Source of the DNA: Cytophagaceae bacterium
GTDB taxonomy: Bacteria; Bacteroidota; Bacteroidia; Cytophagales; Spirosomataceae
NCBI GenBank assembly: GCA_005791165.1
Contig: SXXW01000033.1
Location: 1-64,000 of the forward strand
Length of the DNA stretch: 64,000 nt
Direction: 5' to 3'
Below the pieces are notes generated by a model. That model ran no database searches. It saw only the letters and a program-made list of their open reading frames with translations, and was not told where the DNA came from. Positions 1 to 64,000 of this stretch are shown one piece after another (positions within the stretch are counted from its first letter, which is position 1; each line of letters begins with the position of its first letter). The position numbers and the translations under genes are program-made.

Positions 1-338
1 CAAATTTTAATCGGATCAACACCTTATCAAGGTTATTATATCTCAATTTCTTTGACTTGTTCAATGTGATTTGAGTGAATTATCTCCAGATGCCATAGGT
101 TTGGTTTTTACTCAAACGCTCCTGATTACTTGGAATTCTATTTCGGATGTAGTAGCAGAGGCATTGAATTTTTTGATCTATGCGTGTCATATACTTTAGC
201 GTAATTCCTGGATTGACTTTGATCATCACAAAAATTATATTTTTAAATTTGAATCCATGGAGAAAAACTTATGGTAGGTTGCTATGGAGTAGGAAAGACA
301 AGCAAATCTTTTACATCTAAATGGCATTTTTTTTTTTT
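1..338. other. Upstream non-coding stretch, no gene recognised
   Basis: No convincing coding region is seen here. The longest open stretches entering from the left edge are only about 22 codons and resemble nothing I know. A run of 15 T residues occupies 327-341 and abuts the predicted susC promoter. A neighbouring gene, for example a PUL regulator, could lie just outside the window. Confidence 0.5.
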
Positions 339-370
339 TTTGCAGGTTAATTGACTTTTTATTAGATTTG
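339..370 (+). promoter_or_regulatory. Predicted Bacteroidota-type promoter of susC
   Basis: TTTG at 339-342 is followed after 20 bases by TAGATTTG at 363-370, which fits the -33/-7 consensus TTTG and TAnnTTTG. Transcription would start near 377, about 30 bases before the susC ATG. The -33 element sits at the 3' end of a 15-T run. Confidence 0.6.
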
Positions 371-407
371 AAAAATTATATTAAATCATTTAAAACTTAA
401 ATTAAAT

Positions 408-3400
408 ATGAAAAAAATCTTTATTACTTTTTTGGTTTTTTGCTTAAGCAATTTTGTTGTTTTGGCCCAAAACCATAGCGTAAGTGGTACGGTAAAGGAT
501 ACAGACGGAGCCGCACTGCCAGGTGTCAATATCATCGTAAAGGGTACGAATAAAGGTACTAGCACAAATAATGAAGGCAAGTTTAGCCTAAATGGTATCT
601 CTGAAAAGGCTAGTTTAATTATCACTTTTGTGGGCTACACAAAACAAGAAGTAGACATTGATGGCCGTAGTAAAATTGATATAAACTTAGTTTCGGACGA
701 TCAAGTATTGAATGAAGTCGTAGTAGTAGGTTACGGTACGCAGCAAAAAGTTAACCTTACTGGGGCTGTCGGAGTAGCCACCTCTGAAAGGATTCAAAGT
801 CGACCTATTGCCAATACCGGGGAAGGTTTACAAGGAGTAATTCCTAACCTTAATGTAAACGTAAGAAATGGAGACCCTTCTCAGTCACCAACATTTAATA
901 TCAGAGGCTTTCAGTCTATTAATGGTGGCTCACCACTTATTTTGGTTGATAACGTTCCTATGGATATTAACCGAATTAACCCGAATGATATTAAAAGTGT
1001 ATCAGTACTAAAAGATGCGGCTGCTGCTGCAGTTTATGGGGCTAGAGCAGCCTTTGGTGTTATTTTAATTGAAACTAAGTCTGGCTCGTCAGGTAAAGTT
1101 CAAGTAAATATAAGTTCCCAGGTTTCAATGGCAAAGCCTATTTTTAATATGGATGTCGTGACAGATCCTTACGAATTTGTCACCGCTCGTAATAAGGCGA
1201 ATATACGTACCTCTGGTGTACCCTCATATGATGCAGATTTTGTAGAGAAAACGAAGCGATATTCCGAAAACCCAACCTTTGAAAATTCATGGGGCGTGGT
1301 GAATGGAAGTTTACGTTACTATGGATTTAATAATTACCAGAATCAAATAATGACTGATTTTGCTCCTACTCACCAGCATGATGTTTCAGTATCAGGAGGT
1401 TCAGAAAAAAGTAGTTATTATCTTTCATTGGGTCATTTAAGTAAAGATGGATACATAAAGCCAGCTAATAACGAGAAGTTTAAGCGTAATAATTTAATGA
1501 TGAAAGCCGATTTTAAAATCAATAAATGGATTACATTAAACGAAAAAGTAATATTTAATCAGCAAAATAGTGATAAACCCCACTTTTATAATTGGGACGT
1601 AAATATCAATACGCTTGCACGTGTAAACCCTATTCAACCGATACAATTTCCTGATTTGCCTTTTTATCAATTGCAAGGAGATAGAGAACAATATGCGCCG
1701 TTAATCGGTAAGTATTTTGATGGAACCAACTGGTTTCCATACCTTTTAGATGGTGGTCGTGAAACCTTTACTAACAATGATTTGTGGTTGACCCAGGGCC
1801 TAACCCTAACACCTGCTGAAGGTTTGAAAATTATCGGATCTTTTTCGCATAATTCTTTTAGTAGAGAATATAAAGATGTGCAAAGTAAAGTAGATATTGT
1901 TTCACCTGATTTAAGAAACCCAAAACCTATTAGTAATGGATTCAGTGGCGACGATTGGGTGAGAAATGAAAGCAGAATAAATAGGTATAATGTAATCAAT
2001 ATTTATGGTGATTATTCTTTTCCTTTTTTACCTAAAAAACATGTCCTGAACCTAATAGCTGGATTTAACCAAGAAGATGCCAATTTTAGATATGTAGGAG
2101 CAAGAGCCAGAGGCTTAATAACCCCACTTATTCCAAATATTGGTGCCACAATAGGCAATCAAGAAACCTTTGGCTCAGAAGAGCATTTTTCATTAAGAGG
2201 TGTTTTCTATCGTTTAGGTTATAATTTTGATGAGCGCTATTTATTAGAATTAAATGGCCGCTATGATGGTTCTTCTCGTTTCCCCAAAGATACAAGATTT
2301 GGATTTTTCCCTTCAGTATCAGCTGGTTGGAGAATCAGCGAAGAAGCTTTTATGAAAGACCTTACTTGGGTATCTAATTTAAAGCTTAGGGGTTCTTATG
2401 GTACATTAGGAAATCAAACACTTAGAAACGATAATATAGAACTTTACTACCCATACTTAGCTACTTATGGGGCAGGGCGTGCTCCTTATCAATTTGGATC
2501 TGGTATGGTACCATTTATTGCGGCACCAGGCCTTGTTAGCCCTGGCCTTACTTGGGAAACAGTGGTCTCGAAAAACATAGGACTAGACGTTTCTTTATGG
2601 AATAATAGATTGGATGCCTCTTTTGATGTCTATACTAGAGACACTAAAGATATGTTAATGAATGTTTCATACCCTGATATTTTGGGTACGATCGCTCCTA
2701 AGGAAAATGCAGCAGATTTGCGTACCAAAGGATGGGAGGCGAGCCTAACGTATAAAAATAGTAAAGGTAAAGACTTTAGTTATGATGTAACGCTTGCTTT
2801 ATCCGATGCTACGGCCGCAATAACAAAATTTAGCAATCCTACTGGAGCTATTAATAACACTTTCAGAGTAGGCCAACAATTGGGTGAAATATGGGGTTTT
2901 GAAACTGTTGGAATATTCCAAACGGCCGACGAAGTAAAAGCCGCAGCTGACCAGTCAGGTTTGGGCAACAACTGGCGGGCTGGCGATATCCAGTATGCGG
3001 ATTTGAACGGGGATAGAAAAATAAATTATGGTGCTAATACCATTTCTAATCCGGGTGATCGTAAAATTATCGGGAATTCTACCCCTCGTTATACCTTTGG
3101 AATAAATAGTAGTATAAGATGGAAAAATTTCAATGCCAACATATTTTTTCAAGGAATTGGTAGCCAAGATTTTTGGCCTTCAGACGGTAACTGGACGTGG
3201 TTTTTCCCTTTCAATGCAGGTCATGTGGAGCGTTATTATATTACGGATACTTGGACGGAAGAAAATCGTAACGCGTATTTTCCGGCAGCACATATTTCTA
3301 CTAATGATGGTAAAAACAAAATTGCACAGTCTCGCTTTTTGCAAAATGCAGGCTATATGAGATTGAAAAACATACGCTTTGGCTATGATTTACCATCTAA

Positions 3401-3569
3401 AATCTCTAAAAAAGTGGCTATGAATAATGTACAGTTTTTTGTGGTGGGAGCCAATCTTTGGGAATATACCAAACTTAGAAAACCATTAGACCCAGAATCT
3501 ATTCAAAGTGGTGCGATTGAGTATCCAATGCAACGGTTATTTACTTTTGGTATTAACTTATCTCTATAA
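408..3569 (+). CDS. susC: SusC/RagA-family TonB-dependent outer-membrane transporter
   Basis: This 1053-residue protein is the outer-membrane channel half of a SusCD glycan importer, energised through TonB. A signal peptide (residues 1-20, cleavage after VVLA before Q21) is followed by a carboxypeptidase-regulatory-like beta-sandwich (about 25-95, with the LPGVNIIVKGT motif). Next come a TonB-box-like segment around 101-111 (LNEVVVVGYGT) and a plug carrying the SusC signature around 185-220 (PLILVDNVPM, DIKSVSVLKDAAAAAVYGAR). The rest is a beta-barrel ending in the terminal strand FGINLSL. The length is normal. susD starts 20 bases downstream, so the two are co-transcribed. The loaded sugar cannot be read from this protein, but the downstream lyases point to a uronic-acid polysaccharide. 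Confidence 0.95.
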   Translation: MKKIFITFLVFCLSNFVVLAQNHSVSGTVKDTDGAALPGVNIIVKGTNKGTSTNNEGKFSLNGISEKASLIITFVGYTKQEVDIDGRSKIDINLVSDDQVLNEVVVVGYGTQQKVNLTGAVGVATSERIQSRPIANTGEGLQGVIPNLNVNVRNGDPSQSPTFNIRGFQSINGGSPLILVDNVPMDINRINPNDIKSVSVLKDAAAAAVYGARAAFGVILIETKSGSSGKVQVNISSQVSMAKPIFNMDVVTDPYEFVTARNKANIRTSGVPSYDADFVEKTKRYSENPTFENSWGVVNGSLRYYGFNNYQNQIMTDFAPTHQHDVSVSGGSEKSSYYLSLGHLSKDGYIKPANNEKFKRNNLMMKADFKINKWITLNEKVIFNQQNSDKPHFYNWDVNINTLARVNPIQPIQFPDLPFYQLQGDREQYAPLIGKYFDGTNWFPYLLDGGRETFTNNDLWLTQGLTLTPAEGLKIIGSFSHNSFSREYKDVQSKVDIVSPDLRNPKPISNGFSGDDWVRNESRINRYNVINIYGDYSFPFLPKKHVLNLIAGFNQEDANFRYVGARARGLITPLIPNIGATIGNQETFGSEEHFSLRGVFYRLGYNFDERYLLELNGRYDGSSRFPKDTRFGFFPSVSAGWRISEEAFMKDLTWVSNLKLRGSYGTLGNQTLRNDNIELYYPYLATYGAGRAPYQFGSGMVPFIAAPGLVSPGLTWETVVSKNIGLDVSLWNNRLDASFDVYTRDTKDMLMNVSYPDILGTIAPKENAADLRTKGWEASLTYKNSKGKDFSYDVTLALSDATAAITKFSNPTGAINNTFRVGQQLGEIWGFETVGIFQTADEVKAAADQSGLGNNWRAGDIQYADLNGDRKINYGANTISNPGDRKIIGNSTPRYTFGINSSIRWKNFNANIFFQGIGSQDFWPSDGNWTWFFPFNAGHVERYYITDTWTEENRNAYFPAAHISTNDGKNKIAQSRFLQNAGYMRLKNIRFGYDLPSKISKKVAMNNVQFFVVGANLWEYTKLRKPLDPESIQSGAIEYPMQRLFTFGINLSL

Positions 3570-3589
3570 TCTTTAAATCGTAATTATCA

Positions 3590-5356
3590 ATGAAAAATAT
3601 ATTAATAACCCTTATTGTTCTCCTTTTTGTTGCTACTAGCTGTAACGATGAGTTTTTGGAGCGATATCCTTTGGATTCAATTACTGCTGAAACTTTCTGG
3701 AATACGGAAAACGATCTATCTGTATACAATAATAGTTTATACAATTTGGCCAGAAATGATTTGAATGTGCCTATTATGATGGGTCATGACGAAGGATTTA
3801 ACAGTAATTTTCTTAGTATTTGGTATTTGGACGAAATGAGTGATAATGCTACTAGTGTACATCCTCGCCATAATTTTTATGCCCAAATTAGAGCTGGGAA
3901 ACATATTGCCACGGTAAACCCTGATAACTATGGCTATCGTGGATGGAATTTTGTCCGTGCTATAAATATTGGTTTGGCCAACTATGGTAAGGCTAAAGTT
4001 ACAGATGCTATTCGAAACAGGTATGTTGGTGAGGCGAGACTATTTAGAGGATGGTTTTATGCAGATAAAGTAAGTAAATATGGCGATGTGCCTTACATTG
4101 AAAAAGAGCTAAATACAGAGTCGGAAGAGCTATTTGCAGCAAGAACCCCTCGGGTTCAAGCGATGGATAAAATTTTTGATGACCTAGCATTTGCTGCCAA
4201 GAACCTTCCGGATAGTTGGGGAGATGGCGGTGCTCCGGGAAGATTAAACCGTTGGTGTGCGTTGTTAGTACAAGCTAGAGTTTGCCTTTTTGAGGGAACA
4301 TGGCGTAAATATCACGGTATACCCGGTGGGCAAAAGTTCCTTGAAACTGCTGCGGCTGCATCAAAGGAATTGATTGAAAAAGGTCCATATAAAATATTTA
4401 CTACCGGAAATCCTAATAAGGATTATAATTCCTACATGCAAGCTTTAAATCTATCTGGTAACCCAGAGGTGATGTATTGGAGAAAATATACGCTTGGCGT
4501 CATAACGAACCACGTTCAATCGTACTTTGAATACCACGGTGGAGCTACTCGAGATTTTGTGGAGGATTATTTATGTACTGATGGCCTTCCTATTTCATTA
4601 TCAAAGCTATATAAAGGAGATGGTAAAATAGAAGATTCTTTTGAGAATAGAGATCCTAGGATGCGCCAGACAATTCTTCACCCAAGTGATGTCTCGGTGT
4701 ATAAATACCATTTGAATGATGGGCGTGCTTACCCGCGACTTAATGGAATGGCCGGTGGTAGAATATCAAATACAGGTTACCATGTAATTAAAAATTATAA
4801 TGCCGATGATATGATCGGAAAAGCTTTTAACACTGCTGAGTCTCCTGCAATTACGCTTAGATTGGCCGAAGGCTTACTCATTTATGCGGAAGCGCAAGCC
4901 GAATTAGGTAAAATTTCTCAGGGTGATTTAGATATGAGTATTAATAAACTTCGTGACCGAGTTAAAATGCCTCATTTAAAATTGGATAATATTCCAGTGG
5001 ATCCTAAATATGTAGCTGAAGGTATTTCACCAGTATTAGCCGAAATCAGACGAGAAAGAAGAATCGAATTGTTTAATGAAGGATTCCGATACGATGACCT
5101 TCGACGCTGGAAACGAGGAGCTAAGCTGAAAATTAAATCATTGGGATTAGCTATGGATGCTTCACAAAAGGAACGATATAAAGGTTTCGTTGTTAGACTT
5201 TATAAGGACCCCGTTAATGGCAAGGAATATTTAGAGCCTTATGCGGGCTCAGATTTTGCTGATCCTGTTTTCGAAGAGACAAAGCATTATCTCTGGCCTA
5301 TTCCTTTGAATATTTTGGCTCAAAACCCTGCTATTAAGCAAAATCCTGGTTGGTAA
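3590..5356 (+). CDS. susD: RagB/SusD-family surface glycan-binding lipoprotein
   Basis: This 588-residue lipoprotein is the lid of the SusCD importer and captures glycan at the cell surface. A lipoprotein signal ends at Cys18 (LLFVATSC), followed by the typical EFLERYPLDSITAETFW start of mature SusD proteins. The helical TPR-like core includes GYRGWNFVRAINIGLANY, and the C-terminal half has the SusD motif region AEIRRERRIELFNEGFRYDDLRRW. The end, ILAQNPAIKQNPGW, is typical of the family. It partners the SusC protein encoded immediately upstream. A strong hairpin follows the stop codon. Confidence 0.95.
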   Translation: MKNILITLIVLLFVATSCNDEFLERYPLDSITAETFWNTENDLSVYNNSLYNLARNDLNVPIMMGHDEGFNSNFLSIWYLDEMSDNATSVHPRHNFYAQIRAGKHIATVNPDNYGYRGWNFVRAINIGLANYGKAKVTDAIRNRYVGEARLFRGWFYADKVSKYGDVPYIEKELNTESEELFAARTPRVQAMDKIFDDLAFAAKNLPDSWGDGGAPGRLNRWCALLVQARVCLFEGTWRKYHGIPGGQKFLETAAAASKELIEKGPYKIFTTGNPNKDYNSYMQALNLSGNPEVMYWRKYTLGVITNHVQSYFEYHGGATRDFVEDYLCTDGLPISLSKLYKGDGKIEDSFENRDPRMRQTILHPSDVSVYKYHLNDGRAYPRLNGMAGGRISNTGYHVIKNYNADDMIGKAFNTAESPAITLRLAEGLLIYAEAQAELGKISQGDLDMSINKLRDRVKMPHLKLDNIPVDPKYVAEGISPVLAEIRRERRIELFNEGFRYDDLRRWKRGAKLKIKSLGLAMDASQKERYKGFVVRLYKDPVNGKEYLEPYAGSDFADPVFEETKHYLWPIPLNILAQNPAIKQNPGW

Positions 5357-5384
5357 TCATTTTTTCTTACATTAATTTAAAATT

Positions 5385-5426
5385 AACATCCATGCCACAC
5401 CTTTCGAAAAGTGTGGCATGGATGTT
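5385..5426 (+). terminator. Strong hairpin after susD
   Basis: A perfect 16-bp stem (5385-5400 with 5411-5426) encloses a 10-base loop that contains TTTCGAAA. No long U-run follows, only TTTAAA-type sequence. It may therefore be a partial terminator or an mRNA-stabilising 3' structure that separates high susCD expression from the enzyme genes downstream. Confidence 0.7.
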
Positions 5427-5574
5427 TAAAGCAAGCATCTTAAGTTTAAATTAATTTTTATTGAATTCTTTTAAAACATTTCATAGACAAGAATCCTCAT
5501 TTACATTCTTAACCTCTCGAAAATGGGTTCAATCTTTGAATATTCTTTTATTCAATACTTAGAATTTTAAAAAA

Positions 5575-6666
5575 ATGGATGTAAAAAAAATACCGTTATT
5601 AATTGCAGTTTTACTTTTTTCATTTTGTAAAATTTTGGCGTAAAAAACTGCCGTTAGTATTGTAAAGGATCAATTCTATATCAATGGAAAACCAACCTAC
5701 CCAGGTAGGTATTGGCAAAATCTTAAAATTGAAGGTCTTTTAATGAATGCGAAAATGGTTCAAGGTGTATTTGATGATCTTAACCCTGAAATTTCATCTG
5801 AATTTCAATATCCTGATACTCAAATGTGGGATGCCACAAGAAATAACAATGAATTTGTAAAAGCTATGCCCCAATGGAAAGCCCATGGCTTACTTTCCTT
5901 TACATTAAATATGCAAGGCGGAAGCCCATATGTCTATGGTAACAAAAAGTGTATTAACCCAGGTTTTCATTCGGATGGTCGCCTCATGATACCCTATATG
6001 AATCGGCTTGAAAATATTCTTAGAAAGGCTGATGAATTAAATATGGTTGTGATTCTAGGCCTTTTTTATTTTGGACAAGATCAATTCCTTAAGGATGAAA
6101 AGGCCGTGATAAATGCGGTGAGGAACGTAAGAAACTGGCTATTGAAAAAAGGCTATCAAAATGTAATGATTGAAATTGCCAATGAGTGTGATCACAAAGA
6201 TTACGACCATGCCATTCTTCGGCCAGATCGAATTTCTGAATTAATCAATCTAGTGAAGAATAAAAAGAAAAATGGAAATCGTTTACTAGTAAGTACAAGC
6301 TTCACAGGGCGAAAAGTGCCTAATGACCCCATTATTAAAGCCTCAGATTTTCTTCTGATTCACGGAAATGGAGCAAAAAACACAGCAGACATTCAACGTT
6401 TGATAGATCATACAAAAGCATCTAAAGCCTATCAGAACATACCCATAATAAATAATGAAGACGACCATTATGATTTTGAAAAGGAAACTAATAACATGAT
6501 AGTTTCTATAAAAAATTACGTTTCTTGGGGCTATTTTGATTTTCGATTTAAAGGTGAAACAGATTTCAATGAAGGCTATCAAACTATACCTGTAAATTGG
6601 AATATAAGTTCTACAAGAAAAAAAGCATTTTTTGCTAAATTGAGAGAAATAACAGAAAGCAATTAA
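5575..6666 (+). pseudogene. Clan GH-A-like (cellulase-type TIM barrel) glycosidase, interrupted by a stop codon after the signal peptide
   Basis: Reading from ATG 5575 gives a signal peptide (MDVKKIPLLIAVLLFSFCKILA), and then codon 23 is TAA (5641-5643). The same frame continues without further stops through KTAVSIVKDQFYINGKPTYP to 6666. A CAA (Gln) there would recreate the usual LA|Q cleavage site, so a single C-to-T change explains the break. The next in-frame ATG (5743) would give a 307-residue product without export signal. In that numbering, IEIANE (acid/base candidate Glu148, preceded by Asn as in clan GH-A) and INNEDDHYD (nucleophile candidate Glu239) look intact. It sits inside a PUL, so an exported glycan hydrolase is expected. 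The GH family is not assigned. Confidence 0.75.
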
Positions 6667-6686
6667 CAGTTAAATCAAAAGGTAAA

Positions 6687-7829
6687 ATGAAAATAATAAC
6701 CAGAACTAAATTAAATATCGGTATTGCATTGATATCCTGCTTGACTCTTTTGCTATCTTGTGCAACTAAACCCCCTTTAAAGTCCTTTGAAAAACCCCAG
6801 ATTGAATCTGCAATGATCAAAGCAATGCAATGGCAAGAGAAAAATTTTAAATATGGTAAAGGACCAACAGATTGGACCAATGGAGCTTTTTACACAGGAA
6901 TAATGCGAGCGCATTTAGCTACGCAAAACACTGTTTTTAAAGATGCAATAATCAATATGGGGCGTAAAAATGAATGGAAAACCTACGATAGATATTTTCA
7001 TGCTGATGATATCGCTATTGCCGCATCATATATTTATCTCAAAAAAAATGGCAATGATGAAGCGAACTTAGAAGCTACTGATGCTTGGATATATGACCAT
7101 TTAAATAAGCCTCATGATTGGAAAGTAGGAATAGGAAGTGCTGAGCAAAAAATACTATGGTGGTGGTGTGACGCACTTTTTATGGCGCCACCCGTATTGG
7201 TCAATTATTCGAATCTTAAAAAGGATAGCCAATATTTGGACGAAATGCATAAATATTACATGCAAACCTATGAGTACTTATTCGACAAAGATGAAAAGTT
7301 ATTTTATCGAGATAATCGTTTTTTCATAAAAGGAGATCCCTCAGATAAACTGGAACGCAACGGCAAAAAAGTTTTTTGGTCAAGAGGGAATGGTTGGGTA
7401 TTGGCGGGCCTTGCATTGATTCTTGACGATATGCCCAAAAATTATGTTCATCGTCCTTTCTACGAAAATCTTTTTAAAACGATGTCTGCGAGAATATTAG
7501 CCTTGCAACCGAGCGATGGCCTATGGCGTACTAGCTTGCTTGATCCTGATAGTTTTATGCATGGAGAAGCAAGTGGAAGTGGTTTCCATACTTTTGCTTT
7601 AGCCTGGGGAATTAATCAAGGCATACTATCAAAAGAAAACTATCTCCCTAGTGTATTAAAGGCGTGGACAGCATTAGAAAAATGCCAACAAGAAAACGGT
7701 ATGATAGGCTGGGTACAAGCCATTGGTTTTGACCCCAAACCTGCCGACAAGGACTCTTGGTTTAATTTTGGAACCGGTGCCTTTTTATTGGCTGGAAGTG
7801 AAATGCTAAAAATGAAGTCAGATAAATAA
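6687..7829 (+). CDS. Unsaturated uronyl hydrolase, GH88/GH105 (YesR/YteR) family lipoprotein
   Basis: The protein has 380 residues with a lipoprotein signal ending at Cys25 (LTLLLSC), so it is probably anchored in the periplasm or outer membrane. The (alpha/alpha)6 barrel family removes the 4,5-unsaturated uronic acid that polysaccharide lyases leave on oligosaccharides. Visible family motifs are DWTNGAFYTG (62-71), HADDIAIA (105-112), WWWCDALFMAPP (158-169, with Asp162 as candidate catalytic acid) and FWSRGNGWVLAGLAL. The GH105 members act on unsaturated galacturonyl or glucuronyl residues, and GH88 members on GAG products; I cannot separate them by eye. It lies 20 bases after the broken glycosidase and upstream of the lyases whose products it would process. 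Confidence 0.88.
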   Translation: MKIITRTKLNIGIALISCLTLLLSCATKPPLKSFEKPQIESAMIKAMQWQEKNFKYGKGPTDWTNGAFYTGIMRAHLATQNTVFKDAIINMGRKNEWKTYDRYFHADDIAIAASYIYLKKNGNDEANLEATDAWIYDHLNKPHDWKVGIGSAEQKILWWWCDALFMAPPVLVNYSNLKKDSQYLDEMHKYYMQTYEYLFDKDEKLFYRDNRFFIKGDPSDKLERNGKKVFWSRGNGWVLAGLALILDDMPKNYVHRPFYENLFKTMSARILALQPSDGLWRTSLLDPDSFMHGEASGSGFHTFALAWGINQGILSKENYLPSVLKAWTALEKCQQENGMIGWVQAIGFDPKPADKDSWFNFGTGAFLLAGSEMLKMKSDK

Positions 7830-7866
7830 ATTATTTTAAATACTAAATAAAATATCCCCAAAAGTC

Positions 7867-9687
7867 ATGAAAAAAACACTTTTTTTCTTATTGGTTTTCT
7901 CGTTTTTCAAGGCAAATTCACAAAATTTGCCTGGCCACCCAAGAATAATATTGCTAAAAAATGAAGAAAATATCATTGCCGCTAACATAAAAAATGATAA
8001 AAATTGGGCAAAAATACACCAAACTATTTTGGCCGAAAGCGATAAAATTATTGTTTTACCCACTTTAGAGCGTATCCAAATTGGACGTCGTTTATTAGAT
8101 AAATCTAGAGAGTGTTTGCGAAGGGTATTCTTTCTTTCATATGCATATCGTATATCAAAAGATAAAAAATATTTTGACCGATGTGAAGCCGAATTATTGA
8201 AGGTTTGCCAATTTTCAGATTGGAATCCTAGTCATTTTCTAGATGTTGCCGAAATGACTTTGGGCGTATCAATAGGCTATGATTGGCTTTATGATAATTT
8301 ATCTGAAAATTCTCGAAATATTATTAAACAAGCTATATTGAAAAAAGGAATTGAGCCTTCGCTTGATCCAAAATACAATTCGTGGCTCAGCGTAAGCCAC
8401 AATTGGAATCAGGTTTGTAATGCCGGGATGACCTATGGTGCTTTAGCTATTTATGAGGAAAACCCAACACTCTCAAAACAAATTATTGCCCGAGCCAAGG
8501 AATCAATCAAAATGCCATTAGAAGACTATAATCCTGATGGAGCTTACCCCGAAGGCTACGGGTATTGGGGTTACGGAACTAGCTTTCATATATTGTTTTT
8601 AAGTGCTCTACAAACCATACAATTAATCGATAACCAAATAGATAGCGGGTTAATTAAAACTGCTTCATACTTTCAAAACATGCTAGGTACCTCTGGTAAA
8701 AGCTTTAATTATTCAGATGCTGGCAATGGTGCTGGCCTTAACGCGGCCATGTTTTGGTTTGCTTATCAATCAAAAAATAACAGCCTGCTTTTCAACGAAA
8801 AAAATTATTTGGATGATGCCTCAAAAATGGGTGGTAATAGAATTTTACCAGCTGCGATGATTTGGGGGAAAGACCTGAAATTAGATCAAATTGATGTCCC
8901 AACGCAAAAAACTTGGATGGGCCAAGGGAAAAGCCCGGTGGCTATGATGCGCAGTTCCTGGACAGATAAAAATGCTATTTATGTGGGTTTAAAAGCAGGA
9001 TCAGCTGCTGTAAATCATGCACATATGGATATTGGCTCTTTTGTCATGGATGCTTATGGCGAGCGTTGGGCCATGGATTTAGGTATGCAAGAATATGAAT
9101 CGCTGGAGTCGAAAGGTGTAAAGTTATGGGACAAAACCCAAAATGGGCAGCGTTGGGAAATTATGAGATACAACAATCATTATCATAACACCTTAAGTTT
9201 CGACAATGAGCTACAGCTAGTTGAAAAAAAAGCCACAATAATTCAAAATACCACAACACCCAATTTTATGAGTGCTGTAACAGACCTCAGCTCTATTTAT
9301 GAAAACAAAATAAAAGAAGCAAAGAGAGGGCTTGCGATACTACAAAATGATATTGTCGTAATTAAAGATGAAATTACGAATAATGAAAAGCCTACTCAAA
9401 TGAAATGGCTAATGGTCACACAAGCCGATGTAAAAATTTTAAATGCTAATACTTTTCAATTAACCCAGAATGGAAAAAAAATGTATTTAAAAGTACTTGC
9501 GAATACAAAAATTGAACTAAAAATCTGGAACACTGATGCGGTAAATTCTTTTGATGCACCTAATCCAGGTACAATTAGAATTGGTTTTTTGGCTAATTTG
9601 GCTGCTAGTCAAAAAGGCGATTTTACTGTTCTTTTATCATCAAATAATAAAATAGTGAAAGTAAAACCTTTAAATCAATGGAAATAA
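7867..9687 (+). CDS. Heparinase II/III-type polysaccharide lyase (first of two)
   Basis: This 606-residue secreted protein (signal peptide about 1-19, cut before QNLPGHPR) has an alpha/alpha toroid followed by a beta-sandwich, as in heparinase II/III relatives. Candidate active-site motifs are SHNWNQVCNAG (177-187), YPEGYGYWGYG (227-237) and NHAHMDIGSF (383-392), plus NNHYHNTLSF further on. These His, Tyr and Asn residues fit a beta-elimination lyase acting on uronic acids. The PL family number (PL12, 15, 17, 21 and others share this fold) is not decidable here. Its stop codon overlaps the next gene's start by 10 bases, indicating translational coupling. Confidence 0.87.
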   Translation: MKKTLFFLLVFSFFKANSQNLPGHPRIILLKNEENIIAANIKNDKNWAKIHQTILAESDKIIVLPTLERIQIGRRLLDKSRECLRRVFFLSYAYRISKDKKYFDRCEAELLKVCQFSDWNPSHFLDVAEMTLGVSIGYDWLYDNLSENSRNIIKQAILKKGIEPSLDPKYNSWLSVSHNWNQVCNAGMTYGALAIYEENPTLSKQIIARAKESIKMPLEDYNPDGAYPEGYGYWGYGTSFHILFLSALQTIQLIDNQIDSGLIKTASYFQNMLGTSGKSFNYSDAGNGAGLNAAMFWFAYQSKNNSLLFNEKNYLDDASKMGGNRILPAAMIWGKDLKLDQIDVPTQKTWMGQGKSPVAMMRSSWTDKNAIYVGLKAGSAAVNHAHMDIGSFVMDAYGERWAMDLGMQEYESLESKGVKLWDKTQNGQRWEIMRYNNHYHNTLSFDNELQLVEKKATIIQNTTTPNFMSAVTDLSSIYENKIKEAKRGLAILQNDIVVIKDEITNNEKPTQMKWLMVTQADVKILNANTFQLTQNGKKMYLKVLANTKIELKIWNTDAVNSFDAPNPGTIRIGFLANLAASQKGDFTVLLSSNNKIVKVKPLNQWK

Positions 9688-11144
9688 GACCTTGGGTTTT
9701 TTTGGTTTTAAATTTTATTGTTTCCGTCTCTAAGGCTCAAGAAATGGTCACTTTAAATCTTAAAGACGATGGTTTCAGAGGGATTTGGTATTTTATTGGT
9801 AAAACTAACAACGAATATGTTCATAAATATAGCGGTGGTTTAGGCACTTATCCAGCTAATCATTATCCATTTTCAGTATATTCCGCGAAAGTGAACAAAA
9901 CCTTTTTTTGTTACGGAGGGGCGTCGAAAGACGCTAAGCCAAGCTTATTACACGAGGTGGCCTATTTTGATCATAAAACAAAATCGCTAAGCCGTCCCAC
10001 CATTGTTTTGAATAAGAATACAGATGATGCCCATGACAATCCGGTGATTAGTATTGACAAAGACGGCTATATTTGGCTATTTTCTACTTCGCATGGAGTA
10101 AATCGCCCGTCATATATCCACAAAAGTGTTAAACCTTTTGATATAGAAAAATTCGAGTTGGTAAAAGCAACATATTTTAAAGATGGTGAACAAAGACCTT
10201 TTGATAATTTTTCTTATTCACAAATATATTATGATAAAGAAAATGGATTTATGGGCTTTATGACTCACTATGATATAGGCGTGCTTAAATATGGTACAAA
10301 TAAACCTAGAAGAACCTCTGCTTTTATTACGAGTAAAGATGGCATTTCTTGGTCTGAATTAAAGGATATTGGTGCTATACAAGAAGGGCACTATCAATCT
10401 AGTGGTTATACAAAACTACCGAATGGTCAAGTGAAGTATGTCACTATTTTCAATTATCATCCTGATACAGAAAAGGGTGCCGGTTTAGATTTCAGAGCAA
10501 ATATCTACTACTTAGAAACCACAGATTTTGGTCGAAGTTGGCAAAATTGTAAAGGAGAAAATATGAATCTACCTTTAAAAACCGTTGTAAACCCAGCTTT
10601 GGTTCTTGACACACAGAAAGATAGAAAACTCGCTTACATCAATGATCTTGGTTTTGATGAAAAAGGAAATCCTATGTTTTCATATATTTCAAGTTTTGGG
10701 CCGGAACCAGGACCAGAAAATGGGCCTTACGAATTAAAAACTGCTTTTTTTAATGGGCAAGAGTGGCTCTACAAAAAAGTGGCTGATGTGGACCATAATT
10801 ATGACTTTGGCTCTTTGTATTATATTAATGGCCAATGGCGCTTATTAGCTCCGAAAGAAAATACACCTTTTGCATACAATACTGGTGGCGAGGTTCAACT
10901 TTGGAAATATGCCACAAAAAAAGCGAAATGGGAACTGTCAAATTCATTGACTAATAATAGTAACACGAACCATTCCTATCCTAGAAAACCCATTAATTAC
11001 CATGCTGATTTTCAGGCTTTTTGGGCAGATGGAAATCCACGAAAAGCCAGTAAATCATTTTTTTATATTTCCAATAATAAAGGAGAAGTTTTTCAATTAC
11101 CCTATCAGTTCAAGACTCAATTAGTTAAACTTTCGAAGCAATGA
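9678..11144 (+). CDS. BNR-repeat beta-propeller protein, possible PL24/PL25-like lyase
   Basis: The 488-residue protein has a signal peptide of about 20 residues (SKA before Q21) and then repeated beta-propeller blades of the BNR_4 type (for example SIDKDGYIWLFSTSHG, ITSKDGISWSEL, ETTDFGRSWQN). This fold is used by ulvan lyases of families PL24/PL25. Two histidines 20 residues apart (His119 in DDAHDNP, His139 in STSHG) and nearby Tyr residues are reminiscent of their active sites; that is an inference. The start overlaps the upstream lyase gene by 10 bases, so the two are co-translated. Alternatively it could be a non-catalytic glycan-binding propeller or a sialidase-like hydrolase. Confidence 0.75.
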   Translation: MEIRPWVFLVLNFIVSVSKAQEMVTLNLKDDGFRGIWYFIGKTNNEYVHKYSGGLGTYPANHYPFSVYSAKVNKTFFCYGGASKDAKPSLLHEVAYFDHKTKSLSRPTIVLNKNTDDAHDNPVISIDKDGYIWLFSTSHGVNRPSYIHKSVKPFDIEKFELVKATYFKDGEQRPFDNFSYSQIYYDKENGFMGFMTHYDIGVLKYGTNKPRRTSAFITSKDGISWSELKDIGAIQEGHYQSSGYTKLPNGQVKYVTIFNYHPDTEKGAGLDFRANIYYLETTDFGRSWQNCKGENMNLPLKTVVNPALVLDTQKDRKLAYINDLGFDEKGNPMFSYISSFGPEPGPENGPYELKTAFFNGQEWLYKKVADVDHNYDFGSLYYINGQWRLLAPKENTPFAYNTGGEVQLWKYATKKAKWELSNSLTNNSNTNHSYPRKPINYHADFQAFWADGNPRKASKSFFYISNNKGEVFQLPYQFKTQLVKLSKQ

Positions 11145-11297
11145 AAAAATTACCTTTGCCTAGCTTTTTGACTAAATGGGTTGGTAAGCAGATACAGCGA
11201 GATTGATTTCCCTTTTAGATTGATCAAATTACAAGCAGAATATCATTTAAAAAATTAATTTTTTGAGACTAAAAAGGCTCTTATAATCGAACAAAAA

Positions 11298-13490
11298 ATG
11301 AAAAAAATCAAAATCACACTTTTACTGATCCTACTAGTTCAACAATTGGGAATGGCCCAAACTAACGACCTTGTTACCATCAAAAAAAGGGTCATTGAAG
11401 AGTTATTTTTAATCAAACCTGATGATAAAGTTATTGAAGTAATATTGTCAAAACTTAATGAGGACGGCAGCTTTAATGATATTAATTATACTGATCTCAG
11501 CCGAACAGCAAGTTTCCCACATGGACAACATACCAACAATTTAGCTAGTATGGGCAAGGCTTTCAACACCAAATCTTCCGTGTTTTATCAAAGTGAAAAA
11601 GTAAAAAGTAGTGTTATAAAAGGCCTAGAGTTTTGGGTAAAAAATGATTTTGTAGGTGATAATTGGCATGATAATCAAATAACTACGCCAACCAATCTAG
11701 TAAATTTGATGCTTGCCATGGGAAATGATTTACCTAAAGAGTTGGTAAACAAAGCACAGCCGATGATTAATAGGGCCAATATGGGCGCCTCTGGTGCTCG
11801 TCCAAGTGGCGATAGAATTGTAATAGCTGGTTTAGTGGCCAAGAATTGCCTGTTTTTGGGAAAAGACGCAGCATTTGACGACATAATAAAAATAATAGCC
11901 GATGAAATGAAATTTTCTACGGGCCAAAGAGGTATTCAGCACGATTATAGTTTTCACCATAGGCCAGACAGGGTGAATAACACCGACTCTTATGGTTATG
12001 GTAAATTTGCCAATGCCTTTGGCGAATGGTCGCTATACGTAGCTGGAACAATATATAAATTTCCCATTGAAAAAATAAATATGCTAATAGACTATTACCT
12101 TGACGGCATTTACAAACAGCAAGTATATGGTGTGTATGATGACGTGTCGGTCAAAAATAGAAGTATTGCAGGTAAAACTTTGTTTAAACCCAAAGATACG
12201 CGTGAAATTGAAAGGTTGTTGGTTAGCACGAGTTATCGTAAAAAAGAACTAGAAGAAATAATAAAATTGAGAAAAGGTGCAGGTAGTCCCACTCAATCTT
12301 TTGCTAAGTTTTTTTGGCAAACAGAACATTTTGTATTTCAGAGACCAGAGTTTTATACCTCCGTAAGAATGTTTTCAACTAGAAATCGAAACATGGAAGA
12401 GCCTTACAATGGTCCCGGAAAAACTACTCACCACCGAGCTGATGGTACCAACTATTTGGTTTTGAAAGGAGATGAATATCATAATATTTGGGCGGCTTAC
12501 GACTGGCAGAAAATATCCGGCACGACCACAATGCAAAAACCTGCACTGCCGGACGCCACTCAGATTCAAAAAGATGGTTTAACAAATTTTGTAGGTGCGG
12601 TAACCGACGGCCTTTATGGAGCAGTTGCTTTTGACTTTAAAAGTCCGCATGATATGTTAGAGACTAAAAAATCTTGGTTCTTTTTTGATAAAGAATATGT
12701 TTGCCTCGGGGCAGGTATAAAGCCAAAATCTAACCTACCTGTGGCCACCACTGTGAATCAAGTTTTATTAAAAAGCGATGTAAACATCAAGCAAAATGGA
12801 GCGATAAAAATACTTCCCAATGGCAATAGATTAGCTGAAAATGTAAAGTGGGTCCATCAAGATAATGTGGGGTACCTGTTTCCTACATCTACCACGATAC
12901 ATATTTCTAACCAGACAGAAACTGGCCGTTGGTCAGACCTTACCGACCAAAAAAATATAAGTAAAGAGCTAGTAAGCACTAATATTTTCAAACTTTGGTT
13001 TAACCATGGGGATAAAATTAATGAAACCGATATTCATGGAAGCCGAATAATGAAGAATAGGCCAATATATGAATACATTGTAGTGCCTAATGTAAGTGTT
13101 GAAAATTTGGACGAAACTAGCCAAAATAATAGAGGAATTGAAATCTTATCTAATACTGAGGATCTTCAGGTAGTCAAGCACCATATCTTGGGTCAGGTGC
13201 AATTAGCCTTTTACAAAGCTGGTGAAATAGTCATAGATAAGGGGAAAAAAGTAAAAATGGAAAGCCAAGGCATGGCGCTTTTAAAAATTAAAAATGGAAA
13301 AATTGCTGAGTTGACCCTTGCTGACCCTTCCAGAAATTTGAATAAAATCATGATTACTTTGCCAGGCATTTATACCTTAAAAAGGGAAGGGGTGTTAACT
13401 CTTCCCAATGCAAAAAGTGAACATACCATCTTTATTGTCGACCTACCTCAAGGAGTGTTTTTAGGAAAAAGTGTTCATGTAAAGTTATAA
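11298..13490 (+). CDS. Polysaccharide lyase family 8 (chondroitin AC/hyaluronate/xanthan lyase type)
   Basis: This is a 730-residue secreted lyase with a signal peptide (cut near GMAQ, residue 20). The N-terminal alpha/alpha toroid carries NWHDNQITTP (122-131), matching the conserved PL8 NWW/H-D segment, SGARPSGDRIVIAG (165-178) and GIQHDYSFHHRPDR (212-225) with a nearby SYGYG, the usual His/Tyr catalytic region. The central beta-sandwich starts around 350 with MFSTRNRNMEEPYNG and HHRADGTNYLVLKGDEY followed by the ISGTTT motif. PL8 enzymes cleave hyaluronan, chondroitin or xanthan by beta-elimination. The specificity here is unknown. It is separated from the previous gene by 153 bases. Confidence 0.88.
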   Translation: MKKIKITLLLILLVQQLGMAQTNDLVTIKKRVIEELFLIKPDDKVIEVILSKLNEDGSFNDINYTDLSRTASFPHGQHTNNLASMGKAFNTKSSVFYQSEKVKSSVIKGLEFWVKNDFVGDNWHDNQITTPTNLVNLMLAMGNDLPKELVNKAQPMINRANMGASGARPSGDRIVIAGLVAKNCLFLGKDAAFDDIIKIIADEMKFSTGQRGIQHDYSFHHRPDRVNNTDSYGYGKFANAFGEWSLYVAGTIYKFPIEKINMLIDYYLDGIYKQQVYGVYDDVSVKNRSIAGKTLFKPKDTREIERLLVSTSYRKKELEEIIKLRKGAGSPTQSFAKFFWQTEHFVFQRPEFYTSVRMFSTRNRNMEEPYNGPGKTTHHRADGTNYLVLKGDEYHNIWAAYDWQKISGTTTMQKPALPDATQIQKDGLTNFVGAVTDGLYGAVAFDFKSPHDMLETKKSWFFFDKEYVCLGAGIKPKSNLPVATTVNQVLLKSDVNIKQNGAIKILPNGNRLAENVKWVHQDNVGYLFPTSTTIHISNQTETGRWSDLTDQKNISKELVSTNIFKLWFNHGDKINETDIHGSRIMKNRPIYEYIVVPNVSVENLDETSQNNRGIEILSNTEDLQVVKHHILGQVQLAFYKAGEIVIDKGKKVKMESQGMALLKIKNGKIAELTLADPSRNLNKIMITLPGIYTLKREGVLTLPNAKSEHTIFIVDLPQGVFLGKSVHVKL

Positions 13491-13747
13491 TTCATCATTT
13501 ATGTTGATTTTTGATTTTAAATATACAAGGAAAAGACGATGAAAAGCTCCTTCCAATAAGAGATGCATTTGAATTAACAATCATGTTATCAACACGGAAA
13601 AGTTAGATCTGAAAGATGAAAGCAGTTTTTGTTATTCCGGTTTCGCTGGTAATTTTTTATGCAATAACAAAAAATATGCCCTACTAATGTATCGCCAACA
13701 TACCATTGTTAAAGCTGTTTTAATCTTAAATTTTAATATGTAAAATA
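13491..13747. other. Intergenic spacer inside the PUL
   Basis: About 257 bases between the PL8 gene and the next lyase. I see no ORF of note, no clear promoter match and no strong hairpin. Confidence 0.5.
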
Positions 13748-15670
13748 ATGATGAAAGTTTTGATTTTTTGCCTTATAATTTCAATTTCTGGCTTTTCACA
13801 GGTAAGCGAAAGGAATATTTTGTCTCAGAAATATTCGTTAGAATTTGTTTCTAAAAATTTGATTCCCCACAATGAATGGAAGCCATATCCGAAAACGAAT
13901 CAGGAATGGCAGGCTATTTTGACTCCCGTGCAAATTGATGAAATAATCAAAATTGCGGAAAACTTTTTGAATAGCCCTATTGCCGAAATTACTGGCTCTA
14001 TGGCTATGGATTTTGTTCGGTCTGGAGATAGGGAAAATCACGGAAAGGCATCTTATGGTCGTAGAAACCATTTGGTGCCATTGATTATAGCTGAAAGTAT
14101 TGAAAATAAAGGACGATTCACCGAAAAGATTTTTAACCTTATATGGGCTATTTGTGAGGAAAGTTATTGGGGTGTACCCGCCCATATTCGTAGTACTGGG
14201 CTACCCGATATTGAAAACCCTGTTGTTGATTTATTTGCCGCTGAAACTGCCGCAGTATTAGGTTTAGCTGACTATTTGATCGGTGAAAAAATGGACAACA
14301 TTAATCATTTAATCAGAAAAAGAATTTATTTTGAAACGAATAGAAGGGTTTTGCAACCCATTAAAAAATGGGAAAATTATTTTTACCTAAGTCGCACAAA
14401 ACCAGTCAATAATTGGAATCCGTGGATCATTTCAAACCTTTTGATGGCCAATTTATTTTTGGAAAAAAATGAAACTAGGAGGGCGGAAAATGTAAAAGAT
14501 TATTTATTTCATTTAGATGCCTACTTAAATAGTTTAGGTGATGATGGTGGTTGCAATGAGGGTCCTACTTATTGGTTTCATGCTGGGGCTTCTGTATTTG
14601 ACTTTCTCGAAATTATGAAAAGCGTTTCTAAAGGAAAAATCAATATTTATCATGAGCCTTTGATAAAAAATATGGCTTCCTATGTATATAAAATGCACAT
14701 TTCTAATACTTATTTTGTGAATTTTGCTGATGCAGATCCAAAAATTGAGGACCCCGATGGCTTGCTGCTTTATCGGTTTGGAAAGGCAATTGACGACGAG
14801 AAAATGATAGCAATGGGGCAATGGGCATTTTATAAGTTTAATCAAGAAATGACTGTTCCGGGAAGAAATTCAATGCGAGTGATGGAAAACCTGATGTATA
14901 GAAATAAAATTCCCATGCAGACCGGACAGTATCAACCCAGCGGAACTTATTATATTGCAGATATTCAGGTACTTAGTTCAAGAACAAAACAAGACTTATT
15001 CTTGGCGACACATGGGGGACACAATGCCGAAAGTCATAACCATAATGATGTGGGGGACTTTATTGTATATGCTAATGGAGAACCTATAATAATCGACCCT
15101 GGTCGTGGAAATTATACAGCTCGCACCCAAACACAACGTTACGACTTATGGTATACGCAGTCAAACTATCATAATCTACCCATCATCAATGGTATCGGGC
15201 AAAGAGTTGGGCGAGAATTTGAGGCAAAAGAGGTTAAATCTATTGTCAATGAAAGTGAAGCAACGTTAAAAATGAATATTGCCTCAGCCTATGAAAAAGA
15301 AGCAAAAGTTCAATCTTGGAATCGCTCAATAAGCTTAAATCATCAGAAAAATAGGGTTGAAATTTTGGAAGATTATGTTTTAATCGATAGACCAATTTCA
15401 TTGCAGCAAGTATTCATGACGGTATGTAAAATTAATATAGATACACCGGGTACCATTGTACTTGAAGCTGAGCATTCAAAATTTGAGATTAGCTATGACC
15501 CAAAACTTTGGAAGCCAAGCATTGAACTAGCCTCTACAGAAGGCATGGAATATAAAAAATTTAAAACTAATTGGGGTGGCAAGCCAGTTTCCAGAATAAT
15601 TCTTGAAAATAAAACCCTCAAGCAAAAAGGTAAGTATGGATTTGTGGTGAAAGAGTTATCTAGTAAATAA
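13748..15670 (+). CDS. Heparinase II/III-type polysaccharide lyase (second)
   Basis: A 640-residue secreted protein with a short signal peptide (about 1-17, GFSQ). The toroid domain shows CEESYWGVPAHI (136-147), NNWNPW (221-226) and CNEGPTYWFHAG (269-280). The beta domain carries SHNHNDVGDFIVYANG (429-444) and IDPGRGNYTA, the signature of heparinase II/III-like proteins. It is not a close copy of the first lyase: motif wording differs throughout, so it probably makes a different cut. Two ATG codons are adjacent (13748 and 13751) and the first is taken. It is the last gene of the PUL as seen here. Confidence 0.86.
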   Translation: MMKVLIFCLIISISGFSQVSERNILSQKYSLEFVSKNLIPHNEWKPYPKTNQEWQAILTPVQIDEIIKIAENFLNSPIAEITGSMAMDFVRSGDRENHGKASYGRRNHLVPLIIAESIENKGRFTEKIFNLIWAICEESYWGVPAHIRSTGLPDIENPVVDLFAAETAAVLGLADYLIGEKMDNINHLIRKRIYFETNRRVLQPIKKWENYFYLSRTKPVNNWNPWIISNLLMANLFLEKNETRRAENVKDYLFHLDAYLNSLGDDGGCNEGPTYWFHAGASVFDFLEIMKSVSKGKINIYHEPLIKNMASYVYKMHISNTYFVNFADADPKIEDPDGLLLYRFGKAIDDEKMIAMGQWAFYKFNQEMTVPGRNSMRVMENLMYRNKIPMQTGQYQPSGTYYIADIQVLSSRTKQDLFLATHGGHNAESHNHNDVGDFIVYANGEPIIIDPGRGNYTARTQTQRYDLWYTQSNYHNLPIINGIGQRVGREFEAKEVKSIVNESEATLKMNIASAYEKEAKVQSWNRSISLNHQKNRVEILEDYVLIDRPISLQQVFMTVCKINIDTPGTIVLEAEHSKFEISYDPKLWKPSIELASTEGMEYKKFKTNWGGKPVSRIILENKTLKQKGKYGFVVKELSSK

Positions 15671-16074
15671 TACATTGATAATCAATTTTATACTGTTTGT
15701 AAGCCTTTGTCAGGTTTATCTAAATGGTCATGATACCATTAAGTTTTTTACCCTGTAAATCGAAAGCGAAATTAGACTGATAGCGGCAACTTTATGAATG
15801 GTTTAATTTTAAAACAAAACTAGATCTCGACCGAAATCTCGACTCGTGCTATGCAATTGGCTATCGCTCTCATTATATGAAGGAATACCTATTTTTGATA
15901 TTCATTCTGATGTATTTAATGGTTGAGTTATAGGTTTGAACAAATAAAAATCTCATTAATATCTTATAGAATTAATATATTCTAATTTTTATGATTTATT
16001 CTATAGGAGTGTGGTGAGTTAAAATCAGTCTCTTGTGCTCTTTTGTTTGCTGCTATGGAATGAAGGTGTTTGCT
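15671..16074. other. Non-coding stretch downstream of the PUL
   Basis: About 400 bases of AT-rich DNA with stops in all frames and no recognisable gene, RNA or strong terminator. It may be decayed DNA between the PUL and the tRNA-Val boundary. Confidence 0.5.
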
Positions 16075-16257
16075 TTATTTCAGTTGGGTCGTATCCACAC
16101 GGCTAGGGGTATCTTCCCCGGATATAATACTCGTTGCGTAAAACTTCCCAGTGTTCTGGGATTGAACAAGCTCTAGTCCTCCTGAGAGTTTAAGAAGGAC
16201 AAATGTTTGGCCACTCGTTGAGTTGACCTTTTCCATGTAATCTGATACAATTACCAT
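16075..16257 (-). CDS. Small hypothetical protein (60 residues), possibly a truncated mobile-element accessory protein
   Basis: The ORF reads MVIVSDYMEKVNSTSGQTFV and onward, with a central VQSQNTGKFYAT. I recall similar small proteins with a VQSxxTGxFYATxRK segment in Bacteroidota mobile elements, but cannot verify it. Such proteins usually continue past this point in a different way, so the C-terminus (SIISGEDTPSRV) may be frameshifted or eroded. It lies alone in more than 1 kb of otherwise gene-free DNA. Chance ORF remains possible. Confidence 0.4.
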   Translation of the reverse strand: MVIVSDYMEKVNSTSGQTFVLLKLSGGLELVQSQNTGKFYATSIISGEDTPSRVDTTQLK

Positions 16258-16289
16258 AGCGTTAAATGTTTAAAAATGAAATAATGCTA

Positions 16290-16380
16290 GGCTAGAATTA
16301 GCCCAGGGGGAGACACTCGCCTGCCCAGAGCCTGGGAGGGGTTGCAGTCTGGAGTACCCTTAAAGGGGGGATACATGGAA
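16290..16380. other. GC-rich, inverted-repeat-containing segment
   Basis: In an AT-rich neighbourhood this segment is rich in G and C runs. It holds short palindromic parts, for example GGCTA/TAGCC near 16295 and CCCAG-AGC-CTGGG at 16324-16336. It lies immediately upstream of the 60-residue ORF on the minus strand. No RNA family is recognised. Confidence 0.35.
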
Positions 16381-16382
16381 AA

Positions 16383-16414
16383 TTTTAGGATTTTAGAATT
16401 TTAGAATTTTAGAA
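16383..16414. repeat. Octamer tandem repeat (TTTTAGAA x4)
   Basis: Four consecutive 8-base units: TTTTAGGA followed by three TTTTAGAA. It lies in non-coding DNA. Confidence 0.8.
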
Positions 16415-16589
16415 TTTGGGGAATGATAATAATTCAAAACAAGAGAATGGGAAACTTCTTGAATCAAGCCTCTATTAATGCTATATTAATTTAATGGAAG
16501 AGGAAATAGGGAAGATGATAAAATAGGTAAAATATTACCGATGGGTTACACGCCCTCTTTTTCATCTATAAATGCAATAAATCAAAGCG

Positions 16590-16658
16590 TTTGTAATTGA
16601 GAGTAAACAGAAGTAAACGAGAGTATTAATTAAAAACTTGTACCTATGTTGTACCTGT
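16590..16658. repeat. Short direct repeats beside tRNA-Val, possible attachment region
   Basis: AGTAAAC occurs twice separated by three bases (near 16601-16617) and GTACCT twice separated by five bases (near 16640-16656). Closely spaced direct repeats next to a tRNA 3' end are typical of integrase arm- or core-site regions. No integrase gene is in the window, so this is an inference. Confidence 0.35.
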
Positions 16659-16660
16659 AA

Positions 16661-16694
16661 AACAAAAATGCCTATAAATCATTGATTTACAGGC
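16661..16694 (-). terminator. Intrinsic terminator of tRNA-Val
   Basis: On the minus strand a stem of up to 12 bp (16670-16681 with 16683-16694, one G-U pair, inner pairs open as the loop) is followed by TTTTTGTTTT. It lies about 20 bases past the tRNA 3' end. Confidence 0.6.
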
Positions 16695-16712
16695 ACTTAA
16701 AGTTATTGTATG

Positions 16713-16788
16713 TGGTCCCACTAGGATTCGAACCTAGGACCCCCTGCTTGTAAGGCAGGTGCTCTGAACCAGCTGAGCTATAGGAACA
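16713..16788 (-). tRNA. tRNA-Val (anticodon TAC)
   Basis: The minus strand folds into a 76-base tRNA. The anticodon arm is CCTGC-CTTACAA-GCAGG with anticodon TAC (Val), the T arm is CTAGG-TTCGAAT-CCTAG and the D arm is GCTC/GAGC. CCA is not encoded. The acceptor stem is imperfect: 5' GTTCCTA against 3' TGGGACC gives a T-C mismatch at pair 2-71 and a G-U at pair 6-67. The expected 5' strand would be GGTCCCA. Either the 5' strand mutated or the 3' half was replaced by an integrating element. Confidence 0.93.
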
Positions 16789-16934
16789 TTCCGCTGAATG
16801 GGATTGCAAATATCCGAAATTATTTATTTTTATCCAAGTAGGACACAGAAAAAAATGGATATTTTTGCGCCAACAACCTTTCTTTTGATTTTTTGAACGA
16901 AAGAACGCATCTTTGTAGACACATATAATATCCC

Positions 16935-17750
16935 ATGGATCAACTTCTTAGCCTCGATAACTTAATCAGTTTACTGACCCTTACTTTTTTAGAAATTGTC
17001 CTGGGAATAGATAATATAATTTTCATTTCGATCACCGCAGCCCGTTTACCGAAACAAGATCAAGCCAAAGCCCGTAACATAGGTTTAATTCTCGCTATGG
17101 TCTTTAGAATTGTCTTGCTTTTTGGTATATCTATTCTTATATCACTCCAAAAACCCTTTGCCCACTTTCATTATACCTACTTCAATGCCGCCCCCAACGG
17201 ACAATCGATCATTCTGTTTGTAGGAGGTCTCTTCCTACTATACAAAGCCAGTAATGAAATATTCATGAAGCTAGAAGGGGAGGAGGAGCACTTGAGTAGC
17301 AACACCCAAAAGAAAATCAACAGCATCGGTACCATCGTGACGCAAATCGCCCTCATCAACCTAGTCTTTTCCATCGACTCCATTCTGACCGCCATAGGCC
17401 TATCCGATAATATGTGGGTGATGATCATCGCCGTAGTGGCTTCTGCCATTATCATGATGGCTTTCTCAGGACCTGTTGGCCGTTTTGTCAACGATCACCC
17501 TTCTTTGCAAGTATTGGGCCTGTCTTTCCTCATTATGATCGGTTTCATGCTTATTGCCGAAGCCAGCCACGGCTCTGAACTCAGTATCCTGGGTAATACC
17601 ATCGGGCAAATCCCCAAAGGTTACCTCTACTTCTCCATCGCCTTCTCGCTGTTTGTTGAGTTTATTAATATCCAAATGAAAAAGAAATCAACCAAATCCA
17701 TCGAAATTCACGACATCAAAAACCAAGCTGAAAAAGACGGAATTATTTGA
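16935..17750 (+). CDS. terC: TerC-family integral membrane protein
   Basis: A 271-residue multi-pass membrane protein of the TerC/Alx family, whose members are linked to metal (manganese) export or tellurite resistance. The family hallmarks are two repeated acidic motifs in membrane helices: FLEIVLGIDNIIFIS (about 18-32) and NLVFSIDSILTAIG (about 140-153). About seven hydrophobic segments are visible. The last 20 or so codons are hydrophilic (KSIEIHDIKNQAEKDGII) and overlap, in another frame, an antitoxin remnant. The natural C-terminus may therefore have been replaced by recombination. Confidence 0.9.
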   Translation: MDQLLSLDNLISLLTLTFLEIVLGIDNIIFISITAARLPKQDQAKARNIGLILAMVFRIVLLFGISILISLQKPFAHFHYTYFNAAPNGQSIILFVGGLFLLYKASNEIFMKLEGEEEHLSSNTQKKINSIGTIVTQIALINLVFSIDSILTAIGLSDNMWVMIIAVVASAIIMMAFSGPVGRFVNDHPSLQVLGLSFLIMIGFMLIAEASHGSELSILGNTIGQIPKGYLYFSIAFSLFVEFINIQMKKKSTKSIEIHDIKNQAEKDGII

Positions 17751-17874
17751 TGCGCTCAAAAGCGCAATTAATGAAGGTATTGAAAGTGGATTGGTGAAAA
17801 ATTTCAATCCTAATGTACATCTTATGTCTTTGAAAGCTAAAAAAAGAAATATCATTACTAAAGTTTCATTATAA
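17731..17874 (+). pseudogene. Remnant of a ParD-type antitoxin (C-terminal part)
   Basis: In the frame that ends at TAA 17872-17874 the translation reads KKTELFDALKSAINEGIESG and then LVKNFNPNVHLMSLKAKK. This matches the usual ParD antitoxin tail (ALxxxIxEGxESGxVxxFxPxxHLxxLK). The DNA-binding N-terminus is missing: an in-frame stop at 17677-17679 lies within terC, no plausible start exists, and the first codons overlap the end of terC in a different frame. No ParE toxin follows. Confidence 0.6.
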
Positions 17875-17886
17875 CGAAACTTTAGT
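17857..17886 (+). promoter_or_regulatory. Inverted repeat upstream of higBA, probable autoregulatory operator
   Basis: ACTAAAGTTTC (17857-17867) and GAAACTTTAGT (17876-17886) form a perfect 11-bp inverted repeat with an 8-base spacer. A weak -7-like TATCTTTA overlaps its right edge, 29 bases before the toxin ATG. HigA-type antitoxins bind such palindromes to repress their own operon. Confidence 0.55.
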
Positions 17887-17914
17887 ATCTTTAGCCCTTT
17901 GATCTGGGTAATCA

Positions 17915-18250
17915 ATGGACAAGTTTTTTGAAATCTTATTTTTAGATGAGACATTTGAATTTTTGAAAAATTTGGATCGTAAACACTACGAAAAAATACT
18001 GTATAATATTCGTAAATCTCAGTTAGAACATAATCCGGAACTTTTTAAAAAACTATCGGATGATATTTGGGAATTTAGAACACTGTATCAGGGGCTTCAA
18101 TATAGATTATTGGCCTTTTGGGATAAGACTTCAGCAAATGGCACCTTGGTGGTTTCAACACATGGATTTATTAAAAAAACAAGCAAAGTTCCAGACCATG
18201 AATTTCAAAAAGCGGTAAAGATTAGAGCAAAATATATGGCAGATAAGTAA
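17915..18250 (+). CDS. higB: HigB/RelE-type toxin (phage-derived Gp49-like family)
   Basis: This 111-residue protein of the RelE/HigB ribosome-dependent mRNase superfamily has the family pattern FLKNLDRKHYEKILYNIRK, then LFKKLSDDIWEFRTLYQGLQYRLLAF and a C-terminal VVSTHGFIKKTSKVP. The WEFR and GFIKK segments match PF05973-type toxins. It is encoded first, 13 bases before its XRE antitoxin: the reversed (toxin-first) order is typical of higBA. Length is normal and the frame is intact. Confidence 0.88.
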   Translation: MDKFFEILFLDETFEFLKNLDRKHYEKILYNIRKSQLEHNPELFKKLSDDIWEFRTLYQGLQYRLLAFWDKTSANGTLVVSTHGFIKKTSKVPDHEFQKAVKIRAKYMADK

Positions 18251-18263
18251 AATATACACGAAA

Positions 18264-18584
18264 ATGAAAACATATACATTAGAGCAAGTACAAGACAACC
18301 TTATTGGTAAAATGGGTACACCCGAACGAGATATATTTGAATATGAACTTCAAATGGATTTAATTGGTAAAGCTATTAAGCAAACACGACAAGAAAGGCA
18401 ACTGACTCAGGAGGAACTTGGAAAACTTATAGGTGTTCAAAAAGCACAAATCTCAAGACTTGAAAACAATGCAAGTAACGTAACCATGGCTACTTTGTTG
18501 AAAGTTTTTACTGCATTAAAAGCAACAGTCAAGTTTCAGGTGGAACTACCTAACCAAAACATTAGTTTACACTCGCATATTTGA
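18264..18584 (+). CDS. higA: HigA-type XRE-family antitoxin
   Basis: A 106-residue protein with a helix-turn-helix domain of the XRE/Cro type (about residues 33-90; QTRQERQLTQEELGKLIG, QKAQISRLENNASNVTMATL). The N-terminal 30 residues probably bind the toxin. It should neutralise the HigB-type toxin encoded just upstream and repress the operon at the inverted repeat before it. It ends 20 bases from a convergent core gene. Confidence 0.9.
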   Translation: MKTYTLEQVQDNLIGKMGTPERDIFEYELQMDLIGKAIKQTRQERQLTQEELGKLIGVQKAQISRLENNASNVTMATLLKVFTALKATVKFQVELPNQNISLHSHI

Positions 18585-18604
18585 TTTTAATCTACACCGA
18601 CTAA

Positions 18605-19018
18605 CTATTTTACCCCCTTCGCAATTCCCAACAACTCCTTTGCGCCACCTTGCGGTAAACCTAAGACTTTTTTCTTAACACGACCACTCGCATCCATGAA
18701 CATGATCGTCGGATAGCCCTCTAATGGATACATATTAGCTAAAGCCGGACCCTCGCCCGCCTCCATGTCTACACCGATCGACACATAGTGCGCATTGATG
18801 TAATCCCCCAACTCTTTATTTGGGAATACCTTAGTCTTTAACACCTTGCAAGGTCCACACCATGAAGTATACGCGTCAAACATAATTAATTTCTTCTCCT
18901 TCTTCGCCTTAGCCAAAGCCTGGCGGAAACTTCCTTCAAAAAATTGAACTCCATCACCCTCCGCTGCAAATGCAGAAAGACTCGACATCACCAACAAAAA
19001 CAATAAGACCTTTTTCAT
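18605..19018 (-). CDS. Thioredoxin-like secreted protein
   Basis: A 137-residue periplasmic thioredoxin-fold protein with a signal peptide (about 1-18, SAFA) and the redox motif WCGPC (Cys54, Cys57) in FDAYTSWCGPCKVLKTKVF. A cis-Pro loop lies at EGYPTIMFMD. The early KLIMFDAY segment is typical of thioredoxin_7/DUF255-like periplasmic thioredoxins. Exact substrate unknown; it may reduce or isomerise disulfides of exported proteins. The leader region upstream holds a long tandem repeat. Confidence 0.87.
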   Translation of the reverse strand: MKKVLLFLLVMSSLSAFAAEGDGVQFFEGSFRQALAKAKKEKKLIMFDAYTSWCGPCKVLKTKVFPNKELGDYINAHYVSIGVDMEAGEGPALANMYPLEGYPTIMFMDASGRVKKKVLGLPQGGAKELLGIAKGVK

Positions 19019-19041
19019 ATTTTTATCATTAATAATATTAC

Positions 19042-19150
19042 CTATTACCTCTTACCTATTACCTCTTACCTATTACCTCTTACCTATTACCTCTTACCTA
19101 TTACCTCTTACCTAATACCTCTTACCTATTACCTAAAACCTCTTACCTAC
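19042..19150. repeat. Tandem repeat, 14-bp unit built from two heptamers
   Basis: Seven units of CTATTACCTCTTAC (five perfect, two with changes) fill 19042-19139, with a partial unit to 19150. Each unit is CTATTAC plus CTCTTAC. It lies between the dnaN stop codon and the start of the thioredoxin-like gene. A shorter relative occurs near 28509-28543. Confidence 0.95.
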
Positions 19151-19152
19151 AA

Positions 19153-20277
19153 TCAATTATACGAATTCAACATCACCGGCATCACCAACAACAAAATATC
19201 TTCACTCTCATCTTGATCCGACGGGATAATTAAGCCAGCCTTGTTAGGTTCACTCAATTTAATGTCCACAAACTTGGCCGACAAATTGCTCAATAACTCT
19301 GATATCAATTTAGCATTAAATCCAATCTCCATATCCTTGCCCGAATACTCACAAGGCAACGCCTCATTCGCCTCATTCGAGTAATCCAAATCCTCCGCCG
19401 AAAGTGTCAACAAATTAGCCGTCAACTTCAAACGAATTTGATGCGTCGTCTTGTTCGAATAAATCGAAATACGCTTCACCGAGCTTAAAAACTCCAAACG
19501 ATTAATCGTTAAAATTTCATTATTCTCCTTCGGTATCGCATTCTCATATTCCGGGAAACGCTCGTCGATAATTCGACAAATTAATTGGAAACTCTGGAAA
19601 CTAAAGAAGGCATTCGATGCTGAAAAGTCTACCGTCACCGACGTATCATCCATCGGCAAAGTAGATTTCAAAAGAGCCAACGCTTTCTTCGGTAATATCA
19701 AGCTACTCTGTGTCTCAGGACGTATATCATTTCGTCGATAACGTACCAAACGGTGACCGTCCGTAGCCACAAAATTAGTATGATCGCCCATCATTTGAAT
19801 CAATACCCCCGTCATCGCCGGACGCATGTCATCATTGGAAACAGCTAATAATGTATTAGCTATGGCTTCTCCCAATACTAATCCCGATAAATTAATCGAT
19901 TGTGTTTTAGCCACCTCTGGGATTCTCGGGAAGTCAATTGGGTTTTCCCCACTTAACTTAAAACGGCCATTTTGGGTAGATATCTCCGCACCAAAAGTAC
20001 CCGGATCCGCTGCGATCGTAACCGGTTGGTCCGGCAAACTACGCAATGTCTCCAATAATAATCGGGCCGGCAACGCAATAGAGCCATTCTCAAATCCTTC
20101 CACATCTAAGGTCGTTGTCATCACCGTCTGCAAATCAGACGCAGTTAGGGTGAGTTTATCACCGGTCAACTCGACTAATATGTTTTCCAAAATTGGAATG
20201 ATAGGATTACTAGCAACCACTCCGTTGATGGCGGAAATTTGCTTTAACAGAACATTCGATGCGACTAAGAATTTCAT
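19153..20277 (-). CDS. dnaN: DNA polymerase III subunit beta (sliding clamp)
   Basis: The 374-residue ring-forming clamp tethers the replicative polymerase to DNA. The start MKFLVASNVLLKQISAINGVV, the middle MRPAMTGVLIQM and VATDGHRLVRY, and the end LVMPVMLN (the usual clamp C-terminal PVML-type motif) are characteristic. Three clamp domains of about 120 residues each fit the length. It does not sit beside dnaA in this window. A small hairpin (AACGCAA/TTGCGTT, 20311-20330) lies in its leader region. Confidence 0.95.
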   Translation of the reverse strand: MKFLVASNVLLKQISAINGVVASNPIIPILENILVELTGDKLTLTASDLQTVMTTTLDVEGFENGSIALPARLLLETLRSLPDQPVTIAADPGTFGAEISTQNGRFKLSGENPIDFPRIPEVAKTQSINLSGLVLGEAIANTLLAVSNDDMRPAMTGVLIQMMGDHTNFVATDGHRLVRYRRNDIRPETQSSLILPKKALALLKSTLPMDDTSVTVDFSASNAFFSFQSFQLICRIIDERFPEYENAIPKENNEILTINRLEFLSSVKRISIYSNKTTHQIRLKLTANLLTLSAEDLDYSNEANEALPCEYSGKDMEIGFNAKLISELLSNLSAKFVDIKLSEPNKAGLIIPSDQDESEDILLLVMPVMLNSYN

Positions 20278-20448
20278 TATTTAATTCAGCTTTAAAATTT
20301 TATTGACCCAAACGCAACCATTTTTGCGTTCAAACATTGAAGTTAAAATATTTTAAACACTATACCAAAGGAATCAATTATTGTATTCACTTTGAAAATC
20401 CATTTTAAGGAAAAATGGATGCTTAAATTAAATTTTTGGTGTAAAAAA

Positions 20449-20484
20449 TAAAAGGGGTGAAGACATAGCTTCTTCCCCCTTTTA
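20449..20484 (-). terminator. Intrinsic terminator of the rhodopsin gene
   Basis: TAAAAGGGG (20449-20457) pairs with CCCCTTTTA (20476-20484), with a second inner GAAG/CTTC pairing. Reading on the minus strand it is followed by a T-rich tract. It lies just after the rhodopsin stop codon. Confidence 0.75.
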
Positions 20485-20505
20485 TAAAACCAAACAACTT
20501 ATTAT

Positions 20506-21228
20506 CTATTTTTCTGCTGCTGTGGCTCCTTTGGCAATTGAATAAACAACTAAACCAAAACCGATTTTGTTCACCGCATCAGCAATGTTGTAAGCTAAAT
20601 CGATGTTTCCAGCAAATCCGCTTAACAAGTTGCCTGGTAACATCATGTAACCGATTGGATAGATAGCCCAACCTACTAATGTGAACCAACGCATAACGTT
20701 ATATCCAGACTTCACAGCCTCACTTGTAGAAGCAGCTGCTAATTTAGACGCCTCACCTACGTAGATTTCATAAATGATGATTGCCCATCCTAAAGTAGAG
20801 ATGATACCCCATAACACGTTTTGTGCTGGCACTACTGCCTCTCCAATGTAACCTGCAACTAACATCACCACAGATCCAAAGATTAAACGAGATAACATCC
20901 CGCCTTTAGCACCTGCTGGCTTTAAGATCAAATAATACTCGATACACATCAAAGGAACTGTTAAAGTCCAGTCAATGTAACGGAATTGTGTTGGTGACTC
21001 ATGTGTTTCTAACCACACGCCACGCATGTAAAAATAATGTACCGCTGCGATAAAGGTAATCAATGCTGAAATCAACAAAGATGTTTTCCACTTATCGTTT
21101 ACAGTTCCGCGCTCTACGATAAAGAAGATAGAGGCAGCCAACATCGACATATACCCTGTGAAGAAGGTAAATCCAATGTAATCACCAGCAGCTAAACTGC
21201 CGTCCAATAAAATGTTTAATAGATTCAT
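20506..21228 (-). CDS. Proteorhodopsin-like light-driven proton pump
   Basis: A 240-residue seven-helix rhodopsin. In helix C, RYIDWTLTVPLMCIE places Asp86 (proton acceptor), Thr90 and Glu97 (proton donor) in the DTE pattern of proton-pumping proteorhodopsins, rather than the NDQ of sodium pumps. Met94, at the spectral-tuning site (Asp86+8), predicts green absorption. His64 (AVHYFYMR) can pair with Asp86, Asp217 is the second counter-ion and Lys221 (NIADAVNK) is the retinal Schiff-base lysine. Blh and lycopene cyclase genes lie directly upstream on the same strand. Whether it also binds an antenna carotenoid like xanthorhodopsin is undecided. Confidence 0.96.
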   Translation of the reverse strand: MNLLNILLDGSLAAGDYIGFTFFTGYMSMLAASIFFIVERGTVNDKWKTSLLISALITFIAAVHYFYMRGVWLETHESPTQFRYIDWTLTVPLMCIEYYLILKPAGAKGGMLSRLIFGSVVMLVAGYIGEAVVPAQNVLWGIISTLGWAIIIYEIYVGEASKLAAASTSEAVKSGYNVMRWFTLVGWAIYPIGYMMLPGNLLSGFAGNIDLAYNIADAVNKIGFGLVVYSIAKGATAAEK

Positions 21229-21300
21229 AATTAAATTGTTTAAAAAAAGGTTGAAAATTAGTTTGGTTTCTTAACTCAATTCGAGTTTGATTTCTTAACA

Positions 21301-21333
21301 CAAATATGTAAAAATTGTTTTTAAAATACCAAA
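21301..21333 (-). promoter_or_regulatory. Possible promoter of the rhodopsin gene
   Basis: On the minus strand TTTG (complement of 21330-21333), 21 bases, and CATATTTG (complement of 21301-21308) match the Bacteroidota consensus with one mismatch in the -7 box. It sits in the 154-base gap between blh and the rhodopsin gene, so the pump gene could be expressed alone. Confidence 0.45.
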
Positions 21334-21382
21334 AAAAATTAAAATAAATGTTGAAAAAGTATAAATATGCCGTGTTTAGGCA

Positions 21383-22240
21383 CTATTTTTTTTTCACATT
21401 TTGATGCATTAACCAAAAATGGGGCATGGTTAACAGCGAAAGAAAGATAAAAAAGTAATAAATCACGTAGCTATTTGAGTTCATTTTAAGAAAGAAATAA
21501 CCCATTAAAAAGGCTAAAATACTGAAGGGTAATAATTTAGTTAAAAGAGATTTTATCGTTAGTTGCAAATGCTCCGACATATCGCTCAAACTATAGACTG
21601 CATGGCAACAAGCAAAATAACAAACAAAGGCAGGTAGCAAGGGGAGGAAACAACTCAATATAAGTGTAATCAAGGTATTCAAATAACGATACATGCTCTT
21701 GCGCCTAAAGCCCAAAAGGATACCTAATAAAAACAGATAGGGATAGTAAATGGGCAAAGCTGCGGGTAATGCCCAAAGCCAATCTCCCAAAACTACTTTT
21801 ACCTCGTCATAATGGAAATAAATAATCCAACCCAATATGCCAAAGCCCAAAGACATTTTTTGTAAATACGCTTGGATAGCCCCATTTTCCAGTTCCTCAT
21901 TTTCAAAATCACCAAAATGAAAAATGGATATCAAAATAAAAATAACAAAGGATATTTTGGGAAAATAATACCACATGACGGCATAAAGCAGCATCACACC
22001 CAAATAACTTGCCACGAAACTGATTAGAGAAAAAGATAAACCTTGGTCTTTTTTTTGTTTTTGAATGAGTAAATAATCCCCAGCACCATGTGGAATACCC
22101 AATAAAAACATGAAAATAAAGGTAAATGCATAATCAAAATAAGGATTGCTAGGCTCCACTAAAAAGCGAAAACCACAATATCCGATCGTGACGATGGATC
22201 CCCAAAATCTCTTTAATTGGACCGGGTAAAACTTTTCCAT
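21383..22240 (-). CDS. blh: Beta-carotene 15,15'-dioxygenase, Brp/Blh family
   Basis: This 285-residue membrane enzyme cleaves beta-carotene into two retinal molecules. The conserved iron-ligand histidines are all visible: LGIPHGAGDYLL (His51), FHFGDFE (His108), CCHAVYSLSD (His213) and MPHFWLMH (His274). Multiple hydrophobic segments fit the membrane family. The start overlaps the end of crtY by 28 bases, so the two are translationally coupled. Its product serves the rhodopsin encoded downstream. Confidence 0.94.
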   Translation of the reverse strand: MEKFYPVQLKRFWGSIVTIGYCGFRFLVEPSNPYFDYAFTFIFMFLLGIPHGAGDYLLIQKQKKDQGLSFSLISFVASYLGVMLLYAVMWYYFPKISFVIFILISIFHFGDFENEELENGAIQAYLQKMSLGFGILGWIIYFHYDEVKVVLGDWLWALPAALPIYYPYLFLLGILLGFRRKSMYRYLNTLITLILSCFLPLLPAFVCYFACCHAVYSLSDMSEHLQLTIKSLLTKLLPFSILAFLMGYFFLKMNSNSYVIYYFFIFLSLLTMPHFWLMHQNVKKK

Positions 22241-23349
22241 AAATGCGTTAAAAATAAGCGAATAGGGAGTCTGCAGAATATCTGTATCTCTTGGAATAGC
22301 GTGCTTTTTTCATCCAAAAACATCAATATTTGAGGCATGGGCACCGAGTTAAATAGTCTGCGCATCACTTCAGGGAGTTGTTTCGTGTCTGTTTTAATGA
22401 TGCTTAACAATAAACGATCATAAAATCGGAAGCGCCCCGACCTTTTTCTATTTGAATTTGAAACGATATTTTTCGCGTCTTGGTGCATTCGAGTGAATGC
22501 ATAGCCCGTGGATGCCTTTACCTGCCCAGCCGCCGTGCCTATTTTAAGGATTCCACCGGATTCCAATGGAAACGCATAATCACTCATCGGGATACTTCCC
22601 ATTTCTTCCTTTTCTAATACATAAGGAATTGACCCCAATTTAGTCTTCCAATATTCCTCCCAAAGTTCCTTATAGTAGTTTAATTCATATTTCTTCTTGC
22701 TAAAGACGGTAGTCTCTACTAATGCATGGGTTTTGCTGAAGGGCAATATATAATGAAAGCAAGTGAAATGCTCATGCTTTTGCATTATACTAAAATCCAT
22801 TAATGTCGCCTTATTCTCATCAAACGCTGGAGTATCTGTGCGAATAAACTTTCCATAAAAATGCTGATAAAGCCCGCCACTATTTTGCCAATCTTCTTGG
22901 TTAAAGCGAGAGTCCGCAACTTTTTGGGCACTAAAAGATTCACCAGATGCTAATGCAATATTAAAAATTCCATCCCCTTTAACTACTTCTTTGGCCATGC
23001 CATCTACGACTATAATGCCCGGATTTTTAGGGATATATTCTGAAAAGAAATAGGAATAGAATTTCTCAGAGGAAACATACTGGTAGTGAATAGGTTCAAC
23101 ACAGGACTTAATTTCCGTTCCATCAGCGCCGACAAACGCTAAATGATTCCACTTTTTTTCAATTAAATGCGAATAGATAGGAGGATCACTTTGCCAGAAA
23201 CACCAAGATTTCTCGGATCGATCTCCTGAATCAATGACTAAGATTTTTAAGGGGTCAACGGCGGGAGCTTGGGTTAATTCATACAGCAATTGAAGGCCTG
23301 CCGCACCAGCACCTATAATCGCCATATCAAAAATCTCTTTATCCTTCAA
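22213..23349 (-). CDS. crtY: Lycopene beta-cyclase, CrtY family
   Basis: The 378-residue flavoprotein cyclises lycopene to beta-carotene. The N-terminal dinucleotide-binding motif DMAIIGAGAAGLQLL is followed by VIDSGDRSEKSWCFW, a CrtY-type W-x-FW motif. The middle carries MDFSIMQKHEHFTCFHYILPF and FPLESGGILKIGTAAGQVKASTGYAFTRM, both typical of CrtY. It is the first gene of the crtY-blh-rhodopsin series and supplies beta-carotene. Earlier carotenoid genes (crtE, crtB, crtI) are not in this window. Confidence 0.93.
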   Translation of the reverse strand: MKDKEIFDMAIIGAGAAGLQLLYELTQAPAVDPLKILVIDSGDRSEKSWCFWQSDPPIYSHLIEKKWNHLAFVGADGTEIKSCVEPIHYQYVSSEKFYSYFFSEYIPKNPGIIVVDGMAKEVVKGDGIFNIALASGESFSAQKVADSRFNQEDWQNSGGLYQHFYGKFIRTDTPAFDENKATLMDFSIMQKHEHFTCFHYILPFSKTHALVETTVFSKKKYELNYYKELWEEYWKTKLGSIPYVLEKEEMGSIPMSDYAFPLESGGILKIGTAAGQVKASTGYAFTRMHQDAKNIVSNSNRKRSGRFRFYDRLLLSIIKTDTKQLPEVMRRLFNSVPMPQILMFLDEKSTLFQEIQIFCRLPIRLFLTHLWKSFTRSN

Positions 23350-23406
23350 TATAATTTTTTAAAGTATTTTTTTTACAAAAATGCTGCGTAATAAATAAAT
23401 TTACGA

Positions 23407-25083
23407 TTAAATATTAAATTTTTGTTTTCTGTACCAAATAATACACGCACTTAGTATTATTCCAAAGCCAAGCGGAATCAATAGATTTAACCATTGCCAA
23501 TATGCCCTTTCTGATTTCACTTTCGCTTTATCCAAAGGCCTTAAGCTGACCGATTTATTTCTTGACATCATCGCCTGACCATCGTCCATCAAATAATGAA
23601 ACGAATTTAACAGGAAGTCTTTGTTGGCATACGTATGTTTCGAAAATGGATCAAATCCCAAACCCCAAGGACTCTTCGTTTCCAAATCTACCCCATTCAA
23701 GGCCACATCTCCATCGCCCACCACCACGATTCCTCCTGCTTTTCCACTAGCTGCCACAAAACTTTTTGACAAGCTGTCAAAAGGTAATATTCGATTTCGA
23801 AAGGCGGACACAAATTTACCTTCTACTAAATACGCAATAACTCGAGATCCCGCCACATAATTCTTGGGGTCAAATTCTTTCCCTGAGGCCGAAAAGGGGA
23901 GGGTCGCAGGGGCTTGTTGGACCTGTGTATATGGACTCGTTTTCAATAAGGCTGTTTTCTGCAAATAGGATGCTCCCTTCACCGTGTCTAAGCTAGACAC
24001 AAAATGTCCATACACCGCATCTAAATTCCGTGTAATCACTGAGCTTGGGTTACCTTGCAACAAGGGAAAGGCTGGCCACGGCATTAACTCGATGGATGGC
24101 TTGTTGCCAAAATTCCCCACCGCCAGCGGAATCGTGCCGCTCAATTGAGCATCTTTGACTAAATCGGAATTCACGCGGATGCCGTAGCGGAAGAGTAAAT
24201 TTTGCAAACCTAGGTCGATGGGCGTTGCCACCAATCCTTGATTTGCCACCGTATCCACCCGTATTCCATCCAATAGAAATACCGCTTTTCCCCCCTTAAC
24301 TAAAAATTGATCTATTTTATATTGATCCGCCTCACTGAATTTTCGGTCCGGCTGAATCACGCAAATCGCATCTAAGCCATCCAGTGTGGGGGAAGCAGAC
24401 AAATCCACCGGATATAAATCATAGCGTTTTTTCAAACTAGAGATTAAATCAATCTGTTTGATGGCCGGCACATGGCTATAGTCCAAAAAGAATCCGATCT
24501 TCTTTCGCTGCTGTTGGCCAATAGACGCAATCCCTTGCATGATTTCATATTCCATGCCCTCCACACTCTGATTTAACATTTCCTGCGGAGAGGATAATTT
24601 ATTCCCTTTTAAAAGCAATACACCTATTTGCGTATCTCCTTTTTCAATCAAAACTCCTGGGAAGACCAATTGCTGTACCTGTTTTCCATCCTCATTATTG
24701 ACGACATTCGTAGGTGGAATTCCTAACGAATCTAATTGGAAAATGATTTTTTGGCGCGCCGACTCATCCGGATATTCTTCATATACATCTATCTTCTCGA
24801 TCTCAATCCCCTGGCTGCTATTCATCTTAAGATCTAAGAGCAACTCATCCAAGGCCTTCTCCATCCGCTTAAATCCAGCAGGCAATTTATCACCCCCTAA
24901 AAATACTTTTATGCGAATGGGGCCATCTTGTTGTCTGATTAAATCAATACTCGAAGCTGAAAGCGTGAATTTTTTCTCTTCACTCAAATCAAAGCGCAAT
25001 CGGATATAAGGGCTCAGCCCGACGAGCAATACGCCCATCGCGATCAACAGTAAGCCAATAAAAGGTTTAATCCGGTTTTTCAT
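23407..25083 (-). CDS. gldG: GldG-like gliding-motility ABC transporter auxiliary protein
   Basis: The protein has an N-terminal membrane helix (FIGLLLIAMGVLLVGLSPY), a large GldG-type ABC_transp_aux ectodomain (for example IRIKVFLGGDKLPAGFKRM, GIPPTNVVNNEDGKQVQQL) and a C-terminal helix (LLIPLGFGIILSACIIWY). GldG works with GldF and GldA in an ABC complex first described in gliding Flavobacterium. gldF is not adjacent here. An ATG at 25107 would add eight residues, but it falls inside the hairpin that ends the upstream gene, so I choose the ATG at 25083 (MKNRIKPF). Confidence 0.86.
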   Translation of the reverse strand: MKNRIKPFIGLLLIAMGVLLVGLSPYIRLRFDLSEEKKFTLSASSIDLIRQQDGPIRIKVFLGGDKLPAGFKRMEKALDELLLDLKMNSSQGIEIEKIDVYEEYPDESARQKIIFQLDSLGIPPTNVVNNEDGKQVQQLVFPGVLIEKGDTQIGVLLLKGNKLSSPQEMLNQSVEGMEYEIMQGIASIGQQQRKKIGFFLDYSHVPAIKQIDLISSLKKRYDLYPVDLSASPTLDGLDAICVIQPDRKFSEADQYKIDQFLVKGGKAVFLLDGIRVDTVANQGLVATPIDLGLQNLLFRYGIRVNSDLVKDAQLSGTIPLAVGNFGNKPSIELMPWPAFPLLQGNPSSVITRNLDAVYGHFVSSLDTVKGASYLQKTALLKTSPYTQVQQAPATLPFSASGKEFDPKNYVAGSRVIAYLVEGKFVSAFRNRILPFDSLSKSFVAASGKAGGIVVVGDGDVALNGVDLETKSPWGLGFDPFSKHTYANKDFLLNSFHYLMDDGQAMMSRNKSVSLRPLDKAKVKSERAYWQWLNLLIPLGFGIILSACIIWYRKQKFNI

Positions 25084-25099
25084 GCTTCTTGCAAACAAG

Positions 25100-25125
25100 A
25101 AAAGCATCCTTCACAGAATGCTTTT
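25100..25125 (-). terminator. Intrinsic terminator of the PpiD-like gene
   Basis: AAAAGCAT (25100-25107) pairs with ATGCTTTT (25118-25125). On the minus strand the second arm ends in TTTT followed by CTTGTTTGC, a short U-rich tail. It overlaps the upstream candidate ATG of gldG and so helps decide that start. Confidence 0.6.
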
Positions 25126-25146
25126 TCTTTTGATAGGATTTAAATC

Positions 25147-27264
25147 TTAATAGAACTTATAGCGCTTATCTTCAATTTTAGCAGCTTCTTTGATCGCTTC
25201 ATTAATGTAAAAAGAAGCTCTCTGAGTTCCCATAGATTGAATTTGATTTTTATACGTCGAGTAATCAGCTAAGGCTGGGGCAGGTGCACCTCCTGTTTTT
25301 TCAGCCACATAAACTCCGTTTTCTCCCACAAATACCGCAGAACGTTTTCCGTTTTGTAAACCAGCGATACGGCCTAAGGCGATTGCATCTGGACCCGCTG
25401 TATTCAACATACCATTTGATAATGAAACAGCTGAAACAGTTTCAACCAATGCACCCGCTCCATATTTCTGAGCAATTTGTTCCAAAGGACCTTTGATTCC
25501 CGCTAATTTCGCTGAAATTTTCTCACCCTTCAATTGGTTAAGCACCATGGTAGAAAGTTCTGATTTGAAATCAGCTACTTTCACATTATCCTTTTCTGTC
25601 TTACCTGTAACATAAGCCACGATGTATTGATTCTCTTGCTCAAAAACCTTTTTAGATCCATCGCCTACAGCTGTTTTATCATCAAAAGCCCAACGAACGA
25701 TTTCGCGTGCATTGGCCAAATTATTGATCGCCGAAGCATTTTCAGTCAAACGTTCCGCACGCATCATGATTAAACTTTTATCACTTTTAAGCGCTACCTC
25801 AAAAGCTGCTAAGTTACCATTCGCATTGGCAAACGCATCTGCTTTCGTATAAACCCTATCCATCGTTGCCTGTGAGGAAGAAATAGTTTTGTTGATCGCC
25901 GCCAAACGGTAGGATGTATTTGTTTTGCCATCCGTTACTTTAACGATATGAAAACCAAATTCTGTTTCAACCAATCCTGGCATTAATCCCGTTCCTGAAA
26001 ATCCGAAAACGGCTTTTTCAAATCCTTTGGCCATCGAACCATTATTCTTAAAATATCCTAGATCTCCACCACTTTGAGCAGTACCATCCATTCCATTCAT
26101 TTGCGCCAATGTCTCGAAGCTTGCGCCTCCTTTGATTTGCGCTAATACTGCCTCTGCACGTGTCTTAGCTTGCGCTTTTGCCGAATCAGATTTGTTGGCC
26201 GGAGCGATCAAAATATGACTTGCACGAAGCGTGAATAAAGTATCTTTCTTGACACCGCCATATTTATAGATCGAATACGTTAATCCATTTTTGAATGGAC
26301 CGTAAATTCCACCGACTTGGAAAGTGGCCAACTGGCTCTTAACTACTTCAGGAATTTCCGCATACGAAACTAAATAAGGTGTTCTCACATCTGAATTAAG
26401 CATCGCAAAAGCAGAGTCATTCGGTGCAACCGCTAAGTCTTTCGCTAACTTCTTGATTTGAGAATAAAAATCTGCTGTATCTTGTTTCGTAGGAACCACT
26501 GGGAACGTTACGTATTGAATTGCACGTGTATTAGTTCCCTTATATTGATCTTTATGTTTCGCCAAATATTCCTCCAATTGGGAATCCGTTACCTTGATAG
26601 AAGAGTCTGGAATAGAGAAGAAAGGAACATACACAAAACGGGCATCAAATTTCGAGTTTTGTGTTTGGTATTCTTTTTGCGCCTCATTTTGAGTCACGTA
26701 ATTGGACATACGCATTAAGTTTTCGTATTTATTACGAACGCGATCTTGCGCTAATGATTGCTCAAACTTAGCCCAACCTTGTTGCTGCTCCACAGGCATT
26801 GTCTTCAAGTTTTTCAAAAACTGAATCACAAAAGTCTTGTCGAATTGCCCTGTTTGAGGATTTGTAAATTGCTGACGAACAGATGGATGGATGTTATTTC
26901 CTTGCACCATGTCAATTAATTCTTCCTCTGAAACTTTGATTCCTAAGGCGTCAAATTCTTTTTTATAAGCGATGTCTAAGATGAATTGATTCCAAACTTG
27001 GTCTCTAATCATCGTTGCCTCTTGCTCGCTCGGGCCCTTACCTGTTTGCGCGGTATAATTAGCAGTCGCCTCTTCCACTTTTTTCTGGAAGTCTTGAACT
27101 TTAATGTCTTCGCCGGCGATTACGCCAACTACTTGATTACTTGACCCAAAAAGGGATGAATTACCTTGAAAAATATCACTTCCTATAAGAAATAACACTA
27201 AACTGATCGCGATAGCCGCTGCCGCAATTCCCGATTTCTCTCTAATTTTTGTAATTAATGCCAT
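25147..27264 (-). CDS. ppiD: PpiD/SurA-like periplasmic peptidylprolyl isomerase
   Basis: This 705-residue membrane-anchored folding factor has an N-terminal helix (GIAAAAIAISLVLFLIGSDIF, about 12-32), a SurA_N-type region, and a parvulin domain around 345-450 (LRASHILIAPANKSDSAKAQ, GGDLGYFKNNGSM, FGFHIVKVT). A long C-terminal chaperone region follows. It likely helps fold exported and outer-membrane proteins. Its terminator lies between it and gldG. Confidence 0.9.
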   Translation of the reverse strand: MALITKIREKSGIAAAAIAISLVLFLIGSDIFQGNSSLFGSSNQVVGVIAGEDIKVQDFQKKVEEATANYTAQTGKGPSEQEATMIRDQVWNQFILDIAYKKEFDALGIKVSEEELIDMVQGNNIHPSVRQQFTNPQTGQFDKTFVIQFLKNLKTMPVEQQQGWAKFEQSLAQDRVRNKYENLMRMSNYVTQNEAQKEYQTQNSKFDARFVYVPFFSIPDSSIKVTDSQLEEYLAKHKDQYKGTNTRAIQYVTFPVVPTKQDTADFYSQIKKLAKDLAVAPNDSAFAMLNSDVRTPYLVSYAEIPEVVKSQLATFQVGGIYGPFKNGLTYSIYKYGGVKKDTLFTLRASHILIAPANKSDSAKAQAKTRAEAVLAQIKGGASFETLAQMNGMDGTAQSGGDLGYFKNNGSMAKGFEKAVFGFSGTGLMPGLVETEFGFHIVKVTDGKTNTSYRLAAINKTISSSQATMDRVYTKADAFANANGNLAAFEVALKSDKSLIMMRAERLTENASAINNLANAREIVRWAFDDKTAVGDGSKKVFEQENQYIVAYVTGKTEKDNVKVADFKSELSTMVLNQLKGEKISAKLAGIKGPLEQIAQKYGAGALVETVSAVSLSNGMLNTAGPDAIALGRIAGLQNGKRSAVFVGENGVYVAEKTGGAPAPALADYSTYKNQIQSMGTQRASFYINEAIKEAAKIEDKRYKFY

Positions 27265-27379
27265 TGATAATAATTATAGTTTTTAATTCTTTTTTTGTTC
27301 CATTGTGATGAACAAAAGAAACGCAAAATAATCACATTTTTAGTGAAAAAGCAAGCCCTTTTTTATTCATCTAAATCAA

Positions 27380-28501
27380 TTACGCTTTTAAAACAGTTGC
27401 TAAACTTTCCAAAAAGCGGTCGGCGATTTTTTGATCAATCCCCAAACTAGGTAATAAACGAAGTGTATTTTTCCCTGCATAGCCACAGAAAATGTGTTCC
27501 TTGAATAAAAGGGCGTCTCTCACGGGGCCGACAGGCTGATCTAATTCGATCCCTATCATCAAGCCACGGCCTCTAACTTCCGTGACACTTTGGAATCCTT
27601 CTAAAGATTTCGTGATATAATTTCCTATCTTTTCTGCGTTTTGAACCAGGTTTTCTTCCTCAATTACATCTAAAACCACATTTCCTGCTACACAGGCTAG
27701 ATGGTTCCCGCCAAAAGTTGTTCCCAATAAGCCATAACTCGCCTGAATATGAGGGGCTATCAAAACGCCACCCATCGGAAATCCATTGCCCATACCTTTG
27801 GCGGTAGTCATCATATCGGGATGGATACCTGCAAATTGATGTGAAAAGAATTTTCCTGAACGGCCATAACCGCATTGAACGGAATCCAAAATTAATTGGG
27901 CCCCGGTTTCATCACATCTTTTTCTCAATGCTTGCAGAAATGCATCAGAAGCTACTTGGATTCCACCTACGCCTTGAATTCCTTCCACAATAACGGCTGC
28001 ATGTTCTTCCGTAATTTTTTCCAATCCATCGATTTGGTTGAAAGGAAGAAAGGTAACATGCTCCGTGCTATTGATCGGCGCGACAATACTTGGATTGTCT
28101 GTCACGGCGACAGCTCCAGCCGTTCTGCCATGAAATGCTTTGGTGAAGGAAATGACTTTTTTCCTGCCCGTGTAGAAAGAGGCAAGCTTTAATGCGTTCT
28201 CGTTCGATTCTGCACCGGAATTAGTTAAAAATAAGGTGTAGTCTGAGTATCCGGATAGTCGGCCTAGCTTTTCCGCTAATGCTTCTTGGCCCGAAATGAT
28301 GATTGAATTGGAATAAAAACCAATATTGTTTAATTGCTCCGTCATCCTCGCCACGTAAGTAGGGTGCGAATGCCCAATGGAAATCACCGCGTGGCCTCCA
28401 TAAAGATCTATATATTCCTGTCCATTTTTATCCCACACGGTACTCCCTTTGGCTTTCACCAACTCAATCGGATACAACGGATATACGTCAAATAATTTCA
28501 T
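27380..28501 (-). CDS. argD: Acetylornithine (or succinylornithine) aminotransferase
   Basis: A 373-residue class III PLP aminotransferase of arginine synthesis. Motifs are FLTNSGAESNENALKLA (substrate and PLP contacts), FHGRTAGAV, LILDSVQCGYGRSG (PLP-binding Asp) and MTTAKGMGNGFPMGG (Schiff-base Lys). It is the last gene of the four-gene arginine run, 35 bases after argC. Some Bacteroidota use succinylated rather than acetylated intermediates. That cannot be told from this gene. Confidence 0.93.
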   Translation of the reverse strand: MKLFDVYPLYPIELVKAKGSTVWDKNGQEYIDLYGGHAVISIGHSHPTYVARMTEQLNNIGFYSNSIIISGQEALAEKLGRLSGYSDYTLFLTNSGAESNENALKLASFYTGRKKVISFTKAFHGRTAGAVAVTDNPSIVAPINSTEHVTFLPFNQIDGLEKITEEHAAVIVEGIQGVGGIQVASDAFLQALRKRCDETGAQLILDSVQCGYGRSGKFFSHQFAGIHPDMMTTAKGMGNGFPMGGVLIAPHIQASYGLLGTTFGGNHLACVAGNVVLDVIEEENLVQNAEKIGNYITKSLEGFQSVTEVRGRGLMIGIELDQPVGPVRDALLFKEHIFCGYAGKNTLRLLPSLGIDQKIADRFLESLATVLKA

Positions 28502-28508
28502 TTTATTT

Positions 28509-28543
28509 CTATTACCTAATACTTATCACCTCTTACCTAATAC
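28509..28543. repeat. Heptamer repeat at the argC/argD junction
   Basis: Five consecutive heptamers: CTATTAC, CTAATAC, TTATCAC, CTCTTAC, CTAATAC. They use the same building blocks as the long repeat at 19042-19150. The stop codon and last codon of argC lie within the repeat. Confidence 0.75.
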
Positions 28544-29487
28544 CTGCCACTCTTCAACCTCAACCCCGCGTCTTCATCCCAGCCCAACATTAAATTCATG
28601 TTTTGAACGGCTTGGCCCGACGCACCTTTTAATAAATTGTCAATCACTGATGTGATTAATAATTGGCCCTCGTGAACCTCCAAATGTAAAAAACATTTAT
28701 TCGTATTCACCACTTGTTTCACATCCACCGGTTGTGCGCTCCTAAAAACGAATGGGGAATTTTGATAAAATGCATCAAACATTTTCTCTGCCTCTTCCTG
28801 GCTTCCGGCAAAATTTGTATATACGTTGGCCATAATCCCCCTTGAAAAATTACCTCTATATGGAATGAAATGGATTTTTGGGGCAGGATGTACTGCTGAA
28901 ATCGTTTGGCGTATCTCGGATAGATGTTGGTGCGTAAAGGTTTTATACACACTCACATTATTGTTTCTCCAGGAAAAATGACTCGTTTCCGACAAGGACT
29001 GACCGGCACCCGTTGAGCCCGTGATGGCAGAAACATGAATGTCTTGATTCAATAAGCCTTTAGCTGCAAGGGGCAATAATGCCAGCTCAATACTCGTAGC
29101 AAAACAACCCGGATTGGCGATCTTAGTCGCTTCCTTGATTTTTTCTTTTTGGAATTCAGGCAAACCATATACAAATCCCTCCGACTCATCCCTGAAATCG
29201 GTACTCAAATCGATGATTTTGGTATGCCAAGGAATGCTTTGGCTGGCCAAGAATTTCTTGGACTCTCCATGTCCTGAGCAAATAAAGAGCACATCTACGG
29301 GCGTTAGGTCTTTCGTGAAAACCAAAGAACATGAGCCCAAAAGATCCGTGTGGATATCTGAAACTAATTTGCCAGCTTGAGAATTGGACATCGCGCAAGT
29401 GATAATTACATCAGGATGATTGATCAAAATCCGCAATAGTTCTCCCCCAGTATATCCAGCCGCTCCTACAATTCCTATTTTTGCCAT
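28537..29487 (-). CDS. argC: N-acetyl-gamma-glutamyl-phosphate reductase
   Basis: The 316-residue NADP-dependent dehydrogenase reduces the acylglutamyl phosphate in arginine synthesis. It shows the Rossmann motif IVGAAGYTGGELLRIL at the N-terminus and the catalytic cysteine in NPGCFATSIELALLPL. The SAITGSTGAG segment is also typical. It starts one base after argG ends. The last codons are derived from the heptamer repeat that follows. Confidence 0.95.
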   Translation of the reverse strand: MAKIGIVGAAGYTGGELLRILINHPDVIITCAMSNSQAGKLVSDIHTDLLGSCSLVFTKDLTPVDVLFICSGHGESKKFLASQSIPWHTKIIDLSTDFRDESEGFVYGLPEFQKEKIKEATKIANPGCFATSIELALLPLAAKGLLNQDIHVSAITGSTGAGQSLSETSHFSWRNNNVSVYKTFTHQHLSEIRQTISAVHPAPKIHFIPYRGNFSRGIMANVYTNFAGSQEEAEKMFDAFYQNSPFVFRSAQPVDVKQVVNTNKCFLHLEVHEGQLLITSVIDNLLKGASGQAVQNMNLMLGWDEDAGLRLKSGRY

Positions 29488-29488
29488 C

Positions 29489-30682
29489 TTATTGAGGATT
29501 CACTTTCCGGTGAATCATGGTTTGATTTGAAACTATTTTTGAAAATCCTCTAACGTCTTCACCCGTCCAGGCTTTATTCATTTCGCCATAAGACCCAAAA
29601 ACGGACGACATCAAGTCATTTTCTGATTTTATACCCGTTACTTGAAATTGGTATGGACTCAACTGTACATAAACCGTTCCCGTGACTCTACTTTGGGTAT
29701 CGGCCAAAAAGGTCTCAAAGTTGCGCATCACAGGCTCTAAAAATTGGCCCTCATGCAATAAGTTGCCATAGGTGTCGCCCAAACTTTGTTTCCAAAACAA
29801 CTGATGCTTGGTCAACACATGTTTCTCTAACGTATGATGTGCCTTAATAATGATCAATGGGGCAGGGGCCTCAAAACCAACCCTTCCTTTAATCCCAATA
29901 ATGGTATCTCCCACATGGATGTCACGGCCAATCGCAAATACTCCCGCACGAGCCGTTAATTCTCTGATCGCGTCCACTGAACTTGCATAAGTTTCATCAT
30001 TTAGGCCAATCAATTCCCCATGTTTAAATTGGAGTGAAATCTTTTCGGGAGTCGTTTTGGTCAATTGGGTCGGCCACGCCTCTTCTGGCAAATATCCATC
30101 CGAAGTTAAGGTCTCTTTTCCACCCACAGATGTACCCCACAATCCTTTGTTGATTGAATAGGCGGCTTTATGCCATTCTTGGACCACCCCCTTGGATTTT
30201 AAATACTCGATTTCATCTTCTCTCGACAATTGCAAATCCCGAATGGGCGTAATTACTTCACATTCAGGAACTAAAATCCTGAAGACCACATCAAATCGTA
30301 CTTGGTCATTGCCCGCACCCGTACTGCCGTGAGCGATGGCTTTGGCGCCTAATTTATCTGCATATTTAGCCACAGCAGTCGCCTGAAAAACACGCTCAGC
30401 ACTTACTGAAAGTGGATATGTGTTATTTTTTAACACGTTACCAAAAACCAAATATTTGATGCAATCTTGGTAATATTCTTCCACCACATCCAACGTAACG
30501 TGTGAAGTAACGCCTAATGAATAGGCTTTTTCTTCAATGGCCTTGAGCTCTTCTTTTGAAAATCCTCCTGTGTCCACTAAGGCCGAATGAACTTCCATTC
30601 CACGATCTTCTTTTAAGTATTTGACACAAAAAGAGGTATCTAATCCCCCACTAAACGCTAAAATTACTTTCGGCTTGCTCAT
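29489..30682 (-). CDS. argG: Argininosuccinate synthase
   Basis: A 397-residue enzyme that joins citrulline and aspartate using ATP. The ATP pyrophosphatase motif FSGGLDTSFCVKYL is at the N-terminus, with AKAIAHGSTGAGNDQVRFD and YSINKGLWGTSVGG further on. It lies between the GNAT gene and argC with one-base gaps, a tight operon. Confidence 0.95.
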   Translation of the reverse strand: MSKPKVILAFSGGLDTSFCVKYLKEDRGMEVHSALVDTGGFSKEELKAIEEKAYSLGVTSHVTLDVVEEYYQDCIKYLVFGNVLKNNTYPLSVSAERVFQATAVAKYADKLGAKAIAHGSTGAGNDQVRFDVVFRILVPECEVITPIRDLQLSREDEIEYLKSKGVVQEWHKAAYSINKGLWGTSVGGKETLTSDGYLPEEAWPTQLTKTTPEKISLQFKHGELIGLNDETYASSVDAIRELTARAGVFAIGRDIHVGDTIIGIKGRVGFEAPAPLIIIKAHHTLEKHVLTKHQLFWKQSLGDTYGNLLHEGQFLEPVMRNFETFLADTQSRVTGTVYVQLSPYQFQVTGIKSENDLMSSVFGSYGEMNKAWTGEDVRGFSKIVSNQTMIHRKVNPQ

Positions 30683-30683
30683 A

Positions 30684-31349
30684 TTATTTTGATTTTCCTT
30701 TCGGTTTGAAAGGCATTAATAATTTCTCTTTAAACTTTTTCAATTGGCTAAAGTCGGCCATATTTTTCAAAAATATCCACTTCTCATCTTTCTCCTCATC
30801 CGTTTTCTTTACTTCATTGGGATCAAAAATCATCCCAGTACATAAACAAATTTTACGTTCAGTACGGGTCAAAATATCGTAATTCACACAGGATTGGCAT
30901 CCTTTCCAGAAGTTATCATCCACAGGAAGTTCTGAAAAAGTCGTAGGTTCATAACCCAAATCTGAGTTGATTTTCATGACGGCTAATGAAGTCGTAATCC
31001 CGATGATTTTGGCTTCCGGATAACGCTCTCTAGACAATTCAAAAGCTTTAGCCTTCACTGCTTTGGCCACTCCGTATTGTCGGTAAGATGGGTTTACAAT
31101 CAAACCTGAGTTGGCCACAAAATTGCCATGTTGCCAAGTTTCAATGTAACAAAAACCTACAAAACTACCATCCACATCATCTGTGGCAATAATCGCTTTG
31201 CCTTCCGACATTTTTTCGCGCAAATACTCAGGTGTACGTTTGGCTATGCCGGTACCTCTGGCTTTGGCGGACTCAGCCATTTCGTGGCAGATGGACTCTG
31301 CCAATACAAAGTGTTCTTGACTGGCAACTTGAACGGTATAAGAATTCAT
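30684..31349 (-). CDS. GNAT-family N-acetyltransferase of the arginine cluster (candidate N-acetylglutamate synthase)
   Basis: A 221-residue acetyltransferase with a GNAT core: VGFCYIETWQHGNFVANSGL and VNPSYRQYGVAKAVKAKAF (acetyl-CoA binding loop). It is the first gene of the arginine operon, so it likely makes N-acetylglutamate in place of a classical argA; this is context-based inference. The C-terminal part has a cysteine-rich run (CQSCVNY, KICLCTGM) that could bind metal. Confidence 0.8.
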   Translation of the reverse strand: MNSYTVQVASQEHFVLAESICHEMAESAKARGTGIAKRTPEYLREKMSEGKAIIATDDVDGSFVGFCYIETWQHGNFVANSGLIVNPSYRQYGVAKAVKAKAFELSRERYPEAKIIGITTSLAVMKINSDLGYEPTTFSELPVDDNFWKGCQSCVNYDILTRTERKICLCTGMIFDPNEVKKTDEEKDEKWIFLKNMADFSQLKKFKEKLLMPFKPKGKSK

Positions 31350-31577
31350 GTAAAGACGAAGAAAAAATAAAACAATGATTAACGTATTTTAAGGTCAAAT
31401 CAGACCCTAAAAATAAATCGTCGCCTTCGTCGGAGGGGAGATATTAAAAAAGATTTTACGTATTTTATTTTCATTCTCTTTTGTAAACTTTGGTGTTTAA
31501 CCATTAAGTTTGTCTCAATTTAGAGGCCAAATTTCGATAAATCCTACCTTAATTCCCAATATTCCTACAATTATTTA
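31350..31577. other. Divergent intergenic region between the arginine operon and aat
   Basis: About 228 bases without an ORF. The rightward promoter is listed separately. No clear leftward promoter box or arginine operator could be identified by eye. Confidence 0.5.
31480..31512 (+). promoter_or_regulatory. Predicted promoter of aat
   Basis: TTTG (31480-31483), 21 bases, then TAAGTTTG (31505-31512) matches the Bacteroidota consensus. A start near 31519 leaves a leader of about 60 bases. Confidence 0.55.
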
Positions 31578-32189
31578 ATGGATAATGACAATCCCCTTCA
31601 TGCAGAGACTTTGATTTATGCTTATGCACAGGGGTATTTTCCGATGGCCGATGAGCTAAAAGGACTTCAGTGGTTTAATCCGGATCCCCGTGCTATTATC
31701 CCTTTAGACACCTACAAACCCGCTAAATCACTGCGACCCATCCTAAATAAAGGACTTTTTGAGATCCGTGTGGATACTCAATTTGAGTCTGTGATGCGAG
31801 CTTGTTCGATGCCTAGGTCAGAGGAAGATGGAGTTTGGATTTCGGAGGAAATGGTTTTGGCGTATACGGAATTACACCGATTGGGTTTTGCACATTCTGT
31901 GGAGGCTTATTTTGAAGGCCAGCTTGTAGGCGGTCTGTATGGCGTCAGTGTAGGAGCGGTTTTTTGTGGGGAATCCATGTTTTCCAAAGTTCCAAATTCC
32001 TCCAAAGTAGCTTTTCATTATTTAATTCAAATTTTAAATGCGAACCAATTTGAATTGTTGGACACACAATTTATCAACGATAATGTATTGAGGTATGGGG
32101 CGATCGAAATTTCTCGAGATACTTACCTGAGCCGTTTGGCGAAAGCTTTGAAAAAAAACTGTAATTTCGAATTGATTAATACCATATGA
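31578..32189 (+). CDS. aat: Leucyl/phenylalanyl-tRNA-protein transferase
   Basis: This 203-residue enzyme attaches Leu or Phe to the N-terminus of proteins, marking them for ClpS/ClpAP degradation. The family start YAQGYFPMADELKGLQWFNP and the central VGGLYGVSVGAVFCGESMFS with LLDTQFINDNV are all present. It overlaps the methyltransferase gene by 4 bases (ATGA). Confidence 0.94.
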   Translation: MDNDNPLHAETLIYAYAQGYFPMADELKGLQWFNPDPRAIIPLDTYKPAKSLRPILNKGLFEIRVDTQFESVMRACSMPRSEEDGVWISEEMVLAYTELHRLGFAHSVEAYFEGQLVGGLYGVSVGAVFCGESMFSKVPNSSKVAFHYLIQILNANQFELLDTQFINDNVLRYGAIEISRDTYLSRLAKALKKNCNFELINTI

Positions 32190-33076
32190 TTTTATCACCC
32201 ATTACACATTCGGAAGAAGTCGTTCATATTAAGGACTTGGACACCAACAAGATCATCGATTTATATCGGCGTGATTTTGGCATCGATGTGATCCCCGAAA
32301 TAGGAAATTTCCCGCAGATCGGAATTTATCAATGTAAGTCTAGTCTTCTTCGCTTTTATGCTCATTACGAAGAAATTGCGGGCAAGGATGCTTTCTATTG
32401 CCAATTGGCCCAAAAATATTCCTCCTATTATTCTGAAGATAAATGGGAGTTTAACGCCGTCCTTCCTTATTTCAAGAAGAAATCCAAGGTGTTGGAAATC
32501 GGTTCAGGGAACGGATATTTTTTAGATAAATTAAAAAAGCTACAAATAAAAGATATCACGGGATTGGAAATCTCTAGTGATGCGGCAAAGACATGCCAAC
32601 AAAAAGGCCATCAGGTGATTAATTCACCGATTGAAGCTTTGGATGAAAAGAAGACCTATGATGTCATTTGTTCCTTTCAGATATTTGAACATTTGCCGAA
32701 TGTGGATGCGACGCTATTGAAATCCATCAAACTGCTCGAAAAAGATGGGCTTTTAATGATTTCTGTGCCCAACAACCTTTCCTTGTTATTTTCGTTAGAT
32801 CCTTACCATACCTTAAATTTGCCACCACATCATGTGATGCTTTGGGATGAGATTTCATTGAGAAAAATAGCCAAGCTTTATGATTTAGAAGTGGTTGATA
32901 TTTTAAAGTCAGAGGCAACCATCTCGGAGAAAAGCCGTATTTATAAATTGCAATTGGCGGGTATTTTTGGATCCTTTTTTGGATCAATTTTTCATACGCT
33001 TACTCGTTTTTGGGCTAAAAACCTGATGGGTCAGCGCTATGGTGCGGCCATCATTGCGATTTATCGAAAGAAATAA
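32186..33076 (+). CDS. Class I SAM-dependent methyltransferase
   Basis: The 296-residue protein has the SAM-binding motif I VLEIGSGNGYFLDKL (102-116) and further Rossmann motifs, ITGLEISSDAA and DVICSFQIFEHLPN (motif II/post-motif II). A later segment, LLMISVPNNLSLLF, matches methyltransferase_23-type enzymes. Substrate unknown. It overlaps aat by 4 bases, suggesting co-translation, though no functional link is obvious. Confidence 0.85.
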   Translation: MILSPITHSEEVVHIKDLDTNKIIDLYRRDFGIDVIPEIGNFPQIGIYQCKSSLLRFYAHYEEIAGKDAFYCQLAQKYSSYYSEDKWEFNAVLPYFKKKSKVLEIGSGNGYFLDKLKKLQIKDITGLEISSDAAKTCQQKGHQVINSPIEALDEKKTYDVICSFQIFEHLPNVDATLLKSIKLLEKDGLLMISVPNNLSLLFSLDPYHTLNLPPHHVMLWDEISLRKIAKLYDLEVVDILKSEATISEKSRIYKLQLAGIFGSFFGSIFHTLTRFWAKNLMGQRYGAAIIAIYRKK

Positions 33077-33101
33077 AATTCAATTTTTCGAGCTTTTGAG
33101 C

Positions 33102-33109
33102 TACCTTTG
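33102..33109 (+). promoter_or_regulatory. Possible -7 element of the proB promoter
   Basis: TACCTTTG matches TAnnTTTG, 19 bases before the proB ATG. The upstream -33 position (TTCA) is poor. Confidence 0.4.
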
Positions 33110-33128
33110 AACTTTTTACAATCAGTAT

Positions 33129-34157
33129 ATGTCCAAGTCGATTTTAGTCATCAAGTTTGGTTCTTCATCCATCACTCATGCAAATGGGGAGGTGAATGAG
33201 CAGACTTTGGAAAAAATCGCGGCCCAAGTAGCCACGTTGCAACCTAATTATCACATTGTATTAGTGTCTTCTGGTGCGGTGGCCGCAGGAAAATCAGTGA
33301 TCAAAAACTACAAAGGAACTTTATCAGAACGTAAAGCAGCAGCGGCTGTTGGCAATCCGCTTTTGATCGCCAAATACAACCATTATTTTCAAAAATATGG
33401 GATAGCCATTGCGCAATCGCTCTGCGAAAGGCATCATTTTTCTCAAAGAGAGCAATTTTTGCAGTTGAAGGAAACATATCAGGAACTTTGGAAAAATGGG
33501 GTGATCCCGATTGCCAATGAAAATGATGTGGTGAGTAATGTGGAATTAAAATTCTCCGACAATGATGAGTTGGCGACCTTAATTGCCACCGGATTTGGCG
33601 CTGAAAAATTATTGATAAGTACCTCAGTGGGTGGTTTATTGGACGAAAAGGGGGAGATCATTCGCCATGTCAAAAAAATAGATTCCGATATTTTATCTGT
33701 AGTTAGCAGCGATACTTCTAGTACGGGTTTGGGTGGAATGATTTCTAAATTAACCTTTACCCGACTAGCTTCTAGGTTAGGGATCAAGGTGGTGATTTTT
33801 GGATTAGAACAAGGCCGTGGGATTATAGATGCATTGGAAGAGAAGATTGGAACGGTTTTTGAGGCTCAGGAAGCGAGTTTGACTGCGCGCCAAAAATGGT
33901 TGGCCACCGGAAGTTTGATCGCCGGGAAAGCCGTTTTAGATAAAGGGGCTGTGAAGGCGATAGGCCAACGAAAAAGTTTACTTTCCGTCGGGGTAATCGA
34001 ATATCTAGGCGATTTCGACAAAGGAGAGGTGATTGAATTATTGGATATTTCTCGGAACCCAGTGGCTATTGCCCGTGCTAGGTGCTCGAAATCTGAACTC
34101 CAACGAGCGGTATCAAGCATTGAAGTGGCCCATGCAGATGATATCGTCATCTGGTAA
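33129..34157 (+). CDS. proB: Glutamate 5-kinase
   Basis: A 342-residue kinase for the first step of proline synthesis. The amino-acid kinase domain (IKFGSSSITHANG, VLVSSGAVAAGK, PIANENDVV with SDNDELATLIA) is followed by a C-terminal PUA domain (about 270-342; IAGKAVLDKGAVKAI, HADDIVIW). It is complete. Its stop lies 5 bases from the convergent secA stop. Confidence 0.94.
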   Translation: MSKSILVIKFGSSSITHANGEVNEQTLEKIAAQVATLQPNYHIVLVSSGAVAAGKSVIKNYKGTLSERKAAAAVGNPLLIAKYNHYFQKYGIAIAQSLCERHHFSQREQFLQLKETYQELWKNGVIPIANENDVVSNVELKFSDNDELATLIATGFGAEKLLISTSVGGLLDEKGEIIRHVKKIDSDILSVVSSDTSSTGLGGMISKLTFTRLASRLGIKVVIFGLEQGRGIIDALEEKIGTVFEAQEASLTARQKWLATGSLIAGKAVLDKGAVKAIGQRKSLLSVGVIEYLGDFDKGEVIELLDISRNPVAIARARCSKSELQRAVSSIEVAHADDIVIW

Positions 34158-34162
34158 ATTGC

Positions 34163-37100
34163 TTATGCAATCACCACCGCCTTACCACTCTCCACATCTT
34201 GTTCCACCACTTTGTACTTGACATTTTCTTTGGTGCTACCATCCATGTATTGTACCGTCACGCGCTGATTGCGATCCGCAATCTTAATCGCCTGACGCGG
34301 AGCTACTCGCTCGACCGAACGTTGAGATGGATCATGATAGTCCATGTCTGAACCAACTTCAGAACCAGAAGCTAATCCGCCCACCAAAGAGGAAATAGCC
34401 TCATCTTTGCTTAATTGGAGTTTAGGTGCCTTTTCCTTACTCGGTTTTTGAGATTGATTCGTCGACTGTACCTCCGGGATTTCCGCTTTGATCACAAAAC
34501 TAATCGTGTCCATATTCACCCTCGCCACAAATCGCTGAAATAAATTAACCGCCTCAAACTTATAAATCAATAATGGATCTTTTTGCTCAAATACCGCATT
34601 TTGCACCGACTGTTTTAAATCGTCCATCTCACGTAAATGCTCTTTCCACTCCTGATCAATTAAAGACAAGGTGATGAATTTCTCCATCTCTGTTAGTACT
34701 TCTTTGCCGTTTGAATCGATTGTTTTTTGTGCATCCACGACCACACCAGTGACCATCGCACCATTAGAAATAGGCACTTGGATTCCGGAATAACCTTGGC
34801 GCTGTGCCTCACGAGCGACCTCAATCACCTGCTTGCCTATGGCTTCGTTTTTCGACTTATAATGCTGCTCGGCAGCTAAAAATAATTTCTCTGTCTTCGC
34901 ATCTGGCGACATTTTATTGAACTCCTCCTCGCCAAACGGCGGCTCCATGCCCAATAACTCAATCACCTTTAACTCTAATTCTGTATAGCCAGTGTAAGAA
35001 GTTGAGATGTCTTGACACACGTCAAACAAAATATTGATGATGTCCAACGATAAACGCTCGCCCAAAAGTGCATTTTGCCGACGCTTATAAATCGCATTTC
35101 TTTGGTAATTCATTACATCATCGTATTCCAATAAACGCTTTCGAATCCCAAAGTTGTTTTCTTCCACTTTCTTCTGCGCTCGCTCAATCGACGAAGTAAT
35201 CATCGAATGCTGAATCACTTCTCCCTCATCCATGCCCAGTCGGTCCATCACTTTCGCAATACGATCCGAACCAAATAAACGCATTAAATTATCTTCCAAA
35301 GACACAAAAAACTGAGAAGACCCCACGTCACCTTGTCGGCCTGCGCGACCTCTCAACTGCCTATCTACACGTCTAGATTCATGGCGTTCAGTTCCTATAA
35401 TGGCCAAACCACCCGCTTCTTTTGACGCCGGACTTAATTTAATATCCGTTCCACGACCTGCCATGTTGGTGGCAATCGTCACCTTCCCTGATTGTCCAGC
35501 CTCAGCCACAATTTCAGCTTCCCGAGCATGTTGTTTGGCATTCAATACATTGTGCTGAATCTTACGAATATTCAACAATCGACTTAATAATTCTGAATTC
35601 TCTACCGACGTTGTACCCACTAAAACAGGTCTTCCTTGATTCACTAATTCCTGAATTTCTTCCGCCACCGCATTGTATTTCTCACGCACCGTGCGATACA
35701 CTTTATCTTCATGGTCATCCCGCAGGATGGGTTTGTTGGTCGGGATCGAAACCACGTCCAACTTATATATCGTCCAAAATTCCCCAGCTTCCGTTTCTGC
35801 CGTACCCGTCATACCTCCTAATTTGTGGTACATACGGAAATAATTTTGAAGGGTAATCGTCGCATAGGTTTGTGACGCATCTTCCACATTAACACCCTCT
35901 TTGGCTTCAATCGCCTGATGCAAACCATCCGAATAACGTCGGCCTTCCATCACACGACCCGTTTGCTCATCCACAATCTTCACTTTCCCTTCCACCAAAA
36001 TATATTCGGTGTCTTTTTCAAACAAAGTGTATGCCTTGAGCAATTGGTTCACCGTATGAATCCGAGACGCCTTTTCATTGTAATCACGAATCAGCTGTTC
36101 TTTCTGAACCAAACGCTCAGCGTCACTCAGCGAAGTATTTTTTTCTATTTTGTTTAAGTCAATTGACAAATCGGGAAGCACAAAAAAGCTAGGATCTTCC
36201 GTGTTGCCACTCATAAATTCCAATCCCTTTTCGGTCAATTCTACCTGATTGTTTTTTTCCTCAATCGTAAATAACAAAGGCTCATCTGCCTGAGGCATTA
36301 GTTTTTGGTTTTCGGCCAAATAAATCCCTTCCGTGTCGTTCAACAATTGTTTGTTGCCACTTTCAGAAAGAAACTTGATCAAAGGTTTTGACTTAGGCAA
36401 TCCTCTAAAGGCCCTAAATAAAGAAAGTCCACCTTCTTTTTTATCTCCGGCGGCAACCAGCTTTTTCGCTTCGACTAAGAAGTTTTGAACGATTTGTTTT
36501 TGGGCTTCTACCAATTTATGAATGCGCGGTTGGAATGCCTCAAATTCCTGCTCATCCCCTCTAGGAATAGGTCCAGATATAATTAAAGGCGTTCTGGCAT
36601 CATCGATCAACACGGAATCCACCTCATCTACCATGGCAAAATGATGCGGTCTTTGGACTTGATCCTCAAGACTACGCGCCATATTATCTCTCAAATAATC
36701 AAAACCAAATTCATTGTTGGTACCATAGGTAATATCAGCCATATACGCCGCGCGACGCGCTTCGGTATTAGGCTCATGCTTATCGATGCAATCCACTTTC
36801 AAGCCGTGAAACTCGAACAAAGGCGCATTCCACTCGGAGTCACGTTTCGCCAAATAATCATTTACCGTCACAATATGTACTCCACGACCCGCTAATGCAT
36901 TTAAATAAGTAGGAAGTGTAGATACCAAAGTCTTTCCTTCTCCCGTGCCCATTTCGGAAATTTTTCCTTGATGCAAGACAATTCCACCGATCAACTGCAC
37001 ATCATAATGCACCATATCCCAGGTGATTTCATTGCCAGCCGCATTCCATTGGTTTAACCAAATCGCTTTGTCGCCTTCGATTTTAACATTGGATTTTTTT

Positions 37101-37528
37101 GCGGCAAGAACCTTGTCGTCCATGGTCGCCTTAACGACCAATTGCTTATTTTCGGTAAATCGCCTAGCTGTTTCTTTAACTACCGCAAAGGCCTCAGGGA
37201 GTATTTCAAGTAGGATAATCTCTAATTGTTGGTTGCGATCTTCGGTTAATTTATCAATGGCAACAAAGAATTTTTCTTTTTCGTCAATGTTTTCCGTGGC
37301 CTGACCTTGCTCGTGTAACGTTTTTATTTCGGAATCGATTTCCGCTAAAAATAATTGAATTCGCTCTTTAAATTCAGCCGATTTAGCCCGTAAAGCATCA
37401 TCAGAAATGGAGGCTAATTGGGCAAATGCACTTTTAATTTGATCGACAAGCGGTAAGATAAGCTTGATGTCACGATCCGATTTAGTGCCAAATATTTTGT
37501 AAACGGTTTTGCTTAGTATTGAAAACAT
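34163..37528 (-). CDS. secA: Preprotein translocase ATPase SecA
   Basis: The 1121-residue motor drives proteins through SecYEG. Walker A is in MGTGEGKTLVSTLPTYLNAL (about 190) and the DEAD-like Walker B is in HFAMVDEVDSVLIDDARTPL. NBD2 has VLVGTTSVENSELLSRLL and TNMAGRGTDIKLSP, with RRVDRQLRGRAGRQGD as motif VI. It is longer than the E. coli protein, as is usual in Bacteroidota, with an insert around residues 320-440. The C-terminal zinc-binding motif seen in proteobacterial SecA is absent. Confidence 0.97.
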   Translation of the reverse strand: MFSILSKTVYKIFGTKSDRDIKLILPLVDQIKSAFAQLASISDDALRAKSAEFKERIQLFLAEIDSEIKTLHEQGQATENIDEKEKFFVAIDKLTEDRNQQLEIILLEILPEAFAVVKETARRFTENKQLVVKATMDDKVLAAKKSNVKIEGDKAIWLNQWNAAGNEITWDMVHYDVQLIGGIVLHQGKISEMGTGEGKTLVSTLPTYLNALAGRGVHIVTVNDYLAKRDSEWNAPLFEFHGLKVDCIDKHEPNTEARRAAYMADITYGTNNEFGFDYLRDNMARSLEDQVQRPHHFAMVDEVDSVLIDDARTPLIISGPIPRGDEQEFEAFQPRIHKLVEAQKQIVQNFLVEAKKLVAAGDKKEGGLSLFRAFRGLPKSKPLIKFLSESGNKQLLNDTEGIYLAENQKLMPQADEPLLFTIEEKNNQVELTEKGLEFMSGNTEDPSFFVLPDLSIDLNKIEKNTSLSDAERLVQKEQLIRDYNEKASRIHTVNQLLKAYTLFEKDTEYILVEGKVKIVDEQTGRVMEGRRYSDGLHQAIEAKEGVNVEDASQTYATITLQNYFRMYHKLGGMTGTAETEAGEFWTIYKLDVVSIPTNKPILRDDHEDKVYRTVREKYNAVAEEIQELVNQGRPVLVGTTSVENSELLSRLLNIRKIQHNVLNAKQHAREAEIVAEAGQSGKVTIATNMAGRGTDIKLSPASKEAGGLAIIGTERHESRRVDRQLRGRAGRQGDVGSSQFFVSLEDNLMRLFGSDRIAKVMDRLGMDEGEVIQHSMITSSIERAQKKVEENNFGIRKRLLEYDDVMNYQRNAIYKRRQNALLGERLSLDIINILFDVCQDISTSYTGYTELELKVIELLGMEPPFGEEEFNKMSPDAKTEKLFLAAEQHYKSKNEAIGKQVIEVAREAQRQGYSGIQVPISNGAMVTGVVVDAQKTIDSNGKEVLTEMEKFITLSLIDQEWKEHLREMDDLKQSVQNAVFEQKDPLLIYKFEAVNLFQRFVARVNMDTISFVIKAEIPEVQSTNQSQKPSKEKAPKLQLSKDEAISSLVGGLASGSEVGSDMDYHDPSQRSVERVAPRQAIKIADRNQRVTVQYMDGSTKENVKYKVVEQDVESGKAVVIA

Positions 37529-37682
37529 TGTATTTATTCTGCCCTTTTAATCGGGTGGTGAAAAATTAAAACGCAATTTACCAATTTGAATTTTTATCCT
37601 TGCTATGTTGTACGAATTAATCCAAAAAAAATGCCGTAATCTTTTTTAAATTGTTTTGTTTTGTAGTGAAATATTAAAATTT

Positions 37683-38162
37683 ATGTCTGAATATCCTGTT
37701 CCACCTCGTCGTCCCCCGCGTAAAAAACTGAAAATGCCTTTGTTTGGAGGGATGGGAGGCAGTAGCAATCAAGGTCCAAGCACCGACTGGGGAGTTAAAA
37801 ATTTCACTACAATTATTTTTGTGGTAGGCTGTTTGGGTTTATTGGCTCAGATTTTTTTACCCAACCTATGGGCAGAAAAAATGTATGATTCGGAAAATGA
37901 AATTTCGGATATCTCCATTGACGGAGCATTAAGGAAAAAATATACGGATGCGTCTGACCCCAATGAAATTCACTATATATTAATTGTTCGTGAAAAAAAT
38001 GGCGCTAGAAAAAAGTTTGATTTTTACCGAGTGAAACCTAATTTTTTTGATCAAGTCGCGGTACCCCAGCGATTATTTAAATCGTCAGGAAGTTTAGATG
38101 TGCGGGTGACTCGATTCACCAAGCCGGACACCACACTTAAAATCGAATTTTTGGAGGATTAA
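37683..38162 (+). CDS. Hypothetical protein with one membrane helix
   Basis: A 159-residue protein of unknown function. The N-terminus is proline- and lysine-rich (VPPRRPPRKKLKMP), then one helix (FTTIIFVVGCLGLLAQIFL) and an extracytoplasmic domain of about 105 residues. An upstream in-frame ATG at 37656 would add nine residues (MFCSEILKF). I prefer 37683 because MSEYPVPP looks like a natural start and the other reads through AT-rich leader DNA. Confidence 0.65.
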   Translation: MSEYPVPPRRPPRKKLKMPLFGGMGGSSNQGPSTDWGVKNFTTIIFVVGCLGLLAQIFLPNLWAEKMYDSENEISDISIDGALRKKYTDASDPNEIHYILIVREKNGARKKFDFYRVKPNFFDQVAVPQRLFKSSGSLDVRVTRFTKPDTTLKIEFLED

Positions 38163-38225
38163 GATTTAATTTTCTAGCATTAAATCAATATTAAATTTTT
38201 TAATTTTTATATTTTTTTTGATCAG

Positions 38226-38260
38226 TTTGTTGATTATTCGGCAATATTTATTTAAATTTG
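38226..38260 (+). promoter_or_regulatory. Possible promoter of the DUF1800/DUF1501 pair
   Basis: TTTG (38226-38229), 23 bases, then TAAATTTG (38253-38260). Spacing is at the long end of the accepted range. Confidence 0.45.
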
Positions 38261-38342
38261 TTTCGTTATAACATATTTTATAACCCATCAAAAAAAAGGT
38301 TTCAAGCATTTTAAGTGCTTATTCCACTCTAAAACTTAATAT

Positions 38343-39713
38343 ATGCCTGTTTGGAATTCATCCAATATGAGTCATTTATTATCAAGGTCATTGTTTGGTT
38401 TTTCCAAAAATGATTTAACGATGGCTTTGGGATTTGGCACCTTTGCAGATTTTATTGATAAGGCCTTATTGAAGGACGCAGTTTTACCTCCGGCTCCTAA
38501 TGCTTGGGTAAATACGGTGCCGGCTCAGATTCAGCAAACTGACGGAAGTGCTGGCAGATGGTACAATGAAATGACTGGTTGGTGGTATTCCCGCATGGTG
38601 AATGAGGGGTTAAGCATGCGTGAAAAAATGGTTTTATTTTTTCATAATCATTTTGCTAATGAGCGCGACAAGGTGAGTTATCCTCAAAATATGTACGTTC
38701 AAAATCAATTGTTTCGTAAATATGCCTTTGGGAATTTCAAACAATTAGTGAAGGACGTTAGCAAGGATCCTGCCATGTTGATTTACCTAGATGGAAATAA
38801 TAGTCGGGGAGCGAATCCCAATGAAAATTATGCCCGTGAGCTGATGGAGTTATTTACCATGGGAATCGGGAATTATACAGAGACTGATGTTAAACAAGCG
38901 GCTAAAGTGCTTTCGGGTTATCAGGTTTCGGGATTAAACGCAAATTTTGTACAGGCCCGTTGGTATACGGAGGCCAACGTCACCGTTTTAGGTAAAACAG
39001 CGAAATTCGATATTAATACATTAGTAGATCATATTTTCGAGCAAAAAGCTACGGCTCAATTCATTTGTCGGAAGTTGTACCAAGAATTTGTGTACTATAA
39101 ACCGGATGAAGTATTCATCACAAAAATGGCGACGGTCTTTAAGGCGAATAATTTTGAGATGAAGCCCTTATTGAAATTTTTATTCACTGCAGATGAATTT
39201 TATAAAACTGAAATCATTGGTTGTAAAATTAAAAGTCCGACGGAATTATTAGTGGGAAGTGCCAAATTATTGCAAATTAAAACTCCCGATTTGAATAATT
39301 TTTATGAGTTGGCTAGGACTTTGCAAATGCAATTGTTCCAACCGCCTGATGTGGCAGGATGGCCTGGCCAGCGGGAGTGGATCAGTTCCACCACCTATTC
39401 TTATCGCGGTGGATTCACGGATTCTTTATTGAGCGGAAGGCGTTTCAATGGGGCAGCGGTAACTTCTAAATTGGATCCTATTTCATATGCACGAACATTT
39501 TCTACTGCGGAAAAAGCGAACGAATTCGTGGATGAGATTGTTAGATTAGCCTTAAGATTTCCATTGTCAGATACACGACGCAAGTTTTTGTTGGATACAT
39601 TATTAGACGGTACGATTTTGGCAAATTGGACTACTTATACCCCTAATTCTGATGCACGTGTAAATAAATTTTTAAAAGCGCTGATGCGATTACCTGAATA
39701 CCAACTTTGCTAA
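38343..39713 (+). CDS. DUF1800 domain-containing protein
   Basis: A 456-residue protein starting MPVWNSSNMSHLLSRSLFGF, typical of DUF1800. Further conserved segments are KMVLFFHNHFA, DPAMLIYLDGNNSRGANPNE (residues 144-163) and PDVAGWPGQREWISSTTYSYR. No signal peptide is evident. The family is widespread in Bacteroidota and Planctomycetota and almost always sits next to a DUF1501 gene, as here, with one base between them. Function unknown; a role in an exported or envelope process is suggested by the partner. Confidence 0.9.
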   Translation: MPVWNSSNMSHLLSRSLFGFSKNDLTMALGFGTFADFIDKALLKDAVLPPAPNAWVNTVPAQIQQTDGSAGRWYNEMTGWWYSRMVNEGLSMREKMVLFFHNHFANERDKVSYPQNMYVQNQLFRKYAFGNFKQLVKDVSKDPAMLIYLDGNNSRGANPNENYARELMELFTMGIGNYTETDVKQAAKVLSGYQVSGLNANFVQARWYTEANVTVLGKTAKFDINTLVDHIFEQKATAQFICRKLYQEFVYYKPDEVFITKMATVFKANNFEMKPLLKFLFTADEFYKTEIIGCKIKSPTELLVGSAKLLQIKTPDLNNFYELARTLQMQLFQPPDVAGWPGQREWISSTTYSYRGGFTDSLLSGRRFNGAAVTSKLDPISYARTFSTAEKANEFVDEIVRLALRFPLSDTRRKFLLDTLLDGTILANWTTYTPNSDARVNKFLKALMRLPEYQLC

Positions 39714-39714
39714 C

Positions 39715-41259
39715 ATGAAAAAGAACGTATCTAGAAAGCAATTTTTACATCAAATGGCCTTGCTCAGTGGCGGGGCTGCTTGGGGTATGGGCTCAGTGAC
39801 CGGAAAAGCATATGCACAAGTTCCCGCCTCCATGGCTTCCATGGTTGCTGGAGCTGAACGAGGAAAAGCATTAGTAATTATCCAATTGAGTGGGGGAAAC
39901 GACGGATTGAACACAGTCATTCCTGCCGAGGATGATCAGTATTTTGTGAAAAGGCCCGACATTGGGATTAAAAAAGACGTAGCACTTCCTATAAAAAATG
40001 GCATGTATTTTAATCCCGCAATGCTTGGGATAAAAAAAATGTATGATCAGGGGAAAGTAAGTGTGCTTCAAAGCATTGGATATGCCAATCCAAATCGTTC
40101 ACATTTTAGAGCTACGGATATATGGAATACAGGATCAGATGCCAAAACGGAATGGGATGAGGGCTGGGCAGGTAGGTATTTGAGCTTAAAATATCCACAA
40201 TACCCCATGAATTTGCCCAAACATCCGATGGCAATCCAGTTGGGCTCAGTCGAATCACTTTTATTCCAATCTGATTTAGGTCGGTTTGGAACTGTTTTTG
40301 AGGATCCGAATTTATTTTACCAATTGGTCAACGGAAGTACCGCAGATTCAGATATGCCCCCTGCTACATTAGCTGGGGAAGAATTGGGTTTTTTAAAGCA
40401 AATAGCCGCCTCTTCTATTCAATATTCGAAAGTCATTCAAGAATGTGCTGCGAAGGGAAAGATTAATCTTACTTATCCTTCTAGTAATTTAGCACGCCAA
40501 CTACAAATTGTTTCTAAACTCATTTCGGGTGGAATAGAAACACCGATTTTTTTAACCACGATTGGTGGATTTGATACGCACGCTAACCAGTTGACGCAAC
40601 ATGCCAACCTATGGAAAACGATTTCAGAGGCCGTCACAGCTTTTCAAACCGATTTAGAAAACATGAATTTAGCTGATTCTGTTTCAGTGGTTACTTTTTC
40701 TGAATTTGGCCGAACTGTGAAACAGAATGGGACCTTAGGGACTGATCATGGAGCTGCTGCTCCCATGTTTGTCATAGGAAAAACCGTGCGAGGTGGATTG
40801 ATAGGAGAAAATCCTAATTTAAAAATATTGGATGCGAGTGGGGACTTGAAGTTTAATTACGATTATCGCCAAGTTTACTCAACCATTATAAGAGACCATT
40901 TGGGCGTAGGTGCGGTGAATACGCAGCAAATTTTTAATCAAGCATTTGAGCGTTTGCCTATTTATAAAAATTCGCCTGACCAATTGCCAGAATTTACTTC
41001 GTTGGAACTTGTAACCTCAGTACCTAATCCGGTGATTGATTTTGCTTTAATCCAATATTCCGTTTTTGAAAAAATGCAAATTAAATTAGCGGTGTATGAT
41101 CTTCAGGGTCAAGAGATTCAGCAGCTTTATCAGGGCAATCGTGAGGTTGGATCGTATCAAATTACGGCGGATCTCGCTCGAATTAGTTCGGGTTTTTACA
41201 TCATTAGTTTGTCTGGACCAAATGGACAGCGCCAAAGTAGGCGAATGATCAAACAATAA
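39715..41259 (+). CDS. DUF1501 domain-containing protein with type IX secretion C-terminal domain
   Basis: The 514-residue protein has a Tat-like N-terminus (SRKQFLHQMALLSGGAAWGM), a DUF1501 domain (LVIIQLSGGNDGLNTVIPAED, SYSIGYANPNRSHFRATDIW-like SIGYANPNRSHFRATDIW, FSEFGRTVKQNG, TDHGAAAPMFVIG) and a C-terminal sorting domain of about 80 residues (VYDLQGQEI, RISSGFYIISLSG, RMIKQ). The domain belongs to a sulfatase/alkaline-phosphatase-like fold. The T9SS tail predicts export to the cell surface, and the Tat-like signal suggests it crosses the inner membrane folded. It follows DUF1800 with a 1-base gap. Confidence 0.9.
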   Translation: MKKNVSRKQFLHQMALLSGGAAWGMGSVTGKAYAQVPASMASMVAGAERGKALVIIQLSGGNDGLNTVIPAEDDQYFVKRPDIGIKKDVALPIKNGMYFNPAMLGIKKMYDQGKVSVLQSIGYANPNRSHFRATDIWNTGSDAKTEWDEGWAGRYLSLKYPQYPMNLPKHPMAIQLGSVESLLFQSDLGRFGTVFEDPNLFYQLVNGSTADSDMPPATLAGEELGFLKQIAASSIQYSKVIQECAAKGKINLTYPSSNLARQLQIVSKLISGGIETPIFLTTIGGFDTHANQLTQHANLWKTISEAVTAFQTDLENMNLADSVSVVTFSEFGRTVKQNGTLGTDHGAAAPMFVIGKTVRGGLIGENPNLKILDASGDLKFNYDYRQVYSTIIRDHLGVGAVNTQQIFNQAFERLPIYKNSPDQLPEFTSLELVTSVPNPVIDFALIQYSVFEKMQIKLAVYDLQGQEIQQLYQGNREVGSYQITADLARISSGFYIISLSGPNGQRQSRRMIKQ

Positions 41260-41339
41260 TTTGTATCTTCGTGGTTGAACGTGTACAACAATTTTAGATT
41301 GTTGGCGTTTAATGGTGTAATATTAAATGTAGAAAATAC

Positions 41340-42263
41340 ATGATTCGATCAGTCTACTTATTTTTTGTTTTTATCTTTTTTGCTGCTTATTCTGCAGAGG
41401 CACAGTTTTGGTTTTTAGGCCAAAAAGCCAAAGAACGTTACGAGGGAATGCCATTTAAGCCACACTCTTCTGTAAGTTTTGGAGCTGGAACGTCTAATTA
41501 TATTGGTGATTTAGTGCCTGCGGCTGGCCTTTTTTCGGTCGCTTCACAAACGATGCGTTGGAATGTAGGACTTCAATACACCCGTCATTTAAGTCGGCAT
41601 TTGAGTGGAAATATTCAAGTAAGTTATATTCGAATCGCTGGGGATGATAATTATTTTTCTTCAACGGGTGTTTTTGAAGGAAATTATTTGCGAAATCTAC
41701 ATTTTAGAAATGATTTAAAAGAGCTTTCTGTGAGTGCCGTTTATGAGCCGATGGGCAATGCAGAGAATTTATCCAAACGACCTCTTTTGTCGCCCTATTT
41801 ATATCTGGGCGTAGCTGGATTTACACATAATCCTGTGGCGCGCCAAATTATTTTGCCTGGAACAACCGCTCCTACTCTAGGTAGCTGGGTAGATTTGCAA
41901 GCTCAAAATACGGAAGGAGCTGATTACTCATTAGTCAATCTTTCTATTCCTTTTGGTTTTGGATTTCGATATAAAATAGGGGCGCAAGTGGATTTGGGTT
42001 TTGATTTTGGTTATCGAGTTTCTTTAACCGATTATTTGGATGATGTCTCTGATAACAGATCCGCCGTGTTAGCTTCCACCTCTTTTTTTACATCTAGAAA
42101 TGGAGAAGCCTTTGCAGCTAATACGTTGGTTAACAGAATTCCTTTGTCAACTACCACAACGGCACCTATTTATTCGACTGGACCAGATCAGTATTTTACC
42201 ACGCAAATTCGATTGATTTACCACATTAAGAATAAGATTGATTGTCCGCCATTGCCGAATTAA
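41340..42263 (+). CDS. Outer-membrane beta-barrel protein, DUF6089-like
   Basis: A 307-residue secreted protein with a signal peptide (FFAAYSAEAQ, about 1-20) followed by repeated amphipathic strands such as SSVSFGAGTSNYIGDLVP, MRWNVGLQYTRHL and FGFRYKIGAQVDLGFDFGYR. This resembles the DUF6089 outer-membrane family common in Bacteroidota. Function unknown. The next gene encodes a similar, shorter barrel. Confidence 0.85.
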   Translation: MIRSVYLFFVFIFFAAYSAEAQFWFLGQKAKERYEGMPFKPHSSVSFGAGTSNYIGDLVPAAGLFSVASQTMRWNVGLQYTRHLSRHLSGNIQVSYIRIAGDDNYFSSTGVFEGNYLRNLHFRNDLKELSVSAVYEPMGNAENLSKRPLLSPYLYLGVAGFTHNPVARQIILPGTTAPTLGSWVDLQAQNTEGADYSLVNLSIPFGFGFRYKIGAQVDLGFDFGYRVSLTDYLDDVSDNRSAVLASTSFFTSRNGEAFAANTLVNRIPLSTTTTAPIYSTGPDQYFTTQIRLIYHIKNKIDCPPLPN

Positions 42264-42275
42264 AGAACGATTCCT

Positions 42276-42953
42276 GTGCCTAAAATACTGCTCACAAGTT
42301 TATTGGTTTTCATTTCTGTTCTTTCTTTTGGACAGGGTTGGCAATTTGCGGCGGGTCCGGGGGCCGTTTTATATAAGGGAGATTTACTGGATTGGCACTT
42401 GGCTCCCAACGCTGCCCAATTGGAAAAAATGTCTCCTTCGGTTAATTTCCAAGTACGTTACCAACAAAAAAACGCATTTGCCTATCGGGCTAAATTTAAT
42501 TTTTCATCCTTACATGGAGATGGAAGCCTAAATTCATTGCCCGTGATTGGCTTTTCGACTAAGACTTTTTCTAGTCCTTTGATTGATCTATCGTTGATAA
42601 CTGAATATAATTTTTTGGATTATCAAAGCAATCGGAAGATTAAAAACTGGACCCCTTATTTATATGGAGGTTTTTCTGGAATGTTTGTAAGTCCTTCAGG
42701 TTCGATCCCAAATCCGATGACTTTTTTCACTTTTTCCATTCCTTATGGACTTGGTGTCAAGTATCAAATTAATCCAGCTTGGGGAGTGCAATTTGAGTTT
42801 GGGACGAGTAAGGTTTTAACGGATGTTATCGACGGAATGCCTTCTTACCTAGGCTCAACGGATAAAATTTCTTTTTCACAGGGCGACCAGTTTTTAAACT
42901 CTTCATTGATGTTTACCTATTCAATTATTTCTATCTTTTGCCCTAAGGAATAA
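42276..42953 (+). CDS. Outer-membrane beta-barrel protein, related to the upstream DUF6089-like protein
   Basis: A 225-residue barrel protein starting at GTG, with a signal peptide ending near LSFGQ (residue 20). Strand motifs (AAGPGAVLYKGDLLDW, NFQVRYQQKNAFAYRAKFNF, PYGLGVKYQINPAWGVQFEFG) parallel those of the gene before it. It probably arose by duplication. The 12-base gap to the previous gene suggests an operon. Confidence 0.78.
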   Translation: MPKILLTSLLVFISVLSFGQGWQFAAGPGAVLYKGDLLDWHLAPNAAQLEKMSPSVNFQVRYQQKNAFAYRAKFNFSSLHGDGSLNSLPVIGFSTKTFSSPLIDLSLITEYNFLDYQSNRKIKNWTPYLYGGFSGMFVSPSGSIPNPMTFFTFSIPYGLGVKYQINPAWGVQFEFGTSKVLTDVIDGMPSYLGSTDKISFSQGDQFLNSSLMFTYSIISIFCPKE

Positions 42954-42965
42954 GCGAATAATTAC

Positions 42966-42996
42966 TTTGAATAAGGTTGTGAATTAGCTACCTTTG
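42966..42996 (+). promoter_or_regulatory. Predicted promoter of the uppS-bamA operon
   Basis: TTTG (42966-42969), exactly 19 bases, then TACCTTTG (42989-42996): a full consensus match. Transcription would start near 43003. Confidence 0.7.
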
Positions 42997-43029
42997 CCTC
43001 TTATTTGATAGCTTGAATTACCATTTACT

Positions 43030-43791
43030 GTGGACCAAAATATAAAAGATGCCATTGACCTGAACAATTTGCCAGCACATATTGCTGTCATTATGGATGG
43101 GAATGGTCGTTGGGCCAAACAGCAAGGATTTAAAGATCGGATTTTTGGACATCGCAATGCAGTTTCTGCGGTTCGGGAAACGATTGAGGGTTGTGGGGAA
43201 TTGGGAGTTGATTATTTGACATTGTATGCATTCTCAACGGAGAATTGGAATCGTCCGCAATCGGAAGTGAAGGCGTTGATGAGTTTATTGATAGGTACCA
43301 TTCATGATGAATTGCCTACAATGATGAAGAATAAAGTACGTTTAAAAGCGATAGGTGATATTGCATCGATGCCAGCTAATTCTCAAAAGGAGTTAAAGGC
43401 GGCGATCGAACAGACCTCTGGAAATACGGGATTGACCTTAGTTTTGGCACTTTCGTATTCAGGAAAATGGGATTTGGTCCAAGCAACACAGTCTTTAGCC
43501 AAAAAGGTGGCTGCAGGTGAGTTGAACAGTTCGGACATTGATGCTGATTTATTGGCCTCTCATTTGTCGACAGCTGGAATGCCTGATCCTGATTTAATGA
43601 TACGCACGGGTGGTGATCATCGAATTAGTAATTTCATGTTGTGGCAATTGGCCTACGCGGAGTTGTATATTTTTGAAGATTTATATTGGCCAGATTTCAG
43701 AAAACTTCATTTGCATCAAGCGATTGTTGATTTTCAAATGCGTGAGCGGAGATTTGGTAAAACAAGTGAACAAGTTAAAAGCGAGGGCTAA
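43030..43791 (+). CDS. uppS: Undecaprenyl diphosphate synthase (isoprenyl transferase)
   Basis: This 253-residue cis-prenyltransferase makes the lipid carrier for cell-wall and envelope glycan synthesis. Motifs: HIAVIMDGNGRWAKQQG (catalytic Asp23), GHRNAVSAVRETIEGCGELG, LTLYAFSTENWNRPQSEV and the end LMIRTGGDHRISNFMLWQLA with ELYIFEDLYWPDF. It starts with GTG, 34 bases after the promoter box. bamA follows after 9 bases. Confidence 0.95.
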   Translation: MDQNIKDAIDLNNLPAHIAVIMDGNGRWAKQQGFKDRIFGHRNAVSAVRETIEGCGELGVDYLTLYAFSTENWNRPQSEVKALMSLLIGTIHDELPTMMKNKVRLKAIGDIASMPANSQKELKAAIEQTSGNTGLTLVLALSYSGKWDLVQATQSLAKKVAAGELNSSDIDADLLASHLSTAGMPDPDLMIRTGGDHRISNFMLWQLAYAELYIFEDLYWPDFRKLHLHQAIVDFQMRERRFGKTSEQVKSEG

Positions 43792-43800
43792 GGCTCATTT

Positions 43801-46491
43801 ATGAAAAATAAAGTTTATTTACAAGCAATCCACCAGGTGAAGAAATATCGATTATTTCTGTTTTTCTTAGTGAGTATATTTTCTGTCCCAAGGGTATCTC
43901 ATGCTCAATTGTTGGGTGGAAGGTTATTTTCAACAAGTCCTACTACAGCGGCGCCGACATTTTCTTATGCTACGCCTACCGAGTATGAGATTGCTGAAAT
44001 CACCGTTACCGGATCTCAGTTTTATGATGGAAATTCCATGATAAACATCTCAGGTTTGCAGGTGGGAGATAAGATTAAGGTACCTGGGGACATGATTGCT
44101 TCAGCGATTCGCAAGATTATGGATCAAGGAATTTTGGAGGAAGTGGAGATTTATGCGACTAAAACGGAGGGAACTAAAATTTGGTTGAGCATTATTTTAA
44201 AAGAACGTCCTAGGTTATATGCGATCCAATATACAGGGGTTAGAAAAGGGGAGCAGGAGAGTTTAAATGAAAAGGTAAAAACCTATAAGGGAAAGATTAT
44301 CACAGAAACGCTTCGCAAGAACTTGGAGTTAGCGATTCGTAAATTTTATCAAGAGAAGGGTCGATTAAACATCAAGACCAAATCCGTGATTAAGACGGAT
44401 ACCCTGCGTGGAAATAATGCCACGTTGATGGTCAATGTTGTCAAGGGCGAAAAGGTAAAAGTCAACCAAATATTTTTGAATGGGATTGAGCCAGATGCCC
44501 GTAGTTTGATTTTGAGAAAAATTAAAAATACCAAGCAAAGAAGGTTTGGTCGGATCTTTAAGCCTTCCAAATTTGTGCCTAAAAAGTGGGATGAGGACAA
44601 GGAAAAATTGTTGGCCGCCATGAATAAATTAGGCTATCGAGATTTTCAAATTAAGTCGGATTCCATTGCAAAGTTTGATGAGGAGTCGATTAATTTGACG
44701 ATCAATTTAATCCAAGGGAAAAAATATTATTACCGGAGCATTTCTTTTGAGGGTAATTATATCTACCCAGATTCTGTGTTAAGAGATGTAATCGGAATCA
44801 AGAAGGGAGACATTTATAATACAGAGGAATTAGACAAGAAAATGAGCCAAAATCCAGGAGAGGATTTAAGTTCCGTATACATGGATAATGGGTATTTGTA
44901 TTACAATGCAGAGCCTATTGAAACGGCTATCGAGGGAGATTCGATTGATTTAACGATTCGTATTTCAGAGGGAAAGCAAGCAACTATTAATAAGGTTATT
45001 TTGAATGGAAACACTAAAACATCTGACCATGTGGTGATGCGAGAGATTCGAACTTTACCGGGTCAGAAGTTTAATAAATCGGCAATTATTCGTACGGTGC
45101 GTGAGCTTTCAACGATTGGTTATTTTAATCCTGAAAAAATATCACCTAATCCCATGCCGCGTCCAGATGGAACGGTGGATATTGAATATAATGTGGAGGA
45201 GAAGCCTTCAGACCAAATAGAATTGTCAGGGGGGTGGGGTGGATTTATTGGTTTTGTGGGAACTTTAGGAGTTGTATTCAACAACTTTTCTGCTAAGAAT
45301 TTAACCAATTTATCTGCTTGGCGACCTTTGCCGGCGGGTGATGGGCAAAAGCTTTCAGTGCGTTTCCAAGCCAATGGTGCAGCTTTCCAAAATTATTCAT
45401 TGACTTTCACCGAACCTTGGTTGGGTGGTAAAAAACCTAATTCATTTTCGATTGCTCTGAATAGAAGTGTTTCATATCCTTATCAGTTTAGAGCAACCGG
45501 TGGAGGTATGGGTGGATATGGCAACGGTTACGGGGGAGGTTATGGCGGTGGATATGGAGGAGGTTATGGCGGTGGCTATGGCGGCTATGGTGGTGGTTAT
45601 GGTGGCTATGGTGGCTATGGTGGAGTGGGAATGAGTAATTATTCAGTGCCAGATTCCTTATTAGATGCACACTTTAATGTGAACAGTGTTACGTTCAGTT
45701 TGGGTAAGCGGTTGAAATGGCCAGATGATTATTTTTCATTAAGTCATTCTTTGGCTTTTTCTCAATTTGATGTGGATCGTTATTATACTTGGGCGTATCC
45801 GCAAGGTATTTCGACTTCGATTACGTTCATGACTAATTTCTCTCGAAATAGTATTGACAATCCTACTTTTGCTCGAATGGGCTCAAGCTTTTCTTTAACA
45901 GGCTCCCTTACACCTCCTTTTTCTTTGTTGGGCGCCAATGAATCAGGCTCGTTAATTGAATACCATAAGTGGATGTTGGATGCGAGTTGGTTTAGTCCAC
46001 TCGTAGGCAAATTTGTGCTTCATACTCGTGCACACTTAGGATTTTTGGGTTCTTACGGAGGAAAAGAAACGACTCGATTTGAACGGTTTGATTTAGGAGG
46101 TTCTGGAATGGTTCAAGGTTTCTCATTTAACCGTGATATTGTCGGTTTAAGGGGATATAAAGACCGAGTAATTGGGCCTTCAGGATCTTATGGTAATGGG
46201 GGAGTTGCATACAATAAGTTTGTCATGGAGGTGCGTTATCCAGTTTCTTTGAACCCTTCAGCCACGATATTTGTGCTAGGTTTTGCTGAAGGAGGAAATA
46301 ACTTTTCAAGTCTTAGGGAGTATAATCCTTTTAATTTGTATAAATCGGCAGGATTTGGCGCACGTATCTTTATGCCAGCCTTTGGTATGATTGGAATAGA
46401 TTATGGATTTGGATTTGATAAACCAAGGCCAGGGGATTCGGATTTTGGTCGCCAAGCGTTTACATTCTCCATAGGCCAACAAATCAGATAG
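43801..46491 (+). CDS. bamA: Outer-membrane protein assembly factor BamA with a Gly/Tyr-rich insertion
   Basis: The 896-residue protein inserts beta-barrels into the outer membrane. After the signal peptide come five POTRA-like repeats (about 60-440; for example YEIAEITVTGSQFYDG, KYYYRSISFEGNYIY, ATINKVILNGNTKT). The rest is the barrel, which ends in FTFSIGQQIR with the lid-type signature GMVQGFSFNRDIVGLRGYKD. An insertion at about 566-611 consists almost only of Gly and Tyr (GGGYGG repeats, DNA 45498-45632) in an extracellular loop or strand turn. uppS and two skp genes flank it. Confidence 0.95.
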   Translation: MKNKVYLQAIHQVKKYRLFLFFLVSIFSVPRVSHAQLLGGRLFSTSPTTAAPTFSYATPTEYEIAEITVTGSQFYDGNSMINISGLQVGDKIKVPGDMIASAIRKIMDQGILEEVEIYATKTEGTKIWLSIILKERPRLYAIQYTGVRKGEQESLNEKVKTYKGKIITETLRKNLELAIRKFYQEKGRLNIKTKSVIKTDTLRGNNATLMVNVVKGEKVKVNQIFLNGIEPDARSLILRKIKNTKQRRFGRIFKPSKFVPKKWDEDKEKLLAAMNKLGYRDFQIKSDSIAKFDEESINLTINLIQGKKYYYRSISFEGNYIYPDSVLRDVIGIKKGDIYNTEELDKKMSQNPGEDLSSVYMDNGYLYYNAEPIETAIEGDSIDLTIRISEGKQATINKVILNGNTKTSDHVVMREIRTLPGQKFNKSAIIRTVRELSTIGYFNPEKISPNPMPRPDGTVDIEYNVEEKPSDQIELSGGWGGFIGFVGTLGVVFNNFSAKNLTNLSAWRPLPAGDGQKLSVRFQANGAAFQNYSLTFTEPWLGGKKPNSFSIALNRSVSYPYQFRATGGGMGGYGNGYGGGYGGGYGGGYGGGYGGYGGGYGGYGGYGGVGMSNYSVPDSLLDAHFNVNSVTFSLGKRLKWPDDYFSLSHSLAFSQFDVDRYYTWAYPQGISTSITFMTNFSRNSIDNPTFARMGSSFSLTGSLTPPFSLLGANESGSLIEYHKWMLDASWFSPLVGKFVLHTRAHLGFLGSYGGKETTRFERFDLGGSGMVQGFSFNRDIVGLRGYKDRVIGPSGSYGNGGVAYNKFVMEVRYPVSLNPSATIFVLGFAEGGNNFSSLREYNPFNLYKSAGFGARIFMPAFGMIGIDYGFGFDKPRPGDSDFGRQAFTFSIGQQIR
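45498..45632 (+). repeat. Gly/Tyr-rich coding repeat inside bamA
   Basis: A run of GGN and TAT/TAC codons, roughly GGYGG units repeated a dozen times, makes a near-repetitive DNA tract of about 135 bases. The codons vary enough (GGT, GGC, GGA, GGG) that perfect repeats are short. Confidence 0.85.
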
Positions 46492-46507
46492 GCGAAACAA
46501 TCGGCAA

Positions 46508-47047
46508 ATGAAAAAAATACTTTTTTTCTTGTTGGGTTTGAGTTTGTTGGTTGGCCCTACCTGCAGTGCTCAGAAATTCGGATATATTGATACCGAATTC
46601 ATTACATCTAAAATGCCTGAATACCAGAAAGTGCAGGCCAAAATGGATGAGATGACCAAACAATGGATCAAAGAAATCGAGGCAAAAAAAGATGAAGTAA
46701 CCGTTCTTGAACGGGCATTTAAATTAGAAGAGTTGTTGCTAACGGAAGATTTGCGGCAGCAACGTCTTCAACAAATTAAACAGAAAGATCAGGAGGCTAA
46801 ATTGTTTCAAAACTCTGTTTTTGGTGCAGAGGGTGAATTGTTTAAAGCAAAGAAAAATGCATTGAAACCGATCTTAGATGAAGTTTCAAAAGCGGTAGAA
46901 AAAGTAGTGAGACAAAAAAGATTAGATTTCTTGTTTGACAAGGCAAATGATGGGTTAGCTTTAATTTATACGAATCCTGTACACGATTATTCCGATTATA
47001 TATTGGAGGAATTGGGATTAGAATTGGATCCTAATTTGAAAAAATAA
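46508..47047 (+). CDS. OmpH/Skp-family periplasmic chaperone (first copy)
   Basis: A 179-residue secreted protein with a signal peptide (GPTCSAQ, about 1-21), then FGYIDTEFITSKMPEYQKVQ, the typical Skp/OmpH start. A long charged coiled coil follows (about 50-140, rich in Lys, Glu and Gln). It probably shields unfolded outer-membrane proteins on their way to BamA, the gene just upstream. A paralogue lies 64 bases downstream. Confidence 0.93.
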   Translation: MKKILFFLLGLSLLVGPTCSAQKFGYIDTEFITSKMPEYQKVQAKMDEMTKQWIKEIEAKKDEVTVLERAFKLEELLLTEDLRQQRLQQIKQKDQEAKLFQNSVFGAEGELFKAKKNALKPILDEVSKAVEKVVRQKRLDFLFDKANDGLALIYTNPVHDYSDYILEELGLELDPNLKK

Positions 47048-47111
47048 ACCTTAACCCATTATTTTAACATAAACATTCCTAATTTTACAATTAACAAATA
47101 GAAAACAACGT

Positions 47112-47735
47112 ATGAAAAACAAATTTTTATTGGCCGTAGGCCTAATGTTCGGTATGGCAACATTACCATTAAAGGCCCAAGTTAAAATCGGATTTATCAA
47201 TGCTGATTATATATTAAGCCAAATGCCTGAGGCCAAACAAGTGGAAGAAGATTTAAAAAATACTCAAAAGCAGTATGAAACTCTTTACCAGGGAAAAGTG
47301 AAGGAATTTCAAGACAAGTTAGCCGCTTTTGAAAAGTTGAATGCGGATACTAAAACTCCAGATATTATCAAGCAAGATAAAGAGAAGGAATTACAAAACT
47401 TACAGACTTCTATTCAAGAATTCCAACAAAATTCTCAATCTTCTTTGCAGAAAAAGCAAGCTCAATTATTGCAACCCTTGTTGAAAAAAATTGAGGAAAA
47501 CATGCATGCAGTAGCCAATGAAAATGCGTACACACACGTATTTAATTATGATGCAGGTATGGGAACAGCTCCAATTTTATTGCATTACCCAACGGAAGCT
47601 GCTATTTCTGATCTAGTTTTAAAGAAAATGGGTATTACGCCTAAGCCAGTGACAGCTGCTCCAACGGCTGCTCCTGCGGCTGCTAAGCCTGCTGCTGCTC
47701 CTGCTGCTGCAAAACCAGCGGCTCCAAAGAAGTAA
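47112..47735 (+). CDS. OmpH/Skp-family periplasmic chaperone (second copy)
   Basis: The 207-residue paralogue has a signal peptide (TLPLKAQ), the motif VKIGFINADYILSQMPEAKQ, and a coiled coil rich in Gln and Lys. Its C-terminus is a 30-residue Ala/Pro/Lys tail (AAPTAAPAAAKPAAAPAA-type) of low complexity that the first copy lacks. It ends the uppS-bamA-skp-skp operon. An intrinsic terminator follows. Confidence 0.93.
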   Translation: MKNKFLLAVGLMFGMATLPLKAQVKIGFINADYILSQMPEAKQVEEDLKNTQKQYETLYQGKVKEFQDKLAAFEKLNADTKTPDIIKQDKEKELQNLQTSIQEFQQNSQSSLQKKQAQLLQPLLKKIEENMHAVANENAYTHVFNYDAGMGTAPILLHYPTEAAISDLVLKKMGITPKPVTAAPTAAPAAAKPAAAPAAAKPAAPKK

Positions 47736-47753
47736 GGTAGAATTAATCCTATT

Positions 47754-47788
47754 AAAAATAGACGCAAGGAATTGCGTCTATTTTTTTT
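47754..47788 (+). terminator. Intrinsic terminator of the uppS-bamA operon
   Basis: AAAAATAGACGCAA (47754-47767) pairs perfectly with TTGCGTCTATTTTT (47772-47785) around a GGAA tetraloop, followed by T residues. Confidence 0.92.
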
Positions 47789-47819
47789 GCCTCCAATTTG
47801 TAATGAAACTGCCTTCAGA

Positions 47820-48563
47820 TTAATGGTTAAAATATTTAAAGAGATAGTTCCCTATTTGGAATAAAGACACTATGAGTATAATGCCAAGAACTAGGTAATG
47901 AAATGTTTTCTCTGGTATTTTCTTTAAAATAATTTTGCCTATATAGGTTCCAATGAAACTAATAGCGATCAAAAATGGAATTAAAATGATGTGATCCTTG
48001 GTGAAATAGCCATTGAAAATATAGACAAAAGCCCTGGTAGAATCTACGCCCATGTCGACCATAGCCGATGTGGCAATAAAGACTTCTTTTTCTAAATTAA
48101 ACGCAGACAATATGAGTCCTCGGATTGCACCACCAGTTCCAATAAGTCCAGCTAAAAATCCGGACACTCCTCCGCCAATATATAAATTAGTGTTTGTTTG
48201 TTGGATCGATTTAGCTTTTCGAGAGATCGAATACAGCGCTATGATTAGGATAGACGCATTGATTAAAACTTCACTTTCAGTGACCGGAATATATTCAATC
48301 AGCAAGGCACCTAAAAAGACCGAAATGATCGCAGGGATCCCTAGTTTAAAGGCAATGTTTTTCTCAATACTTTTTTGAAATAATACGAGTTTCGATAAAT
48401 TACTGAATATGTGAAAAACAGCCGTTATGCCTAAAACAATTTTGAAATCTAAAAATAAAGAGGCCAGAGGTACAAATAAGATGGAAGATCCAAACCCCGA
48501 TAAGGTTCCTAGGATTTCTGCGAGGAGAGCTAATATGAAAAATAACGCATATTTCTCCTGCAT
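47820..48563 (-). CDS. TauE/SafE (TSUP) family membrane permease
   Basis: A 247-residue protein with about eight hydrophobic segments and the family motifs GTLSGFGSSILFVPLASLFL and a second half GGGVSGFLAGLIGTGGAIRG. TSUP proteins export or import small anions such as sulfite or sulfoacetate. The substrate here is unknown. It lies in the same orientation as lspA, 5 bases downstream. Confidence 0.87.
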   Translation of the reverse strand: MQEKYALFFILALLAEILGTLSGFGSSILFVPLASLFLDFKIVLGITAVFHIFSNLSKLVLFQKSIEKNIAFKLGIPAIISVFLGALLIEYIPVTESEVLINASILIIALYSISRKAKSIQQTNTNLYIGGGVSGFLAGLIGTGGAIRGLILSAFNLEKEVFIATSAMVDMGVDSTRAFVYIFNGYFTKDHIILIPFLIAISFIGTYIGKIILKKIPEKTFHYLVLGIILIVSLFQIGNYLFKYFNH

Positions 48564-48568
48564 TTTTT

Positions 48569-49156
48569 TTATTCTATTGGTTTATTTGCCTCAAAAAATT
48601 TGTTTTGAAAAATGATGATGGCTACCACTCCACAAAATATGGCCGCATCAGCAAAATTGAAAATAGGCGTTGAGTAATAAGATCCGCCCCACAAAGGAAC
48701 CCATGTAGGCAAAATACCCTCCCAAATATCAAAAAAGAACATATCAATCACTTGGCCATGAAACCAATTCATGGGTGCTCCATAGGGAGCATTTTCTAAA
48801 AACACGCCATAAAAAACTGAGTCAATTAAGTTGCCAATGGCTCCACCCAATATGAGAGACACACAAATCAAAAGACCCTTGGGGCTATTTTTTTGGGTTA
48901 ACTTGAATAAATAATAGCCAATACCAAACATGGCAACAATTCTAAAACAGGTCAACAATAATTTGCCATAAATGGTACCTAGTTGGATTCCAAATGCCAT
49001 TCCTGGATTCAACGTATAATGTAATTTGAATAAGGGTCCTATGAGTTCGATTTGCCCAAAATAACCAGGTTCCATATAAAAGTGTACGGCCATCTTAATT
49101 CCTTGATCCACCAAAATCACGGATAAACTCAATAAAAAAAAACGAAAATGCTTCAT
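48569..49156 (-). CDS. lspA: Lipoprotein signal peptidase (signal peptidase II)
   Basis: The 195-residue aspartic protease cleaves lipoprotein signal peptides after lipidation. The catalytic aspartates are in GGAIGNLIDSVFYG (Asp112) and FNFADAAIF (Asp170). Four membrane segments are visible. The loop between the two Asp motifs is long (about 55 residues), as I recall for Bacteroidota enzymes. The start overlaps the proline dehydrogenase gene's end by 4 bases. SusD, the GH105 and other lipoproteins here would be its clients. Confidence 0.93.
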   Translation of the reverse strand: MKHFRFFLLSLSVILVDQGIKMAVHFYMEPGYFGQIELIGPLFKLHYTLNPGMAFGIQLGTIYGKLLLTCFRIVAMFGIGYYLFKLTQKNSPKGLLICVSLILGGAIGNLIDSVFYGVFLENAPYGAPMNWFHGQVIDMFFFDIWEGILPTWVPLWGGSYYSTPIFNFADAAIFCGVVAIIIFQNKFFEANKPIE

Positions 49157-50370
49157 GATAACTTCCTTCTGTTCACTTCTTTTTTAATTAGGGCAAATTC
49201 CCTAGATGTTTGCCCCGCAATAGAACTATTCTCTTCGGCGCGTCTAAATAAATAGGGCATAACCGATTCAACAGGTCCATAGGGAACATATTTGGCTACG
49301 TTATATCCAAAATGCGCTAGATTATAACTGATATTATCCGACATTCCTAACAACTGAGCAAAGTGAATTTGTTTATGATTGTTTACTATACCCATTTCAT
49401 TCATCTTGTCGCATAAGTGAATACAGCTTTCTTCATTATGTGTTCCAACACAAAAATAAACAGTTTCTAAATTTTGCAAGCACAAATCTACCGCTGCATT
49501 GAAATCTCGATCTGTATCATGTTTACTTTTATGCAGGGGTTCTGAATAGTTTTCCTCATGGGATCTTTGGCGTTCCTTTTCTAAATAGGCTCCCCGAACT
49601 AATTTCACTCCTAATGAATAATGCTGGTCTTTGGCTGATTTAATGGCTTTAGATAAATTTCCGAGCATATCTACTCGATACATTTGAAATGTGTTATATA
49701 TGATAACCTCATTTTTGTTGAATTTTTCCATCATCTCATACGAAAGAAGGTCGATGGAATTTTGAATCCAACTTTCTTCCGCATCAATGAAAAGTTTTAC
49801 CTGTAAGTCAAACGCCTTTTGGCAAATTTCTAGTAAATATTCTTTGCTCAAAGCGAATGATGCCTCATCATCCTCGACTAAAGGACCTGTTTGAAATTGT
49901 TCAAGCAGTTCTGAACTGAAGATCCCCGTCACTTTAAAAACAGCAAACGGTATCGAAAGTTCTTGATGCGCTTTCTCAATCGTTCTCAGGATTTCATTTT
50001 TTGTTTTTTGAAATGATTTTTCATTTTCTTCCCCCTCCACTGAATAATCGAGAATGGTTCCAATCGAAACTTTATTAAGTCCTTGAATTGTATTTTCACA
50101 ATCTTCAATGGATTCTCCTCCACAGAATTGTTGGAATATCGTGGTTTTTATGAGTTTTTTGATCGGAAAATGAAGGAAAAGGAACAATTTGATGAAAAAA
50201 GTGCCTAACTTTACAAACCAATTTTGATTCATTATGGCAAAAATCCAATAGGCTTTTTGTAGTGCGAAATTATTTTTGGAGGCAAAGGCAATGTGGGTGT
50301 CCTCAAAGGAAAGCTTTTTCAATTCGTTTGATGAAGTATTTAGGGTCATTTGGTACAAAATTGCTTGCAA
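49153..50370 (-). CDS. Proline dehydrogenase family protein
   Basis: This enzyme of about 400 residues oxidises proline to pyrroline-5-carboxylate with FAD. The family pattern LGVKLVRGAYLEKERQRS, with CVGTHNEES and YVPYGPVESVMPYLFRRAEEN near the end, matches the PRODH barrel. The called start gives 405 residues. A second ATG seven codons later (50349, MTLNTSSNEL) is more likely, because the first seven residues (MQAILYQ) look like leader sequence. It overlaps lspA by 4 bases. Confidence 0.9.
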   Translation of the reverse strand: MQAILYQMTLNTSSNELKKLSFEDTHIAFASKNNFALQKAYWIFAIMNQNWFVKLGTFFIKLFLFLHFPIKKLIKTTIFQQFCGGESIEDCENTIQGLNKVSIGTILDYSVEGEENEKSFQKTKNEILRTIEKAHQELSIPFAVFKVTGIFSSELLEQFQTGPLVEDDEASFALSKEYLLEICQKAFDLQVKLFIDAEESWIQNSIDLLSYEMMEKFNKNEVIIYNTFQMYRVDMLGNLSKAIKSAKDQHYSLGVKLVRGAYLEKERQRSHEENYSEPLHKSKHDTDRDFNAAVDLCLQNLETVYFCVGTHNEESCIHLCDKMNEMGIVNNHKQIHFAQLLGMSDNISYNLAHFGYNVAKYVPYGPVESVMPYLFRRAEENSSIAGQTSREFALIKKEVNRRKLS

Positions 50371-50462
50371 ATATAAGAGTTTATATTGACCGATATTCGT
50401 ATCATATTAAATAAATAATCATAAATCACAGGCGAAAGCTGCCTGAAAACGTAAGAAGTATT

Positions 50463-51557
50463 ATGAATGCCAATTTAGACATTATTCCTATGCAGGAATG
50501 GATTCAGACGGAAGGTAAACCCCTTATTATTGCGGGTCCGTGTTCAGCTGAAACAGAAGAGCAAGTATTAGAAACAGCTCGTCGCATTAAAGCGGAGGGT
50601 TATGCACATATTATGCGTGCTGGAGTTTGGAAACCACGTACGCGTCCAGGTAGTTTTGAAGGAATGGGAGAGCCTGCTTTAAAGTGGTTAGTGGAGGCTA
50701 AAAAAGAAACTGGATTGCCATTAGCGATTGAAGTTGCTACTCCTGAGCATGTTGAGTTGGCTTTGAAATATGGCGTTGATGTATTGTGGATTGGTGCACG
50801 AACGACTGTGAATCCATTCAATGTTCAAGATTTAGCAGATGCACTTAAGGGTGTGGATGTTCCAGTATTAGTTAAAAATCCAGTTAATCCAGATTTAGCT
50901 CTTTGGGTAGGTGCATTTGAGCGTCTTCAAGGTTCTGGCATTAAGAAATTAGGTGCGATTCACCGTGGTTTCTCAAATGCACAAGAAACGAAATACCGTA
51001 ATTCACCTATGTGGGCTATGGCTGTGGAGTTAAAGCGTTTATTTCCTCAAATGCCATTAATTGGTGATCCATCTCACATGGCTGGAAAGCGTGCTTTATT
51101 GATGGAATTATCTCAAAGAATACTTGATTTAAATTATGATGGTATGATTATCGAGACGCACAGAGATCCTGATGCGGCTTGGTCTGATGCGTCCCAACAA
51201 GTTACCCCGGAGAAATTAGGTGAGATGTTACGTGAATTAGATGTGCGTAATGCAAATTATGGCGCTGATTTTTCAGATGAATTAGCTAGTCTTCGTGAGA
51301 AAATTGATAACATTGACCGTGAAGTATTAGAAGTTTTAGCTGCTCGCATGGCCGTAGTAGAAAAATTAGGTGAGTACAAGCGCGATAATAATGTAGCTGT
51401 TTTGCAATTAGATCGTTGGAAACAAGTTCATAGTGATCGTGCAAATCAAGCCAAAGGTTTAGCTTTATATCCTGAGTTTGTAGAAGAGTTGTTTAAATTG
51501 ATTCACTCTGAATCAATTCGTAAGCAAACTGAAGTAATGAACTCAGCCACTGCATAA
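50463..51557 (+). CDS. Bifunctional DAHP synthase / chorismate mutase
   Basis: The 364-residue fusion has two activities in aromatic amino-acid synthesis. An N-terminal DAHP synthase (about 1-265; IIAGPCSAETEEQVLETAR, HIMRAGVWKPRTRPGSFEG, LIGDPSHMAGKRALL) is followed by a chorismate mutase type II domain (about 275-360; LASLREKIDNIDREVLEVLA, KLGEYKRDNNVAVLQLDRW). Fusion in this order is usual in Bacteroidota and may allow feedback control. Complete. Confidence 0.93.
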   Translation: MNANLDIIPMQEWIQTEGKPLIIAGPCSAETEEQVLETARRIKAEGYAHIMRAGVWKPRTRPGSFEGMGEPALKWLVEAKKETGLPLAIEVATPEHVELALKYGVDVLWIGARTTVNPFNVQDLADALKGVDVPVLVKNPVNPDLALWVGAFERLQGSGIKKLGAIHRGFSNAQETKYRNSPMWAMAVELKRLFPQMPLIGDPSHMAGKRALLMELSQRILDLNYDGMIIETHRDPDAAWSDASQQVTPEKLGEMLRELDVRNANYGADFSDELASLREKIDNIDREVLEVLAARMAVVEKLGEYKRDNNVAVLQLDRWKQVHSDRANQAKGLALYPEFVEELFKLIHSESIRKQTEVMNSATA

Positions 51558-51598
51558 TTAATTCAGGGGAGATAAAAATTCCTTTTGAATGAAAATTT

Positions 51599-51631
51599 AA
51601 AATCCTCCTGTATTTCAGGGGGATTTTTTTT
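51599..51631 (+). terminator. Intrinsic terminator of the DAHP synthase gene
   Basis: AAATCCTCCTG pairs with CAGGGGGATTT around a TATTT loop (one G-U pair), followed by a T run. Confidence 0.9.
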
Positions 51632-51697
51632 GTAGCTTATGCTATAGAATTTGCTAAATTCCATTTAGTCGATGGACGCTGATTTGAAAGCTGAAAA

Positions 51698-52633
51698 CTA
51701 ATTGCTTTTTGAGACTTCGGAATCCTGAATTTTATCCCCTTTGCTTACCTGATAACTGCCGTATACGACTAAGCTAATTCCGAGGCACACGATAGGACTT
51801 GGAAAGCCATGGCCCAAAATTATTTCAATCAAGATAGAAAACAAAACACTGCTATTTCCAATGGCCCCCACGATGCTTGTTTTTTCATTTAACAAGGCTT
51901 GAGTAGTAAAATATTGTACCCCTAGTGCTAAAAGGCCCATAATTAAAGCGAGCAACCATTCGTTGGCACTCGGATCGATCCACTTCCCTGTCAGGAAACT
52001 ATTAGGAAGGTCCGTAAATGTACCAAAGGACAATGAAAGAATAGAGGCGATGAGCCCTGCACCCATGAATGAAATAACCACCCACCTGGAATCATAGTAT
52101 TTTTGCGCCTCTTTGATTGCGATGTATCCCAATGCCGTTCCAATGGCATAAATAATACCCGTACTATGATGCAAAAGTGATCCGTTGGTCTCTGGCCTAA
52201 AGATTAAAATTATTCCACAAAAGCCTACAAGCAAATACATGATTTGGTGCCGGGATAATTTTTCAGTGGGAAATATGAAAAAACTAAAAATAGCGATGAA
52301 CAAAGGAAATGCTTGGCCGTAGGTATTTGTCAGTGATAAACTCAGGTGTTCCAGGGTATAAAATAAGCAGTATAAAGTAAAGGCCCCCAGAATGCCTCGG
52401 AGAATAATGAAATATAATTTACCCCCTTTTTGGATGGCAGGTTTAAGCCATAAACTGGTAAATAAAAAGGGGAGGCCTACGGCACTTCTAAAAAATACCA
52501 ATTGCACCGATGAAAACTTTTCGCTTAAATCCTTTGCCATGGCCGACATAGATGCAAAGCAAAGGGAGGAAATCAACATAAAGAAGATTCCTTTTTTGTT
52601 TATTATAAATGAGGTGATTTTGGTAACTTGCAT
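51698..52633 (-). CDS. EamA/DMT-family membrane transporter
   Basis: A 311-residue protein of the drug/metabolite transporter superfamily with about ten hydrophobic helices and two EamA repeats (for example GIFFMLISSLCFASMSAMAK, LALGVQYFTTQALL). Substrate unknown. It is divergent from ridA; the start codons are only 14 bases apart. Met19 (MLISSLC) is an alternative start. Confidence 0.88.
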   Translation of the reverse strand: MQVTKITSFIINKKGIFFMLISSLCFASMSAMAKDLSEKFSSVQLVFFRSAVGLPFLFTSLWLKPAIQKGGKLYFIILRGILGAFTLYCLFYTLEHLSLSLTNTYGQAFPLFIAIFSFFIFPTEKLSRHQIMYLLVGFCGIILIFRPETNGSLLHHSTGIIYAIGTALGYIAIKEAQKYYDSRWVVISFMGAGLIASILSLSFGTFTDLPNSFLTGKWIDPSANEWLLALIMGLLALGVQYFTTQALLNEKTSIVGAIGNSSVLFSILIEIILGHGFPSPIVCLGISLVVYGSYQVSKGDKIQDSEVSKSN

Positions 52634-52647
52634 TTCATTTCAAAGAT

Positions 52648-53019
52648 ATGACAAAAAAAATAATTTTATCATCAGATGCTCCTGCTCCCATTGGCCCTTA
52701 TTCACAGGCTGTTGAGGTGAATGGTACTTTATATGTGTCTGGTCAAATCGCCCTTTCGGTCTTTGAATCAGGGGCAAGCATTGAGGAAGAAACGGATCAG
52801 GTCATGAAAAACTTGGCTTATATTTTAAAAGAGGCGGGATATTCATTTGAACAAGTGGTCAAATGTTCGATTTTCATTCAGGATATGAATCATTTTGGTC
52901 AAATCAATGGCGTATATGGCCAATATTTTACGGCAAATCCACCGGCTCGCGAGACCGTTGAAGTAGCTCGTTTGCCCAAAAATGTTCGCGTTGAGATTTC
53001 TTGTATTGCCTATAAATAA
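52648..53019 (+). CDS. ridA: RidA-family enamine/imine deaminase
   Basis: The 123-residue RidA (YjgF/YER057c/UK114) protein detoxifies reactive 2-aminoacrylate. The core motifs PAPIGPYSQAVEVNGTLYVS, SIFIQDMNHFGQINGVYGQY and PPARETVEVARLPKNVRVEI (with its conserved Arg) are present. gltX starts 6 bases downstream, so it may be the first gene of a run including gltX and gatC. Confidence 0.95.
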   Translation: MTKKIILSSDAPAPIGPYSQAVEVNGTLYVSGQIALSVFESGASIEEETDQVMKNLAYILKEAGYSFEQVVKCSIFIQDMNHFGQINGVYGQYFTANPPARETVEVARLPKNVRVEISCIAYK

Positions 53020-53025
53020 ATATAT

Positions 53026-54528
53026 ATGTCTAAAAAATTAAGAGTTCGATTTGCCCCCAGTCCCACAGGTGCTTTACATATTGGAGGGGTTCGAACCGCT
53101 TTATATAATTACTTATTAGCCCATAAATTAGGGGGTACTTTTATCTTACGCATTGAAGATACGGATCAAACCCGCTTTGTTGAAGGTGCAGAAAACTATA
53201 TTTTAGATTCTTTAAAATGGTTGGGAATTATGCCCGACGAAGGAATTGGGGTTGGAGGTCCACATGAACCTTATCGACAAAGTGAACGTAAGGAATTATA
53301 TAAAGTATATGCAGATGAATTAATCAATTCAGGAAAAGCATATTATGCATTTGACACCTCTGAGGAGTTGGATGCGATGCGAGCAATCTATGAAAGTAAA
53401 GGAAGTGCGTTTCAGTATAATGCTTTGACAAGAGTAAAATTAAAGAACTCTTTATCTATGTCTGAGAAGGAAATAACTGATTTAATTGCTTCAGGGATGC
53501 CTTATGTCATTCGCTTAAAAGTTCCAGCGAAGGCAGAAATACGGTTTCAAGATAGCATTCGAGATTGGGTTCATGTTCATACGTCCAGCATCGATGACAA
53601 AGTTTTAATGAAGTCGGATGGCATGCCAACCTACCATTTAGCCAATGTCGTAGATGACCATATTATGGAAATTACTCATGTGATTCGCGGAGAGGAATGG
53701 CTTCCTTCTGCTCCGTTACACATATTGTTGTACCAGGCATTTGGTTGGCAGCCGCCACAATTCGCCCATTTACCTTTACTTTTAAAGCCGGAAGGTAATG
53801 GAAAGCTTTCTAAAAGAGATGCGGATTTAGGGGGATTTCCTGTCTTTCCTTTAGAATGGAAAGATCCACAAACAGGAACTATTTCGAAGGGCTTTAAACA
53901 AGAGGGATATCTTCCTGCGGCGATGATTAATTTCTTGGCTTTTTTAGGTTGGAATCCAGGTACTGAACAAGAATTATTCTCATTGGATGAATTAATTTCT
54001 GCTTTTTCTTTAGAGAGAATCAATAAAGCAGGGGCTAAATTTGACGTAAATAAAGCCAAATGGTTTAATGAGCAATACCTTAAATTACATGATGTTAGCA
54101 GTTTAGCTACCCAATATTTACCCGATTTGCCTAAAAAAGAAGCAGAATCATTTGTGCATTTGTTTTTGGACCGCATTACTTTTCCTCAGGAATTGGGTGA
54201 AAAAGTGAAGGAGTTCACGGAAATACCTACGATATATGAAGAGGCAGTCGTACTAAATAAGTGGAATGAAGAGTCTCAAAAGGGCCTACAAGTTTTAAAG
54301 GAAAGTTTGCCAGGATTGGAACTATGGGAAGCGGAATCCATTAAGGCATATATTCATGTGAAATTAGAAGAAGCCGGTATCAAAATGGGAAAGGTGATGC
54401 AAATGTTGCGTGTAGCCTTAAGTGGAAATGGGGCAGGACCCGATTTGATGATCTCAATGGAATTGTGGGGTAAAGAGCAAGTTTTGCTTCGGCTTACCCA
54501 TGCAATAGAGGCCTTTAATAAAAGATAA
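53026..54528 (+). CDS. gltX: Glutamyl-tRNA synthetase
   Basis: A 500-residue class I aminoacyl-tRNA synthetase. The HIGH-type motif is at ALHIGGVRTALYNYLLA with FAPSPTGALHIGGVRTA, and the KMSKS-type motif is KLSKRD. The C-terminal anticodon-binding region is present. In Bacteroidota this enzyme may also misacylate tRNA-Gln for the GatCAB pathway; gatC is two genes downstream. Confidence 0.96.
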   Translation: MSKKLRVRFAPSPTGALHIGGVRTALYNYLLAHKLGGTFILRIEDTDQTRFVEGAENYILDSLKWLGIMPDEGIGVGGPHEPYRQSERKELYKVYADELINSGKAYYAFDTSEELDAMRAIYESKGSAFQYNALTRVKLKNSLSMSEKEITDLIASGMPYVIRLKVPAKAEIRFQDSIRDWVHVHTSSIDDKVLMKSDGMPTYHLANVVDDHIMEITHVIRGEEWLPSAPLHILLYQAFGWQPPQFAHLPLLLKPEGNGKLSKRDADLGGFPVFPLEWKDPQTGTISKGFKQEGYLPAAMINFLAFLGWNPGTEQELFSLDELISAFSLERINKAGAKFDVNKAKWFNEQYLKLHDVSSLATQYLPDLPKKEAESFVHLFLDRITFPQELGEKVKEFTEIPTIYEEAVVLNKWNEESQKGLQVLKESLPGLELWEAESIKAYIHVKLEEAGIKMGKVMQMLRVALSGNGAGPDLMISMELWGKEQVLLRLTHAIEAFNKR

Positions 54529-54529
54529 A

Positions 54530-54721
54530 ATGGCAAAAAAAATAATTAAGCCGGTCGATAAAAAACCTAAGGTGCATCCTAATTTGGAAGGTTTTGAAAT
54601 GAAAATTGATTCGTTTGGTCAAATTATTTCTTCGATGGATCGCGACCAGTTAAATTCCTTTTTGGACAAGGAAATGCCAGATGATAAAAAATTAACTCAG
54701 AAAGACGATGAAAGTAAATAA
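54530..54721 (+). CDS. Small conserved hypothetical protein
   Basis: A 63-residue basic-then-acidic protein (AKKIIKPVDKKPKVHPNLEG at the start, DKEMPDDKKLTQKDD at the end), no signal or helix. It starts one base after gltX and overlaps gatC by 14 bases. The sequence is not low-complexity in the middle (FEMKIDSFGQIISSMDRDQL), which supports a real protein. Function unknown; context suggests a link to the aminoacylation genes. Confidence 0.72.
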   Translation: MAKKIIKPVDKKPKVHPNLEGFEMKIDSFGQIISSMDRDQLNSFLDKEMPDDKKLTQKDDESK

Positions 54722-54995
54722 GGAAGATGTTTTAAAGATTGCCCATTTGGCTCGATTGGAATTAAATCCCAATGAAATAGAACCGATGCAAGAATCTATC
54801 AATAAGGTACTGGACTGGATGGAAGCGCTTAATGTGGTGAATACGGATCATGTAGAACCTTTAGTTCATATGACTCCGGCTATGAATCAATTTAGAGAGG
54901 ATGTAGCTAAGCAAGATTTGCCTAAAGAAAAAGCGTTGGCTTTGGGGCCGGATACCAACGAGCAATATTTTAAAGTACCGCAGGTAATCGAATAA
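54708..54995 (+). CDS. gatC: Glutamyl/aspartyl-tRNA amidotransferase subunit GatC
   Basis: The 95-residue subunit stabilises the GatA-GatB amidotransferase that makes Gln-tRNA and Asn-tRNA. Typical motifs: LKIAHLARLELNPNE and NVVNTDHVEPLVHMTPAMNQ with FREDVAKQDLPKEKAL. gatA and gatB are not in the window. It ends against the aroB stop codon with no gap. Confidence 0.94.
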   Translation: MKVNKEDVLKIAHLARLELNPNEIEPMQESINKVLDWMEALNVVNTDHVEPLVHMTPAMNQFREDVAKQDLPKEKALALGPDTNEQYFKVPQVIE

Positions 54996-56024
54996 TTAAT
55001 TCAAGTAATATTGAATGGCCTTCTTCATTTCCGAAGCACTAACTGGGATATCATATCCACAATCGCCTATTCCGGTCAACAACGAAAAGCGAATTTCTTT
55101 GCCTTTATTCTTTTTATCTTGAGCAGTTAATGCGATAATTTTTGAAATTTCTTCTGGGTGTAATTTGACCCGACCATAGTTTTCAAACAAATAAGATTCT
55201 ATTTCTTCGAGTTCTTGTAGGCTAATTAATTCGCGTTGATGGGAAATAAATGCTTCTACAATCATGCCGATCGCAATCGCCTCTCCATGTAAAATTTTCC
55301 TTTTCCCTTTATCTAATAAATAGGTCTCAACGGCATGGCCTAAGGTATGCCCAAAATTTAAGATTTTACGTAAGCCTGCTTCCTTTGGATCTTCTAAAAC
55401 AACCGCTTCTTTGATCGCAACTGAATGAGCAATTAATTTTGATAAATCCAATTCCTCGAAACTTTGCTGGCGTATCGAACTCCATTCCTTTTCATCGCGA
55501 ATTAAGCAATGCTTGATAATTTCAGCAAAGCCAGATTTTTTTTGTTGGATCGATAAGGTATCAATGAATTTTGGGTCAATTAAAACCGTTTTAGGTAATT
55601 GGAAAACCCCGATATGATTTTTTAGTCCGTGGAAGTCGATGCCCAATTTGCCCCCTACACTCGCATCTACCTGGGCTAATAATGTCGTTGGAATTTGAAT
55701 GAAATCAATTCCTCTTTTGTAGGTGGAGGCACAAAAACCTCCCAAATCACCGATAACTCCGCCACCTAAATTGACCAACAGGCTATGTCGATCCATATTT
55801 GCCTTGGTCATGCGATCCCAAACTTGCTCGCAGGTAGTTAAATTTTTATGGTGCTCACCAGATTTAATCAGAATTTTGGTAAAATTTGAAGGCAACAAAT
55901 CTTGAATGATAGGCAAACAATATTTGTTGGTAAACTCATCGACCAAAATAGCAATATGCGAATATTCGTTTTGGTCAAAAAAAGTGGCCAATGATTCAGA
56001 AATGGGAGCTATTTTAACAGTCAT
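54996..56024 (-). CDS. aroB: 3-dehydroquinate synthase
   Basis: A 342-residue NAD-dependent enzyme of the shikimate pathway. Glycine-rich NLGGGVIGDLGGFCASTYKR and IPTTLLAQVDASVGGKLGID hold the NAD and substrate sites, with metal ligands in LNFGHTLGHAVE (His) and GEAIAIG. An upstream ATG (56051) would add nine residues (MIIIRISTH); I choose 56024 (MTVKIAPI) because the extra residues look non-native. Convergent with gatC, no gap. Confidence 0.93.
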   Translation of the reverse strand: MTVKIAPISESLATFFDQNEYSHIAILVDEFTNKYCLPIIQDLLPSNFTKILIKSGEHHKNLTTCEQVWDRMTKANMDRHSLLVNLGGGVIGDLGGFCASTYKRGIDFIQIPTTLLAQVDASVGGKLGIDFHGLKNHIGVFQLPKTVLIDPKFIDTLSIQQKKSGFAEIIKHCLIRDEKEWSSIRQQSFEELDLSKLIAHSVAIKEAVVLEDPKEAGLRKILNFGHTLGHAVETYLLDKGKRKILHGEAIAIGMIVEAFISHQRELISLQELEEIESYLFENYGRVKLHPEEISKIIALTAQDKKNKGKEIRFSLLTGIGDCGYDIPVSASEMKKAIQYYLN

Positions 56025-56100
56025 GTGGGTAGAAATTCTAATTATTATCAAAAATACCTAGAATTTATCAAATTGGGAGCATGAGAAACCTAATTTTGGT

Positions 56101-56131
56101 TTTGTTGTATGCATTTTCTTGCCTAATTTTG
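56101..56131 (+). promoter_or_regulatory. Predicted promoter of the pyruvate dehydrogenase E1 beta gene
   Basis: TTTG (56101-56104), 19 bases, then TAATTTTG (56124-56131), a full consensus match. The surrounding 56070-56155 holds nested inverted repeats (GTATGCA/TGCATAC and AACCTAAT/ATTAGGTT). Confidence 0.65.
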
Positions 56132-56164
56132 CTCCCGATTAGGTTGCATACTTAATTTATCATT

Positions 56165-57148
56165 ATGAGAGAAATTCAATTTAGAGAAGCCTTGCGTGAA
56201 GCCATGCAAGAAGAAATGCGAACCGATTCAAATGTTTTCCTTTTAGGAGAAGAGGTGGCTGAATATAATGGGGCCTATAAAGTTTCCCAAGGGATGTTGG
56301 ATGAGTTTGGTCCGGAACGTGTGATTGACACGCCGATCGCTGAATTGGGATTTGGAGGGATTGCAGTAGGTGCTGCTGCGAATGGATTAAGACCCATCGT
56401 AGAATTTATGACATTCAATTTTTCATTAGTTGCTATAGACCAAGTAATTAATTCGGCTTCTAAAATAATGTCTATGTCCGGTGGACAATATTCTTGCCCG
56501 ATTGTTTTTAGAGGACCGACTGGAAATGCGGGTCAATTATCATCCCAGCATTCATCTAATTTTGAAAATTGGTTTGCCAATACACCAGGTTTGAAAGTGG
56601 TTGTTCCCTCCAATCCAGCGGATGCAAAAGGTTTATTGAAAGCTTCTATTCGTGATAATGATCCGGTCATTTTTATGGAATCGGAAGTCATGTATGGAGA
56701 TAAAGGATTAGTACCTGATGGAGAATATTTGATTCCGATCGGGAAAGCTAATATCGTAAAAGCGGGTAAAGACGTTACTCTTGTGACTTTTGGCAAAATG
56801 TTGTCTCGTGTAGTAATGCCTGCAGTAGAGGAGTTGGAAAAACAAGGTATTTCCGTTGAGGTAATTGATTTGCGCAGTGTGCGCCCTATTGATTATTTGA
56901 CCGTAGTGGAATCAGTTAAAAAAACCAATCGATGTGTAGTTGTGGAGGAAGCAAATCCATTAGCAGCTATTTCTTCTGAAATTGCTTATCATTTACAGCG
57001 TTGGGCTTTTGATTTCTTAGATGCTCCGGTGATTCGTGTGAATTCACGTGACTTGCCTTTGCCTTACGCGCCTACGTTAATTGAGGAAATTTTACCAAGT
57101 GTAGAAAGAACGATTAAAGCAGTAAAACAAGTTTTATATAAATCTTAA
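56165..57148 (+). CDS. pdhB: Pyruvate dehydrogenase E1 component subunit beta
   Basis: The 327-residue subunit pairs with E1 alpha (elsewhere in the genome) to decarboxylate pyruvate with thiamine diphosphate. Motifs: MREIQFREALREAMQEEM at the start, VFLLGEEVAEYNGAYKVSQG, TPIAELGFGGIAVGAAANG and the C-terminal transketolase domain (VIDLRSVRPIDYLTVVES, VVVEEANPLAAISSEIAYHL). It stands alone with its own promoter and terminator. Confidence 0.93.
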   Translation: MREIQFREALREAMQEEMRTDSNVFLLGEEVAEYNGAYKVSQGMLDEFGPERVIDTPIAELGFGGIAVGAAANGLRPIVEFMTFNFSLVAIDQVINSASKIMSMSGGQYSCPIVFRGPTGNAGQLSSQHSSNFENWFANTPGLKVVVPSNPADAKGLLKASIRDNDPVIFMESEVMYGDKGLVPDGEYLIPIGKANIVKAGKDVTLVTFGKMLSRVVMPAVEELEKQGISVEVIDLRSVRPIDYLTVVESVKKTNRCVVVEEANPLAAISSEIAYHLQRWAFDFLDAPVIRVNSRDLPLPYAPTLIEEILPSVERTIKAVKQVLYKS

Positions 57149-57168
57149 GGATAGCATTTAATGCATTA

Positions 57169-57200
57169 AAAAAACCCGAAGCATTTGCCTCGGGTTTTTT
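57169..57200. terminator. Bidirectional intrinsic terminator between pdhB and htrA
   Basis: AAAAAACCCGA (57169-57179) pairs with TCGGGTTTTTT (57190-57200). It has A and T runs on both sides, so it can end transcription from both convergent genes. Confidence 0.9.
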
Positions 57201-57234
57201 GTTTGAGCAAAGATTTTATTTTGGAAATCTATGT

Positions 57235-58716
57235 TTAAAGCACGTAGATAAATCTAGATCCATCTACGTCAATTCCTTCTAATTTAATTCGACCTCTTCT
57301 GGCTTCTAATAATTCCGTAGCTTCTTTAGGGCTATTTACGGCCTTATCGTTTATTTTGGTAATGATGGATCCTTTGGATAAGCCATACATTTCTAACCTT
57401 CCGTCTGCGGTAACTTCTACGACCTTAACCCCAGAACTCAACTTAAACTTTTCTTTATCTGCACTACTTAAAGAACCGAATTTGGCACCTAAGAACTCTG
57501 ATTTATACGTTTCGCCGATATCTCCTTTGAGTATGGAAGTGTTCCCATCTTTATTCTTCAAGGTTACATTGAACTCTTTAATCTGGCCATCACGATTTAC
57601 AGAAACATTTAATGATTCACCGGGTCTCTTTCTGCCAACAATCTCCATGAGTTTGGCAGTTGATTTTGTATCCACACCGTCAATTTTCATGATTACATCA
57701 TTGATTTTAATTCCGGCATCTTTCGCTGCAGAGTTTTCAGCAAATCCACCTACATAGACTCCATCTTTTACTTTAAGATCTTTTTCATCTACTAATTTCG
57801 AGTTTACTTCTAGGATATTAACCCCAAGGAAACCTCTTTGGACATTGCCGTACTTGATTAAATCACCTGAAACTTTTTTGACAATGCTTACGGGAACGGC
57901 AAATGAGTATCCAGCAAATTGGCCCGTACGTGAATAAATGGCAGTATTAATACCGATCAACTCGCCTTTTAAATTCACAAGTGCTCCTCCAGAATTTCCT
58001 GGATTAACTGCTGCATCTGTTTGAATAAATGATTCTAATGGGTTAATATCCCCATCGCGATCGATGATATTCTGACGACCTTTGGCAGATACAATCCCAG
58101 CCGTAACGGTTGATTCTAAGTTAAAAGGATTCCCAACGGCTAATACCCACTCTCCAACTCTCAATGCATCTGAATCTCCAAAAGTGAGGAATGGAAGGCC
58201 ACTTGCCTTAATTTGAATGACAGCTAAGTCAGATGAAGGGTCCGTCGAAATAACCTTGCCTTTAAATTCTCTTTTATCATTCAAGATCACTGAAATCTCA
58301 CTTGCTTCAGCTACTACGTGATTATTAGTTACAATATACCCGTCAGCGCTAATGATGACGCCTGAGCCAGAAGCCTCTTGTTGCTGAGGTGCTTGTCTAC
58401 GACCACCGCCTCCTCCACCACCAAATGGATCACCAAACCCGCCAAATAAATCGTCAAATGGACTGGAAAATTGCTGGCGCGATCTCTGTTCCATTTTAGT
58501 TTTGATATGAACCACGGCAGGGGTGGTTTTTTCGGCTGCATACGTAAATTCCCCTGGATTTCCGGGGACATTAATGCTCGAGACCGTGTTTGTAAATGCA
58601 GAAGGAACTTCGCCTAATGTATTTTTTGAACCCAAATTAAATAATTGAAATGCGCCTAAAGAAATTCCACTGGATAAAAGCGCAATGACTACATAGGATT
58701 TTAATTGATTTTTCAT
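57235..58716 (-). CDS. HtrA/Deg-family periplasmic serine protease
   Basis: The 493-residue protease has an N-terminal helix and a trypsin-like domain with His133 (VTNNHVV), Asp163 (DPSSDLAVIQI) and Ser242 (NPGNSGGALV). Two PDZ domains follow (about 285-375 and 400-490). Between the helix and the protease domain is a Gly-rich stretch (FGGFGDPFGGGGGGG). Likely role: degradation or refolding of misfolded envelope proteins. Confidence 0.94.
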   Translation of the reverse strand: MKNQLKSYVVIALLSSGISLGAFQLFNLGSKNTLGEVPSAFTNTVSSINVPGNPGEFTYAAEKTTPAVVHIKTKMEQRSRQQFSSPFDDLFGGFGDPFGGGGGGGRRQAPQQQEASGSGVIISADGYIVTNNHVVAEASEISVILNDKREFKGKVISTDPSSDLAVIQIKASGLPFLTFGDSDALRVGEWVLAVGNPFNLESTVTAGIVSAKGRQNIIDRDGDINPLESFIQTDAAVNPGNSGGALVNLKGELIGINTAIYSRTGQFAGYSFAVPVSIVKKVSGDLIKYGNVQRGFLGVNILEVNSKLVDEKDLKVKDGVYVGGFAENSAAKDAGIKINDVIMKIDGVDTKSTAKLMEIVGRKRPGESLNVSVNRDGQIKEFNVTLKNKDGNTSILKGDIGETYKSEFLGAKFGSLSSADKEKFKLSSGVKVVEVTADGRLEMYGLSKGSIITKINDKAVNSPKEATELLEARRGRIKLEGIDVDGSRFIYVL

Positions 58717-58846
58717 TTATAAGGATCTTTTATTAATTGTGATTATGGTTTTTGAATGTGCGAATTTAACGTAAAAATGTACTCAATTGTTTAAGGTCTC
58801 TAATTTTATTAACAAGTTTTAAGTTTTTATCTAACTCGCCAAGCAG

Positions 58847-58877
58847 TTTTATTTGCCAAATGATTTGGCTATTTTTG
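58847..58877 (+). promoter_or_regulatory. Possible promoter of lysS
   Basis: TATTTTTG (58870-58877) matches the -7 box. The -33 position at 19 bases is TTTT (58847-58850), one mismatch. Confidence 0.4.
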
Positions 58878-58900
58878 CCCTTTGAAAATAAATATTTAGT

Positions 58901-60613
58901 ATGATATTAAGTGAGCAAGAATTATTAAGACGTCAAAAAAGGCAGGAACTTATTGGCATGAGAATAGATCCCTATCCTGCGGCCGCATTTTTGGTCAGCC
59001 ATTATTCTTCTCAGATTTTGGCCGAATATAAACCTGAATTAAATAACTTCCAAGAAGTGAGTTTAGCAGGTCGATTAATGGGATTTCGCATCATGGGAAA
59101 CGCTTCATTTGCTGAATTACAGGATGCAAATGGGCGCATTCAGTTGTATTTCCGAAGAGATGATTTATGTCCTGGAGAGGATAAAACGTTATATAATACT
59201 GTTTTCAAACGCCTTCTGGATATTGGCGATATTATAGGTATAAAGGGTTATGCTTTTACGACCCAAGTCGGTGAGATATCGGTTCATGTGAGCGAATTTA
59301 CTTTGCTATCCAAAGCGCTGAAGCCACTTCCAGTGGTGAAAGAAGCCGACGGTCAGACCTATGATGCCTTTTCAGATCCTGAAATGAGATATCGTCAGCG
59401 ATATGTTGATTTAATCGTTAATCCTTCCATTAAAGATATTTTTGTCAAACGCGCCAAGATCATTTCGACGATGCGGACGATGTTTGACCAAAGGGGTTGG
59501 TTAGAAGTGGAAACTCCTGTTTTACAATCTGTCCATGGAGGAGCCTCGGCTAGACCCTTTAAAACGCATCACAATACGTTGGACATGCCTTTATTTTTGC
59601 GCATTGCCAATGAACTTTATTTAAAGCGTTTGATTGTAGGTGGATTTGATGGCGTCTATGAATTTGGAAAAATGTTTAGAAATGAGGGGATGGATAGAAC
59701 CCATAACCCTGAATTTACTTCATTGGAATTTTATGTGGCCTACAAAGATTACCATTGGATGATGAATTTGACCGAGGAGATTTTTGAAAAGGTAACCTTG
59801 ACCTTACATGGTCAAACTAAGATTTCAGTGGGAGATAATCACATTGAATTTGCAGGGCCCTATCCTCGATTAAGTATTTCAGAAGCTATTTTGAAATATT
59901 CTGGGGTGAATGTAGATGAGCTTTCTGAGGATGAATTAAGAACAAAATGTACATCTTTTGGGATGGAAGTGGATGCTCAAATGGGGAAAGGTAAATTGAT
60001 CGACGAGCTTTTTGGTGAGAAGGTGGAAGCTAATTTAATTCAGCCCACGTTCATTATTGATTATCCCGTCGAAATGTCTCCGCTAACGAAAAAGCATAGA
60101 TCGAAGGAGGGTTTAGTTGAACGCTTTGAACTATTTGTGAACGGCAAAGAAATTGCAAATGCTTATTCCGAATTAAATGATCCGATTGATCAAAAAGAGC
60201 GGTTTGAGGACCAACTAAAATTAGCTGAAAAAGGTGATGATGAGGCGATGGCGATGGATTATGATTTTATCCGTTCATTGGAGTATGCGATGCCACCCAC
60301 TTCGGGTATTGGGATTGGAATAGACCGATTAACCATGTTGATGACGAATCAATCCTCGATTCAAGAGGTGTTGTTTTTTCCTCAAATGCGTCCAGAGATC
60401 ATGAAAGAAGTATCTTCGGATCAAGATTTTATCAGCGCAGGGGTACCCGAAATTTGGATTCCAGCATTACAGAAAATGGGAATTTTGACTTTGGACGCTT
60501 TGAAAGAAGCTAATCCAAATAAAGTTTTCAATGATCTAGGTGGAATGAGAAAGAAATTGAAGATTGATTCTTCTATGCCTACTAAGGAGGAAGTTGCCTC
60601 TTGGATTTCCTAA
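58901..60613 (+). CDS. lysS: Lysyl-tRNA synthetase (class II)
   Basis: A 570-residue enzyme with an N-terminal OB-fold (VSLAGRLMGFRIMGNASFAE) and a class II catalytic core: motif 2 near FGKMFRNEGMDRTHNPEFTS, motif 3 in SGIGIGIDRLTMLM. After the core (ends about 500) there is a C-terminal extension of about 65 residues (ISAGVPEIWIPALQKMGI and onward), present in many Bacteroidota LysRS. Complete, with a terminator downstream. Confidence 0.95.
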   Translation: MILSEQELLRRQKRQELIGMRIDPYPAAAFLVSHYSSQILAEYKPELNNFQEVSLAGRLMGFRIMGNASFAELQDANGRIQLYFRRDDLCPGEDKTLYNTVFKRLLDIGDIIGIKGYAFTTQVGEISVHVSEFTLLSKALKPLPVVKEADGQTYDAFSDPEMRYRQRYVDLIVNPSIKDIFVKRAKIISTMRTMFDQRGWLEVETPVLQSVHGGASARPFKTHHNTLDMPLFLRIANELYLKRLIVGGFDGVYEFGKMFRNEGMDRTHNPEFTSLEFYVAYKDYHWMMNLTEEIFEKVTLTLHGQTKISVGDNHIEFAGPYPRLSISEAILKYSGVNVDELSEDELRTKCTSFGMEVDAQMGKGKLIDELFGEKVEANLIQPTFIIDYPVEMSPLTKKHRSKEGLVERFELFVNGKEIANAYSELNDPIDQKERFEDQLKLAEKGDDEAMAMDYDFIRSLEYAMPPTSGIGIGIDRLTMLMTNQSSIQEVLFFPQMRPEIMKEVSSDQDFISAGVPEIWIPALQKMGILTLDALKEANPNKVFNDLGGMRKKLKIDSSMPTKEEVASWIS

Positions 60614-60702
60614 TTTGGTTCTGGTTTAAATTTGACTCGATTAAATTAAAGCCATTTAACTTTAGAAATAGTATTCGATTGGTAAACCGAACCATATAAA
60701 AT

Positions 60703-60735
60703 AAAAAAAGCCTTCATTTCTGAGGGCTTTTTTTT
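60703..60735 (+). terminator. Intrinsic terminator of lysS
   Basis: AAAAAAGCCTTCA pairs with TGAGGGCTTTTTT around TTTC (one G-U pair), followed by more T residues. Confidence 0.92.
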
Positions 60736-60830
60736 CTCTTCAACTAGAGATCAATTTTGCAATCTTCAATAGGTAATCCTACATATATTGTTTAATCCTG
60801 ATTTGCTCTAATCAAAAAAACGCAAGAAAA

Positions 60831-61025
60831 TTAGATTTTCTTTACGTTGATAGCGTTTGCTCCACGCTTTCCATCAGTAACTTCATAAGATACTGAATCA
60901 TTTTCGCGGATTGTAACACCTGTAAGGCCAGTTACGTGTACGAAAATGTCTTCACCTGTTTGATCATCAACGATGAATCCGAAACCTTTCGTCTCGTTGA
61001 AAAATTTTACTTTACCAGTTTGCAT
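60831..61025 (-). CDS. Cold-shock protein (CspA family)
   Basis: A 64-residue single OB-fold protein, MQTGKVKFFNETKGFGFIVD, with RNP1 (KGFGFI) and RNP2 (DIFVHV). It binds single-stranded nucleic acid and melts mRNA structure. A start at 61082 would add 19 residues with no family match (MSVYMILSLEG), so I use the ATG at 61025. The transcript appears to have a long leader. Confidence 0.93.
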   Translation of the reverse strand: MQTGKVKFFNETKGFGFIVDDQTGEDIFVHVTGLTGVTIRENDSVSYEVTDGKRGANAINVKKI

Positions 61026-61082
61026 AAAAAAAATGTTAAAAATATTAATACCCTCGAGAGATAAAATCATGTAAACCGACAA

Positions 61083-61339
61083 ACTTTAAATAGAATCAAT
61101 AGCCTGGAAAATCAGAGGAGAAACTAGTGGAGAATGTCGAAATTAATGATATGTTAAATCTTTTAAGTGGTCAAATGTATAAATAATTATATTGTATACA
61201 AGAGAAATGAAAATATTTTTACTTTTTTTTAAGTTAAATATTAATATTCTAATATTTTATATAATTAAATAGTTTTATGTATTTTCGACGATGTTATTTT
61301 GGGATCTTATTCATAATTTCGTGATATAATTTAATCGAT
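61083..61339. other. Divergent intergenic region between csp and the PspC gene
   Basis: About 257 AT-rich bases with no ORF. It holds the csp leader and promoter. No clear rightward promoter box with correct spacing was found. Confidence 0.5.
61172..61202 (-). promoter_or_regulatory. Possible promoter of the cold-shock gene
   Basis: On the minus strand CTTG (complement of 61199-61202), 19 bases, then TACATTTG (complement of 61172-61179). The -7 box is perfect, the -33 has one mismatch. A start near 61165 gives a leader of about 140 bases, as is usual for cold-shock mRNAs. Confidence 0.5.
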
Positions 61340-61561
61340 ATGTATAAAATTAAATATTTCGTTGAAAATCAGGCATTTGGAGTTTGTACTCGATTAGGTG
61401 AAAAGTTTAAAATTTCGACAAGTAGTATTCGATTGTATTTTATCTATACTTCTTTTTTAACGATGGGTTCTCCCATTATCATTTATTTAATCCTTGCTTT
61501 TTGGATGAACATCAGGCGCTATCTACGCCAAAGAAACAATCCTTCTGTTTGGGATATTTAA
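61340..61561 (+). CDS. PspC-domain small membrane protein
   Basis: The 73-residue PspC-family protein has GVCTRLGEKFKISTSSIRLYF and one membrane helix (GSPIIIYLILAFWM). PspC domains in proteobacteria sense envelope stress; here there is no pspA neighbour, so the role is unknown. Its stop codon overlaps the convergent glycosyltransferase stop by 4 bases. Confidence 0.87.
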   Translation: MYKIKYFVENQAFGVCTRLGEKFKISTSSIRLYFIYTSFLTMGSPIIIYLILAFWMNIRRYLRQRNNPSVWDI

Positions 61562-62562
61562 AATTTCAAATCTGAGAATTTCTTAATTTTTTTGAAGAAG
61601 AAATCGAACACAATGCTTCCAGGATAGCTTTTAATGTATTTTTCTTGTAGGCTCTCCGGTAGATTCTGTTTGTTTTTGTGAAAGATCACATATTTGTAGA
61701 AATAGAAATGTGCGTGTAATACGGCTAAGAATTGCATCCATTGCATACTTGTTAAAAAGCGTAAACCAGCGATTCCGTCTAAAATCATCCGTTTAAGTAC
61801 CGTATTAAATTTTTGTGCTGGGTCTACGTTTTTGTAAAGTAAGATCAAGTTGTTGCGGAAATTCAAATAGGTTTTGAAGGGGTTTCCTTGGGCTAAAGTT
61901 CCGCCACCTACGTGTAAGACTTGACTTTCTGCAACGGCAGCAATTTGAAATCCGGCTCTTTGGAGGCGCCAACAAAGATCAATTTCTTCCATGTGTGCAA
62001 AAAAGTACTCATCTAATCCGCCGACTTTCCAAAAAAGCTCTGATTTAACCATTAGGCAGGCTCCAGATGCCCAATTGACAAATGAGGTGGGATATTGATT
62101 CTCGTTTTTTTCCAAATGATCAAAGATTCTTCCACGGCTAAAAGGATAACCCAATCGATCCCAATATCCACCAGCGGCACCTGCATATTCAAAATATTCA
62201 GGTTTTTGATAATCTAATATGTAGGGTTGCGCCGCTGCACAACTAGGATGCATCTCAAAGAAGCTCAATAACGGATTTAGCCAATCTTTTTTTGGTTTAA
62301 TATCAGAATTCATGAGTACAAAATACTCAGCATTTATTTGTTTAAGGGCAAAATTGTATCCACCCGCATACCCTAGGTTGTTGGCCCATTGAATAATGCT
62401 AACCTCTGGAAATTTTTCTTCAACTAGCTTAACGGAATCATCTGTAGATCCATTGTCGGCCACATAAATCTTTCCTTCCGATGTATTTAAAATAACATCT
62501 GGAAGGAATTTTTCTAGAAAACCCCGACCATTAAAATTTAAGATTACAATTGCGACTGACAT
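61558..62562 (-). CDS. Glycosyltransferase family 2
   Basis: A 334-residue GT-A enzyme starting MSVAIVILNFNGRGFLEKFL, with YVADNGSTDDSVKLVEE, MNSDIKPKKDWLNPLL (DxD-like region), ASGACLMVKSELFWKVGG and FFAHMEEIDLCWRLQRAG. These resemble rhamnosyl/GT2 family enzymes acting on envelope glycans. An ATG at 62694 would add 44 residues that match nothing in the family, so 62562 is chosen. A -7-like TACCTTTG on the minus strand (complement of 62567-62574) ends only 4 bases before this ATG, so the message may be leaderless. Confidence 0.9.
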   Translation of the reverse strand: MSVAIVILNFNGRGFLEKFLPDVILNTSEGKIYVADNGSTDDSVKLVEEKFPEVSIIQWANNLGYAGGYNFALKQINAEYFVLMNSDIKPKKDWLNPLLSFFEMHPSCAAAQPYILDYQKPEYFEYAGAAGGYWDRLGYPFSRGRIFDHLEKNENQYPTSFVNWASGACLMVKSELFWKVGGLDEYFFAHMEEIDLCWRLQRAGFQIAAVAESQVLHVGGGTLAQGNPFKTYLNFRNNLILLYKNVDPAQKFNTVLKRMILDGIAGLRFLTSMQWMQFLAVLHAHFYFYKYVIFHKNKQNLPESLQEKYIKSYPGSIVFDFFFKKIKKFSDLKF

Positions 62563-62613
62563 AATACAAAGGTAAGACAAATCGAGATAATTAGAATTTC
62601 TTGAAGAAAGATG

Positions 62614-62621
62614 TATTTTTG
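62614..62621 (+). promoter_or_regulatory. Possible -7 element of the amino-acid permease promoter
   Basis: TATTTTTG matches TAnnTTTG, 29 bases before the permease ATG. The -33 box is weak (TTAG at 62591-62594). Confidence 0.4.
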
Positions 62622-62650
62622 TTGGCGTAAAAACATCCAACAAACCAACT

Positions 62651-64000
62651 ATGTGGGCTTCTCTTTTTCGAAAAAAAACCATTGATAAAATCATTTCAGA
62701 TCAGTTAGAAGTAGAAAAATTAGCGGGTCACTCCATGGTGCGCAACTTGGGTGTTCGAGATTTAACCTTTATGGGTGTTGCAGCCATTATAGGCGCAAGT
62801 ATATTTTCAGCTATTGGGCAGGCCTCAGCTAATGGAGGACCAGCCGTTTCATTATTATTTGTTTTTACAGCTTTAGCCTGCATGTTTACCGCATTTTGTT
62901 ATGCTCGGTTTGCGGCGACAGTTCCTATTTCTGGTAGTGCCTATACGTATGCTTATACGAGTTTGGGTGAAATGGTTGCCTGGATTTTGGGCTGGAATTT
63001 ATTGCTTGAATATGCAATTTCGAATGTGGCCGTTGCCATTTCTTGGTCTAAATATTTTGTGGATTTATTAGAGGGCTTAGGATTTCATGTGCCTGAATAT
63101 TTAACCATGGATTATTTGTCGGCCCAACGAGCTCACGTAGCTGCTCTACAAGCGTTAGAAGCGGGTCAGAAATTAGAGCAAATGTCTGTCAATGTACGAG
63201 AAGGATTTGTGGCGTTTAATTCGGCCCCCGATTTTTTCGGTTGGCATGTTGTCGCTAATATTCCCGCTTTGCTCATCACAGCTGCGATTACCTATTTAGT
63301 TTACATTGGCATCAAGGAAACCAAAAACATGAATAATATTTTGGTGGTACTCAAATTAGCAGTCATTGCTATCGTGGTAGGTGTGGGGGCATTTTATGTT
63401 CAAGTAGAAAATTGGACCCCATTTGCCCCCAACGGAATTAGTGGAGTATTGAAGAGTGTGGCGGCTGTTTGTTTTGCTTATATTGGTTTTGATTCGATCT
63501 CAACAACTGCGGAGGAATGTAAAAATCCCCAAAGAGATATTCCCAAAGCAATGATGTGGGCATTACTAATTTGTACCGTTTTATATGTGATGGTTACATT
63601 GGTACTTACTGGAATTGTTCCATCTGGCGATTTAGCTGGAATAGAGGATCCGTTGGCTTTTATGTTTATGAAGGTTAATTTGCCCGGCGTGGCTGGAGTT
63701 GTAGCAGCGAGTGCTGTTATTGCTTTAACGAGTGCGCTTTTGGTTTATCAAATGGGTCAGCCACGTATTTGGATGACAATGTCACGTGATGGTTTGTTGC
63801 CTAAAGCTTTTTCGCGCATTCATCCGAAATATAGGACTCCTTCGTTTTCAACAATAATGACTGGTTTTTTGGTGGGCATTCCTGCCTTATTTGCCAATTT
63901 AGAGGAAGTGATAAATCTGAGTAGTATAGGAACTTTATTTGCTTTTGTGCTGGTATGTGGCGGGGTATTAATTTTAGATTTAGATCCTGAAAATCAGAAA
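62651..64000 (+). CDS. APC-superfamily amino-acid permease (partial, 3' end beyond the window)
   Basis: Reading from ATG 62651 is open to the window edge (450 codons). The cytoplasmic start MWASLFRKKTIDKI is followed by the APC motif LTFMGVAAIIGASIFSAIGQ. Then come PISGSAYTYAYTSLGEMVAW, AYIGFDSISTTAEECKNPQR and PRIWMTMSRDGLLPKAFSRI, all typical of cationic amino-acid transporter-like permeases. About ten membrane segments lie within the window; more are expected beyond it. Substrate unknown. Confidence 0.92.
   Translation, partial: MWASLFRKKTIDKIISDQLEVEKLAGHSMVRNLGVRDLTFMGVAAIIGASIFSAIGQASANGGPAVSLLFVFTALACMFTAFCYARFAATVPISGSAYTYAYTSLGEMVAWILGWNLLLEYAISNVAVAISWSKYFVDLLEGLGFHVPEYLTMDYLSAQRAHVAALQALEAGQKLEQMSVNVREGFVAFNSAPDFFGWHVVANIPALLITAAITYLVYIGIKETKNMNNILVVLKLAVIAIVVGVGAFYVQVENWTPFAPNGISGVLKSVAAVCFAYIGFDSISTTAEECKNPQRDIPKAMMWALLICTVLYVMVTLVLTGIVPSGDLAGIEDPLAFMFMKVNLPGVAGVVAASAVIALTSALLVYQMGQPRIWMTMSRDGLLPKAFSRIHPKYRTPSFSTIMTGFLVGIPALFANLEEVINLSSIGTLFAFVLVCGGVLILDLDPENQK

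Follow-up and report, generated by a model that had tools for sequence, protein, structure and literature searches.

A probable recent nonsense allele at the signal-peptide cleavage site of a predicted clan GH-A-type glycosidase

The window, by which we mean the whole analysed stretch of 64,000 nucleotides, contains a polysaccharide utilization locus (PUL) in which an in-frame TAA cuts a glycosidase gene short at its signal-peptide cleavage site. Judging from comparison of the gene with its relatives, the interruption is probably an ordinary nonsense allele of recent origin, in a gene for a secreted clan GH-A-type glycosidase that belongs to a laterally variable PUL. The features used in the analysis are the following.

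408..3569, + strand: SusC-like TonB-dependent receptor, open frame; assigned by its place before SusD and by tblastn to other SusC-like copies
3590..5356, + strand: SusD-like lipoprotein, open frame
5575-6666, + strand: glycosidase gene, annotated span from ATG 5575 to the stop codon 6664-6666
5575..5640, + strand: signal-peptide-like start of 22 codons, MDVKKIPLLIAVLLFSFCKILA, from the translation
5641..5643, + strand: in-frame TAA at the signal-peptide cleavage site, codon 23 counted from ATG 5575
5644..6666, + strand: intact remainder and stop, predicted from frame, alignment and fold to encode an uncharacterised clan GH-A-type (beta/alpha)8 glycosidase
5743..5745, + strand: first canonical start codon downstream of the TAA, corresponding to Met 34 of the mature frame and immediately ahead of barrel strand 1
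6184..6186 (GAG), + strand: Glu 181 of the mature frame, candidate acid/base, following Asn180 at the end of barrel strand 4
6457..6459 (GAA), + strand: Glu 272 of the mature frame, candidate nucleophile, on barrel strand 7
6687..7829, + strand: GH88-family gene, open frame
7867..9687, + strand: heparinase II/III-like protein, open frame
9678..11144, + strand: BNR_4 protein, matched only in its own genome among 38 of the genus
11298..13490, + strand: PL8 lyase, chondroitinase AC-like (below that model's cutoff), open frame
13748..15670, + strand: heparinase II/III-like protein, open frame
15767..15922, + strand: degenerate copy of a repeat dispersed in the genus (E 2e-17), right after the PUL
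16712..16787, - strand: tRNA-Val(TAC), edge of the backbone common to congeners

The initial annotation had placed the TAA at codon 23 of the 5575 frame and had described the rest of the frame as intact over about 340 codons. The coordinates and the codon number are correct, and the open frame is confirmed: 340 codons (5644-6663) lie behind the TAA, without a further stop or a frameshift, up to the closing stop at 6664-6666. The signal peptide of the interrupted gene was judged by eye from the N-terminus. A lone stop in one codon is no statistical anomaly by itself; it is more than chance here because 340 codons, conserved in distant relatives, run on in frame after it. A 19-pair inverted repeat at 5385-5426, in the gap that separates the SusD gene from the interrupted one, is terminator-like on the minus strand.

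Twenty-five relatives (L002-L026) were aligned through the N-terminus. Their sources included one scan of genome contigs, which gave 17 loci at 50-70% identity, and a genome from another family of the same order (G040), which gave one further relative. The column of codon 23 holds a residue in all 25 and a stop in none of them; a premature in-frame stop absent from the homologues, as is taken to mark a pseudogene, is thus what the alignment contains. Among the relatives that could be fetched, the stop is by this alignment private to the window copy. Gln occupies the same column in seven relatives, encoded by CAA in six and by CAG in one, and lies one column later in eleven more (nine with A/G-Q-T, two with R-Q-T); the relatives have A|Q-KT or something similar at the same cleavage position. 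The proposal that 5641-5643 had been a Gln codon, CAA in particular, and that relatives should be inspected for it, is thereby supported, and we regard a Gln codon as the likely ancestral state of codon 23. That LA|Q cleavage sites are common in this genome also holds, by a crude rule of our own making: among 305 ORFs of at least 150 aa in 423 kb of the genome, 133 began in a signal-peptide-like way, and in 66 of them an [AGST]Q fell within the right zone (46 CAA and 20 CAG). Within the PUL, the signal-peptide-like stretch ends in A/S-Q in the SusC-like, BNR_4 and PL8 proteins and in both heparinase-like proteins. Another family member is also cut, namely the Larkinella soli homologue L022, where an in-frame TAG (8184-8186 in L022) stands at a position at which 15 aligned proteins all have Trp. 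We counted this in favour of a nonsense allele in the window.

The encoded protein matched no Pfam family above the cutoff, and a PDB sequence search with it yielded no meaningful match. The GH5 model PF00150 matched 11 of the 15 aligned members at E ≤ 1 (best 6.9e-6) and is absent from the table of the window protein itself, while PF13204, used to test for GH140, matched two of the 15 (best E 0.047). For 5644-6663 an eight-stranded barrel is predicted (mean pLDDT 87.2, pTM 0.91). When this model was compared with solved structures by VIA-align, the GH140 structure 8t9w matched with Z 22.1 (rmsd 3.2, 274 aligned) and the GH5 structure 3wfl with Z 21.6 (rmsd 3.1, 266 aligned); the GH140 score is tied with the GH5 matches, and sequence identity is 8-16% among the 50 matches listed. 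The structure-based alignment, which comprised 15 of the 26 proteins, has N180, E181 and E272 invariant in 15/15. In the predicted fold, N180-E181 closes the strand 174-180 and E272 lies within the strand 268-273. By the rule that we apply for clan GH-A, strands 4 and 7 each end in a Glu, and the Glu of strand 4 follows an Asn. Barrel and Glu pair support the original assignment as a glycosidase, and both candidate catalytic Glu motifs are, as had been stated, intact at 6184-6186 and 6457-6459. On this structural model the window enzyme is an uncharacterised clan GH-A-type glycosidase that retains both candidate catalytic Glu residues.

The neighbouring genes support the PUL context of the broken gene that had been assumed from the start. 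They include a GH88 gene, a PL8 lyase, two heparinase II/III-like proteins and a BNR_4 protein, which suggest a glycan with uronic acids. The BNR_4 gene was matched in one of 38 genus genomes, its own, and in none of the 16 with a completeness of 90% or more, and the PL8 gene is present in five of the 38, its own included. Long backbone stretches of the window are about 90-95% identical to five congeners (G028, G010, G014, G026 and G009), and DNA similarity to close congeners begins at the tRNA-Val gene (16712; in G026 at 16648). Upstream of the same tRNA-Val, the roughly 10 kb seen in G028 carry a different SusC/D pair (26-31% identity), the stretches of about 1 kb or less in G010 and G009 are unlike that of the window, and the contigs of G026 and G029 end within 70 bases. 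The gene order of the PUL was not found in 18 loci of relatives (L009-L026), several of them short, where all that matched was a GH88 homologue near L026 and distantly related SusC sequences (26-29%) in L014, L015, L016 and L022. A search of literature listings for polysaccharide utilization loci in Aquirufa, our guess at the genus, gave no match. From these comparisons the PUL looks like an accessory, swappable block.

The degenerate element right after the PUL belongs to a repeat of about 120-130 bp that occurs in several genomes of the genus (loci L097, L098, L099, L100-L104). Within a run the copies mostly point the same way and are separated by one to several genes; six lie within 16 kb of G029:C21. 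ORF sets of equal length, compared by length alone, recur in different neighbourhoods, so that the arrangement resembles a system of swappable modules. The repeat was also considered as a candidate integron attC system, but it gave no consensus fold. A search for an integron integrase in the 38 genomes gave none above the cutoff, and weaker matches occurred in 38/38 genomes and in 14/14 controls. A 67-base stretch at 16072-16138 is 98.5% identical to a sequence in G032 (L039 1594-1660), which there overlaps the end of a 421-aa ORF beside a paralogue of the broken enzyme; this stretch is likely a recombination scar.

The genome from which the window derives (G000) is in 42 contigs and 83.93% complete, and it holds a second, intact copy of the gene at C8:96169-97179, which is 63% identical to the window copy and has a signal-peptide-like start. 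The gene was matched in seven of the 38 genus genomes, its own included. In the six other genomes the copies, at 63-64% identity, cluster with the C8 copy rather than with that of the window. The suggestion that loss of export would change what the cell can use is weakened by this intact paralogue and by the accessory look of the PUL.

Since the frame has no other stop and no frameshift, any loss would be recent. There are 138 single changes among 3060 that would create a stop in the remaining frame, and none has occurred. For stops only, this bounds neutral decay (95%) at about 0.065-0.081 substitutions per site, or, on the assumption that indels amount to 5% of substitutions, at 0.031-0.034. 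Constraint was also assessed by counting departures from conserved columns. Of the 92 columns on which the 24 other rows of the 25-row set fully agree, the window copy departs at 3 (other rows 0 to 8), and in a set of 11 representatives drawn from the 26 rows it departs at 9 of 153 otherwise invariant columns (ten others 1 to 5). L022 was left out of these counts, of the tree and of the relative-rate tests, being itself interrupted. Relative-rate chi-square values against L025 range from 1.07 to 4.41 over seven outgroups and exceed 3.84 with two of them; the end branch of the window copy in the tree is 0.41 vs 0.31 for L025, its weakly supported sister. Taken as they stand, these values suggest that constraint on the window copy is at most mildly relaxed. 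We counted the 9 of 153 in favour of a nonsense allele, and the 25-row count and the relative-rate values against it. The dN/dS comparison proposed in the initial annotation was carried out, but it is uninformative on the last step because dS has reached saturation: it is 2.30 for the nearest relative and 2.25 for L015, and not computable for the other seven of the nine compared.

There is a smaller chance that one wrong base in the consensus or assembly, or a minority variant called into a metagenome-type assembly, accounts for the stop, and that the cells keep an intact exported enzyme. The fragmentary state of the genome is consistent with this, as are the open frames kept by the other PUL genes. 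A further point in its favour comes from the same contig: the tRNA-Val(TAC) gene, the sole full-length copy found in the genome as assembled, has at 16786 a base that differs from 6/6 congeners and unpairs position 2 of the acceptor stem. This base, either an error or an odd mutation, hints at consensus errors in the contig. However, inspection of 94 congener ORFs that match the window gave five flagged cases and no convincing break among them. A different SusC accounts for one case, three ORFs run antisense to real genes, and in the fifth the stop falls within an N-terminal extension, ahead of the ATG of the window gene. A coding-potential scan gave 44/254 candidate internal stops in 423,443 bases, close to the 38/235 in 420,000 bases of the congener control G010, and thus no clear excess; the scan needs 45 open codons on each side and is blind to stops near a start, as here, and since most of its candidates are closely followed by a start codon and probably reflect ordinary adjacent genes, only the totals were compared. 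When broken genes were counted genome-wide in two samples with congener proteins as queries, 44/361 and 22/327 matched at ≥75% identity, which is too little overlap, and one per sample was flagged by partial coverage and none by a stop. Genuine nonsense alleles are, moreover, common in accessory genes.

We consider it quite improbable that the cell makes a shortened, unexported enzyme from ATG 5743 by reinitiation, with a cytoplasmic or other role. No in-frame ATG, GTG or TTG lies between the TAA at 5641-5643 and this ATG. The downstream frame is intact, and as the start falls just before barrel strand 1, all eight strands of the predicted barrel would be kept. The geometry would also suit coupling, in that a 19-codon out-of-frame ORF (5684-5743) ends in TAATG (5741-5745), overlapping the ATG. 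By a context matrix built from 219 sampled starts of the genome and 2444 internal ATGs, ATG 5743 scores above 88% of the internal ATGs; among the sampled starts, however, it is at the 5th percentile vs the 54th for ATG 5575. Starting there would also cost the protein its N-terminal hairpin (strands 3-7 and 10-13) as well as ten residues that do not vary among the 15 aligned proteins (V4, I6, F11, G15, P17, T18, W24, G31, L32 and L33), and substrates of such PULs are normally first processed outside the cytoplasm. Relatives that all carry the stop together with a conserved start at 5743, the finding that would have spoken for this form, were not seen; the stop occurs in 0/25 and Met 34 is not invariant among the aligned relatives. 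Low-level translational coupling at 5743 is conceivable but unlikely, and the more specific proposal that one base change relocated an active enzyme inward, as a cytoplasmic, signal-less form made by termination and reinitiation via the TAATG, is very improbable.

Readthrough or recoding of the TAA at a useful rate, for which the intact downstream frame speaks, deserves hardly any credence and was rejected, as the stop is absent in 25/25 relatives and a TAA followed by A is, to our knowledge, no readthrough context.

We thus return to a nonsense allele as the preferred reading. A change at the Gln codon of the cleavage site, if this was the earlier state, would end translation after the 22-residue signal peptide, and no exported enzyme would be made. 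The remainder would still be intact because little time has passed since the change. About 1 kb would be left untranslated, which may exert polarity and reduce how strongly the genes downstream are expressed. The cell probably tolerates the loss, given the accessory look of the cluster and the intact paralogue elsewhere in the genome, whose start is signal-peptide-like. Among the options offered by the initial annotation, recent loss, polymorphism or error was the right set, whereas the unexported 5743 form is disfavoured. If the allele is real, it is a snapshot of an accessory polysaccharide cluster that is losing genes, in which one enzyme dies first while the rest stay open and the genes behind it may suffer polarity. 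It also illustrates why a single-base call in a fragmentary genome should be checked before an enzyme is declared absent from a strain. Neither point is new.

Compared with known systems, the predicted enzyme resembles clan GH-A, with GH5 and GH140 as the nearest solved folds, in its (beta/alpha)8 barrel, in the Asn-Glu that ends strand 4 and in the Glu on strand 7. It differs from them in its low sequence identity (8-16% among the listed matches) and in that the window protein falls into no Pfam family above the cutoff. The stop lies exactly at the cleavage codon, which sets it apart from a generic nonsense pseudogene and is, as far as the evidence goes, a coincidence of position. In other respects the gene is like a nonsense pseudogene or polymorphic null allele: one premature in-frame stop interrupts an otherwise intact, conserved gene that has intact relatives and an intact paralogue in the same genome.
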